From Deltaproteobacteria bacterium GWC2_42_11 (GTDB lineage Bacteria; Desulfobacterota; GWC2-55-46; UBA9637; GWC2-42-11), in NCBI GenBank assembly GCA_001797495.1, contig MGPS01000004.1, forward strand, positions 1 through 51,291: a stretch of 51,291 bases of DNA, written 5' to 3'. A program made the position numbers and the translations under genes. The notes beneath the pieces were generated by a model, which made no database searches, was not told the DNA's origin, and saw only the letters and a program-made list of their open reading frames with translations. Within the stretch, counting starts at the first letter, position 1. Each line of letters starts with the position of its first letter. This document shows, in pieces, positions 1-51,291 of this stretch.

Positions 1-126
1 GTTTCTAATGACAACGTCGCGATGGGCGTGGATGTTTGCATCAATAAGATCACAGACATGCCAGCCAGCCTTTTCAAGAAGGCTGTCAATGATTTCGCGC
101 GCTTTATCTTCAGGCGTTCGAGGCAC
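1..126 (-). CDS. Probable HsdR N-terminus, type I restriction (partial)
   Basis: Open reading frame running off the left edge; only the first 42 codons are in the window. The GTG start at 126 is preceded by a GAGGT ribosome-binding site (138-142) and by an in-frame TAA (136-138), which fixes the start. The peptide begins MPRTPEDKAREIIDSLLEKA and continues GWHVCDLIDANIHAHRDVVI. Family knowledge: HsdR subunits often start with a P-E-x-x-A-R-x-x-I-D-x-x-L-x-x-A-G-W-x-V pattern, which this matches well. The nuclease and helicase domains would lie outside the window, so identity is inferred from the N-terminus only. It starts 35 nt downstream of the proS stop on the same strand and may be co-transcribed. 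Alternative: another DEAD/DEAH helicase with an HsdR-like N-terminus. Confidence 0.5.
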   Translation of the reverse strand, partial: MPRTPEDKAREIIDSLLEKAGWHVCDLIDANIHAHRDVVIRN

Positions 127-161
127 TCTCTTTTTTTACCTCAATAGTTAATGGATTCTAT

Positions 162-1895
162 TCACTTGAGCGCACCCTTTACCTTTTCCAAAAGTTCATC
201 TCTCTTGCACAAAAATGGTGTTGTTTCCTTTCTTAACTTTATCTCAACCATTCCATTTTCAAGATTCTTGCTGCCTATTGTGAGCCTTATCGGCACACCT
301 ATTAAATCAGCATCTTTGAATTTCATGCCAGCCCTTTCATCCCGGTCGTCCATTAAAACACTAATGCCTGCTGTCTCAAGTTCATTATAAATGCCCTCTG
401 CCGCATCCATTACGGTTCTGTCATTCACATTAACAGGCACAATATGGACATGAAAAGGCGCAAGGGGAAAGGGCCAGATTATGCCGTCTTTGTCATGGTT
501 TTGTTCAATTGAGGCGGCGGCAGTCCTTCCGATGCCGATGCCGTAACATCCCATTATAAAAGGTCTCTCCTTGCCGTTCTCATCAAGGAATGCTGCATTC
601 ATTGACTCGCTGTATTTTGCGCCGAGTTTAAATATATGCCCAACTTCAATCCCTCTCATAATCTCAAGTGTGCCATCGCATCTTGGACAATTGTCCCCTG
701 AAACCACATTTCTTAAATCTGCAAATGTCTCTACCTTGAAATCCCTGTCAATATTCACATTTATAAAATGCGCATCCTTCTCATTAGCGCCTGTTACTGC
801 ATTTTTAATACCATGAATGCTGTAGTCTGCAATGATTTTGCATTTCAGTCCTACAGGTCCTGCAAAGCCAGAAGGAGCATTTGTTATATCCCTTACAGTT
901 TTATCATCCGCCAGTTTAACCCAGTCTGCATCAACTGCTCCCTGATTAAAAATTTCAGGGACATGCTTTTTGAGTTTTGTCTCATTTAATTCATAATCAC
1001 CCCTTAATAGAACTGCAAAACTTCCGATACTACTATCATAAATCAAAGTCTTTACAAGGAGTTGCGGATTAACCTTAAGAAATTTACTCACCTCTTCAAC
1101 TGACTTCATATGCGGCGTAGAAACCTTTGTTAGAGGTTTTTCCCCTGACACCTGACACCTGACACCTGACACCTGTCTTCTTGCTTCTGCCTTTTCAATA
1201 TTCGCCGCATAATTGCATTTATTGCAGCTTGCAATAGCATCTTCGCCTGTTTCTGCAAGAACCATAAACTCGTGCGAGAAACTCCCGCCAATCTGCCCTG
1301 TGTCTGCCTCAACTGCTTTGAATTTAAGCCCGCACCTTTCAAATATCCTCGTATATGTCTCATACATATTCTTATATTCTCTTTCAGCGCATTCTTCTGT
1401 TGCGTGAAATGAATATGCATCCTTCATTATAAATTCCCTGCCGCGCATAAGTCCAAAACGCGGTCTAATCTCATCCCTGAATTTTGTCTGGATTTGATAA
1501 AAGTTTAAAGGGAGTTGTCTGTAAGAGCGGACATCTCGCCTCACCATATCTGTTATGACCTCTTCATGCGTTGGACCCAAACAAAAATCCCTGTCATGCC
1601 TGTCCTTTAGTCTTAAAAGTTCCCTGCCGTAAACATCCCACCGTTTACTCTCCTGCCATAGTTCGGATGGAATGACCATTGGCATTAGGACTTCCTGTGC
1701 CCCTGCCCTGTTCATCTCTTCACGCACAATATTTTCCACCTTTTTTATGACCCGCAGTCCAAGAGGCAGAAAATTATAAATCCCGGATGCAACCTTTCTT
1801 ATCATGCCAGCCCTGAGCATCAACTGGTGGCTTATGACCTCTGCATCCTTTGGCGCCTCTTTAATTGTTGGAACAAGCATCTTTGTAAAACGCAT
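162..1895 (-). CDS. proS: Prolyl-tRNA synthetase (bacterial type, with editing domain)
   Basis: Class II aminoacyl-tRNA synthetase that charges tRNA-Pro in the cytoplasm. The 577-aa length fits the bacterial type with an inserted editing domain. Visible: the N-terminal MLVPTIKEAPKDAEVISHQL block, motif 2 (FRDEIRPRFGLMRGREFIMK), the editing insertion at roughly residues 235-385, motif 3 (MGCYGIGIGRTAAASIEQNH) and a C-terminal anticodon-binding domain. An in-frame start 21 nt upstream exists, but ATG at 1895 has a GGAG site 6 nt before it and gives the usual MRFTKMLVPT start. Oddity: residues about 240-251 (QVSGVRCQVSGE), in the linker entering the editing domain, are encoded by a tandem heptamer. 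ispG lies 10 nt upstream, so the two probably share a transcript. Confidence 0.97.
   Translation of the reverse strand: MRFTKMLVPTIKEAPKDAEVISHQLMLRAGMIRKVASGIYNFLPLGLRVIKKVENIVREEMNRAGAQEVLMPMVIPSELWQESKRWDVYGRELLRLKDRHDRDFCLGPTHEEVITDMVRRDVRSYRQLPLNFYQIQTKFRDEIRPRFGLMRGREFIMKDAYSFHATEECAEREYKNMYETYTRIFERCGLKFKAVEADTGQIGGSFSHEFMVLAETGEDAIASCNKCNYAANIEKAEARRQVSGVRCQVSGEKPLTKVSTPHMKSVEEVSKFLKVNPQLLVKTLIYDSSIGSFAVLLRGDYELNETKLKKHVPEIFNQGAVDADWVKLADDKTVRDITNAPSGFAGPVGLKCKIIADYSIHGIKNAVTGANEKDAHFINVNIDRDFKVETFADLRNVVSGDNCPRCDGTLEIMRGIEVGHIFKLGAKYSESMNAAFLDENGKERPFIMGCYGIGIGRTAAASIEQNHDKDGIIWPFPLAPFHVHIVPVNVNDRTVMDAAEGIYNELETAGISVLMDDRDERAGMKFKDADLIGVPIRLTIGSKNLENGMVEIKLRKETTPFLCKRDELLEKVKGALK
1144..1178. 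repeat. Heptamer array inside proS
   Basis: Four exact tandem CCTGACA units (1144-1171) and a fifth partial unit. On the coding strand this is TGTCAGG repeated. It encodes the linker at ProS residues about 240-251, keeps frame and introduces no stop. Confidence 0.9.
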
Positions 1896-1905
1896 AGAAT
1901 CTCCT

Positions 1906-2961
1906 TTACCCTGCAATCCTTTCTACCTCTTTTATAACGGTTTCAATAATTTTATCTTCTTTAACCTTTTTTACAGCCTTGCCTTTGATATACAGCATGC
2001 CAGCCCCATCACCCCCTGCTATACCAATGTCTGATTCTATTGCCTCTCCCGGACCATTAACAACGCAGCCCATAACAGCCACATTTATCGGCTTTGTTAT
2101 ATGCGACAATCTCTTTTCTATTTCTGTGGCAAGTTTTATCGCATCGATTTTGATTCTGCCGCATGTCGGGCAGGAGATAATATTAACCCCTCTCTCCCTT
2201 AATTTCAGAGACTTTAAGATCTCCCAACCTACCCGCACCTCTTCCACAGGGTCGCCTGTTAAAGACACACGAAGCGTATCGCCAAGCCCTTCTGACAGGA
2301 GGATTCCAAGCCCGACAGCGGATTTTATAGAGCCTGAAAATATAGTCCCAGCCTCTGTTATGCCTATATGGAACGGATAATCCACCTTTTTTGCAAGGAG
2401 CCTGTATGCCTCTATCGTCTTCCATATATCAGATGCTTTCAGCGAAACCTTTATATCAAAAAAATCGAGTTCCTCAAGTATGCGGATATGCCGCAAGGCG
2501 CTCTCAACCATACCTCCTGAAGTTGGATGACCATGTTTTTCTAAAATATCCTTTTCAAGAGAACCTGCATTTATGCCTATTCGTATAGGTATTCGTCTTT
2601 CCTTTGCAGCCTTGACAACCTCTTTAATCCGTTTTTTATCTCCAATATTTCCGGGATTTAATCGCAAGCCGTCAACACCCTTTTCAATTGCCTTTAATGC
2701 AAGTCTATAATCAAAATGTATGTCAGCGATTAGAGGTATTTTTATCCTTTTTTTTATCTTATCCAGAACATTTGCTGCGTCCTGATTTAACACAGCAACC
2801 CTTACAATCTCGCACCCTGATTTTTCCAGCGCCTTGATTTGCCGGACAGTCTCATTCACATCAAGGGTGTCTGTATTTGTCATGGACTGGACAGAAACAG
2901 GCGCATCTCCTCCCACCTTTACATTGCCGATTGTTATCTGCCTTGTCTTGCGTCTTCTCAT
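1906..2961 (-). CDS. ispG: 4-hydroxy-3-methylbut-2-en-1-yl diphosphate synthase
   Basis: IspG (GcpE) reduces MEcPP to HMBPP in the MEP isoprenoid pathway, using a [4Fe-4S] cluster and a TIM-barrel domain. At 351 aa it is the usual bacterial length. Seen: N-terminal [19 protein letters not shown], the barrel with [20 protein letters not shown] and LRLNPGN, and C-terminal cluster cysteines in SCPTCGR and [12 protein letters not shown]. The [18 protein letters not shown] start matches the family. No Shine-Dalgarno sequence precedes it, and the candidate -10 box ends only 8 nt before the ATG, so the message looks almost leaderless. It is followed by proS 10 nt downstream. The promoter closely resembles that of the histidine kinase at 6478. 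Confidence 0.97.
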
Positions 2962-2969
2962 TTCAATGC

Positions 2970-2998
2970 AATATAAAAAAGAATGCCATATAAGTCAA
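2970..2998 (-). promoter_or_regulatory. ispG-proS promoter
   Basis: TTGACT (-35, reverse of 2993-2998), 17-nt spacer, TATATT (-10, reverse of 2970-2975). The predicted start of transcription falls within a few bases of the ispG ATG. The -35 and spacer share 21 of 23 bases with the promoter at 6501-6529. Confidence 0.65.
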
Positions 2999-3008
2999 TT
3001 TTTAAAAT

Positions 3009-3046
3009 AAAAAAGGCAGTGTCCTTTTTAAGACACTGCCTTTTTT
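3009..3046 (-). terminator. Intrinsic terminator of the small exported protein gene
   Basis: Nine-bp GC-containing stem GGCAGTGTC / GACACTGCC (3015-3023 with 3032-3040), flanked by A6 on one side and T6 on the other, so it could work in both directions. It lies just after the stop of the 3068-3448 gene and upstream of the ispG promoter. Confidence 0.85.
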
Positions 3047-3067
3047 GAGAAAATCATCAAGGAAAGG

Positions 3068-3448
3068 TTATTTCTTCATTTCCTTCTTCATTTCCATAGC
3101 CTTTATTTCCAGAGACTTACACATATGCTTACCATCCATCATAGCATACTTACACGCAACCTTATCACCGACTTTTACATCTGCGAGTGTTTTGGCATCT
3201 TTGCCTGATGTAATCTTTGTATCAGCAGAAACACCACAAGTTATGTCGCCCTTATCAGTCTTCACGGTAAATGTATTTGCCTTTGCATCAACAGCGGATA
3301 TTTCGCCTGTTGCCTGGCTTACCTTTTCAGGCGCCTTTTTCTCTTCCTTCTTTGCAGGCTCTGCTGCCTTCTTCTCTGCTGCAACTGTTACACCAACAAA
3401 TACAACGCTGACCATAACAGCCAAAAGAATTGTAAATACCTTCTTCAT
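3068..3448 (-). CDS. Small exported protein, unknown function
   Basis: A 126-aa protein with a clear Sec signal peptide (MKKVFTILLAVMVSVVFVGV then TVAAE). Next comes a Lys/Glu/Ala-rich linker (about residues 25-45) and a compact beta-rich segment (GEISAVDAKANTFTVKTDKG, then GDITCGVSADTKITSGKDAK, then VGDKVACKYAMMDGKHMCKS). The beta segment has three cysteines and ends in a Met/Lys-rich tail. The G-x-I-x-x-V-D-x-x-x-x-x-F-x-V pattern resembles small periplasmic beta-barrel domains of the DUF5666 type; that is a resemblance, not an assignment. The Met, Cys and His content would allow metal binding (inference). A very strong AAAGGAGGTGA ribosome-binding site, an extended -10 promoter and a strong terminator suggest a short, highly expressed monocistronic message. 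Confidence 0.85.
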   Translation of the reverse strand: MKKVFTILLAVMVSVVFVGVTVAAEKKAAEPAKKEEKKAPEKVSQATGEISAVDAKANTFTVKTDKGDITCGVSADTKITSGKDAKTLADVKVGDKVACKYAMMDGKHMCKSLEIKAMEMKKEMKK

Positions 3449-3493
3449 CTAGTCTTCACCTCCTTTCCGGATAATTTTTTATTTACCATATTA

Positions 3494-3502
3494 AATATAG
3501 CA
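3494..3502 (-). promoter_or_regulatory. Extended -10 promoter of the small exported protein gene
   Basis: On the minus strand the sequence reads TGCTATATT, an extended -10 element (TGn plus TATATT). It lies 45 nt upstream of the ATG at 3448. No good -35 is present at 17 nt. Confidence 0.4.
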
Positions 3503-3526
3503 GTAACTATGCCAATTTCTTAAAAT

Positions 3527-3564
3527 AAAAAACCACAAGCATATCAATATGTTGTGGTTTTTTT
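3527..3564 (-). terminator. Terminator after the kinase-regulator operon
   Basis: Long hairpin: AAAAAACCACAA pairs with TTGTGGTTTTTT, with an inner CATAT / ATATG pairing around a 2-nt loop (3527-3564). T-runs on both sides would allow termination in either direction. It separates the response-regulator stop (3632) from the small exported protein gene. Confidence 0.75.
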
Positions 3565-3631
3565 AAATATATCTGCAGATCAAAATACTATTCTGCTATA
3601 CCATTTGGTATATTCTAATATACCTTTTGGG

Positions 3632-5011
3632 TTATCGCACCTCTTTCTTTATACCAAATTTTTCAAGCCTGTATTGGAGTGTTCTGTAGGATATTCCCAA
3701 AAGGCTGGCAGCCTTTGCAATAACCCAGTTTGATTTTATCATAGCCTTTAAAAGCACCACTTTCTCAAACTCCTCAAGCGACATGCCTTCATCCGGTATT
3801 TCAAAGTCTATCTTCCCTATCTGGTAGGGTCTGTTTTTTATCTCCATAGGCAGGGCATCTGCATCCAGTATCTTTCCATCTGTTAAGAGGACAGCCCTCT
3901 CAATAATAGATTCCAGTTGCCTGACATTCCCTGGCCAGTTGTAGTTCATAATGAGGTTCAGGGCATCATCAGATATATCCTTTATTTCCTTGCCGGATGC
4001 CATACTGTACCTCTCAATAAAATACCCTGCCAGTTCAGGTATGTCTTCCTTCCTCTCACGCAGGGGAGGCAGGCATATTGCAATAACATTCAATCTATAA
4101 AAAAGGTCTTCCCTGAATCTGTTCTTTTTAATCTCTTCCTCAAGGTTTTTATTTGTGGCAGCAACTATCCTGACATCTGACTTTATATTCTCTTTACCCC
4201 CAAGCCGTCTTATCTCCCGCTCCTGTATGGTTCTAAGGAGTTTTGCCTGCAATGCCGTGCCCATATCTCCAATCTCATCCAAAAATAGTGTGCCTCCGTC
4301 CGCATATTCAAACAGTCCTATCTTTCTTGCAAATGCGCCTGTAAATGCCCCCTTCTCATATCCGAAGAGTTCACTTTCAAGAAGGTTCTCCGGTATAGCG
4401 GCGCAGTTTATTGCCATAAAAGGCTTATCCCTTCGCTGTGAATTATGGTGTATCCCCTTTGCAATGAGTTCCTTGCCTGTCCCGCTCTCTCCGTATATAA
4501 GGACAGTGGAATTGCTTGCAGAGACCTTTTCCGCTATCCTGATACATTCTCTCATCTTATTGTTTGTGCCTATAATAATATTATCCAGTTTAAACCTTTC
4601 CCTTAACTCTGCCTTAAGCGAGATATTCTCTTTCAGGAGGTTTGCCTTATCAACAGCGTTTTTTATAACAATAATAATTTCATCCCTGTCCAAAGGCTTT
4701 GTAAGATAATCAAAGGCGCCGTGTTTCATAGCGCCAACAGCAGAACTTATTGTGCCGTGGGCAGTCATAATAACTATACTTACCCATTGAGACGCTTTAA
4801 GTATCTCTTTCATAAGTTGAATGCCGTCCATGCCCGGCATCTTTAAGTCTGTAAGGATGCAGTCAAAGGAACTCCTCTGAACTATCCTCAAAGCATCTCT
4901 GCCGCTGCCTGCTGCTGTTACATCATAACCCTCATCTTCAAGGATGGTTTTAAGTATCTCCCTCTGCCCCTTTTCATCATCAACAACAAGTATGCTGCCT
5001 TTTTCTGTCAT
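3632..5011 (-). CDS. NtrC-family sigma-54-dependent response regulator
   Basis: A 459-aa transcription activator with three domains in order. The receiver (about 1-120) has acidic pocket DD at 11-12 and phospho-acceptor Asp55 in ILTDLKMPG. The AAA+ sigma-54 interaction domain (about 140-375) has Walker A GESGTGKE, the GAFTGA contact loop in EKGAFTGAFARKIG, and Walker B GGTLFLDEIGDM. A C-terminal Fis-type helix-turn-helix (about 415-459) carries AKAASLLGISYRTLQYRLEK. It presumably opens sigma-54 promoters when phosphorylated by the kinase encoded 27 nt upstream in the same operon. Targets are not visible in this window. A GAGGT site precedes the ATG. Confidence 0.95.
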   Translation of the reverse strand: MTEKGSILVVDDEKGQREILKTILEDEGYDVTAAGSGRDALRIVQRSSFDCILTDLKMPGMDGIQLMKEILKASQWVSIVIMTAHGTISSAVGAMKHGAFDYLTKPLDRDEIIIVIKNAVDKANLLKENISLKAELRERFKLDNIIIGTNNKMRECIRIAEKVSASNSTVLIYGESGTGKELIAKGIHHNSQRRDKPFMAINCAAIPENLLESELFGYEKGAFTGAFARKIGLFEYADGGTLFLDEIGDMGTALQAKLLRTIQEREIRRLGGKENIKSDVRIVAATNKNLEEEIKKNRFREDLFYRLNVIAICLPPLRERKEDIPELAGYFIERYSMASGKEIKDISDDALNLIMNYNWPGNVRQLESIIERAVLLTDGKILDADALPMEIKNRPYQIGKIDFEIPDEGMSLEEFEKVVLLKAMIKSNWVIAKAASLLGISYRTLQYRLEKFGIKKEVR

Positions 5012-5038
5012 AATACCTCAACTGACATATTATTGTGT

Positions 5039-6478
5039 TTATCCCTTATGCGCCGGCAATTTAATTATTGCTGTTGTGCCCATGCTGTATTCGCTTTTTA
5101 TATCAATGCCTCCGCCGTGTTCTTCTACTATCCGTTTTGTAATAGAAAGACCAAGTCCTATCCCTACTTCTTTTGTGGTAAAATACGGCTCATAAACCTT
5201 CATTAAATTTTCTTCAAGGATACCGCATCCATTGTCTAAAACCTTAATAATGATATGCTCATCATTCTTTGATGCCTCTACTATTATTCTGCCCTTATTT
5301 CCCTCCACTGCCTGAATGGAATTCAGTATAAGATTAAGTATGCAGATTTTTATCTGCTGGGCATCTACAGGCGCAGTAAGATCATCCTCTGAAAACCTTT
5401 TCTCTACTATAATATTGTCCTCCAGTATCTTATGTTCCACAACCCTTAATACATCTTCAATTATGGTATCTAAAGGTATATTCTGGATTTTCAATTTAAG
5501 CGGTTTTCCGTAATCCAGAAAGTTTACTATCATGTTATTCAGTCTCTGAACTTCTCCTTTTATTCCATTGATTGTATTGATAAATTCTTCTTTGCACCTC
5601 TCATCATCAGGGGAAAACTTATTCGCTATATGGGCAATACTCAGGTTTATAAAATTCAGGGGGTTTCGCACCTCATGGGCAATCCCTGATGCAAGATGTC
5701 CTATAGTTGAAAGGTGTTCAGCCTCTTTAAGTCTTGCCTCCAGTTCCTTTGTCTCTGAAAGTCCCTTTACCATCTTGTTAAAGTGCTCTGTAAGTTTTTT
5801 TATCTCACCTCCACCTTTTTCAGGAAGACTGATTGCGAGGTCGCCTGACGCGACCCTTTCTGCCGCTGCTGATAGATTATTTATGGGACGGGTATACCGC
5901 GTTGCAAGAAATACAGAGGTAATGATACCGATTACAAATACAATGCCTGTGGCAAAAAGTCTTTTAATATTATTTGAGTGCATGAGTTCTGCAAAATCAT
6001 CAAACTGCATTGCTATATGGACAAACCCGAACTGCTCATTGCCTACAACAACAGGAAGGAATATATCGTAGTTCCTCCGTCCCTTTGCGATGCTCATAAA
6101 CTCCTGCACCTCACTGGATGTCTTAACCCTGTCCCCCTTTATATCAATAACCTTGCCTGTAAGCGCAGGGTTGGAACTTGCAATAACCTCTCTCTCATTG
6201 GTTAAGATGGATACCTCTTTTATCCCCTTTCCCTTTACCCTCTCAACATATTGTTTGAGTTTTATATCACTTATTTCATCAGACGGGTTTGTTAATTGCT
6301 CTATGCTTATCTGAATCGCAGCAGAGAGTTCATCAGTATGCCTCTCCACCTGCCTTATCAATTCCCTTTCAGCCCTTGTGTAAATGGCAAGGAGCAAGAC
6401 CATTAGGATAGCTGACAGAAGTAACATTATAAAAATAAGTTTTGCCTTAAGCCCTGATATGTCTACGCGGCGGAACAA
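5039..6478 (-). CDS. Membrane sensor histidine kinase, partner of the NtrC regulator
   Basis: A 479-aa membrane kinase from the proposed TTG start. In order: TM1 (LIFIMLLLSAILMVLLLAIY), a periplasmic sensor domain of about 150 aa, TM2 (ATGIVFVIGIITSVFLATRY), HAMP, HisKA with the phospho-acceptor in GHLASGIAHEVRNPLNFI, and HATPase with N box LNLILNSIQAVEG, G1 LDNGCGI and G2 GIGLGLSITKRI. The ORF can be extended to 6586. However, TTG at 6478 has a perfect AGGAGG 6 nt upstream, and a TTGACT-N17-TAAGAT promoter lies inside the extension, so the extension is probably untranslated. The sensed signal is unknown. The regulator gene follows 27 nt downstream. Confidence 0.93.
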   Translation of the reverse strand: MFRRVDISGLKAKLIFIMLLLSAILMVLLLAIYTRAERELIRQVERHTDELSAAIQISIEQLTNPSDEISDIKLKQYVERVKGKGIKEVSILTNEREVIASSNPALTGKVIDIKGDRVKTSSEVQEFMSIAKGRRNYDIFLPVVVGNEQFGFVHIAMQFDDFAELMHSNNIKRLFATGIVFVIGIITSVFLATRYTRPINNLSAAAERVASGDLAISLPEKGGGEIKKLTEHFNKMVKGLSETKELEARLKEAEHLSTIGHLASGIAHEVRNPLNFINLSIAHIANKFSPDDERCKEEFINTINGIKGEVQRLNNMIVNFLDYGKPLKLKIQNIPLDTIIEDVLRVVEHKILEDNIIVEKRFSEDDLTAPVDAQQIKICILNLILNSIQAVEGNKGRIIVEASKNDEHIIIKVLDNGCGILEENLMKVYEPYFTTKEVGIGLGLSITKRIVEEHGGGIDIKSEYSMGTTAIIKLPAHKG

Positions 6479-6500
6479 CGAAAGCCTCCTTTTTTTAACA

Positions 6501-6529
6501 ATCTTAAAAAAGAAATCCATATAAGTCAA
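6501..6529 (-). promoter_or_regulatory. Promoter of the kinase-regulator operon
   Basis: TTGACT (reverse of 6524-6529), 17-nt spacer, TAAGAT (reverse of 6501-6506). AGGAGG and a TTG start follow at 6490-6476. The spacer is nearly identical to that of the ispG promoter (15 of 17 bases). Confidence 0.6.
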
Positions 6530-6555
6530 TTTATAGTTTGGTCTGTTACCATTCC

Positions 6556-6584
6556 TTGACACTGTCTCACCTCTTATGTTAATC
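6556..6584 (+). promoter_or_regulatory. Possible hemL promoter
   Basis: TTGACA at 6556-6561, 17-nt spacer, TTAATC at 6579-6584 (or TAATCA with 18 nt). Good -35, weak -10. It lies upstream of the heptamer-containing hemL leader. Confidence 0.35.
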
Positions 6585-6595
6585 AAGATTTATAG

Positions 6596-6669
6596 AAGAG
6601 GGGCTAGGGACTGGAAAGAGTTTTGAGTTAGGAAAGAATAAACCCTCATCTCCAGTCTCCAGTTTCTTT
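6596..6669. repeat. Degenerate inverted heptamer arrays in the hemL leader
   Basis: Left part is G-rich with 7-bp periodicity (TAGGGAC, TGGAAAG, AGTTTTG, AGTTAGG). Right part is C-rich (CATCTCC, AGTCTCC, AGTTTCT). GACTGGA (6609-6615) and TCCAGTC (6651-6657) are exact inverted copies. The array lies between the candidate promoter and the hemL ribosome-binding site. Confidence 0.6.
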
Positions 6670-6688
6670 ATTGTTCAAGGAGGTATAA

Positions 6689-7972
6689 ATGAAATTTTCA
6701 AAATCATCAAAACTTTTAGAGAGGGCAAAAAACATTCTGCCGGGCGGGGTAAATAGTCCTGTGAGGGCGTTCAGGGCTGTAGGCAGCAATCCGCCCTTTA
6801 TAAAAAAGGCAAAGGGTTCAAAGATATATGATATAGACGGCAATATATTTATAGATTATGTGGGTTCGTGGGGGCCCATGATTTTGGGGCACTGTCATCC
6901 AAAGGTCGCAGAAGCAGTTAAAAAGGCAGTTGATAAAGGCACAAGTTACGGTGCGCCAACGCCGCTTGAGGTAGAACTTGCTGAACTTGTTCTTGAGGCA
7001 TTTCCGTCCATGGAAATGGTCAGGTTTGTAAATTCCGGGACAGAGGCTGCAATGGGGGTGATAAGACTTGCAAGGGCATATACAAAAAGGGACAGGATAA
7101 TAAAATTTGAAGGCTGCTATCACGGACATTCTGACAGTTTACTTGTAAAGGCAGGTTCAGGTGCAACCACTTTAGGCGTCCCAGACAGCCCTGGTGTGCC
7201 TGCAGATATTGCAAAGAACACATACACCGCTGTTTACAACGATATAAATTCTGTAAAAATGCTTTTTGAAAAAGACCCTGAAGGCATTGCCTGTGTAATA
7301 GTTGAACCTGTGCCCGGGAATATGGGTGTTGTCCTCCCGCAAAATGATTTCCTGAAAAAACTTAAATCCCTCTGTGAAAGATACGGGGCACTCTTGATAC
7401 TTGATGAGGTTATGAGCGGTTTCAGGAGTACATTCGGCGGCGTCCAAAAACTATATGAAATAGACCCTGATATGACATGCCTTGGAAAGGTCATCGGCGG
7501 CGGCTTACCGGTTGGTGCGTTCGGCGGAAAGAAAAAGATAATGCAAAATCTATCCCCTTCAGGACCAGTATATCAGGCAGGCACATTATCAGGAAACCCC
7601 CTTGCCATGACAGCAGGGATTGCCACACTGAAGGAACTTAAGAAAAAGGGTGTTTATGAAAAACTTTTATCCACAACAGATAAATTATGCAATGGGGTTG
7701 AAGAGATGGCAAAAAAGAAAGGTCTGCCTGCACGACTTGCAAAATCAGGCTCTATGTTTACACTGTTTTTTACAGACTCCCCTGTCCATAACTATTCGGA
7801 TGCCAAAAAATCAAACCTTGAAAAGTTTGGAAAGTATTTCAGAAAGATGCTTGAAAATTGTGTGTATCTGCCGCCGTCTCAGTTTGAGGCTATATTTGTA
7901 TCAACTGCCCATACAGATAAGGATATTGCAAAAACCCTTGATGCAGTAAAAAAGGCATTCAGGGCAATATAA
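6689..7972 (+). CDS. hemL: Glutamate-1-semialdehyde 2,1-aminomutase
   Basis: PLP enzyme that converts glutamate-1-semialdehyde to 5-aminolevulinate, the last step of the C5 route to tetrapyrroles. The 427-aa length is typical. Seen: N-terminal AKNILPGGVNSPVRAFRAVG, the substrate loop FVNSGTEAAMGVIRLARAYT, the cofactor aspartate in LLILDEVMSGFR, and the PLP lysine at about residue 267 in CLGKVIGGGLPVGAFGG. AAGGAGGT at 6677-6684 precedes the ATG. No other haem gene is adjacent; cytochrome c assembly genes in the same window would use the haem. The divergent neighbour is the histidine kinase. Confidence 0.97.
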   Translation: MKFSKSSKLLERAKNILPGGVNSPVRAFRAVGSNPPFIKKAKGSKIYDIDGNIFIDYVGSWGPMILGHCHPKVAEAVKKAVDKGTSYGAPTPLEVELAELVLEAFPSMEMVRFVNSGTEAAMGVIRLARAYTKRDRIIKFEGCYHGHSDSLLVKAGSGATTLGVPDSPGVPADIAKNTYTAVYNDINSVKMLFEKDPEGIACVIVEPVPGNMGVVLPQNDFLKKLKSLCERYGALLILDEVMSGFRSTFGGVQKLYEIDPDMTCLGKVIGGGLPVGAFGGKKKIMQNLSPSGPVYQAGTLSGNPLAMTAGIATLKELKKKGVYEKLLSTTDKLCNGVEEMAKKKGLPARLAKSGSMFTLFFTDSPVHNYSDAKKSNLEKFGKYFRKMLENCVYLPPSQFEAIFVSTAHTDKDIAKTLDAVKKAFRAI

Positions 7973-7978
7973 CTAACC

Positions 7979-8007
7979 TTGACAAAAAGCTTTTTCGTGC
8001 ATAAATT
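7979..8007 (+). promoter_or_regulatory. dnaK promoter, sigma-70-like
   Basis: TTGACA (7979-7984), 17-nt spacer, TAAATT (8002-8007). The same hexamers and spacing occur before hsp20. No CIRCE element and no sigma-32-type box was seen, so heat-shock control, if any, is not evident here. Confidence 0.65.
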
Positions 8008-8049
8008 TTACCTAACTACACCCTTATAGACATAGGAGGATAAATTATT

Positions 8050-9945
8050 ATGGGAAAGATTATAGGCATAGACCTCGGCACAACTAATTCTGTTGTCGCT
8101 GTTATGGAAGGCGGGGAGCCAAAGGTTATAGTGAATGAAGAAGGCAACAGGATTACCCCGTCTGTTGTGGCATTTACACGGGATGGTGAAGTCCTTGTAG
8201 GACAGGTGGCAAAGAGGCAGGCAATAACAAATCCTGAAAATACCATCTTTTCAATAAAGAGGTTTATGGGCAGAAGATATGATGAGGTTACCGAAGAGAT
8301 GAAGATGGTTCCATACAAGGTGATAAGCGGCAAGGAGAGCAGGGTTGAAGTGGAGGCAATGGGCAAAAGATATACCCCTCCTCAAATATCCGCATTCATA
8401 CTCCAAAAACTAAAAAGGGCAGCAGAGGCATATCTCGGAGAGCCTGTTAAAGAGGCTGTTATCACAGTCCCTGCGTATTTTAATGATGCGCAGAGGCAGG
8501 CGACAAAGGAGGCAGGCGAGATTGCAGGATTAGATGTTAAAAGGATTATAAATGAGCCGACTGCGTCATCCCTTGCATACGGGCTTGATAAGAAAAAGGA
8601 AGAGACCATCTCTGTGTATGATTTTGGAGGCGGCACATTTGATATATCAGTGCTTGATGTCGGTGAAGGCGTCTTTGAGGTAAAGGCAACAAACGGGGAC
8701 ACCCATCTCGGCGGAGACAACTATGACCAAAAGATTATTGACTGGATTATTTCTGAGTTTAAAAAAGACCAGGGTATAGACCTTTCAAAGGACAAGATGG
8801 CGCTCCAGAGGCTTAAAGAGGCAGCAGAAAAGGCAAAGATAGAACTATCATCCACAATGGAGTCAGAGATAAACCTGCCGTTTATAACAGCAGACGCAAC
8901 AGGACCAAAACATCTTGTCATGCGTTTTTCCAGGGCAAAACTTGAACAGTTGACAGAAGACCTTACCGAGAGGAGTCACAGACCATGTGAACAGGCGATC
9001 AGAGATGCCGGCTTGAGCCAGTCTGATATAGATGAGGTTGTTCTTGTCGGCGGCATGACAAGGATGCCAAAGATACAGGAGTTTGTAAAAAGTTTCTTCG
9101 GGAAGGAACCGCATAAGGGAGTTAACCCTGATGAGGTGGTTGCTGTAGGCGCTGCCATACAAGGTGCTGTTCTTGCAGGGGAGGTAAGGGATGTTGTGCT
9201 TCTGGATGTAACACCCCTTTCACTGGGTGTAGAGACCCTCGGCGGTGTGATGACAAAACTGATAAACCGCAACACCACCATTCCAACAAGAAAAAAAGAG
9301 GTATTTACAACCGCTGCTGATAACCAGACATCTGTTGAAATCCATGTTCTACAGGGTGAAAGGGAACTCGCAAGGGATAACAGGACACTGGGCAAGTTTC
9401 ACCTTATAGGACTACCATCTGCGCCAAGGGGCATCCCGCAGGTAGAGGTTGCCTTTGATATCGATGCCAATGGCATACTGAATGTATCTGCAAAGGACAT
9501 GGCAACAGGAAAGGAACAGAGGATTACAATCACCGCATCAAGCGGCCTTGCAAAGGATGAGGTCGAAAAGATGGTAAAGGACGCTGAACTCCATGCAGAA
9601 GAAGACAGGACTAGAAAAGAGGCGGTTGAGACAAGGAATCAACTGGATTCTCTTGTATATTCTACAGAAAAGATACTTAATGAAAACAGGGGTAAATTGT
9701 CAGAGTCTGATATAAAGGCAGTCGAAGATGCATTGTCCGAAGCAAAAAATGCATTATCTAAAGAGGATATGACAGAGATGAAAAAGGCGCTTGACAGGAT
9801 AAATCAGGCATCTCATAAAATGGCAGAAGTAATGTATCAACAGACTGCTTCAGGACAGGCAGGTGCTGCATCAGCAGATACCGGCAGTAAAAAAGAAGGC
9901 AATGTTGTTGACGCAGAGTTTGTGGAAGATGAGAAAAAGCCGTGA
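8050..9945 (+). CDS. dnaK: Chaperone DnaK (Hsp70)
   Basis: ATP-driven Hsp70 chaperone of 631 aa. Seen: N-terminal [19 protein letters not shown], the [15 protein letters not shown] and [13 protein letters not shown] blocks of the nucleotide-binding domain, [14 protein letters not shown], the linker [20 protein letters not shown], the substrate-binding beta-sandwich ([20 protein letters not shown]), and the C-terminal tail [17 protein letters not shown] at 8034-8039 precedes the ATG. It opens a chaperone run with dnaJ and a Clp ATPase. grpE and hrcA, common neighbours of dnaK, are absent from this window. The stop codon lies inside the heptamer-like repeat that separates dnaK from dnaJ. Confidence 0.98.
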
Positions 9946-10040
9946 TGCGTGTGCGTGATGCGTTATACGTGTTTTAAGTTTTTCACGCTCACGTATAACG
10001 GCTTCTAATACGCACCACGTATAACGCACACGCATAACGG
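9941..10040. repeat. Inverted heptamer arrays between dnaK and dnaJ
   Basis: Left array CGTGATG, CGTGTG, CGTGATG, CGTTATA (9941-9967). After a T-rich spacer comes an inverted, more degenerate array (9984-10040). CGTTATACGTG (9961-9971) is inverted twice, at 9990-10000 and 10016-10026. It fills almost the entire dnaK-dnaJ spacer, so dnaJ has no recognisable Shine-Dalgarno. The left array matches 34703-34725 at 22 of 23 bases. Confidence 0.85.
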
Positions 10041-10050
10041 TTTTACCCTT

Positions 10051-11169
10051 ATGGCTAAAAAGGACTACTACGATATTCTCGGTGTAAATAAAACCGCCGT
10101 AGAAGATGAGATTAAAAAAGCATACCGGAAACTTGCAAAAAAATATCACCCTGATGTAAATCCCGGCAATAAAAACGCAGAGACAAGATTTAAAGAGATA
10201 AGCGAGGCATATGAGGTCCTGAGTGATACACAGAAAAGGGCGCAGTATGACAGGATGGGGTCTTTCCCCTTTAAACCGGGCTTTGAAGGAGGCAGGACAT
10301 ATACAACTGGTCCAGGCGGGTTTAATATAGGAGATTTCGGTTTTGATATTGGTAATATTGGAGGCATAGAAGACATATTCGGAGATGTTTTCGGCAAAAA
10401 GGGCAGCCAGTGGCCGGATGTAAATAGCGGCAGGGATATAGAATACAGGGTTGAACTTAGTTTTGAGGAGGCTGTAAAGGGAACCGAGGTAAGGGTTACT
10501 GCAGATAAAGAAATAGTCTGCTCTGCATGCGGAGGCAGCGGGGCAAAGCCAGGCGCAGAAAAAAGGCAATGCACTGTATGTCATGGAAAAGGGCAAAAGG
10601 AAGTTACAAAAGGCGGGTTTACGATAAGGCAGACCTGCACTGCGTGCGCAGGCACTGGTTACACAACTATAGCAGAGCAGTGTTATGTGTGCCATGGACA
10701 GGGACGGGATATACTACGCGAGGGGATAACGGTAAGGATACCACCGGGTATTGATGATGGTTCAAAGGTTAGGATTGCAGGCAAGGGAAGTCCCGGCATA
10801 GGAGGCGGTAAGCCTGGGGACCTTTATATAATCACAAGTGTAAGATCGCATCCATACTTCTTAAGAAAAGGAAATGATATATATATTGACCTGCCAGTAA
10901 CCATTGTTGAGGCAAGCCTTGGTGCAAAGATAAAAATACCCACCGTAGACGGCACTACACTCCTGACCATACCACCTGGGACTTCAGCAGGACAAAAGTT
11001 GAGATTAAAAGGGAAAGGCATAGAAAATAAAAAATCAAAGACAAGGGGCGATCAATATGTTATAATTCAAATAATAACGCCCAGGGACTTAAGTCAGAAG
11101 GCTCAGGATTTATTAAAAGAATTCCAGAAGACACATCCATACGACCCTCGTTCAAATAAAGGATGGTAG
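10051..11169 (+). CDS. dnaJ: Chaperone DnaJ (Hsp40, type I)
   Basis: J-protein cochaperone that stimulates DnaK ATPase activity and delivers substrates. 372 aa with full type I layout: a J domain (1-70) with the HPD motif at residues 33-35, a Gly/Phe-rich region (about 75-125), four zinc-binding repeats ([32 protein letters not shown]), then the C-terminal substrate-binding domains ending near residue 350. All eight zinc cysteines are present. ATG at 10051 has no visible Shine-Dalgarno because the upstream spacer is repeat sequence, so expression may depend on coupling to dnaK. The clp gene follows after 9 nt. Confidence 0.97.
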
Positions 11170-11178
11170 GTTTATACC

Positions 11179-13458
11179 ATGTTAGAGATAGACAGCATAA
11201 GAGAGCGATTGACACTACGGGCAACCAGGGTGCTTGAGGGAGCCATTGAACAGTCCCAGAAGAGACAGCATTACTATCTTGGAGTTGAACATATATTCGT
11301 CTCTTTTGCTAAAGTTGAAGCAGTTTTCTTTAACGAGATGATGCTGGATTTAAACCTTGATACAAGGCAGATCATATCTTTTGTAAATGAACACCTGAAT
11401 ATCTGCCGTCAATACATAGGCATTGGATTGAAAGTTCCGCCTGCAACCAAAAATGTTTTCAGGCTGGCGTGGGAAGAGGCACAGAGATGGGACAGGGATA
11501 TGATAGACTCTACCGACCTTCTGGCAGCAATATTCATGGATACTAACTCAACCCCTGTAAAGATATTCAAGAGTTTTGGCATAGAACCGGAAAGCGTGAG
11601 ACGGACTATAAACATAAGGGTACGAACTCTGGAGGAGGTTGAAGAAGACCTTAAAAAGAAGTTTGAACTCCCTCCTAACCTTAAACACTTTGCTGTAAAC
11701 CTGAATAAACTCGCACATTACGATAAACTCCCGCCGATAATAGGCAGGGATAAAGAGATACGGCAGATAATGGAGACATTATGCCATGTGGAGCGGAGTA
11801 ATTCTGTCATGATTATAGGAGAACCGGGCGTCGGTAAAACTGCTGTTGTTGAAGGGCTTGCGAGAAAGATAGAGTTCAGCCAGCAAGAAGTCCCGAAGAG
11901 GCTCAGGAATAAACAGATTCTAAACCTCCAGATGAACTCAGTTGTTGCAGGCACAATATTCAGGGGAATGTTTGAGGACAGGGTTGAAAAGATAATAAAG
12001 GAACTCAGGGAGAGGAATAATATTATACTGTTTGTTGACGAGGCACATACCCTTATTGGCGCAGGTTCAGCAATGGGGGTGCCGTCGGATGCTGCTAATA
12101 TATTCAAGGCAACGCTTGCAAGGGGCGAGGTGCAGATTATAGGTGCGACGACCTCTGCTGAATACAAGGAGTATATAGCCGAAGATGAGGCACTGGCAAG
12201 GAGGTTCAGGGTCGTACATATAGACGAGCCATCTGCAGAAGACACGAAGAAGATACTTTACGGCATAAGGGGAAGGCTTGAAAAGAACTACTCGGTCAGT
12301 ATAGCCGATGATGCCATCGATACAGCAATTGATATGTCAGAGAGGTATATGAGGAGCCTGCGCATGCCCGATAAACCAATCAGTTGGCTCGACACAGCAT
12401 GTGTAAAGGTGGAGATAAACAAGAGGGACAGACCTGTAAACAGGGATGATATTGCAGAGGTAGTATCCCAGGAAACAAAGATACCAAAGGATATGATATT
12501 CAGGGACACTACAGCCAGGTTCAGGAATATAGAAGATGTTATATCGAAAAGGGTTATAGGTCAAAAAGAGGCAATAACAAAACTTGCTAAGAGACTTAAA
12601 CTAAACAAAGGGCCATTAAAGGAAAACTACTCAAAACCTGACGGTGTATTCCTCTTTCTCGGACCAACAGGTGTCGGCAAGACAGAACTCGCAAAATCTT
12701 TGGCAGAGTTCCTGTTCGGCGACGAAAAGAAGTTGATACGGCTTGACATGTCCGAGTACAAGGATTCTACAGTGGCAGTCGATAAACTGATAGGCATGCC
12801 CCGCGGCATAGTAGGATCTGAACGGGGCGGAATACTTACAAACCAGATTCGGGAAAACCCGTATTCGATCCTCCTCCTTGATGAGGTTGAGAAGGCAAAC
12901 CCTTATGTGCTTAACCTGTTCCTGCAGGTCTTTGATGAGGGGTGGCTTACAGACGGCAGGGGCAAGAGGGTTTATTTCAGCGATACTGTTATTATCATGA
13001 CAAGCAACCTTGGAACAGACGAGTTTAGGAAATTTACAAAACCACTCGGCTTTCTGCAGGACGGTTCAGACATAAATGACCTGAAAAAAAATATAATTAA
13101 AGAGGTAGAAAATACATTTTCACCTGAGTTCCTTAATAGGATAGACGAAATAGTAGTATTCTCCCCTCTTACGAGAGATGAGGTCAGAAAGATTACAATA
13201 ATCCATACTGAAGAAATCAGGAAGCATATGAAAGATTTCAGCAAAACATTGTATATTACAGACGAGGCAATTGATACTTTGGTAGAGACAGGATATAGTG
13301 TTAAATACGGTGCAAGGTTCCTGAAAAGGAATATAGATGAAAAGGTGAAGATACCGATAACACTCTGCTGGAAGGAAGGAGATGCCTTCAGGGCAGATGC
13401 CTTTGACAGCGAAATAGTTGTCAGCAGTATGAACGAACGAGAGTTAATCCCGGTTTAA
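11179..13458 (+). CDS. ClpA-sized double AAA+ unfoldase with a changed D2 pore loop
   Basis: 759-aa Hsp100/Clp ATPase. Order: Clp N-domain (about 1-150), D1 with Walker A GEPGVGKT (214-221) and Walker B NIILFVDEAHT, then no long coiled-coil middle domain, then D2 with Walker A GPTGVGKT (495-502), Walker B SILLLDEVEKA and arginine finger FSPEFLNRID. Length and absence of the middle domain resemble ClpA. A Leu-Gly-Phe sits where ClpP-binding Clps carry an IGF/IGL-like loop (KPLGFLQDG), so partnership with ClpP is possible but inferred. Oddity: the D2 pore loop reads GMPRGIVG (539-546), not the usual GAPPGYVG, so the threading tyrosine is isoleucine. The D1 loop is AGTIFRG, keeping an aromatic. 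It sits between dnaJ and usp in the chaperone island. Confidence 0.88.
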   Translation: MLEIDSIRERLTLRATRVLEGAIEQSQKRQHYYLGVEHIFVSFAKVEAVFFNEMMLDLNLDTRQIISFVNEHLNICRQYIGIGLKVPPATKNVFRLAWEEAQRWDRDMIDSTDLLAAIFMDTNSTPVKIFKSFGIEPESVRRTINIRVRTLEEVEEDLKKKFELPPNLKHFAVNLNKLAHYDKLPPIIGRDKEIRQIMETLCHVERSNSVMIIGEPGVGKTAVVEGLARKIEFSQQEVPKRLRNKQILNLQMNSVVAGTIFRGMFEDRVEKIIKELRERNNIILFVDEAHTLIGAGSAMGVPSDAANIFKATLARGEVQIIGATTSAEYKEYIAEDEALARRFRVVHIDEPSAEDTKKILYGIRGRLEKNYSVSIADDAIDTAIDMSERYMRSLRMPDKPISWLDTACVKVEINKRDRPVNRDDIAEVVSQETKIPKDMIFRDTTARFRNIEDVISKRVIGQKEAITKLAKRLKLNKGPLKENYSKPDGVFLFLGPTGVGKTELAKSLAEFLFGDEKKLIRLDMSEYKDSTVAVDKLIGMPRGIVGSERGGILTNQIRENPYSILLLDEVEKANPYVLNLFLQVFDEGWLTDGRGKRVYFSDTVIIMTSNLGTDEFRKFTKPLGFLQDGSDINDLKKNIIKEVENTFSPEFLNRIDEIVVFSPLTRDEVRKITIIHTEEIRKHMKDFSKTLYITDEAIDTLVETGYSVKYGARFLKRNIDEKVKIPITLCWKEGDAFRADAFDSEIVVSSMNERELIPV

Positions 13459-13472
13459 AAAAGGAGATGTGC

Positions 13473-14306
13473 ATGATTAAGAATATCCTTGTACCCCAGG
13501 ACGGTTCAAAACACAGCAAGACTGCGCTTGAATACGGCATCTTTCTGGCAAAAAGGTTTCACGCCAATCTGATAGGACTTCATATTATAGACATAGTTGC
13601 CCTTGAAGGATCTTTCCTACACGACCTCTCGGGTTCACTGGGCTTTGAACCTTTTCTTAATTTTTCCTCGAAAATGCGTGAAGTACTTGAGGAAAAAGGA
13701 AAGACTATCCTCAAAGATTTTTCCGATGTATGCAGAAAGGAAAATGTGCGGCATGAAAGTTTTATGGAAAACGGCATTGTTGTTAATGAGATATGCGAAA
13801 GGGCAAAACTTACAGACCTTGTAATAATAGGGAGAAGGGGTATAAATGTTAAATTTGAATACGGTCTTTTCGGCTCAGCAGCAGAAGGGATAATGAGAAA
13901 ATCACCGCAGCCGGTTATGGTTGTATCTGAGGAATATAAGGAAATATCAAAACCCATGTTCGCCTTTGACGGCAGTGCATCTGCAAGTAAAACGCTTCAC
14001 TACGCAGCAGAGTTTTTAAAAGACCTGAAACAGTCTGTAACCGTTATAAACTTATCAAAAGACAGACATTCTGCGGATGTATTGAAAATGGCAGAAGACT
14101 ATCTGAAACCATATCATGTTGATGCAAGATTTGTCATTTTGGAGGGCGACTCACCTGAAGAGATAGTTAAATATTACAAGGGAAACAATCACGACCTCAT
14201 ATTTATGGGTCTTTCAGGACATTCAAAGATATATGAAATGGTATTGGGCAGTACAACAGAATATGTCATAAGAAAGGTGGACGGTCCTGTATTTGTGGCA
14301 AGATAG
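13473..14306 (+). CDS. Tandem universal stress protein (UspA family)
   Basis: 277-aa protein with two Usp domains. The first (about 1-145) has NILVPQDGSKHSKTALEYGI and a terminal VIIGRRGINVKFEYGLFGSA segment. The second (about 150-277) ends with the classic nucleotide-binding pattern G-x2-G-x9-G-S/T in GLSGHSKIYEMVLGSTTEYV. Family members bind ATP or AMP and are induced by stress, but the molecular task is usually unknown. An ATG at 13467 also exists but directly abuts the AAGGAG site; ATG at 13473 has 6-nt spacing and is preferred. Its place between two Clp genes, 14 nt after the first, ties it to the stress island. Confidence 0.92.
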   Translation: MIKNILVPQDGSKHSKTALEYGIFLAKRFHANLIGLHIIDIVALEGSFLHDLSGSLGFEPFLNFSSKMREVLEEKGKTILKDFSDVCRKENVRHESFMENGIVVNEICERAKLTDLVIIGRRGINVKFEYGLFGSAAEGIMRKSPQPVMVVSEEYKEISKPMFAFDGSASASKTLHYAAEFLKDLKQSVTVINLSKDRHSADVLKMAEDYLKPYHVDARFVILEGDSPEEIVKYYKGNNHDLIFMGLSGHSKIYEMVLGSTTEYVIRKVDGPVFVAR

Positions 14307-14316
14307 TTTAAAAAAA

Positions 14317-14415
14317 TGCAAAAACCAAATATCAAAAAAACAAAATTAAGGTATTTTATTTTGAATTCGGGACACCAACGAAGCGGATCGTTTCATTGTG
14401 CATTTTGACTTTTTA
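14317..14415. repeat. Degenerate inverted heptamer arrays between usp and clpB
   Basis: Left: TGCAAAA, ACCAAAT, ATCAAAA, AAACAAA, ATTAAGG (14317-14351). Right: TTATTTTGAATTC and CATTTTGACTTTTT blocks in the complementary orientation. The pattern is more eroded than at other sites. Confidence 0.5.
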
Positions 14416-14419
14416 AGAG

Positions 14420-14445
14420 CCCTGTTTTAACAGGGTTATTTTTTT
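14420..14445 (+). terminator. Intrinsic terminator between usp and clpB
   Basis: CCCTGTT pairs with AACAGGG (14420-14435), followed by TTATTTTTTT. It would end the dnaK-dnaJ-clp-usp transcript before clpB, so clpB probably has its own promoter. Confidence 0.75.
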
Positions 14446-14481
14446 GCATAACATAATTCCGCAGAAAATCTGAGAAATCCC

Positions 14482-17061
14482 ATGCGTTTTGACAGGTTCA
14501 CAATAAAACTTCAGGAAGCACTGCAGAACAGCCAATCAATCGCTGATAAATATCAGCATCAGGCAGTTGACACACCGCATCTCCTTCTGGCAATGATGCA
14601 GCAGGATGGCGGGATAGTCTCGCCAATACTTCAAAGGATTGGTGTAAACATCCCTCTTATAAAAAATCAGGTTGAAGAGATTATTAAGAAAGTCCCGAAG
14701 GTAGCAGGCGCAGGTGAAACATATATAACACCCAATCTTAAAAATACTATTGATCGGGCTTTTGAAGAGGCGCAGAGGCTCAGGGATGAATTTATTTCAA
14801 CAGAGCATGTACTTCTTGCACTTGCAGACGGAAAGGATGAGACAGGGAAGGTTCTGACAGCACAGGGTGCAGCAAAGAATACCATACTCAAGGCAATGAC
14901 ATCAATAAGGGGGGCACATCGCATCACAGACCAGAATCCTGAGGAAAAATATCAGGCTTTGACGAAATATACAAGGGACCTCGTAGAACTGGCAAGAAGG
15001 GACAAACTTGACCCTGTCATTGGCAGAGACGATGAGATAAGGCGGGTCGTTCAGGTTCTGTCAAGGAGGACAAAGAACAACCCTGTTTTGATAGGTGAGG
15101 CAGGTGTGGGGAAGACCGCAATCGTCGAAGGGCTTGCCCAGAGGATTGTATCAGGGGATGTGCCTGAAACATTAAAGAATAAAAAACTCCTCGCCCTTGA
15201 TTTAGGCGCCTTAATCGCAGGTTCAAAATACAGGGGTGAATTTGAGGACAGGCTTAAGGCAGTACTGCGGGAGATAGACGAGGCAAGCGGTTCAGTAATA
15301 CTTTTCATAGACGAACTCCATACACTTGTCGGTGCAGGCGCTGCTGAGGGTGCAATGGATGCATCAAACATGCTGAAACCTGCACTCGCAAGGGGTGAAC
15401 TCAGATGTGTTGGCGCAACAACCCTTGACGAATACAGAAAACATATTGAAAAGGATGCTGCGCTTGAACGGCGGTTCCAGCCTGTATATGTTGGTGAGCC
15501 GAATGTTGCGGACACTATAGCGATACTGCGCGGGCTGAAAGAGAGGTATGAGGTTCATCACGGTGTCCGCATTGCAGACTCTGCAATAGTTGCGGCAGCG
15601 ACTTTATCCCACCGCTATATCACAGACAGGTTTCTGCCTGATAAGGCGATAGACCTCATTGACGAGTCAGCATCAAGGCTCCGTATTGAGATAGACAGCA
15701 TGCCGACAGAGATAGATGAAATAGAAAGAAAAATAATCCAACTTGAAATAGAAAAACAGGCGCTTAAAAAAGAGACAGACAGAACATCTCTGGAGAGGCT
15801 TGAAAAGATAGAAAGAGAACTGGCAAATCTGAAGGAAGATAGTTCAAGACTAAAGGTGCACTGGCAGGAAGAAAAAGGGGTGATTTCAAACATCAGAAAA
15901 ATAAAAGGCGGCATAGAGGATGCAAAGCAGAAGGCTCAGTCAGCAGAAAGGGCCGGCGACCTTGGAAGGGCGGCAGAATTAAAATACGGCGTGCTTGTTC
16001 AACTTGAAAAAGAACTTATTGATGCCCAGAAAAAACTTGCCGAACTCCAGAAAGACCAGAGGATGTTAAAAGAAGAGGTAGATTCAGAGGACATTGCAGA
16101 GGTTGTATCCAAATGGACAGGGGTACCTGTTACAAGGATGATGGAGGCTGAAAAGGAAAAACTCCTGCACATGGAGGATAGGCTTAGAAAGAGGGTTATT
16201 GGACAGGATGAAGCAATAAAGGTGATTTCAAATGCAGTGAGAAGGGCAAGGGCAGGGCTTCAGGATGCAAACAGACCAATTGGTTCATTTATATTTTTAG
16301 GACAAACAGGCGTTGGAAAGACTGAGACTGCAAGGGCGCTTGCAGAATTTTTGTTTGATGATGAACATGCTATGGTCCGGATTGATATGTCTGAGTTCAT
16401 GGAAAAACATTCTGTTGCAAAACTTATAGGTGCGCCGCCGGGATATGTGGGTTATGAAGAAGGCGGGTATTTAACAGAGGCTGTGCGGCGGAGACCTTAT
16501 TCTGTGCTTTTGTTTGATGAGATTGAAAAGGCACATCAGGATGTCTTTAATATATTCTTACAGATACTTGATGACGGCAGACTTACGGATGGACAGGGAC
16601 GGACAGTTGACTTCAAAAACAGTGTCGTGATAATGACATCAAACACAGGGAGTCAGTTTCTAACTGAACTTGGAGAGAAGGATTATGATGAAATCAGAAC
16701 AAGGGTTATGGAAAACCTGAAACTTGAGTTTAAGCCTGAGTTTTTAAACAGGGTTGATGATATAATAATTTTTCATCCGCTTTCAAGGGAGCATATAAAG
16801 TCAATTGTTGATATACAAATAGAAAGACTGAAGAAACTTCTGCAGGAAAAAAAGATTGAGATTACGTTGACCAATGCTGCAAAAACACTCCTTGCAGAAC
16901 AAGGTTATGACCCTGCATACGGTGCAAGACCCCTGAAGAGACTCATCCAGCACAGGGTTCAGGACGAACTTGCCACAAGGCTGCTAAATGGTGAATTTAA
17001 TGCAGAGGACAAGGTTACAATAGATACAGAGGGTGAAAAACTCCTGTTTAAAAAGGCTTAA
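14482..17061 (+). CDS. clpB: Disaggregase ClpB (Hsp104 family)
   Basis: 859-aa AAA+ disaggregase that works with DnaK/DnaJ to pull proteins from aggregates. Order: N-domain (1-145), D1 with GEAGVGKT and the pore loop [10 protein letters not shown], a long coiled-coil middle domain (about 405-525), and D2 with GQTGVGKT, an intact pore loop [13 protein letters not shown] and arginine finger [10 protein letters not shown]. The canonical length and middle domain separate it from the ClpA-like neighbour. The ATG has only a poor Shine-Dalgarno (around TGAGAA). A terminator and repeat lie upstream. hsp20 follows after a 313-nt gap that has its own promoter. Confidence 0.97.
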
Positions 17062-17085
17062 CTCCTTGAACACTGGTGTTTATAG

Positions 17086-17144
17086 CCCAAAAATAGACAT
17101 TGATTTTTGGGGAAACCTGCAAGTTGGCTGCCAGACGAGGCAGC
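17086..17144. repeat. Two hairpins after clpB
   Basis: Stem 1: CCCAAAAAT / ATTTTTGGG (17086-17094 with 17103-17111). Stem 2: GCTGCC / GGCAGC (17127-17132 with 17139-17144), followed by GGACAATTTTTG, so it may act as a terminator for clpB. These lie in the 313-nt gene-free gap 17062-17374. Confidence 0.55.
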
Positions 17145-17179
17145 GGACAATTTTTGAGACGAGCCGTATGTTCACCGAG

Positions 17180-17220
17180 AGGGACAGGCTACTTTTTTTG
17201 TAAAAAAGTTGCCTGTCCCT
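17180..17220. repeat. REP-like long hairpin
   Basis: 19-nt arms AGGGACAGGCTACTTTTTT and AAAAAAGTTGCCTGTCCCT pair perfectly except for one T-T mismatch, with a TGT loop. Near-perfect imperfect palindromes of this kind are typical of mobile REP or MITE-type elements. No transposase is in the gap. Confidence 0.75.
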
Positions 17221-17235
17221 TTAGGAGCCCGGTTT

Positions 17236-17268
17236 GTAAAATGGCGAGGTTTTTAATCGCTATTTTAC
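17236..17268. repeat. Hairpin upstream of hsp20
   Basis: GTAAAATGGCGA (17236-17247) pairs with TCGCTATTTTAC (17257-17268), with one G-U pair and a 9-nt loop. It lies 17 nt upstream of the -35 box of the hsp20 promoter. Confidence 0.6.
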
Positions 17269-17284
17269 GGTTATAGTTCTCCTA

Positions 17285-17313
17285 TTGACAAAACTCTACA
17301 TGTGGAATAAATT
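17285..17313 (+). promoter_or_regulatory. hsp20 promoter
   Basis: TTGACA (17285-17290), 17-nt spacer, TAAATT (17308-17313): the same hexamers and spacing as the dnaK promoter. Confidence 0.6.
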
Positions 17314-17374
17314 ATAATTACTGCAATAAAATAACTTTACAGCCGACAGGCTTAAAACACAGGAGGGTAAATCA

Positions 17375-17827
17375 ATGGCAATTATAAAATGGGACCCATT
17401 CAAAGACTTACTCTCTATTCAGGACAGGATGAACCGTTTATTTGACGAGACATTTGCAAGGACAGCAAAAGGGGAAGGAGAAGAACTCGCAAGGGGTATA
17501 TGGTCTCCTGCTGTTGATATTTATGAAACAGATGAAAATATTGTCCTGAAAGCGGAGGTGCCGGGTATGAACAAGGGGGATATATCCATAGAGGTAAAGG
17601 ATAATATGCTTGTCCTGAAAGGTGAACGGAAATTTGAAAAGGAAATAAAAGAAGAAAATTACCACAGGATGGAGAGGGCATACGGCGCATTCCAGCGGTC
17701 ATTTACACTACCGAATATTGTCAACAGAGACAAGGTGTCTGCAAAATATAAGGACGGCGTGCTTGAGATTACACTGCCAAAGGTACAAGAGGCAAAACTA
17801 AAACAGGTGAAGGTAGAGGTGGAGTAG
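17375..17827 (+). CDS. Small heat shock protein, Hsp20 family
   Basis: 150-aa alpha-crystallin-type holdase that binds unfolding proteins without ATP. N-terminal arm (about 1-45) starts MAIIKWDPFKDLLSIQDRMN. The crystallin domain (about 48-140) begins WSPAVDIYETDENIVLKAEV and contains GVLEITLPK. The tail KQVKVEVE has only a V-x-V in place of the usual I-x-I anchoring motif. CAGGAGGG sits before the ATG. It lies between clpB and a DegP-type protease, consistent with a protein-quality-control island. Confidence 0.95.
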   Translation: MAIIKWDPFKDLLSIQDRMNRLFDETFARTAKGEGEELARGIWSPAVDIYETDENIVLKAEVPGMNKGDISIEVKDNMLVLKGERKFEKEIKEENYHRMERAYGAFQRSFTLPNIVNRDKVSAKYKDGVLEITLPKVQEAKLKQVKVEVE

Positions 17828-17831
17828 GAAT

Positions 17832-17896
17832 AGACCAAAGACAACAGACAACAGACTATAGACTTAATGCTTTTTAATCTTTAGTCTAAAGTCTGA
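17832..17896. repeat. Textbook inverted heptamer arrays between hsp20 and degP
   Basis: Five direct heptamers AGACCAA, AGACAAC, AGACAAC, AGACTAT, AGACTTA (17832-17866), a 9-nt spacer, then AATCTTT, AGTCTAA, AGTCTGA (17876-17896). On the other strand the last two again read as AGACT-containing heptamers. This is the clearest example of the two-armed form in the window. Confidence 0.9.
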
Positions 17897-17959
17897 TTTA
17901 TGGATGCGGTATGTCAGTAACTCATCAAAAAAATAAAAATAAGAAAAAGGAGAGAAGAG

Positions 17960-19459
17960 ATGTTTTCCGAGAAAAATAGGTTTGGCTTAATAACCCTTTT
18001 TACAGTGGGTCTTGCATCGCTTATACTTGGGATAGCGTTGACAGCAAGACTCGGCATAGCACCCACTACAGGGGCAGAAAGTTTCTGGAAGGAGAACGGG
18101 GATAAAAAGGTTGAAGGTATTTCCCTTGGTATCAATTCATTTATTGACCTGGCAAAGGACTTAAGCCCTGTGGTTGTAAACATAAGCACTACACAGATAG
18201 TAAAAGAGCGTTCTGTAGTCCCGTTCCCTGAATTCAAAAGTCCATTTGAAGACTTCTTTGGCGGTGAAGACCCGTTCAGATTTTTTGGAGAGATGCCAAA
18301 GCAGGAATTTAAAAGGCAGAGTCTTGGCTCAGGCTTTATAATCAATAAAGACGGGTATATTCTTACAAATAACCATGTGGTTGAAAATGCAGAGGAGATA
18401 CTTGTAACACTCACTACCAAAAAAGAATACAAGGCAAAGATTATCGGGACAGATGCAAGGCTTGATATAGCGCTTATAAAGATAGACGCCGGTGAAAACC
18501 TCCATGCAGCAGCGCTGGGTGATTCTGATAAACTCCAGATAGGCGAATGGGTCATGGCAATAGGCAACCCGTTTGGTCTAAGCCATACTGTTACATCAGG
18601 GATAGTCAGCGCAAAAGGCAGGTTAATCGGCGCCGGACCATACGACAACTTTATCCAGACCGATGCCTCAATAAACCCCGGCAACAGCGGCGGCCCTCTT
18701 TTTAATTTAAGAGGTGAGGTTATGGGTATAAATACAGCGATTATCGCAGGAGGACAGGGTATAGGCTTTGCCACACCAATAAACATGGCAAAGGATATAC
18801 TTGTGCAGCTCAAAGAAAAAGGCAGGGTTACCAGAGGATGGATAGGTGTATCTATACAGGATGTTACACCTGAACTTGCCCAGTCGTTTGGACTGAAAGA
18901 ACGTTACGGCGCCCTTGTATCATCTGTAAGCAAGGGAGACCCCGCAGAAAAGGGAGGGATAAAGTCTGGCGATATTATAGTTGAATTTGACAGTAAGGAG
19001 ATTAAAGAGGTTAACGACCTGCCGAAGACAGTTGCAGTCACCTCACCGGGCAAGACTGTAAAGGTAAAGGTAATCAGGGATGGTAAGGAAAAGATTGTTT
19101 CAGTCACTGTAAGTACTATGAAGGACGATGTTGAGGCTGCTGAAAGAGAAGAGAAAGAAGATGCAGCACCAGAAAAGAAGATTGGCATGGCAGTCCAGGG
19201 TATAACCCCTGACATTGCAAGGAGATATGGACTGAAAGATGCAGAAGGTGTGATCGTTGTCAATGTAAAACCTGAAAGCCCTGCAGCAAAGGCAGGCATA
19301 AGAAGAGGAGACATAGTAAAAGAGGTGAACGGTGCAGAGATAAAGGATTTGAATGACTACAGGGATGTAATGAAAAAGGCAGGAAAGGACAAGACAGTGC
19401 GTTTCCTTATACAGAGAGGCAGCAGCACATTCTTTGCAGCAATAAGGATGAAGGAGTAA
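17960..19459 (+). CDS. DegP/HtrA-type serine protease with two PDZ domains
   Basis: 499-aa periplasmic serine protease and chaperone. Membrane anchor or signal: GLITLFTVGLASLILGIALT. The trypsin-like domain has catalytic His139 (TNNHVV), Asp169 (DIALIKID) and Ser243 (NPGNSGGP). Two PDZ domains follow, roughly 290-385 (WIGVSIQDVTPELAQSFGLK) and 400-499 (MAVQGITPDIARRYGL). Length and two PDZ domains match the DegP/DegQ group. AAGGAGA precedes the ATG. It degrades or refolds damaged envelope proteins and completes the chaperone island. ubiX follows after 7 nt and its ribosome-binding site lies inside the degP 3' end. Confidence 0.95.
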   Translation: MFSEKNRFGLITLFTVGLASLILGIALTARLGIAPTTGAESFWKENGDKKVEGISLGINSFIDLAKDLSPVVVNISTTQIVKERSVVPFPEFKSPFEDFFGGEDPFRFFGEMPKQEFKRQSLGSGFIINKDGYILTNNHVVENAEEILVTLTTKKEYKAKIIGTDARLDIALIKIDAGENLHAAALGDSDKLQIGEWVMAIGNPFGLSHTVTSGIVSAKGRLIGAGPYDNFIQTDASINPGNSGGPLFNLRGEVMGINTAIIAGGQGIGFATPINMAKDILVQLKEKGRVTRGWIGVSIQDVTPELAQSFGLKERYGALVSSVSKGDPAEKGGIKSGDIIVEFDSKEIKEVNDLPKTVAVTSPGKTVKVKVIRDGKEKIVSVTVSTMKDDVEAAEREEKEDAAPEKKIGMAVQGITPDIARRYGLKDAEGVIVVNVKPESPAAKAGIRRGDIVKEVNGAEIKDLNDYRDVMKKAGKDKTVRFLIQRGSSTFFAAIRMKE

Positions 19460-19466
19460 TATTTTT

Positions 19467-20093
19467 TTGGATAAAAAAGTTATTGTTGTTGCAATAACAG
19501 GCGCAAGCGGCAGCATATACGGCTTAAGACTGGCAGATGAACTGCTTAAAAAAGGGGGAGATGTAAACCTTATCATCTCCCCTAATGGCTTTTTGGTTAT
19601 TAAACACGAAACAGGTTTAAATTTAGGTAAAAACAGGAAAGATGCCATTACAACCTTAAACAGATATTTCAAACGGTCAGAGAGCCGCCTGAAATATCAT
19701 CCTTACGACAACCTCCTCTCACCCCTTGCCAGCGGCTCATCCTCTAAAAAAGATATGATTATATGCCCGTGCTCTATGGGGACACTGGCAAGGATTGCCT
19801 GCGGAGTTTCAGGGAATCTTATTGAAAGGACAGCAGATGTGGTATTGAAAGAAAAAGGAAACCTTATTCTTGTGCCGCGCGAAACACCTTTAAACCAGAT
19901 ACACCTTGAAAATATGCTTAAACTATGTAAAATGGGCGCACACATAATCCCTGCAATGCCAGGCTTCTACCATAAACCATGCAGCGTGGATGACATGATA
20001 AACTTTGTTGTAGGCAAAATACTGGATGCTATGGGGATAGAAAATAATCTCTACAAAAGATGGGGGAAAGTTTCTAGTAGGGGCAATTCATGA
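19467..20093 (+). CDS. ubiX: Flavin prenyltransferase UbiX
   Basis: 208-aa enzyme that joins a dimethylallyl group to FMN to make the cofactor of UbiD-type decarboxylases. Seen: N-terminal VIVVAITGASGSIYGLRLAD flavin-binding segment, IICPCSMGTLARIACGVSGN, and LVPRETPLNQIHLENMLKLC. The start is TTG at 19467, with AAGGAG (19451-19456) inside the end of degP, implying coupling. Oddity: the last codons and the TGA stop (20091-20093) lie in a perfect 28-bp palindrome, so the C-terminal residues RGNS are element-derived and the original end may be lost. No ubiD partner is in the window. The preceding protease is probably functionally unrelated. Confidence 0.93.
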   Translation: MDKKVIVVAITGASGSIYGLRLADELLKKGGDVNLIISPNGFLVIKHETGLNLGKNRKDAITTLNRYFKRSESRLKYHPYDNLLSPLASGSSSKKDMIICPCSMGTLARIACGVSGNLIERTADVVLKEKGNLILVPRETPLNQIHLENMLKLCKMGAHIIPAMPGFYHKPCSVDDMINFVVGKILDAMGIENNLYKRWGKVSSRGNS

Positions 20094-20104
20094 ATTGCCC
20101 CTAC
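20077..20104. repeat. Perfect 28-bp palindrome at the ubiX stop codon
   Basis: GTAGGGGCAATTCA is followed directly by its exact reverse complement TGAATTGCCCCTAC. The form is typical of dispersed REP-type palindromes. It supplies the last ubiX codons and the stop, and together with about 30 nt more fills the spacer before serS, which has no Shine-Dalgarno. Confidence 0.9.
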
Positions 20105-20131
20105 AGTTTGCTAATTGTCCCTGCTAACTAA

Positions 20132-21432
<1,301 letters not shown>

Positions 21433-21435
21433 TAT

Positions 21436-21524
21436 GGAGAGGTGGCCGAGCGGTTGAAGGCGGCGGTCTTGAAAACCGTTGTGGTGATGAGCCACCGGGG
21501 GTTCGAATCCCTCCCTCTCCGCCA
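21436..21524 (+). tRNA. tRNA-Ser (anticodon UGA)
   Basis: Acceptor stem GGAGAGG / CCTCTCC (21436-21442 with 21514-21520), discriminator G, encoded CCA. Anticodon loop CTTGAAA gives TGA. The long variable arm (around GTGGTGATGAGCCAC) is typical of tRNA-Ser, and the T-loop GGTTCGAATCC is canonical. It directly follows serS. Confidence 0.96.
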
Positions 21525-21556
21525 ATCAGAAAATTGGGGGGGGATTGGAATTTTTT
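21522..21556 (+). terminator. Possible tRNA-Ser terminator
   Basis: CCAATC (21522-21527) can pair with GATTGG (21543-21548 region), followed by AATTTTTT. The stem is short and the loop long, so this is tentative. Confidence 0.35.
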
Positions 21557-21605
21557 ATCTTTGTTCCGCTACTGCGGGGGGTGGCCAAAAGCGGGCTTCT
21601 CATTT

Positions 21606-22091
21606 TCAATAACCTCTGAGAACAGATATAGCCCCGCTCAACAGCAATACTGATAAGCCTAATGTAAAATTCACCTTAACCAAGTTAAGGGACAATTTTT
21701 GTAAACCTGCCTTTTCAGTCTCTGATACTGTTCTCGTAATCTTGGGAGATAAGACCAAGCCCCTGTAGAAATGAATCGCGGCCATGCTGAAAACCAAAAT
21801 CAACTTCAGGATTAAAGCCGTGGTCCAATTGTTTTCAAAACCCCTAATCCCTGAAAATTGTTTGTTTAGCCCCGCTAACACAATTCCGGTGATAACCAGA
21901 AACATAATGCTATAGTTTGCCAATGGAGTGAATCTTTTCGAAATATCTCCCATAAGTTTAGCTGATTCTGCCCCCAAAACTTGCTTGGATGATGGTATTG
22001 CGATAAAAAGAATGAAGGTAATCCCTCCAACCCATATAACTGTAGCAATCAGATGCAGCCAGTAGCAAGTTATCAATATCAACTCTTTCAT
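21606..22091 (-). CDS. CopD-like four-helix membrane protein
   Basis: 161-aa integral membrane protein with four predicted helices: YWLHLIATVIWVGGITFILF, PLANYSIMFLVITGIVLAGL, ALILKLILVFSMAAIHFYRG and FTLGLSVLLLSGAISVL. Family knowledge: CopD/PcoD-type proteins have W-x-H near the first helix and conserved His and Lys in helix 3, and are linked to copper uptake or resistance. Copper specificity is inferred. The longer ORF to 22136 is rejected because ATG at 22091 has AAGGAGGA 5 nt upstream. It is the last gene of the arsR / 38-aa peptide / copD operon, which suggests metal-responsive expression. Confidence 0.8.
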   Translation of the reverse strand: MKELILITCYWLHLIATVIWVGGITFILFIAIPSSKQVLGAESAKLMGDISKRFTPLANYSIMFLVITGIVLAGLNKQFSGIRGFENNWTTALILKLILVFSMAAIHFYRGLVLSPKITRTVSETEKAGLQKLSLNLVKVNFTLGLSVLLLSGAISVLRGY

Positions 22092-22155
22092 CTTATCCTC
22101 CTTATAATTTAAGTTGCGGTGGCGGATTGAATACAACCCGCCACCTTGATTTTAC

Positions 22156-22272
22156 CTATTTTGTCTTAATAGGCGGGATGCAACCGCAACCGCAGGAACT
22201 CTTTGTCTGGGTCTTGATTCCAGGCTTCTTTTCTTTGGGCTTTTCTTTTTGTTCTTTGGTGTCTTTCGCCAT
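22156..22272 (-). CDS. 38-aa cysteine-motif peptide in the arsR-copD operon
   Basis: Small ORF with a near-perfect AGGAGGTGA site 7 nt before its ATG (22272), stop TAG at 22156-22158. Sequence: MAKDTKEQKEKPKEKKPGIK then TQTKSSCGCGCIPPIKTK. The first two thirds is Lys/Glu-rich and probably disordered. The end carries C-x-C-x-C, the same spacing as the ArsR C-terminus (CTCGC). Placed between a metal-sensor gene and a copD-like gene, it could be a small metal-binding or chaperone peptide (inference). No signal peptide is seen. I do not recognise a named family. Confidence 0.75.
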   Translation of the reverse strand: MAKDTKEQKEKPKEKKPGIKTQTKSSCGCGCIPPIKTK

Positions 22273-22299
22273 TATTGTCACCTCCTTTCTGTTTAAGTT

Positions 22300-22322
22300 A
22301 ATGCGTACTTACTTATACGCTT
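22300..22322. promoter_or_regulatory. Possible second ArsR operator
   Basis: GCGTA and TACGC flank CTTACTTA in the arsR-peptide spacer. The ACTTACTTATA core resembles the AACTTATAAGTATA sequence upstream of arsR, so the regulator may bind here too. Weak evidence. Confidence 0.3.
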
Positions 22323-22335
22323 AAGCAAAAAAATA

Positions 22336-22656
22336 TCAACCCTTCTTTGCTCTTAAATTTTTCTCTGTGACTGTCTGTTGACCCAAACAACCACAGGTGC
22401 AGATGAGGTTAAGTCTTTGACGGCACTTCTCAAGTGTATCCCGGTTTAAAGAATAATATATCCAATATCCCTGCCGTTCGTCTTTGACAAGACCTGCACC
22501 TTTAAGAATCCGTAAATGTTGGGATACAGCAGACTGGGTTATCTTCAATGCTTCAGCTAAAGCATTAACGCTCACAGGCTCTTTTTTCAGGAGTTCAATA
22601 ATCTCTATCCGTTTATCAACAGAGAGTATTTTGAATAGTTCCGCTGATTCTTTCAT
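22336..22656 (-). CDS. ArsR/SmtB-family metal-sensing repressor
   Basis: 106-aa winged-helix repressor. Helix-turn-helix region: SVNALAEALKITQSAVSQHL then RILKGAGLVKDERQGYWIYY. The usual ELCVCDL metal site in the recognition helix region is absent (VSVNALAEALK). Instead cysteines sit near the C-terminus: C-x11-C-x-C-x-C in EKCRQRLNLICTCGCLGQQ. This suggests a C-terminal (alpha-5-like) metal site, ligand unknown. GAGGG precedes the ATG. It heads the operon with the 38-aa peptide (63 nt later) and copD-like gene, and its own promoter carries dyads expected of an autoregulated operator. Confidence 0.9.
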   Translation of the reverse strand: MKESAELFKILSVDKRIEIIELLKKEPVSVNALAEALKITQSAVSQHLRILKGAGLVKDERQGYWIYYSLNRDTLEKCRQRLNLICTCGCLGQQTVTEKNLRAKKG

Positions 22657-22672
22657 GCTTTCCCTCGGTTTA

Positions 22673-22719
22673 ACTTATAAGTATATGCTAATATACTTTA
22701 ATGAGATTTGGGTTGTCAA
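22673..22719 (-). promoter_or_regulatory. arsR promoter and probable operator
   Basis: Minus-strand TTGACA (reverse of 22714-22719), 18-nt spacer, TATATT (reverse of 22690-22695). Two dyads overlap the -10 and start site: GTATAT-GCTA-ATATAC (22681-22696) and the palindrome ACTTATAAGT (22673-22682). The position is ideal for repression by the ArsR protein. Confidence 0.6.
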
Positions 22720-22839
22720 GTACTTTGTTTTGGGCAAAAAGCCTTTACCCAAGCGGTAGATTTTGCTACTATAAAAAAAATTTGCCGTCAAAGAAAAAAT
22801 TTGATAATATACGAACTCTTGAAATTGCCCAATAGACAG

Positions 22840-22931
<92 letters not shown>

Positions 22932-22987
22932 GTTAGGAAATGGCTCGCCCTCTGCAAGTACACACCAGTCGATTTCCCCTTCAAAAT

Positions 22988-23003
22988 GGAATTTTTTATC
23001 TTT
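22988..23003. repeat. 16-bp sequence shared downstream of both tRNA-Ser genes
   Basis: GGAATTTTTTATCTTT occurs here and at 21547-21562 (17 bp shared with the preceding T). It lies 57 and 23 nt after the respective CCA ends. Confidence 0.6.
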
Positions 23004-23041
23004 CAAAATGAAGTTGAAGAACCCTGCAGCGATCGCCTTGA

Positions 23042-23061
23042 CCCCACTCCAAGGAGCGGGG
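23042..23061. repeat. Hairpin in the post-tRNA gap
   Basis: CCCCACTCC and GGAGCGGGG pair with one mismatch around AA. Confidence 0.5.
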
Positions 23062-23100
23062 ATTGCGGCAAGCATCCCGTTCAAGACGATATTTTTTAAA

Positions 23101-23160
23101 AGAGATGACTGTAAGAAGGCTGAAACTCGACATCTCTCCCTGGGTGTTTCATGCAGTCAT
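23101..23160. other. Region with mutually exclusive hairpins
   Basis: AGAGATG (23101) can pair with CATCTCT (23131). Overlapping ATGACTG (23105) can pair with CAGTCAT (23154), with GAAAC / GTTTC nested inside. Competing stems suggest a structured RNA or a mobile-element end, but no gene or known family is attached. Confidence 0.3.
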
Positions 23161-23276
23161 TGTAGAAAATTTTTATATTTATTCGGCAAGAAAAGACTTG
23201 TGATGTGAAATCATATGTGTATTTCAAAAATTACAAGATTCAAACCCCTGTTTTTAGCCGGGGAATATGTCAATTT

Positions 23277-24272
23277 TTAAGGCTTAAATCTAGAAAGGGT
23301 TTCGTATAAGACAGGGTCATATTTTTCTATATGCCCGGCAAATGCATCTTCAAGGAGGAGACGGTTTAAACTTATGCGGTTCTTTTCATCAGGTGGTTTA
23401 TTAAGCAATTCTTTTGTTCCTTCTGACAATACTATGCCCTCAAAACGTTTTTTATCATATATACTCCCGCGTTTAAGGGCAGCATTTATTTCATTTATCA
23501 AATCCGCTGCCAGTCCTTCCGCTATCAATGTTTTGGCATAATATGCATTGATTACCCTTTTTTTCAGTTCCTCTGAAAACTGCTGCAGGAGATATGCAGA
23601 AACAGGCTTCTTTGTATCCATTAATAGATTAACTACGGCATTGAGGTCTTTAAAATCCCCTTTACTGAAAAGTGGTGAACCGTTCAGCATTTTTGAGAAT
23701 TCAAAAAAGAATTGATTTATTGCAGTCCCTGTCAATGAGTTGATAGTGTTATATTTTTGTTCTGCTGCCTGTTTCGGGTCTGAGGTGTCCAGAAAATACG
23801 GTTCTACAACCTGAACTATCACCTTTCTGGACAAGGTCTTCTGGATATTATTTGACTTAATAAAAAATGTTCCTGATATTCTTACTACCCAGTACGGCGG
23901 GGAACTCCCGCTGATTTCATACGAGAAACCATCAACCTGCATAGAAGCGGTTAAATCAAACTTATCCTTTGATACAGAAGATTCTTCAGGAAATATCTCA
24001 ACATATTCAAAGTGCCTGTCAAGTATATCCCTGTAATAGACCGGCATTATCCTGCCTGATGGAAATATATATTTTGTATCAGTCTGCATCCCCTCTTTTA
24101 AATCGCTTAGGGATTTCTTATCAACTACCAAAGCCACCCGCAGCGGATACCTTTTTTCAACTTCAATATTATTTAAGATTGTCTTGCCTGATACAACTAT
24201 TGTGCTGTTCTCCACGCATCCTGAAATTGAGAGGATAATGATAGAAATTATAACTTGTATAAACTTACCCAT
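23277..24272 (-). CDS. Lipoprotein of the CHAT operon, unknown function
   Basis: 331-aa lipoprotein. Signal peptide MGKFIQVIISIIILSISGC ends in a lipobox with Cys19 as the lipidation site. The residues after Cys (VENS) give no inner-membrane retention Asp. The N-terminal half contains PLRVALVVDKKSL and then PVYYRDILDRHFEYVEIFPE, a layout like YajG- or LptE-type small lipoproteins (beta strand, helix, then strands). That is a fold-level impression only. The C-terminal half is helical. The gene starts 4 nt after the CHAT protease stop, so it is very probably co-translated and acts with it at the envelope. Confidence 0.85.
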   Translation of the reverse strand: MGKFIQVIISIIILSISGCVENSTIVVSGKTILNNIEVEKRYPLRVALVVDKKSLSDLKEGMQTDTKYIFPSGRIMPVYYRDILDRHFEYVEIFPEESSVSKDKFDLTASMQVDGFSYEISGSSPPYWVVRISGTFFIKSNNIQKTLSRKVIVQVVEPYFLDTSDPKQAAEQKYNTINSLTGTAINQFFFEFSKMLNGSPLFSKGDFKDLNAVVNLLMDTKKPVSAYLLQQFSEELKKRVINAYYAKTLIAEGLAADLINEINAALKRGSIYDKKRFEGIVLSEGTKELLNKPPDEKNRISLNRLLLEDAFAGHIEKYDPVLYETLSRFKP

Positions 24273-24276
24273 GTGC

Positions 24277-27180
24277 CTACTTCCTTGTCCCGAATAGGTT
24301 AAATGCTGACCAGAAGAAAGGATGCTGGAACTGTTTCATTGTCTCAATCTGAGATTTCTGGAGCGATTTGCTCTTAGACATGCCTGCCAGATTCTTATAA
24401 AAAACGTCCATCAATACACTTGTAGCCCTGTCATCAACCCCCCAGAGGGAAGATATCATTGAACGGGTTCCGGCAAAAAAGATGCCCCTCTGCAGCCCTA
24501 TCAGTTCATCGCCGCTCTTGTTCTTGCTCAAACCGCTTTCGCATGCAGAAAGTGTAACCAGAGAGGCATTCCATCTCGTTGAGAAGAGTTCTGCAGCTGT
24601 CAGTGCACCACCTATTGTTTTATCTCCGCCTGTAAAAAGTATCCTTGAGTTGAGAGGGGTCTGCTCATCATATATGCCGTGTGCAGCAACATGAATGTAA
24701 TCATAATTGCTGCCGTTCTCCTTGACAAATGATTTTGCTGCCTTATCTCTTGTCAGAAGTGTTGAACCTGGTAAAAGTTTTGATACATTTACAGCCTCCT
24801 CCTCTGCAAACTTGAGGTCAAGGGTGGGGTTGCCTACAACCAAAGCCTTTTTATTACCAATAGAGTCTCTGCCTTCTGTCAATTTGAGTACAGTTATGCT
24901 AGGAGAATATGATATGGCAAATCTTTCAATCAGATATTGTCTTCCATCAAATAATGCCTGAAATGGTATGTAGTGCAGTACACCGTGGGGGACTATAATA
25001 AGTTCATCCCCTTTTATCCTGTCTTCAACAGGCTGTATCAGGAGGCTGTAAAAATATTTTAATAATTCACTGCCTTCGCCCCTGTTTGTTATATTTTCTC
25101 TCAATTTATCAACAGTTGCCCTAACCTCTCTGATATTAACCGGCACTGATGCAACACTTATATTCTCGCTGTTGACAATAAAACAATAAACCCTGTCACT
25201 CGTAAGATAGTATTCTAAAAGGGTAGTACCAGGCGGAACAATCTTTTTTATCTCATCAGATGCAATGGGCAGGACACTTGAAATGGACAGGATTTCAATA
25301 TCCTCCTTGTCAAGCGCAGGCTTGCTCATTAAACCTTTAATGGTAACACCCCTTGAAGACCTCTTTGCAAATTCATTTATCTGTTCAGAGGTTATATTCC
25401 TGTTGTTTAAGAAATCATCCTCTTCTTCCTGTGCTGTAATGATATTGCTGTATCTATCTGTCTGCTCTCTGCTCTTGAGATTGAGGCGGGTATTCCCGAG
25501 TATATCCACAAAAGCCCTTGACTTTGAACGTTCCACATATTCAAGAGCAGTGTCAGGCTTATTAAGAGATACAAGGAGACTTATTATCCTTTCATGCAAT
25601 TCTGTCTTTGTCTCAAAGAATATTATTCTCTGCTGTTCTGTCAGTATGGATGAACGTTGCTGTTCTATTATGCTGGATGCCTCTGCATAATGCGTAAATG
25701 CCTTGTCTTTTAAACCTTCTGCTTCGTATGCCTTCCCGAGTTCAAAGAAATAATCTGCCATCTCAAATCTGTCCAGATAACGGTTTAGTTTAAGGTAGTA
25801 TGCGGTCAGTTGTATTGATAATTCATCTTTCAGGCGAATAAGGTTTTGTTCTGTTCGTATGGCAACTGATGACTGTCTGGCATAAGCAATCATTTCTATA
25901 TGCATTCTTGATATTTCAAAGGATTTCTGCATTATCTGTTTTATCATCTGGGCAGGAGAAGATTTTTTTGATGGCGCCCTTTTAGGACCATCTTCGTCAT
26001 CTTCAAACATCTCTGGTTCAGACTCCCGCACAGTCTGCTGTTTTTCTTCCAGATATTTAATCTCTTCCTGAGATTCCTTGTTGACCTTTGCCACGAGGTT
26101 TCTTCTCTCATTATCAGCATCCACACCCAATCTGTCCAGTTCATCTATACCTGCTAAAAATTCTTCCATGTGTTTTATGCCTTGTTTGCTGCTGCCGAGT
26201 TTGATGTATGAGATACCAAGCCAGTAGTGGAGAAGATTTACTGAATTCAGGCTGCTTATGGATTTTACAGGTATTCTTTCTAATGCCTTTTCTCCATATT
26301 TAATAATTTTTTTAAGGTAATTTATGTCGTTTGTGCTGCGAAAATCCCTGTAAGCCTCAGCAGCAAGGATGCGGTTTGCATTGAATTCATCATAAACGCC
26401 TGTCTGTTTTGCAAACGAATGCAGGTGGTCTAAAAGTTTTATGCTGCTGCTATCCTCTTTAACTGCCTGCATGTCTGGCCTGTTTTCTATGCCGAGTTTG
26501 AGTTTAAGGAAGTCTTTCCTCGCTTTAATCCTTGCTCCAACACCTTCAAAATCCAGTAACCGTATCTGGCTTATAAGAGACTGGGAGATTTTTATGTCCT
26601 TATTATTAAGATGGGCAAAATAGTAGAGGAGGCGCCTCTGGTTGTAATAATCAGAAACAGGAGACTGATTAATGCCTGTCTTCCGTATCTTTTCAAAAAT
26701 CCTTTCTGCCTTATCATTATATTCCTGTGCCCTTCTGAAATCAGAAACACCATATGTGTATATGTCAGCAATATCGTCAAGGATAAATAATTTGCCTTCT
26801 ATATCATAATCTTCATACTCAGGGGTGAGTTGACGCCTTTTAAGAAAGTCTTTTACAGGGTCTTTTGAACCTTTTTCGGCAAACTGCTGTGTTATTATTG
26901 TTTTCTCTGTTTCAGTAAGGTCTATCCCGGACTTTGCCCATATCTCCATTATCTGGATTGCGGCTAATTCCTTTTTTAATAAAGAGAGTAACTGCTCATA
27001 ATTCTTGCCTCTTTCAAGATGATAGGTGTAAGAAAATGATTCTGAAGGACCGAGACGCGGGAAGTTTAAATTATTAATATCTGCCTTATGATTCTGGGCA
27101 GATGAATAACCTGCTGTCAAAACCAGCGCTGAAATCAAAAGACATAAGACAAAAGATTTCTTCATATCCATATCTGTCAA
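24277..27180 (-). CDS. Exported TPR-CHAT caspase-like protease
   Basis: Up to 967 aa. A signal peptide (KKSFVLCLLISALVLTAGYS then SAQN) is followed by a long helical TPR-type region (about 40-600), broken by a charged low-complexity linker (about 380-415, EMFEDDEDGPKRAPSKKSSP), and a C-terminal CHAT domain (about 670-967). The catalytic dyad is present: His834 in YIHVAAHGIYDEQ and Cys880 in LVTLSACESGLS. CHAT proteases are caspase/separase relatives often fused to TPR sensors and activated by partner binding. Most known examples act in the cytoplasm; this one is predicted to be exported. Start is uncertain: TTG at 27180 overlaps the upstream stop, or ATG at 27171 or 27165; none has a clear Shine-Dalgarno. 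Middle gene of a three-gene operon. Confidence 0.88.
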   Translation of the reverse strand: MTDMDMKKSFVLCLLISALVLTAGYSSAQNHKADINNLNFPRLGPSESFSYTYHLERGKNYEQLLSLLKKELAAIQIMEIWAKSGIDLTETEKTIITQQFAEKGSKDPVKDFLKRRQLTPEYEDYDIEGKLFILDDIADIYTYGVSDFRRAQEYNDKAERIFEKIRKTGINQSPVSDYYNQRRLLYYFAHLNNKDIKISQSLISQIRLLDFEGVGARIKARKDFLKLKLGIENRPDMQAVKEDSSSIKLLDHLHSFAKQTGVYDEFNANRILAAEAYRDFRSTNDINYLKKIIKYGEKALERIPVKSISSLNSVNLLHYWLGISYIKLGSSKQGIKHMEEFLAGIDELDRLGVDADNERRNLVAKVNKESQEEIKYLEEKQQTVRESEPEMFEDDEDGPKRAPSKKSSPAQMIKQIMQKSFEISRMHIEMIAYARQSSVAIRTEQNLIRLKDELSIQLTAYYLKLNRYLDRFEMADYFFELGKAYEAEGLKDKAFTHYAEASSIIEQQRSSILTEQQRIIFFETKTELHERIISLLVSLNKPDTALEYVERSKSRAFVDILGNTRLNLKSREQTDRYSNIITAQEEEDDFLNNRNITSEQINEFAKRSSRGVTIKGLMSKPALDKEDIEILSISSVLPIASDEIKKIVPPGTTLLEYYLTSDRVYCFIVNSENISVASVPVNIREVRATVDKLRENITNRGEGSELLKYFYSLLIQPVEDRIKGDELIIVPHGVLHYIPFQALFDGRQYLIERFAISYSPSITVLKLTEGRDSIGNKKALVVGNPTLDLKFAEEEAVNVSKLLPGSTLLTRDKAAKSFVKENGSNYDYIHVAAHGIYDEQTPLNSRILFTGGDKTIGGALTAAELFSTRWNASLVTLSACESGLSKNKSGDELIGLQRGIFFAGTRSMISSLWGVDDRATSVLMDVFYKNLAGMSKSKSLQKSQIETMKQFQHPFFWSAFNLFGTRK

Positions 27181-27950
27181 ATACGGTCAATAATCCCGAT
27201 AATATCAAGCATTGATGAATAAGATAATGCGGACAAAAGGCTTCTCTGCTGATGAAAGTCCCTGCCTGCACTGCCCACAACATGAATTGGCTGACTTACT
27301 GATAATTTTTCATTGAGGGTCGCAGATTTTTTTATTGGAAAGGTTTTAACTACCTCATAGGTTTTTCCGTCAATAATTTGTATGTTCAAATCTACAACTG
27401 CCTTATCATCTGAACAGTTAAAGCCTTTTACAGCACCGAATATAATATAATTAGTATTTTTTGGTATCTCACTGATGCTGCTGACAACCCTGATATCAAG
27501 TCCGTAGACCTTCTTAATAATCTTGATGCTGCTGGCTAATATTTCCTGATAATTAGCAGGCATAAAGACCCCTTCAAACTTAATATCTTTTGGCTTTGGA
27601 GAATAAAACTCCCCTGTAAAGACCCTTTCATGCGGCAGGAGTTTATCGGGAAGTTTGTCTGGCAGCGGCAGAAAATTAAGGACTGCTATCTTTGCCTTTT
27701 CAATCTTGGATGAAAATTTGATCTTTTCAACTGCCAGATTTGAAAGGTCATCATCGCTGTAAGATTTATCGAATGAAATAAAACAGGATATAAAAAAGAT
27801 TAGAGAAGATGCAAAAGAGGCAAATTTTCTTGCATTGCCCCGAAAATATCTTTTTGCTATTGCTGTCTGTCCCGCTGGCAAAGCGTTTGGATGGGAGGCT
27901 TTTAGAGGCCACGGGTTTACAGGCGGGACAGGCAGCAACAAGATTTTCAT
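27177..27950 (-). CDS. Probable exported protein of the CHAT operon
   Basis: About 257 aa from ATG 27950; the ORF is open to 28043 but that extension has no support. A hydrophobic stretch KFASFASSLIFFISCFISFD probably acts as signal or anchor. The body reads KAIVAVLNF-type: KAKIAVLNFLPLPDKL, then a helix region YQEILASSIKIIKKVYGLDI, NTNYIIFGAVKGFNCSDDKA and VVDLNIQIIDGKTYEVVKTF. This order (strand, helix, 'yiifGav', 'vdlniqiidgkt') resembles envelope proteins of the CsgG / TolB-N / YajG kind; function unknown. Oddity: the first 30 or so residues are encoded by a 77-bp inverted-repeat element, so the original N-terminus may be displaced. The stop overlaps the start of the CHAT gene. Confidence 0.7.
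   Translation of the reverse strand: MKILLLPVPPVNPWPLKASHPNALPAGQTAIAKRYFRGNARKFASFASSLIFFISCFISFDKSYSDDDLSNLAVEKIKFSSKIEKAKIAVLNFLPLPDKLPDKLLPHERVFTGEFYSPKPKDIKFEGVFMPANYQEILASSIKIIKKVYGLDIRVVSSISEIPKNTNYIIFGAVKGFNCSDDKAVVDLNIQIIDGKTYEVVKTFPIKKSATLNEKLSVSQPIHVVGSAGRDFHQQRSLLSALSYSSMLDIIGIIDRI
27861..27937. mobile_element. 77-bp MITE-like element with terminal inverted repeats
   Basis: Ends TGCTGTCTGTCCCGC (27861-27875) and GCGGGACAGGCAGCA (27923-27937) are inverted copies with one mismatch in 15. The interior has no gene. Outer flanks continue an imperfect AAAATCTT-type symmetry. The element lies within the reading frame of the exported-protein gene and encodes much of its predicted N-terminus. 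Confidence 0.65.
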
Positions 27951-28165
27951 GCCTTTTTGTGCGCCAATGGCTCGTGAGGGTTTCATATAAATACGGAGTT
28001 TTTTGTCAATTAGATGCCAGCCACCGCAATAATAAACTAACACTTATATGGTTTTCAACAAAAATCTTTATGGTTAACAAAGAATACTTCCTCCTGATTT
28101 TTTCCTCTTGCAAGGGTTGGCATAACAGATGTATAGTTGGTGTCAAGCATCTCTTAAATATAGCA

Positions 28166-30355
28166 ATGGGCAAGGCTTCCAAGAAAAAGAGATTAAAAAC
28201 CTCCACTCCACCACAAGAGATATCAGATAATAATATCAGCACCGGTATTTTATCAAAACCCTTCCTGCACATCTTTTTTATAATAACACTTGGTATTCTA
28301 ATATATTCAAACACCTTTAAAGCGCCTTTTGTCTTTGATGACATCAGTATGTATATTGTGGAGAATCCTGCCATCAAAGATTTCAAATATTTTCTGGATG
28401 CCTCAAGATTAGATGAGACTTCTGTTGACAAGGGTTTTAGGGAACAGTTTAAAAACCGAATAGTTGCACATCTCACTCTTGCCATAAACTATAAACTTCA
28501 TGGATTGAATGTTATAGGCTATCACATCTTTAATCTGGCAGTTCACATTATTAACGCGCTCCTTGTTTACTATCTTGTGAGCCTTACATTCAAAGCCCAT
28601 TTTTTTAAAGACCGTCGCCCTGCAGCCTTTTCTGATGCACAATATAGAGGTATGTTCGCACTTTTCTGCAGCCTCTTATTTGTATCCCACCCTCTGCAGA
28701 CTCAGGCTGTAACCTATATCAGCCAGAGGCTTGCATCCCTTGCTGCACTGTTTTACCTGTTTTCGCTTGTTCTGTACATCAAGTCAAGGCTTTCAGAATC
28801 CGGCGGCAGGCGATACGGATACTATCTTTTGTCCATCCTTGCAGCAGTATCGGCGGTAAAAACAAAGGAGATTTCTTTTACACTCCCTCTGGTCATTACT
28901 ATTTATGAGTTGATGTTTCTTGAAAGCAGTACAAAGAAAAAACTCTTTTATCTGATTCCATTTTATCTTGTAATTGTCCTGATACCCTTGAGCCTTATCA
29001 GGACTGACAGTTATTCATTTGAAAGTATCATCAGCAGTATGGGGCAAAAATCCAAAGACCCTGATGCAATACCCAGGCTGGCTTATCTCTTTACACAGTT
29101 CAGGGTTATTGTGACATATATAAGACTATTTTTTATCCCTGTAGACCAGAACCTTGACTATGATTTTCCTGTATACAGTTCATTTTTAACCCCTGAGGTA
29201 TTCCTGTCTTTCCTATTCCTTTTTTTGATATTTACTTCTGGTGCATGCCTCTTTTATTGTTCAAGATATACATATAATGCCAAGAGATATGGATACAGGC
29301 TGATATCATTCGGCATATTTTATTTTTTTATAACATTATCCACTGAATCGAGCATTATCCCCCTGAGAGATGTTATATTTGAGCATAGGGTCTATCTGCC
29401 TTCAGCAGGTCTTATTATTGCAGTTGCAGCAAGTGTATTTGTGATTACAGGCAGTGACAAAAACAAGACAACTGAAAAGGCAATGACAGCGGTACTGTTG
29501 CTTATAATATTGGCATTTTCAGTTGCGGCATATGCAAGGAATTCTGTCTGGAAGGAACAGATAGCATTATGGGGAGATACAGCCAAAAAGAGTCCGTTAA
29601 AGGCAAGGCCGCATTACAATTTAGGGGTAGCATATGCTGAAAAAAAACAATTTGAAGATGCTGTAAAGGAATATCTAATGGCAATACAGATAGACCCGAA
29701 TTATTATTTAGCGCATAATAATCTGGGTTTCATATACGATAAGCAGTCTAAATTAGAAGATGCTGTTAAACATTATGCAATTGCAATAAAGATAAAGCCT
29801 GATTTTGCTGAGGCGCATAACGGTTTTGGTTTGGCATACGAAAAGCAGTCCCGTTTTGAAGAGGCTGTTAAGGAATTTTCAGAGGCAATAGGGATAAAAC
29901 CCGATTATCACGAAGCACACTATAATCTGGGCAATGTATATGCAAAACAGGGGCGCACAGGAGAAGCCGTTAAGGAGTATTTGGAGGCAGTAAGGATAAA
30001 GCCTGATTATACAAAGGCATACAACAATCTGGGTGTTGTTTACAGCAAGGATGGAAGGTTTGATGAGGCTATTGAGGCATTCAGGAACGCCTCAAGGTTT
30101 CAGCCTGATGATTTTTCTCTGCATTACAACCTTGGCAAGTTGTATATTATGAGCAGCCGTTTTGATGAGGCAATAACCGAATATCTTGCAGGCATAAAAC
30201 TCAAGCCTGACTTCGCAGAATTATATAATGACCTGGGTGTAAGTTATCTTAAAAAGGGGCAGGCAGAAAAGGCTTCTGATGCATTCAAAACCGCCTTAAA
30301 ACTCAACCCTGATTTTGCAGAGGCTGTCAGAAACCTTGAAGGCATAAACAGATAG
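28166..30355 (+). CDS. Polytopic membrane protein with TPR tail (TMTC/GT-C-like)
   Basis: 729 aa from ATG 28166 (MGKASKKKRLKTSTPPQ). The first 30 residues are basic and cytoplasmic. A hydrophobic region of about 10-12 helices follows (about 32-470), with an acidic FVFDDISMYIVENPAI motif right after helix 1. An acidic motif at that position is a hallmark of GT-C glycosyltransferases such as protein O-mannosyltransferases and TMTC proteins. Seven consecutive 34-aa TPR repeats (about 475-715) begin KARPHYNLGVAYAEKKQFED, suggesting binding of a protein acceptor. Transferase activity and lipid-linked sugar donor are inferred. The ORF opens upstream to 27809, but that part reads through the 77-bp repeat and is not credible. 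No Shine-Dalgarno is evident. Divergent from the CHAT operon. Confidence 0.82.
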   Translation: MGKASKKKRLKTSTPPQEISDNNISTGILSKPFLHIFFIITLGILIYSNTFKAPFVFDDISMYIVENPAIKDFKYFLDASRLDETSVDKGFREQFKNRIVAHLTLAINYKLHGLNVIGYHIFNLAVHIINALLVYYLVSLTFKAHFFKDRRPAAFSDAQYRGMFALFCSLLFVSHPLQTQAVTYISQRLASLAALFYLFSLVLYIKSRLSESGGRRYGYYLLSILAAVSAVKTKEISFTLPLVITIYELMFLESSTKKKLFYLIPFYLVIVLIPLSLIRTDSYSFESIISSMGQKSKDPDAIPRLAYLFTQFRVIVTYIRLFFIPVDQNLDYDFPVYSSFLTPEVFLSFLFLFLIFTSGACLFYCSRYTYNAKRYGYRLISFGIFYFFITLSTESSIIPLRDVIFEHRVYLPSAGLIIAVAASVFVITGSDKNKTTEKAMTAVLLLIILAFSVAAYARNSVWKEQIALWGDTAKKSPLKARPHYNLGVAYAEKKQFEDAVKEYLMAIQIDPNYYLAHNNLGFIYDKQSKLEDAVKHYAIAIKIKPDFAEAHNGFGLAYEKQSRFEEAVKEFSEAIGIKPDYHEAHYNLGNVYAKQGRTGEAVKEYLEAVRIKPDYTKAYNNLGVVYSKDGRFDEAIEAFRNASRFQPDDFSLHYNLGKLYIMSSRFDEAITEYLAGIKLKPDFAELYNDLGVSYLKKGQAEKASDAFKTALKLNPDFAEAVRNLEGINR

Positions 30356-30362
30356 ATTTCTC

Positions 30363-31943
30363 CTACCTTTCTTCATGGTGGCTCTCTTCTGTATTCACTG
30401 CCCATATGTTTTCTTTTGTTTTTACGCCATTCACAATATTATCCACAGCAATCATTGCTGTCAGCATGGAATGGTCCATATTATTGTATCTGTGCATTCC
30501 GTTTCTTCCTACCAAAAACAGATTTTCAAAACTGCTCACATAATCTTTTATTTCATCAAAACAGTCATATGTTCCAAGATATGCAGGGTATGCCTTTGGC
30601 ACCCTGACAAGGCAGCGGTCAATAACATCAACAGGGTCTATTATGCCTATCTTTACCAGTTCATTTACCGCAAAGTTGATAAATTCCTTATCATCCATAT
30701 TCCATAGTTCATCACCATCATTGCAGAAATATTCCAGACCTACCCACACAGTATTTTCCAAATCCCTGACCATGTAAGGGCTCCAGTTATTAAATACCTG
30801 AAACCTTCCTAGATTAACATCTCTTTCCTGTATATATATCCATATATCAGGGACTATATTGCCAATGGTTTTTATTCCTGTCTGGTTCTGTATCTTTAGT
30901 TTTTTTAACAACAATCCAACAGTAATAAAATCACGATATACCAGTCCCTCTGCAGTTTGTTTTATTTTACTGTCAACAGCATCCCCCATTGCCCTTATAA
31001 GTTCTTTTATTGGCATGGAAGAAAAGACATAGTCTGCTGCCGCTCTTTTTTTAAACGCAGTATTTCCATCCAATGTTTCTACTTCTGATATACAGTTATT
31101 ATCGCATTTAATACCGATAACTTTATGGTTCAGAAAAATTTCTCCGCCCATACTGATTATTCTGGCGGATGCTTCTTCCCATAGATGTCCTGGTCCGTAT
31201 TTGGGATATAAAAACTGCTCAATGAGGCTTGTTTCTGTCTTTTTCTGAGAAATAGATTTATCGGATTTATTAAAAATATTTTTTATTGCGTGCATCAGAA
31301 CCTTTGTAACAGATAATCCCTTTATCCTCTGGGTGCCCCAATCAGGCTTTATCTTTGAAGGATGAACCCCCCATACCTTTTGTGTATAGTCCTTAAAAAA
31401 GGTCATATACAATTCTTTCCCGAACCTGTTTATCATAAAATCTTCGAGAGATGATTCATTTTTTACAGGGAAAAAGCATATCCTGATGTAACTTAACCCT
31501 ATCCTGATAATCCTCATAATGCCTAAGTTCTTGACAGTATTTATATTCAGGGAAACAGGGTAATCAAAAAATTTCCTCAGGTAATAAATCCTTGAGAGGC
31601 GGTTTCTAATAAGCATCACTTCATCTGTTTTTTCAGGGTCAGGGGCATTAGGGTTTCGGGAATATACCTTTTCACGGTTTAGTAGCAGATCGTCTTTTGC
31701 AGGATAACCCTGCATAGGCAGGATATCCAGCCACCATTTCATAACCCTTTCGGACTTTGAAAAAAAGCGGTGTCCTCCCATATCCATGCGGTTGCCTTTG
31801 TAATTAAATGTCCTTGCTATGCCGCCTATTTCATTTGTAGATTCAAAGATAACAGGTTTGATGTCTGTCTTTTTAAGCAGTTCATAGGCAGCAGTCAGCC
31901 CTGCCGGACCTGCTCCGATTATGACAGCAGTTTTTTTAGACAT
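30363..31943 (-). CDS. FAD-dependent oxidoreductase (amine oxidase / UGM-like)
   Basis: 526-aa flavoprotein. The N-terminus [20 protein letters not shown] carries the dinucleotide-binding GxGxxG motif. [20 protein letters not shown] and [16 protein letters not shown] are typical of the amine-oxidase / UDP-galactopyranose-mutase-like superfamily. A C-terminal FAD-binding segment is [20 protein letters not shown]. Members with this GGHRFFSK block are often found near surface-polysaccharide genes. The next-door glycosyltransferase-like gene supports a glycan role, but the substrate is unknown. The two genes converge with 7 nt between stops. Confidence 0.85.
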
Positions 31944-32020
31944 TTTTATCTCGCTTTGCTAGTTTTAAATAATAAATGTGCCGTCCCCTGCTCAAATTCG
32001 GAATTTTCAAAGGCAGGACA

Positions 32021-32048
32021 ATTATCGCAGAATGACAAGAAAAGTCAA
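32021..32048 (-). promoter_or_regulatory. Promoter of the flavoprotein gene
   Basis: Minus strand TTGACT (reverse of 32043-32048), 16-nt spacer, GATAAT (reverse of 32021-32026). Confidence 0.5.
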
Positions 32049-32153
32049 TGACGGTTGGGGGTTATTTAGAAAATGCAGTGGAAAGCAGGTAATTTGTTGA
32101 TTTTAAGATGATGTGCCGCACAGGGATATAACCTGTGACCCACTGATTAAGAG

Positions 32154-32420
32154 TTGTTTTCAAAGTTATGTCTTGCCTTTGCTACAACGAACATAATAGA
32201 GAGCATACATGCGGTAGTAGAGCAGATGATTGGGAAGATAGACTATTGGAAGAACTCTAATCAGAAGCAAAGGTGGGCAGCCGCATCATTACTTCAGATA
32301 GAACAAAGGCTGAATAGGGTGGTAAATGAATACCGACATCTTGCATAACTAAGAAAGGCATTACAAAGGGAGATAGAAATAAAGAACACAAAAGAAAGAA
32401 AGGAGGCAGTGGCTGCCTGA
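32154..32420 (+). pseudogene. IS256-family transposase C-terminal remnant
   Basis: Only the last 80 or so residues of a mutator-type (IS256-like) transposase remain. Recognisable: ATTNIIESIHAVVEQMIGKI, DYWKNSNQKQRWAAASLLQI and EQRLNRVVNEYRHL. An in-frame TAA (32346-32348) interrupts it before LRKALQREIEIKN, and the frame then ends at 32420. Stops lie in frame upstream, and the DDE catalytic domain and left inverted repeat are gone, so it is dead. It lies 77 nt from a tRNA gene in an otherwise gene-free gap (31944-32497). The rest of the gap shows nothing I recognise. Confidence 0.75.
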
Positions 32421-32497
32421 TGCAGATATAGAGCTGCCTAAGAATTTCAACTAAAAATGGGATTGACTCCTAACCTATTTAAAAATATGGATTTTAT

Positions 32498-32574
<77 letters not shown>

Positions 32575-32641
32575 ATAGTTTAGGAAAGTTTTTCACAATT
32601 CAAAATCAAAGTCAAGCAATTTGATTTTCTGCACGATATTA

Positions 32642-33385
32642 TCACTCCATATCTTGTGGTGGTATGTCAAAATTGGCATACACATTCTGAACATCCTCCA
32701 GGTCTTCCAACTCCTCCATCAGACGAATGACATTTACAGCATCCTTGCCTTCCAATCTTACGGTATTTTTCGGAATCATGCTTACTTCCGCAATGGTATA
32801 TTTCATCCCTTTTTTATCAAATGTACCCTTGACCGAGTGAAAATCAGGAGGCGCTGTATACACCTCAAAGACATTGTCCTCTGTATTTGTTATAACATCC
32901 TCTGCGCCTGCATCAATTGCTGCTTCCATAAGTTTTTCTTCTGTAATAGATGACATATCAAATGTAAACATCCCTTTTTTCTCAAACATCCATGAAACTG
33001 AACCGCTTTCAGCAAGCCTTCCGCCATATTTGGCAAATGTGTATCTCACCTCTGATGCCGTCCTGTTCCTGTTGTCTGTCATAATAAGCACAAGAACAGC
33101 AGTACCACCTGCCCCATATCCCTCGTAGAAAAATTCCTCGTAATTAACATCCTCTAATTCCCCTGTTCCCTTTTTAATCGCCCTGTTTATGTTGTCAGCG
33201 GGTACATTTTCAGCCCTTGCGTTTTCTATTGCCGTCCTTAAACGCGGATTGGCAGACATATCACCGCCACCCATCTTTGCAGCGACCATTACCTCTTTTA
33301 TAACTTTTGTAAATACCCTCCCTTTTTTGGCGTCTGACTTCGCCTTTTTGTGTTTTATATTAGCCCATCTTGAATGCCCAGACAT
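32642..33385 (-). CDS. yebC: YebC/PmpR-family protein (TACO1)
   Basis: 247-aa cytoplasmic protein of the YebC family. Canonical N-terminus MSGHSRWANIKHKKAKSDAK, then ARAENVPADNINRAIKKGTG and YEGYGAGGTAVLVLIMTDNR. Members are described both as DNA-binding regulators and as translation factors that help ribosomes on proline stretches. Which applies here cannot be seen. Here it is downstream of a small zinc-ribbon gene (33-nt gap) rather than beside ruvC, its common partner. A GGGAAAAG sequence before the ATG serves as a weak Shine-Dalgarno. Confidence 0.95.
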   Translation of the reverse strand: MSGHSRWANIKHKKAKSDAKKGRVFTKVIKEVMVAAKMGGGDMSANPRLRTAIENARAENVPADNINRAIKKGTGELEDVNYEEFFYEGYGAGGTAVLVLIMTDNRNRTASEVRYTFAKYGGRLAESGSVSWMFEKKGMFTFDMSSITEEKLMEAAIDAGAEDVITNTEDNVFEVYTAPPDFHSVKGTFDKKGMKYTIAEVSMIPKNTVRLEGKDAVNVIRLMEELEDLEDVQNVYANFDIPPQDME

Positions 33386-33418
33386 ATAATACTTTTCCCT
33401 CCTGAATAAAACTGAAAC

Positions 33419-33727
33419 TCAGTGTATTGTCCCCTTCAGGGTATCACCTTCAAAAAGGCCCTTTTCTATACAGAACGGGTCCCTGATAAATCTCATCCTG
33501 CAATCTTTACAGAGTATAAATATCATATCCTGATAGACATCGTCTCCAACCTCTTTTGGGTCAACATCAGAAAGTTCTTCAAGAAGGTCGAGCATGCCCT
33601 CCTCTAAATCCCCATGGCACTGTTCAAGATATCCGTCAAAATCAGCAAATGTCTTTATCTCTACAACATATTTTAAACTGCCAGCAGGCAACTCTTTGCC
33701 GCAGCACTGACATCTTATCTTGTTCAT
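33419..33727 (-). CDS. Small protein with two cysteine knuckles
   Basis: 102-aa acidic soluble protein. CQCCGKELP near the N-terminus and CKDCRMRFIRDPFC near the C-terminus provide four to six cysteines able to hold one zinc. Between them is an acidic helical region (HGDLEEGMLDLLEELSDVDP). I do not recognise a named family. An AAAGGA site lies 9-10 nt before the ATG, and a strong TTGACA/TATATT promoter is upstream. It leads the yebC transcript, so both may serve translation or regulation (inference). Confidence 0.8.
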   Translation of the reverse strand: MNKIRCQCCGKELPAGSLKYVVEIKTFADFDGYLEQCHGDLEEGMLDLLEELSDVDPKEVGDDVYQDMIFILCKDCRMRFIRDPFCIEKGLFEGDTLKGTIH

Positions 33728-33757
33728 ATCATGTTTCCTTTCGGTTTATTTGCCACA

Positions 33758-33786
33758 AATATAACTATAAACATTTGCCTTGTCAA
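33758..33786 (-). promoter_or_regulatory. Promoter for the zinc-ribbon gene and yebC
   Basis: Minus strand TTGACA (reverse of 33781-33786), 17-nt spacer, TATATT (reverse of 33758-33763). One of the best sigma-70 matches in the window. Confidence 0.7.
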
Positions 33787-33815
33787 ATCAAATAGAGGTA
33801 TGTTATTTTTTTGCC

Positions 33816-34697
33816 ATGATAGATACTATTCTGGCAAGAGATTCTTTCCTTTTATCCACAGAATTAAGGCTGTTCTGGCTGGTAGCATTCTTATACGGTG
33901 TATCCCTGTTCCTGCACATTGCATATCTTTTGACAAAGAAAAACTCTGTCGGCAAGGCAGCCGCGGGTATCCTGTGGGGAGTTGTTGTTGTCCATGCAGG
34001 CATGATACTTTTCAGGACAGTAGAGGCACAGAGGGCGCCGTTTCAGACCCTTTATGAAAGTCTTTCATGGTTTGCATGGAGCGCATCCATTACATACCTC
34101 TATGTTGGCAGGAAATGGAAGGATATTTATCTCCCCGGCATACCTGTAACCATTCTGGCAATGGGGGCATCACTTTACGCACTTCTATCAAGAAGCCCTG
34201 CAGTTGAACCACTCTCCCCTCCCCTGCAGAGTTGGTGGTTTGAATATCATGTGATACTCGCATTCCTCTCGTACGCAGTATTTGTTGTCAGTTGCTCAAT
34301 AGAGATTGTATATCTCCTTATTAAACCCTGCCTTAAAAAAGGGAAATCTTCCGGATATGGTCTTGACCTAAACAATATTGAGGCATTCCACAGGACATCT
34401 CACAAACTTGTGCTTTTCGGATTCCCTCTGCTGACATTTGGTATATTCTCAGGCGCAGCATGGGCAAACGACGCCTGGGGGAGATACTGGAGTTGGGATC
34501 CAAAAGAAACATGGTCGCTAATAACATGGACTGTATTTGCCATGTATCTCCACTCCATGACAATACCAAAATGGCAGGGTAATACAGCATCTGTTTTCAA
34601 TATACTCGGCTTTATATGTATGATGATGACATTCCTTGGCGTTAACTGGCTTGCAAAACTGCTGGGCATTCCAAGTTTGCATGTGTATGCAGTGTAA
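33816..34697 (+). CDS. ccsA: System II cytochrome c biogenesis protein CcsA (CcsB/ResC)
   Basis: 293-aa polytopic haem-handling protein. About eight hydrophobic segments, starting LRLFWLVAFLYGVSLFLHIA. The hallmark WWD segment is present: WGRYWSWDPKETWSLITW. With ResB it carries haem across the membrane and attaches it to c-type apocytochromes. ATG 33816 is chosen as the first ATG in frame; a TTG at 33780 also exists, and neither has a well-spaced Shine-Dalgarno. resB follows after 52 nt that are largely heptamer repeat. Haem supply could come from the hemL-dependent pathway. Confidence 0.93.
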   Translation: MIDTILARDSFLLSTELRLFWLVAFLYGVSLFLHIAYLLTKKNSVGKAAAGILWGVVVVHAGMILFRTVEAQRAPFQTLYESLSWFAWSASITYLYVGRKWKDIYLPGIPVTILAMGASLYALLSRSPAVEPLSPPLQSWWFEYHVILAFLSYAVFVVSCSIEIVYLLIKPCLKKGKSSGYGLDLNNIEAFHRTSHKLVLFGFPLLTFGIFSGAAWANDAWGRYWSWDPKETWSLITWTVFAMYLHSMTIPKWQGNTASVFNILGFICMMMTFLGVNWLAKLLGIPSLHVYAV

Positions 34698-34702
34698 AAA
34701 AT

Positions 34703-34729
34703 CGTGATGCGTGCGCGTGATGCGTAAAT
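34703..34729. repeat. Heptamer array between ccsA and resB
   Basis: CGTGATG, CGTGCG, CGTGATG, CGTAAAT: the same 7-6-7-7 layout as after dnaK, and 22 of 23 bases identical to 9941-9963. It begins 6 nt after the ccsA stop. resB has no Shine-Dalgarno. Confidence 0.85.
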
Positions 34730-34749
34730 AATCTTAAACTACAAATACT

Positions 34750-36159
34750 ATGCAGATTAGAACTACCTGGCTTTATAAAAAATTTTCTTCTATAAAAACA
34801 TCTATACTCTTTCTCGGGATACTTTCGTTCTTTTACCTCCTCGGGACAATCTTCCCGCAGGGCGGAGATATAAACGAATATATAAATGCAGGGGGGCGAT
34901 TCATATTCCTTGTAAAAATATTCGGACTCCTTGATGCCTTTACAACCCCATGGTTTTTAATAACCAGCCTGCTGCTGCTTATAAGCCTCTCTATCTGTTC
35001 TTATGAAAGGCTCCTTACGCTCATGGGCAAACAGATTCTTGATACAGCACCTACCAAGTCATATATAATACCGTTAAATACAGGTGAGAATATTGACAAC
35101 ACCTTCATAAAAAAACTTAACTTCAAAAAATCGTATTCAAACCCTTCTGCCACAGTTGTTACAAGGGGTATATCATACAAATGGCTGACATTGATTTATC
35201 ATCTCGGCATACTCCTTTGTTTTACAGGGTTCTTCCTGACATATATGTCTGCATTTGAGGACGAGGTTATAATATATCCTGATGAAACAAAAGCAATTCA
35301 GCCTTCCTCGCAGAGTAGGCTACAGAGATTGCTGGGCAAAAAACATAAGGAACTGCCGTTTAAGATTAAACTAGAAGAGTTTATAACAGAATATAACCAG
35401 ATGCCATCCATTGATTATCCAAAGGATAAACTTTCAAGGCTTGCAGTAGGACTAGGCTGGACAAGCAATTCACTAAATTACAAAATAAAAGATGATTCGC
35501 TTTTTCCAAAAGACTGGAAAAGCAGATTGAGGGTGATTAAAGACGATGCACTTATCCTTGAAAAAACCATTGAGGTAAACGAGCCGCTGAAATACGGCGG
35601 CTTTACATTCTATCAGGCTGCATTTAAACAGGACATTAAAATAGAAATGGACGGCGGTCCACTGGCAATTGATGCAGAGGTTGGCAAAGAGACTATAATA
35701 CCCGGTCTGGAAGGCGAAATTGTTTTTAAAAATTTAAGAACCGGGACACTCTTTAAAAGAGACGGCACCACAGAGAAGATTATTCCATTTGTGGATGTGT
35801 ATATTTTTAAGAAAATATCGGACGGAAAGACAGACAAAGAGAAGATAGGCAGACTTGAGAAGGGGAGTTTACTAACAATTGGCAGCAAGACCTTTGGTAT
35901 AAAGGGATTTAGCGAGGCAACGATATTAAGTTACCGCTATGACCCGGGCGTCCCCATACTCTGGTTTGGAGGAATAATGACCCTTATTGCAATGGCACTG
36001 AGGATATATTCTCCATGGTACAGGGTAATCTACAGGGTTGATGTAAAGGACGGCAGGACATTATTAAAACTTTCAATAAACACAAAAGGGCTGCTGGCGG
36101 ATAAGGAACACCTGATAAAGCGGATACAACATTTTGTCCTACTCTCCAAGAACCCCTGA
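34750..36159 (+). CDS. resB: System II cytochrome c biogenesis protein ResB (Ccs1)
   Basis: 469-aa partner of CcsA. N-terminal helices (SILFLGILSFFYLLGTIFPQ and FLITSLLLLISLSICSYERL), a third helix at about 135-165 (LTLIYHLGILLCFTGFFLTY), a large periplasmic beta-rich domain (about 170-400) containing NEPLKYGGFTFYQAAFKQD, and a last helix (VPILWFGGIMTLIAMALRIY). This is the usual Ccs1/ResB layout; it binds apocytochrome and supports haem attachment. ATG has no Shine-Dalgarno, so translation may be coupled to ccsA. Its last 21 bp overlap the 3' end of rmuC on the opposite strand. Confidence 0.93.
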   Translation: MQIRTTWLYKKFSSIKTSILFLGILSFFYLLGTIFPQGGDINEYINAGGRFIFLVKIFGLLDAFTTPWFLITSLLLLISLSICSYERLLTLMGKQILDTAPTKSYIIPLNTGENIDNTFIKKLNFKKSYSNPSATVVTRGISYKWLTLIYHLGILLCFTGFFLTYMSAFEDEVIIYPDETKAIQPSSQSRLQRLLGKKHKELPFKIKLEEFITEYNQMPSIDYPKDKLSRLAVGLGWTSNSLNYKIKDDSLFPKDWKSRLRVIKDDALILEKTIEVNEPLKYGGFTFYQAAFKQDIKIEMDGGPLAIDAEVGKETIIPGLEGEIVFKNLRTGTLFKRDGTTEKIIPFVDVYIFKKISDGKTDKEKIGRLEKGSLLTIGSKTFGIKGFSEATILSYRYDPGVPILWFGGIMTLIAMALRIYSPWYRVIYRVDVKDGRTLLKLSINTKGLLADKEHLIKRIQHFVLLSKNP

Positions 36160-37224
36160 CTCCTTCCCCTCCCCAAGTCCTTTAAGTTTATCACCAAGTC
36201 TGTCGAGTTTTTTCTGTGCCTCGTCGTATTTATTCCTCGTATTGCCAAGGTGTTTACCTATAACTTCAAAATCCTCTGCAAATCTTTCAAAGTCATTTCT
36301 TAGTCTTGCAAGATGGGAAAGTATCTCCTGTGCCTCTCTGGATATCTCCATCCCCCGTAAACCTAAAAGTATTGTCTGAAGATAGGCATAAAAACTATTT
36401 GGTGAAACAGGCACAACCCTTTTGCTGAATGCGTATGCTGCTATCCCCTTTTCAGTATCAATGGACTCATCTTTTATTATTGTCTCGTAATACACATTTT
36501 CCGCAGGTATATACATGAGTGCAAAGTCAAATGTCCCTTCATCAGGCAGGATATACTGTGAGGCAATGGCATCAATATGCTTTTTGACATCAGAGACAAA
36601 CTTTTTTCTTGCTGTCTTACACTCTTCTTCTGAAGAAGACTCAACTATCCTTTTAAAGTTTTCAAGCGGGAATTTTGAATCCACAGGGACAATTCCGTGA
36701 TTGGTCTGGATTATTGCATCAACCCTCATACCGTTTTTAAAAGTATGCTGGATTTTATAATTTGCGGCAGGGAGTATCTGGCTTAAGAGGTCTCCGAGAA
36801 AGAGTTCCCCGATACCTCCCCTTAATTTTGGCGCCCTGAGTATCTCCTGAAGACCGGCAATGTCTTTACCGACATCAAATATCTGCTGCGTTGCCTTTGA
36901 AAGTTCTCCTAAATTCTGTTTTACCTCTCCGAATACCTTTACAGCATTATCGAGTCTTGCCCCTATATGTCCTGTGGTTGACTGCAACTGCTGGTTCATT
37001 GCTGACAATTGGCTGTTTACCTGAAACGTCGTCTGTGCGAGTTGCTGGTTTATAAGGTTTAAACTGCTTGCCATATTCTCGCTCAACTGCTGTCTCAGAT
37101 TATCAACCTGCTGCTGCATAAGAAGGATAGAATTATTGTCTTCTTTTGGCTTTCTCAGATTCAGGACAAGCCATAAGGCAATAATTATCAGTACGGACAG
37201 GAGTATTATTGTAATTATTTCCAT
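36139..37224 (-). CDS. rmuC: DNA recombination protein RmuC
   Basis: 361 aa from ATG 37224. N-terminal membrane helix (IITIILLSVLIIIALWLVLN), a coiled coil (about 30-120) rich in Gln and Asn, then the RmuC nuclease-like domain with LRAPKLRGGIGELFLGDLLS, VDAIIQTNHGIVPVDSKFPL and FALMYIPAENVYYETI. RmuC limits rearrangements at inverted repeats; that role is notable in a genome full of inverted repeats, but the link is only inference. The start has no good Shine-Dalgarno. A 15-codon ORF with a strong one ends 6 nt upstream, suggesting coupling. Confidence 0.92.
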   Translation of the reverse strand: MEIITIILLSVLIIIALWLVLNLRKPKEDNNSILLMQQQVDNLRQQLSENMASSLNLINQQLAQTTFQVNSQLSAMNQQLQSTTGHIGARLDNAVKVFGEVKQNLGELSKATQQIFDVGKDIAGLQEILRAPKLRGGIGELFLGDLLSQILPAANYKIQHTFKNGMRVDAIIQTNHGIVPVDSKFPLENFKRIVESSSEEECKTARKKFVSDVKKHIDAIASQYILPDEGTFDFALMYIPAENVYYETIIKDESIDTEKGIAAYAFSKRVVPVSPNSFYAYLQTILLGLRGMEISREAQEILSHLARLRNDFERFAEDFEVIGKHLGNTRNKYDEAQKKLDRLGDKLKGLGEGKESGVLGE

Positions 37225-37230
37225 TAGCAA

Positions 37231-37278
37231 CTAAACCCCGATAACCTTTATCATCTCCATTCCATATCTAACCTTCAT
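37231..37278 (-). CDS. 15-aa ORF upstream of rmuC (possible leader peptide)
   Basis: GGAGGTG (37283-37289) followed after 4 nt by ATG, then MKVRYGMEMIKVIGV and TAG. It stops 6 nt before the rmuC ATG, which lacks its own ribosome-binding site. It could couple translation into rmuC, or be the remnant of a degraded gene. No codon bias for a sensed amino acid is apparent. Confidence 0.4.
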   Translation of the reverse strand: MKVRYGMEMIKVIGV

Positions 37279-37317
37279 ATTTCACCTCCAGTGTTTCTTT
37301 TTTAATATATACTAAAC

Positions 37318-37396
37318 TCACCACCAAAGGAATTGATATTTTTTCACTCAGTGCTGGTTCAGGTTTGTAACCTAAACCCCGCCAAGTGTGGTGAAC
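37318..37396. repeat. Palindromic element between rmuC and the aminotransferase gene
   Basis: Outer TCACCAC / GTGGTGA pair encloses a hairpin GGTTCAGGTT-TGT-AACCTAAACC (one mismatch, about 37353-37375). Probably REP-like; it may also end transcription of the aminotransferase gene's neighbour. The exact limits are uncertain. Confidence 0.4.
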
Positions 37397-37412
37397 CGAA
37401 AATTGCAGTATC

Positions 37413-38285
37413 TCATCCTTCCTTCCTTCTGATAATATCCTTATATCCCTTCAGAATCTTTTGTGTTATCTCTCCATGCCTCCCGCCCCCTATATTTCCC
37501 CCATCTACTATTATTAAAGGTGTTACCTCAATAATTGAGTTTGTAACGAATGCCTCATCTGATTTTAATAAGTCAATTTTTCTTATTGGAGTTTCAGCGA
37601 CTTCTAACCCGATTTTATTCGCTATGTCTATGACTGTTTGCCTAGTTATACCTGGAAGGATTTTTGAACTCAGAGGCGGGGTTTTTACCCTGCCGTTTTT
37701 TATAATAAATATGTTTGATACTGTCCCTTCAAGGACTGTCCCTTCGGGGCTGATAAAGATTGCCTCTTGCGTGTCCATGTCTTTTGCCATCATGGCACCT
37801 ATGACATTATCCAGAAAATTTAGAGATTTGATATTTGATAATACTGACGATGATTTGAAAAAGGTCAATGTTACTGCCTTTATGCCTGACACCTGGTTCT
37901 TCTTTATCCTCTGTGGGATTGGCTTAACGACAACTATTTCAGTTGGTCTGAGATTATGACTTGATGGGGTGAGCCTGCTGTAATCAACACCCCTTGTAAT
38001 TGTAATCCGTATATAACTATCTTTATCATCAAGTTTATTATATATTAAGAGTTTATTTATTATTCTATGCCACCTCGCAGTATTGTTTGAAAAATGCATT
38101 CTAATAAATTCTGCACTGCGGGACATCCTCTGCAAGTGTTCGTCAAGTGCAAAAACCTTTCCTCTGTAGGAGCGCATGGTCTCAAACAGTCCATCACCGT
38201 ACAGTAAGCCCCTGTCAAATACACTTATATTTGCTTTTGATGACGGCACAAAAGAGCCGTTTAGAAAAACGATTATCTCTTTCAT
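37413..38285 (-). CDS. Class IV PLP aminotransferase (IlvE / DAAT / PabC group)
   Basis: 290-aa fold-type IV PLP enzyme. Seen: N-terminal IIVFLNGSFVPSSKANISVF and DRGLLYGDGLFETMRSYRGK, the PLP lysine in SNIKSLNFLDNVIGAMMAKD, and EAIFISPEGTVLEGTVSNIF. These define the family, but not whether it is a branched-chain aminotransferase, D-amino-acid aminotransferase or aminodeoxychorismate lyase. Its stop is close to the 37318-37396 palindrome. It starts 2 nt after the uvrC stop, so it is in the uvrC operon, with its Shine-Dalgarno in the uvrC end. A two-unit GGTGTCAGG remnant encodes NQVSG near residue 130. Confidence 0.9.
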   Translation of the reverse strand: MKEIIVFLNGSFVPSSKANISVFDRGLLYGDGLFETMRSYRGKVFALDEHLQRMSRSAEFIRMHFSNNTARWHRIINKLLIYNKLDDKDSYIRITITRGVDYSRLTPSSHNLRPTEIVVVKPIPQRIKKNQVSGIKAVTLTFFKSSSVLSNIKSLNFLDNVIGAMMAKDMDTQEAIFISPEGTVLEGTVSNIFIIKNGRVKTPPLSSKILPGITRQTVIDIANKIGLEVAETPIRKIDLLKSDEAFVTNSIIEVTPLIIVDGGNIGGGRHGEITQKILKGYKDIIRRKEG

Positions 38286-38287
38286 TG

Positions 38288-40090
38288 TTAATTCAACATC
38301 TCCTTTATCTCTTCAGCGGTCTGCCTTGTAATACCTTTTATCTTCAAGATATCTTCAACACTCGCCTCTTTTACCTTTTCAATGCTGCCGAAATATGTAA
38401 GGACATCCTTTGCCCTCTTTTTACCAATTCCTATTATCTCCTCCAGCACAGAGCCTACACCTTTTTTTCTTAAACCCTTATGGTATCTTATCGCTAACCT
38501 ATGGACTTCGTCGCGGACTGCCCTCAAAAACAGGTCAATATCCGAGCCTGGTTTGAGTATAACAGGGTCCTTAACTTCCGGCAGATATATCTTTTCACCA
38601 CCAGAACCAGTCTTATCTTTTGCAATCGCCAGAACATCAATGCCCTTTATGCCAAGTTCTTTAAGGATACTGGCGCATACATTCAACTGCCCCTTTCCGC
38701 CGTCAATTATAATTAAGTCAGGCATGACCCCTGACCCGTCTTTTACCTTGCCGTACCTCCTTGACAGGACCTCTTTCATCATACCGTAGTCATCAGGTTC
38801 ATCCAATGTCTTTATCCTGTAGAGTCTGTAATTTTCCTTGAATGGCTTTCCATCTATGAACACTACCATAGCGCCCACTGCCAGTTTTCCGCTGATATTT
38901 GAAATGTCAAATGCCTCTATTCTGTCAGGTGTATTCTTAAGTCTGAATCTGGACTGAAGTTCATAAGATATATCCTTATCAGTCCCTGCTGCTAACGCAT
39001 ACTTTTTATTCAATAATTCATCTGCATTAACCTCTGCCATCTGGAGGAGTCTAAACCTGTTGCCCTTTTTGGGCATAACGACCCTTACATGCCTCCCCTT
39101 TTTTTCAGTAAGCAAATCTTCAATCGGCTGAAAGTCAGTATGCAGTTCAGGTAATATTATATCATCCGGGATAAACCTGTCCATGCTGTAATACTGAGTA
39201 ACAAGCGATGAGACTGCCTCGTCGGTTGGCAATAGCATATCTGTAAAAAAATATTCGGTGCTGTTTGATAATCTGCCGTTCCTTATATTGAGGATAGCAG
39301 CAGCAAAGTCTTTTCCTTTTCTGATAATTCCGAATATGTCCTGGTCAATATCAGTATGAGAAACAACTAACTGTTTTTCCAGTGTTGCCTCAATTGCATC
39401 TATCCTGTCCCGTATGACAGCAGCCTTTTCAAACTCAAGACCGTTTGATGCATCTTCCATCTTATATTTAAGGTCTTTTATGAGTTCAGTACTCCTCCCT
39501 TCAAGGAACATGGTTATACTGTTCACAACGTTCCTGTAATCCTCCTCTGTGACCAACTTGAGACAAGGGGCAAGGCATATCTTTATCTGATAGTCGATGC
39601 AGGGTCTTTTTCTGGAATGCATAACACTATCTGAGCATATCCGCATGGGGAATATCTTCCTCAAAAACTGCAAGGTCTCTCTTACCTTGCTGCTTGATGC
39701 ATATGGACCAAAATACCTGCTGCCGTCCTTTCTAACCTGCCTTGTAAGCAGTATCCTTGGGTATTTATCCTTAAGGGTCAGTTTGATGTTTATATATGTC
39801 TTGTCGTCCTTTAATCTTATATTATAACGAGGCTTGTATTTTTTAAGCAGGGTGTCTTCCAGTATTATAGCCTCTTTTTCATTTGTTGTGACTATGCAGT
39901 CAATGTTCGCCATCTTTGAAATAAGGAACTTAACAGTATATCTTGTATCAGCAGTTCTCAAAAAATACGAACTGACCCTCTTTCTGATATCCTTTGCCTT
40001 ACCGATATAAATAACCCTCCCTTCCTTATTCTTCATAAGGTAGATACCTGTTTTTGCAGGGAGGTTCTTTATCTTTTCTTTTATATCCAT
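38288..40090 (-). CDS. uvrC: Excinuclease ABC subunit C
   Basis: 600-aa nuclease subunit that makes both incisions in nucleotide excision repair. Order: GIY-YIG domain (GIYLMKNKEGRVIYIGKAKD), a cysteine region (CSDSVMHSRKRPCIDYQIKI then CLAPC) that fits a cluster site, a UvrB-binding UVR motif (about 200-235, SNGLEFEKAAVIRDRIDAIE), the RNase H-like nuclease (EAFDISNISGKLAVGAMVVF and PDLIIIDGGKGQLN) and C-terminal helix-hairpin-helix motifs (IIGIGKKRAKDVLTYFGSIE). Complete. It starts opposite rpsT, 114 nt apart. Confidence 0.97.
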   Translation of the reverse strand: MDIKEKIKNLPAKTGIYLMKNKEGRVIYIGKAKDIRKRVSSYFLRTADTRYTVKFLISKMANIDCIVTTNEKEAIILEDTLLKKYKPRYNIRLKDDKTYINIKLTLKDKYPRILLTRQVRKDGSRYFGPYASSSKVRETLQFLRKIFPMRICSDSVMHSRKRPCIDYQIKICLAPCLKLVTEEDYRNVVNSITMFLEGRSTELIKDLKYKMEDASNGLEFEKAAVIRDRIDAIEATLEKQLVVSHTDIDQDIFGIIRKGKDFAAAILNIRNGRLSNSTEYFFTDMLLPTDEAVSSLVTQYYSMDRFIPDDIILPELHTDFQPIEDLLTEKKGRHVRVVMPKKGNRFRLLQMAEVNADELLNKKYALAAGTDKDISYELQSRFRLKNTPDRIEAFDISNISGKLAVGAMVVFIDGKPFKENYRLYRIKTLDEPDDYGMMKEVLSRRYGKVKDGSGVMPDLIIIDGGKGQLNVCASILKELGIKGIDVLAIAKDKTGSGGEKIYLPEVKDPVILKPGSDIDLFLRAVRDEVHRLAIRYHKGLRKKGVGSVLEEIIGIGKKRAKDVLTYFGSIEKVKEASVEDILKIKGITRQTAEEIKEMLN

Positions 40091-40138
40091 ATAGTGTTAG
40101 CCTGCATCAAGGGTAATGCAAAGGGCAATACAAAGTCC

Positions 40139-40167
40139 TTGACAATAGGTTAGCATAAGTGTATAAA
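40139..40167 (+). promoter_or_regulatory. rpsT promoter
   Basis: TTGACA (40139-40144), 17-nt spacer, TATAAA (40162-40167): a strong sigma-70-type promoter, fitting a ribosomal protein gene. Confidence 0.75.
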
Positions 40168-40204
40168 AATAAGCCTGTATATATAATAAAATGGAGGTTT
40201 GAAA

Positions 40205-40474
40205 TTGGCAACACATAGTTCAGCAATAAAAAGACACAAGCAGGGTTTAAAGAGGAAAGCCAGCAACACTGCAGTAAAGTCAGGCATAAAAACTGCTGTA
40301 AAGATGGTAAGAGAGGCAGTTAATGAGAAACAGGCAGAAAATGCAAAGACAATGCTCGCAAAGGCTGTAAAATTGCTCGATAGGGCTGTTGCAAAAGGTG
40401 TGCTCCATCGTAACAATGCGTCCAGAAGGATGTCCCGTCTGACAAAGGCAGTTAACTCTATCGGGATTGAGTAA
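40205..40474 (+). CDS. rpsT: Small ribosomal subunit protein bS20
   Basis: 89-aa basic helical 16S rRNA-binding protein: MATHSSAIKRHKQGLKRKAS then NTAVKSGIKTAVKMVREAVN and HRNNASRRMSRLTKAVNSIG. The ORF opens at a TTG at 40199, but that is 1 nt from GGAGG (40193-40197). TTG at 40205 has the proper 7-nt spacing and gives the usual M-A-x-x-x-S-A-x-K-R start. A TTG start for rpsT parallels the UUG used in E. coli. Its last 17 bp overlap the convergent holA. Confidence 0.95.
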   Translation: MATHSSAIKRHKQGLKRKASNTAVKSGIKTAVKMVREAVNEKQAENAKTMLAKAVKLLDRAVAKGVLHRNNASRRMSRLTKAVNSIGIE

Positions 40475-41471
40475 CCTTTCCAAGACATAAATCCATAACA
40501 AGTTTTTCAAAGATCAGTCTATGCAGTCTTTCTGACTTTATGGCAATGTCTGTTCTGTGGAGTTTGTCAAATATATCTACCAGTTCATCTTCCGTAAACT
40601 GGCTGCTCTGTTTTATGTAATTATCAAGATGGTATGGGAAGATACCCGCAATCCCTGCAATCCTGTTTGCAGGGGTGCCTTTCTTCCTTAAGGTCTTTAT
40701 CTTTAATAGTATCCTGAACTGCCTTGCTATCATCCCAAGTATTCTGACAGGTTGTTCACCCCCCTCAATTATTTTATTCAATGCCTTCAGTGCGGATTTA
40801 AAATCCTTTCTACCTATAGAGTCTGTGAGGTCAAACATAGAGTTCACCTTTATATCAGATACAACCGCCTCAACATCAGCCATATCTATTACAGACTTAT
40901 TGCCTGTAAATAATATGAGTTTATCAATCTCTGCCTTAATATCCATGAGGTCTTCCCCGACCATGCCTGTGAGATAATCTACTGCTTCCTCAGATATTTC
41001 CTTCCCGGCATTTTTTACCCCTGTCTTTACCCACAGCGGCAGTTCTTTTTTTGATATTGCATTAAGCGGAAAGATGCAGCCTCTCCTTTCCAGTTCCAAA
41101 ATCAATGCATTACCCTTTTCTATCTTTCCGGTATGTGCGATAAGGACAAGGGATGTTGTGCTGCACGGGTTTTTTATGTATTCAGCGAGTTGCTGGGATT
41201 GTGCTGCATTTATATCCTCCATACCCTTGATAATAATAACCCTCCTCTCAGCCATAAAAGGCATTGTATAGCCTGTGGATATAATGGAGGATATGTCAGA
41301 TTCCCTGATATGGAATGTGTGGCAGTTAAGGTCCTTCATCGCGGAAGATAAGAGGGCTTCCTTTAAAATGCTTAATGCCTCTTCCAGTAGGAAGTTTTCT
41401 TTACTGTAAAGGTAGTAGACATGGAGTGGTTCCTTTTTCTTCAGTCTGTCAAAGACGGATTGTATTGCCAT
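40458..41471 (-). CDS. holA: DNA polymerase III subunit delta
   Basis: 337-aa clamp-loader subunit that opens the beta sliding clamp. Seen: HVYYLYSKENFLLEEALSIL near the N-terminus, MPFMAERRVIIIKGMEDINA, CSTTSLVLIAHTGKIEKGNA, and EIDKLILFTGNKSVIDMADV leading to the C-terminal collar domain (ALKALNKIIEGGEQPVRILG then MIARQFRILLKIKTL). Gene order leuS-lptE-holA facing rpsT is common in related Gram-negatives. It starts 15 nt after the lptE stop. The ATG has only a weak Shine-Dalgarno. Confidence 0.93.
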   Translation of the reverse strand: MAIQSVFDRLKKKEPLHVYYLYSKENFLLEEALSILKEALLSSAMKDLNCHTFHIRESDISSIISTGYTMPFMAERRVIIIKGMEDINAAQSQQLAEYIKNPCSTTSLVLIAHTGKIEKGNALILELERRGCIFPLNAISKKELPLWVKTGVKNAGKEISEEAVDYLTGMVGEDLMDIKAEIDKLILFTGNKSVIDMADVEAVVSDIKVNSMFDLTDSIGRKDFKSALKALNKIIEGGEQPVRILGMIARQFRILLKIKTLRKKGTPANRIAGIAGIFPYHLDNYIKQSSQFTEDELVDIFDKLHRTDIAIKSERLHRLIFEKLVMDLCLGKVTQSR

Positions 41472-41486
41472 AGCGGAGTTTTTCTT

Positions 41487-41990
41487 TTAGAAGTCTTCCA
41501 GCATCCTTTCTTTTATAAGTCTTGCGCTGTCTTTTGCCATCTTTTTCAGGGCATCCCACTCTGCTGTCTTTGTTGCAGTAACATCGCTTGTAACCCTGAA
41601 GTCCTCATAGTCTGTAAAGTTTTTATCCTCCCACAGAATCTTGCCGTCAGAATTTCTTACAAGGGTTACCTCCAGTTGTATGCTCAAGCGATACTCCTGA
41701 AGCACATCGTTCTTGCTAAATGAGACAGGTGTAAGTGTATATCGTTTAACAGCGCCTTTCAATGTTGCATCGCCATTACTTGCAACACTCACAATACCGC
41801 TGGTTACGAACTCATCTACTATCGCAGAGGTTATAACCGATTCCACATCAGGCCTCTGTGTTTCATTCTTGAAGAAAGGGATTGACACGGTCTTTATATT
41901 GCCGGGGAAGTTGCCGCCTTTACCTGCTATGTGATAACCGCAGGAAACAAGCAGCAGACTGCAAGCAGCAATCAACAAAGTTGAAAGCAT
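41487..41990 (-). CDS. lptE: LPS-assembly lipoprotein LptE
   Basis: 167-aa outer-membrane lipoprotein that plugs the LptD barrel in LPS export. Lipobox LLLVSCGYH with Cys17; then GKGGNFPGNIKTVSIPFFKN, and the amphipathic strands LKGAVKRYTLTPVSFSKNDV and YRLSIQLEVTLVRNSDGKIL typical of LptE. The ORF extends to 42053, but that extension (MSFELRVLSERSLKEW) is coded by a heptamer array and would put 21 residues before the signal peptide. ATG 41990 after GGGGCAGG is preferred. Its presence shows an LPS-bearing outer membrane. Confidence 0.88.
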   Translation of the reverse strand: MLSTLLIAACSLLLVSCGYHIAGKGGNFPGNIKTVSIPFFKNETQRPDVESVITSAIVDEFVTSGIVSVASNGDATLKGAVKRYTLTPVSFSKNDVLQEYRLSIQLEVTLVRNSDGKILWEDKNFTDYEDFRVTSDVTATKTAEWDALKKMAKDSARLIKERMLEDF

Positions 41991-42026
41991 TATCCTGCCC
42001 CCCAGCCATTCTTTTAGCGATCTTTC

Positions 42027-42061
42027 ACTCAAAACTCTTAACTCAAAACTCATAACTGTTT
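42027..42061. repeat. Heptamer array between leuS and lptE
   Basis: Five heptamers ACTCAAA, ACTCTTA, ACTCAAA, ACTCATA, ACTGTTT, ending exactly on the first base of the leuS stop codon. It makes up the leuS-lptE spacer and the false N-terminal extension of lptE. Confidence 0.9.
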
Positions 42062-44562
42062 TACTCCACCACTAGATTTAGTATCTTATCAGGAACATAT
42101 ACTACCTTTTTGATTTTCTTATCTTTCAGCCACTCCTTTATCTTTTCACCTTTAAAAGCAATATCTTCAGCCTGTTTCTGGCTTGAGCCGGCAGGGATAT
42201 TCAGACGGTTTCGTATCTTGCCATTTATCTGGATAACAAGGATTACCTCATTTTTTATAAGTGCGTCTTCATTGTAAGACGGCCACAGTGTATTTGCAAG
42301 CAGTTCTTTATTCCCCATTTTCTGCCAGAGTTCTTCTGATATATGTGGTGCAAAGGGTGAAAGGAGGATGACAAGGGTTCCAACTGCCTCCGTGAATAGT
42401 TCAGACTTTTTATCCTCGTACCTGTAAAGGAAGTTAAGATACTCCATAAGCGCTGCGATTGCTGTATTGAAATGAAACCTTTCAATATCCTCTGTAACCT
42501 TTTTAATAGTCCTGTTCATCTCCTGGTTGAGTTGAGGAGTTTGTGAGTTGAGGAGTGATGGAGTTATGTCTTTACTCTTCAACTCTTCAACTCCAGAACT
42601 CTTAGACTCTTCTGCCAGCCTCCACACCCTGTTCAGAAACCTGTACGAACCTTCAACACCTTCATCGCTCCATTCCAGATCTTTTTCAGGCGGTGCAGCA
42701 AAAAGGGAAAATAGCCTTGCCGTATCAGCGCCGTATTTATTTATCAAATCATCAGGGTCAACTACATTCCCCTTGGACTTGCTCATCTTTGCACCATCTT
42801 TTATAACCATGCCTTGAGTCAAAAGGTTTGTGAAAGGTTCATCAATACTGGTAAGTCCAGTGTCCCTTATAACCTTTGTAAAAAATCTTGAGTACAGGAG
42901 GTGAAGCACTGCATGTTCAATGCCCCCTATATACTGGTCAACAGGCATCCAGTAGCCTGCTTCATCTTTATCAAAAGGAAGTGTATCGCCGGCTGGAGAG
43001 GTATACTTCAGGAAATACCACGATGAGTCAACAAATGTATCCATTGTATCTGTTTCACGTTTTGCTGAATTACTCCCGCACCGCGGGCATCTTGTTTGTA
43101 TGAACTCGGGAGACTGTGCCAGCGGTGAACTCCCTGCACCTGTAAACTTCACATCTTCAGGGAGTATGACAGGAAGTTTTTCGTAAGGGACAGGCACTAT
43201 CCCGCATGAATCGCAGTATATAATCGGTATTGGGCATCCCCAGTATCTCTGCCTTGATATGCCCCAGTCCTTTAATTTATAAGATATAGATTTTTTGCCG
43301 ATGCCTTTTTCTTCAAGGTGTTTTACTATTGCATCCATTGCATCTCTGTTGTTTATGCCGCTGAACTGTCCTGAATTTACGAGAACCCCTTCATCCACAT
43401 AAGCCTCTGTTATTGTATCTTCATTTAACTTTATGTCAGGCGGTTGTATGACAATTTTAACCGGCAGGTTGTATTTTTTTGCAAACTCAAAATCACGCTG
43501 GTCATGTGCAGGCACAGCCATCACAACGCCTGTGCCGTATTCCATGAGCACGAAGTTGGCGATGTATATAGGTATCTTCGTATTTGTTAAGGGGTTGATG
43601 CAGTATGAACCAGTGAAGACACCTTCCTTTTCAAGGAGAGCCTCTGTTCTTGCACTCCTGTCCTGTTTTTTTATCTTTTCAAAAAACCTCCTGATTTCTG
43701 ACTCCTTACCCCTGATAGAAGCGTTCAGGGGCAGGCCCCTGACCTCTATTAGTTTTTCCACCATTGGATTTTCAGGCGCTATAGACATGAATGTCGTGCC
43801 GAAAAGGGTGTCAGGCCTTGTCGTAAATATCTTTAACCTTTCATTTGAGCCTTCAACAGGGAAATCTACTTCGGCGCCTATACTCCTGCCTATCCAGTTC
43901 CTCTGCATTGTAACAACCCGTTCAGGCCAGCCATTAAGTTTATCTAAATCTGTGAGGAGTTCCTCTGCATACGCGGTAATCTTCAAAAACCACTGGTTGA
44001 GGTTCCTTTTTTCTACAGTGCTGTCACACCTCCAGCAGAGCCCTTCGATGACCTGCTCATTTGCAAGGACAGTCTCGCACTTCGGACACCAGTTCACATA
44101 AGATTCTTTTTTATATGCCAGCCTCTTTTCGTACATCTTTAAGAAAAACCACTGGTTCCATTTATAATAATCAGGTGTGCAGGTAGCAATCTCCCGTGTC
44201 CAGTCGTATGAGAGCCCCATCTGTTTTAATTGGGTCTTCATATAAGATATATTTTCCCTTGTCCATTTTGCAGGGTGTGTGCCGTGCTGGATTGCCGCGT
44301 TTTCAGCAGGCATGCCAAATGCGTCCCAACCCATTGGGTGGAGGACATTTAAACCCTTCATTTTCAGAAAACGGGCTGTCACATCACCTATTGAGTAATT
44401 CCTGACATGCCCCATGTGTATCTTTCCGGACGGATATGGGAACATCTCAAGCAGATAATATTTCTTCTTGTTTATGTCCTTTTTTACCTCAAAGACCCTT
44501 TTTTCTTCCCAGATAGTCTGCCATTTCTTCTCAATAATATGCGGTTCGTATCTATCTGACAT
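42061..44562 (-). CDS. leuS: Leucyl-tRNA synthetase
   Basis: 833-aa class I synthetase. HIGH-type signature [20 protein letters not shown], zinc-binding [20 protein letters not shown], editing domain with [19 protein letters not shown] and [21 protein letters not shown] in [20 protein letters not shown], and a C-terminal anticodon and LeuRS domain. An ORF start 42 nt upstream is rejected; ATG 44562 follows AAAGGAGGC by 6 nt and gives [14 protein letters not shown]. Oddity: residues about 651-679 ([20 protein letters not shown] then QTPQLNQE) at the entry to the anticodon domain are encoded by heptamer repeats. First gene of the leuS-lptE-holA operon. Confidence 0.97.
42527..42610. repeat. Inverted heptamer arrays inside leuS
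   Basis: Left half has GAGTTGAGGAGT repeated with 7-bp rhythm (42527-42565). After a short centre the right half reads ACTCTTC, AACTCTT, CAACTCC, AGAACTC, TTAGACT (42574-42608), the complementary orientation. The frame is kept through both halves. Confidence 0.8.
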
Positions 44563-44649
44563 TAAATTGCCTCCTTTAATTCCATGACTTTTACCATATG
44601 CCACAGCAGGTTATCAAGAAAATTTGAAAATTTGAAAGGATTGCAATGA

Positions 44650-44678
44650 TTGACAAGAAAGGGAAAATGGTTAATAAT
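44650..44678 (+). promoter_or_regulatory. Promoter of the activase operon
   Basis: TTGACA (44650-44655), 17-nt spacer, AATAAT (44673-44678). Confidence 0.55.
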
Positions 44679-44719
44679 AAGTAGTACTCTGCAAATCATA
44701 TTTTATGGAGGTAATTCTT

Positions 44720-48981
<4,262 letters not shown>

Positions 48982-48985
<4 letters not shown>

Positions 48986-50082
48986 GATACCATCCCCAAG
49001 GAGATTATAATCCACCTCATGGTTACATGAATACGCCGGTTGACAAACATCTGAAATGGTTAAAACAACTCTCGACCTTTACTGACATAGGAAAGGCTGT
49101 TACATCTTCTCTTGACATAAAAGAAGTCCTCAATATCGTCATGGGAAAAATAAAGGATCTGCTGTCCCCAAAAAACTGGTCACTCCTCCTTGTCGATGAA
49201 GAAAAAAATGAACTCTACTTTGAAACAGTCGTTGGCGAAGGTGCAGACAGGATAAAAAACTTACGTCTAAAGATTGGTGAAGGTATTGCGGGCTGGGTGG
49301 CAAGGGAAGGAGTTCCACTCCTTGTACCGGATGTCAATAATGACCCGCGGTTTACAAAAAAGGTTGACGACGCATCTAGATTCGCGACAAAATCGGTCAT
49401 CTGCGTTCCAATTATCAGCAAAGGGAGGGTTCTTGGTGTAATTGAACTCATAAATAGGGCGGAGGAAGGGAGTTTTAAAGAGGAAGACCTTGCCATACTC
49501 ACAACACTGGCAGACTTTACAGCCATTGCTATTGAAAATGCGAAATACTTCCAGAAGGTGCAGGAACTTACAATAACCGATGACCTTACCGGACTTTACA
49601 ATTCACGGTATCTTCACCATTTTATGGATTATGAGATAGAACGCACCAAAAGGTACGGTACGAACATATCAATGATATTCATTGACATGGATGGATTCAA
49701 AGAGGTAAATGATGTTTACGGACATTTATGCGGCAGCAAAGTCCTTGTTGAGGTAGCAGGAGTAATAATATCTAACATAAGGACGATCGATATGGCATGC
49801 AGGTATGGCGGCGATGAGTTTGTGATTGTACTACCCCAGATCCTAAAACCCCATGCGGCTGTTGCAGCAGAGAAGTTAAGGAATATTATAAAGGATTCCA
49901 TATTCCTCAAGGAGGAGGGGCATAACATCCATCTCACAGCAAGTTTTGGTGTGGCATCACTGCCAGAGGATACAGGGGATAAACTTGAACTAATCCACCT
50001 TGCAGACCAGGCAATGTATATGATAAAGAATTCCAATAAAAACGGTGTGGCGATAGCCAAAAAGGAGGAGAAAAGAAAATGA
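48982..50082 (+). CDS. GAF-GGDEF diguanylate cyclase
   Basis: 366-aa soluble signalling enzyme. A GAF domain (about 35-190) is followed by a GGDEF domain (about 195-360). The active site RYGGDEFVIV is intact, and the inhibitory I-site R-T-I-D lies exactly five residues before it, so it should make c-di-GMP with product feedback. The GAF ligand is unknown. The start overlaps the activase stop (ATGA), which argues for translational coupling. Linking c-di-GMP signalling to an activase is unusual and may only reflect operon packing. An internal ATG (MNTPVDKHLKWLKQL) is a possible alternative start. Confidence 0.93.
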
Positions 50083-50435
50083 AAAAATTTTACCTTGTCA
50101 TCACCCTGTTTATTTCAATATACGGCTGCGCAACAATTGAAACCAAAACAGAAGGGAACAAGATAGACAAATCTATGGTTGAGAGTATCAAGCCTGGCAT
50201 AACTACCAAAAAGGCAATAATAGAAATATTCGGATACCCGTCAAAATCAAATAAAAAAGATGATGAAACAGAAGAATTTATATATAACCATACAGAAAAA
50301 AAGGTCTCCTCGTACTTTAAGGGATTTATAGTGAATGAAAAGGATGCTGAAAAAACAAACTCTACTTTAGAGATTGTAATAAAGAACGATATTGTAGTGG
50401 GCTACAGGTTTATAAAGACAGCGGAAGAAAAATAG
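50079..50435 (+). CDS. Small lipoprotein, BamE/SmpA-like
   Basis: 118-aa lipoprotein. MKKFYLVITLFISIYGC is a signal peptide with lipobox Cys17. The body has IKPGITTKKAIIEIFGYPSK, matching the G-x-T-x-x-x-V/I-x-x-x-x-G-x-P pattern of the SmpA/OmlA (BamE) fold. It may therefore be a small envelope protein of that fold, but BamE itself is not claimed. It starts within the stop of the GGDEF gene (ATGA overlap) and ends 7 nt before the convergent kinase gene. Confidence 0.8.
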   Translation: MKKFYLVITLFISIYGCATIETKTEGNKIDKSMVESIKPGITTKKAIIEIFGYPSKSNKKDDETEEFIYNHTEKKVSSYFKGFIVNEKDAEKTNSTLEIVIKNDIVVGYRFIKTAEEK

Positions 50436-50442
50436 AAAGGTT

Positions 50443-51291
50443 TTAAATTTGTTTTCCAACAGGCAGCAGGATTGCAAAGGTAGTTCCTCTATCAACTGCA
50501 CTTGACACTGTTATTCTGCCGCTGTGTTCGGTTACTATCTTGTGGACAATGGAAAGACCAAGACCAGTGCCTGTTGGTTTTGTGGTGAAGAACGGATTAA
50601 ATATTTTATCTATATCTTTTTGAGAGATACCGCAGCCTGTATCTGATATAGAAAGTTTTACAGAATTTGTGTTTGTTTGCAAAGGAATCTCGTACCGTGT
50701 ATTATCATATCCAACTGTAATCCGTATATTTCCGCCATTTGGCATAGACTGGATTGCATTTAAAAGCAGGTTAATAAAAATCTGCTGCATCTGCTGAGGA
50801 CCAATCCCTACTTCAGGAATACCCTTTTCAATCATTTCATGTATTGTTATGCTGTGCTTTGCTGCTTCCTTTCTTATAAGAAAGAGACAGTCTTTTAATA
50901 CATCCTCTATCCTGCATGTCCCGTTGTACTCTTTAATAGACGGATGTGCAAATGCAGAAAATACCCTTATAAAGGATGTAAGCCTGTCCACCTCTTTTAG
51001 TATCCTTGTCAGGTATCTCCTCTGTCCTCCCCTCAGCGGGCAATCGTCTTCCATTGCCTGAATTACAGTTTTTATAGATGCCAGCGGATTACCTATCTCA
51101 TGGGCAATGCCAGTGGAGAGTTCCCCAATAGATGCCATCTTGTCTGCCTGATATAACTGTTTCTCCATCTGAATCTGCGCATCTATGAGTTTCTGCCTTT
51201 CTGTTATATCCCTCATAACCATCATTGACCCGAGCCTTTTGTCGTTAATATTTATAGATGCTACACTTATATCAAATATATTCGGACCAAT
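50443..51291 (-). CDS. PAS-containing sensor histidine kinase (5' end missing)
   Basis: The reading frame continues to the window edge with PAS-like residues (GPNIFDISVASININDKR then LGSMMVMRDITERQK), so the N-terminal sensor is outside. HisKA: GELSTGIAHEIGNPLASIKT with the phospho-histidine. HATPase: IFINLLLNAIQSMPNGG, LSISDTGCGISQKD and GTGLGLSIVHKIVTEHSG. No response regulator is seen; it may be an orphan or lie outside. Confidence 0.92.
   Translation of the reverse strand: MGPNIFDISVASININDKRLGSMMVMRDITERQKLIDAQIQMEKQLYQADKMASIGELSTGIAHEIGNPLASIKTVIQAMEDDCPLRGGQRRYLTRILKEVDRLTSFIRVFSAFAHPSIKEYNGTCRIEDVLKDCLFLIRKEAAKHSITIHEMIEKGIPEVGIGPQQMQQIFINLLLNAIQSMPNGGNIRITVGYDNTRYEIPLQTNTNSVKLSISDTGCGISQKDIDKIFNPFFTTKPTGTGLGLSIVHKIVTEHSGRITVSSAVDRGTTFAILLPVGKQI

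Follow-up and report, generated by a model that had tools for sequence, protein, structure and literature searches.

The main finding of this study is that an exported TPR-CHAT protein with an intact His-Cys dyad is encoded in a compact operon together with two specific partner proteins, both of which are predicted to adopt the fold of envelope ring or scaffold lipoproteins, and that the same gene order recurs in two other genomes. The reading that we prefer, to which we give an even chance of being right, is that of a periplasmic or outer-membrane-associated CHAT proteolytic switch controlled by partners of the PelC/CsgG/LptE fold. The partnership itself between the CHAT protein and the two envelope proteins is well supported, and it is the docking, the proteolysis, the substrate and the trigger of the switch that we infer.

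The operon lies on the minus strand of the window, by which we mean the whole stretch of 51,291 nucleotides that was analysed, and contains the following features.

23277-24272, minus strand: downstream lipoprotein gene (331 aa; lipobox ...LSISGC at Cys19); predicted PelC/GNA1162/FlgT/LptE-type domain at about residues 35-200 and a helical C-terminal extension that the relatives lack
24277-27171, minus strand: gene for the TPR-CHAT caspase-like protein (964 aa from ATG 27171; 967 aa from TTG 27180)
24289-25065, minus strand: CHAT domain (Pfam PF12770)
24541-24543, minus strand: codon of catalytic Cys880 (C877 from the ATG), aligned with C627 of Sb-TPR-CHAT
24679-24681, minus strand: codon of catalytic His834 (H831 from the ATG), aligned with H585 of Sb-TPR-CHAT
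25732-27105, minus strand: N-terminal region specific to this CHAT type, the signature used in searches for further copies
27097-27171, minus strand: Sec signal peptide of the TPR-CHAT protein, MDMKKSFVLCLLISALVLTAGYSSA, without a lipobox Cys
27177-27950, minus strand: upstream exported-protein ORF (257 aa from ATG 27950), conserved part about 27177-27824
about 27835-27987, no strand assigned: dispersed imperfect palindromic repeat of about 150 bp, between two divergent genes
28029-28058, minus strand: candidate sigma-70-like promoter, TTGAAA-18-TATTAT (10/12, a consensus match only), upstream of the repeat

The three genes overlap or nearly touch, as an earlier note on this DNA had described: TTG 27180 of the CHAT gene overlaps the stop of the upstream ORF, which ends at 27177, ATG 27171 lies 6 bases past that stop, and 4 bases separate the CHAT gene from the lipoprotein gene. 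Export of the CHAT protein and integrity of its dyad, both proposed in the same note, are borne out by several lines of evidence. The Pfam CHAT match is very strong (E=5e-63, 213.7 bits vs a cut-off of 24), and the protein is the sole CHAT in its own 1.75-Mb genome. All 16 relatives in our alignment have the dyad residues His834 and Cys880 (967-aa numbering) unchanged. When the profile is aligned to PDB 7x8a, this pair coincides with H585 and C627 of Sb-TPR-CHAT, the catalytic residues of Craspase, whose activity is abolished by mutation of C627 (PMC9729208). First searches of the PDB with three- and four-row profiles gave no match, and deeper profiles did. The TPR part of the name fares less evenly, as the family profile strongly matches TPR structures in the PDB but the window protein itself shows a single TPR_2 (E=0.001), which is below the Pfam cut-off. 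The signal peptide, KKSFVLCLLISALVLTAGYSSA, is a good one without a lipobox Cys, no internal transmembrane segment is predicted in the window protein (best KD 1.18), and the homologues in the two other operons, L002 and L016, are lipoproteins with lipoboxes IMACA and CCGCA, respectively. An extracytoplasmic location, as read from these sequences, is well supported.

Conservation of the neighbourhood, a check that had been set beforehand, was confirmed by these two operons. We scanned bacterial and archaeal species, each represented by one genome, and this revealed a relative of full length in L002, a MAG with the label Syntrophobacterales. There, an upstream exported protein is followed by a TPR-CHAT protein of 969 aa and then by two lipoproteins in tandem, both related to that of the window. 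The third copy, L016, which was found by a profile search with the upstream protein, reads upstream protein, TPR-CHAT lipoprotein and downstream lipoprotein. Conservation rests on these three known copies, which have gene order and strand in common and in each of which the upstream gene overlaps the CHAT gene or almost adjoins it. All three come from one phylum, which the label of L002 suggests is Thermodesulfobacteriota; the phylum lists drawn for the window genome and for L002 appear to be the same. The window's CHAT protein is 41-42% identical to those of L002 and L016 over its full length, with about 55% identity in the CHAT domain and 34-35% in the N-terminal half, no other part of the protein being as well conserved across the three operons as the CHAT domain; the upstream proteins are orthologues (33-34% and 28% identical), and the downstream lipoproteins are relatives at 23-26%. 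Comparison of the sequences strongly predicts that the three genes are a tightly coupled unit kept together between genomes. The set is rare, with one match per approximately 395 phylum genomes in each draw, the type-specific N-terminal region being found only in the window genome and in genome G441. Searches of about 226-250 genomes each found neither partner family without other operon parts. One weak partner match (G443/G064) was a false positive, a glycosyltransferase-like ORF, and further weak matches were seen in G957 (E=0.0035) and G024 (E=0.006). Carriage by a mobile element or phage was rejected, because relatives are absent from viral contigs, the similarity of plasmid CHATs is confined to the C-terminal half and the upstream protein occurs on no plasmid. 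Also rejected was a conserved DNA element 5' of the operon in L002 and L016, which is a dispersed repeat of those two genomes (about 70 bp, 93% identical, just upstream of both operons) found at L002:5128-5198, 10727-10793, 12352-12417 and 13332-13421, around the operon, and near L016:4590-4660.

The predicted folds of the two partners are the other notable finding. Neither has a Pfam, NCBIfam or PDB sequence match above cut-off. Their AlphaFold2 models were built from 3-4 sequences and are of modest confidence overall, with mean pLDDT values of 68 (upstream) and 65 (downstream), with confident cores, pLDDT being mostly 85-94 in the strands and helices of the upstream protein. In Foldseek searches, the upstream model matches PelC (best, E=5.7e-7), HP0492/HpaA, FlgT, GNA1162, DUF330, LptE and CsgG, while the downstream model matches an Acinetobacter (A. 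baumannii) minor lipoprotein (best, E=2.5e-6), FlgT, GNA1162, LptE and PelC. Both models fall in the same fold class, and both partners are on this basis strongly predicted to have the fold of the envelope ring/scaffold lipoproteins PelC, CsgG, LptE, FlgT and GNA1162, a PelC/LptE-type fold being common to functionally unrelated lipoproteins. Sequence homology between the two partners was looked for and is undetectable, and the viral fold library gave no match at E <= 0.001. All three operon products carry predicted export signals, either a signal peptide or a lipobox, the latter being LSISGC at Cys19 in the third gene product, which is indeed the lipoprotein that it had been taken for; these signals and the envelope-lipoprotein folds uphold the earlier description of two envelope partners.

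Export of the upstream protein is less simple in the window than in its relatives. The earlier assignment of 27177-27950 to an exported protein stands for its conserved part, but the start at 27950 and about 45 codons after it are dispersed repeat. Queried against its own genome, this repeat gives 54 matches, which we count as some 40-50 copies because some matches are the two strands of one palindrome; the copies examined are mostly intergenic or at gene ends, and the repeat folds better than most shuffles (z=-2.1). Two divergent ORFs also take their 5' ends from it, namely 27177-27950 (minus strand) and the long form of 27809-30355 (plus strand), of which the likelier start is ATG 28167. Every in-frame ATG, GTG or TTG before the hydrophobic segment of the upstream protein lies in the repeat or upstream of it, none being found 3' of it, and the orthologues lack the approximately 45 repeat-encoded residues. 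The signal peptide has therefore been either displaced inward or damaged by the repeat, and the gene, as its sequence reads, has here either a repeat-borne start with an over-long n-region or an impaired export signal.

These features could mean that the whole set is decaying in the window genome, the insertion having deprived the upstream gene of its native start and of the n-region of its signal. We find this quite improbable, since the three frames are open, the dyad is intact and the starts within the repeat (ATG 27950 and TTG 27881) still precede the hydrophobic segment and provide a basic n-region, even though no in-frame start remains past the repeat and the extra 45 aa have no counterpart in the orthologues. 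A different objection concerns topology. The L002 and L016 CHAT proteins have a hydrophobic stretch in mid-protein (residues 385-414 approximately, KD 1.46 and 1.69), which could be a membrane helix that would change the topology, so that the N-terminal half would be exported while the chain returned and left the CHAT half in the cytoplasm. This segment is missing from the window protein and from most exported relatives examined, and in one relative a fusion to a TPS secretion domain would put CHAT outside, which makes a cytoplasmic CHAT half the most doubtful of the alternatives considered here.

Two further explanations accept the envelope location and dispute the function. In one, which we regard as unlikely, the CHAT protein would have a structural role, serving as the scaffold of an outer-membrane complex for export or assembly, with a dyad that is secondary or serves self-processing only. 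The modelled PelC/CsgG/LptE-type fold of both partners would suit such a role, as would the docking of TPRs on PelC in the PelB/PelC pair, and 3.4 kb downstream of the L002 operon lies a gene for an exported protein in which a CsgG domain and a WSC domain are fused (L002:13513-14325). However, best conservation of the CHAT domain and an invariant His-Cys dyad would be unexpected in a mere scaffold, and neither among the window ORFs nor on the L016 contig are beta-barrel, polysaccharide or amyloid genes present inside the operon. In the other, a role in defence that the earlier note had also raised, the cell would be killed or walled off when a partner senses injection by a phage or competitor. 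CHAT relatives do act in type III-E CRISPR immunity (PMC9729208), and the sparse distribution of the set is like that of defence genes. Against this, PADLOC finds no convincing system, giving no more than a weak JetA match in L016 and, in the CHAT region, weak partial matches to BovA, there are no phage relatives and plasmid relatives match the C-terminal half only. The neighbours examined include no defence genes. Those of the window are serS, tRNA-Ser, cytochrome assembly, a TPR membrane protein and an amine oxidase, and L002 has a TonB receptor there. The neighbours, together with the PADLOC and viral-contig results, thus lend no support to a role in defence, which we consider very unlikely. 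The parts in surface stress or maturation that the earlier note had also suggested are hypothetical.

How, then, might a CHAT proteolytic switch in the envelope work? The CHAT protein would dock on the partners through its helical-repeat half, by analogy with PelB, whose TPRs dock on the PelC ring, and the partners would both hold the protease in place and keep it in check. The His-Cys dyad would be freed by a cue, either a conformational one or one from the envelope, and the freed enzyme would then cleave a particular envelope protein. The simplest candidate would be one of the two partners, in the way that the TPR-CHAT of Craspase cuts the co-encoded Csx30. A bolder version, which we put forward as speculation with the odds clearly against it, is an extracytoplasmic pathway of separase/caspase type, in which CHAT sits on PelC/CsgG/LptE-fold partners at the outer membrane and cuts a partner when the envelope is disturbed, so that the complex is gated or remodelled.

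Export of a CHAT protein is not new in itself, because exported CHATs are common in the phylum. CHAT is present in 45 of 197 phylum genomes, and 27 of the 33 CHAT ORFs inspected pass a signal-peptide heuristic, about a third having a lipobox; the heuristic is lenient, with 63 of 129 other ORFs passing as well, so that only clear signal-peptide cases count. The genes beside these CHATs include DUF4384, DUF928, M48, HtrA-like and CHASE2-cyclase genes. At L069:13507-16686, CHAT is fused behind a TPS secretion domain (PF05860) and probably sent to the cell surface, and L069:3654-4532 encodes a DUF928 protein beside another exported CHAT. At L061:3360-8466, an exported CHAT lies between two protease genes of the same strand, one for a TPR-containing M48 metalloprotease and the other for an HtrA-like trypsin/PDZ protease. 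At L003:1901-14033, exported caspase-like genes form a run that includes two TPR-CHAT lipoproteins in tandem; around these, C14 caspases with SUMF1-like, DUF4384 or PDZ-S41 regions can be recognised by eye. CHAT proteins are exported by many bacteria, our literature search found no functional study of such an exported one, and to our knowledge the CHAT proteases of known function work in the cytoplasm, in CRISPR immunity. What is new here is an exported CHAT with two specific envelope partners, other exported and uncharacterised CHATs being already common in the phylum. The conserved and compact set is a tractable test case, with a dyad aligned to that of Craspase, a structural precedent in TPR-PelC and two partners that are candidates for substrate or regulator, and it could show whether signalling of the caspase/separase type operates in the bacterial envelope.

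Comparison with known systems places the operon between several of them. Closest in enzymatic terms is the TPR-CHAT/Csx29 protein of Craspase (type III-E CRISPR; PDB 7x8a, 7y9x), which likewise combines helical repeats with CHAT, has the aligned dyad and is co-encoded with small partner proteins. Only the CHAT part aligns with the window protein (E about 2e-9), and Craspase is cytoplasmic, bound to gRAMP-crRNA and without a signal peptide, whereas the window operon is exported and has no CRISPR genes: no gRAMP/Cas7-11, Csx30/31 or CRISPR array adjoins the TPR-CHAT gene, and there is no PADLOC CRISPR match among the operon proteins. The exported stand-alone TPR-CHAT lipoproteins (for example L003, L006/L017, L060 and L065) are 34-44% alike over the C-terminal 490 aa or so and share the dyad and a signal peptide or lipobox; they lack homologues of the two partners and differ also in the N-terminal half and in their neighbours, which are DUF4384, C14 caspases, M48, HtrA or others. 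The predicted fold of both partners resembles that of CsgG, GNA1162, LptE, DUF330 (PqiC-type) and FlgT proteins, although neither matches these families in sequence, and we know of none of these proteins that pairs with a CHAT. Finally, the PelBC polysaccharide export system, in which a ring of twelve PelC lipoproteins docks on the TPRs of PelB (PMC12141448), offers the parallel of a TPR scaffold with PelC-fold partners, PelC being the best PDB match of the upstream model; unlike the CHAT protein, PelB is a beta-barrel and not a protease, and the upstream protein of the window, with about 12% identity, is not a lipoprotein.
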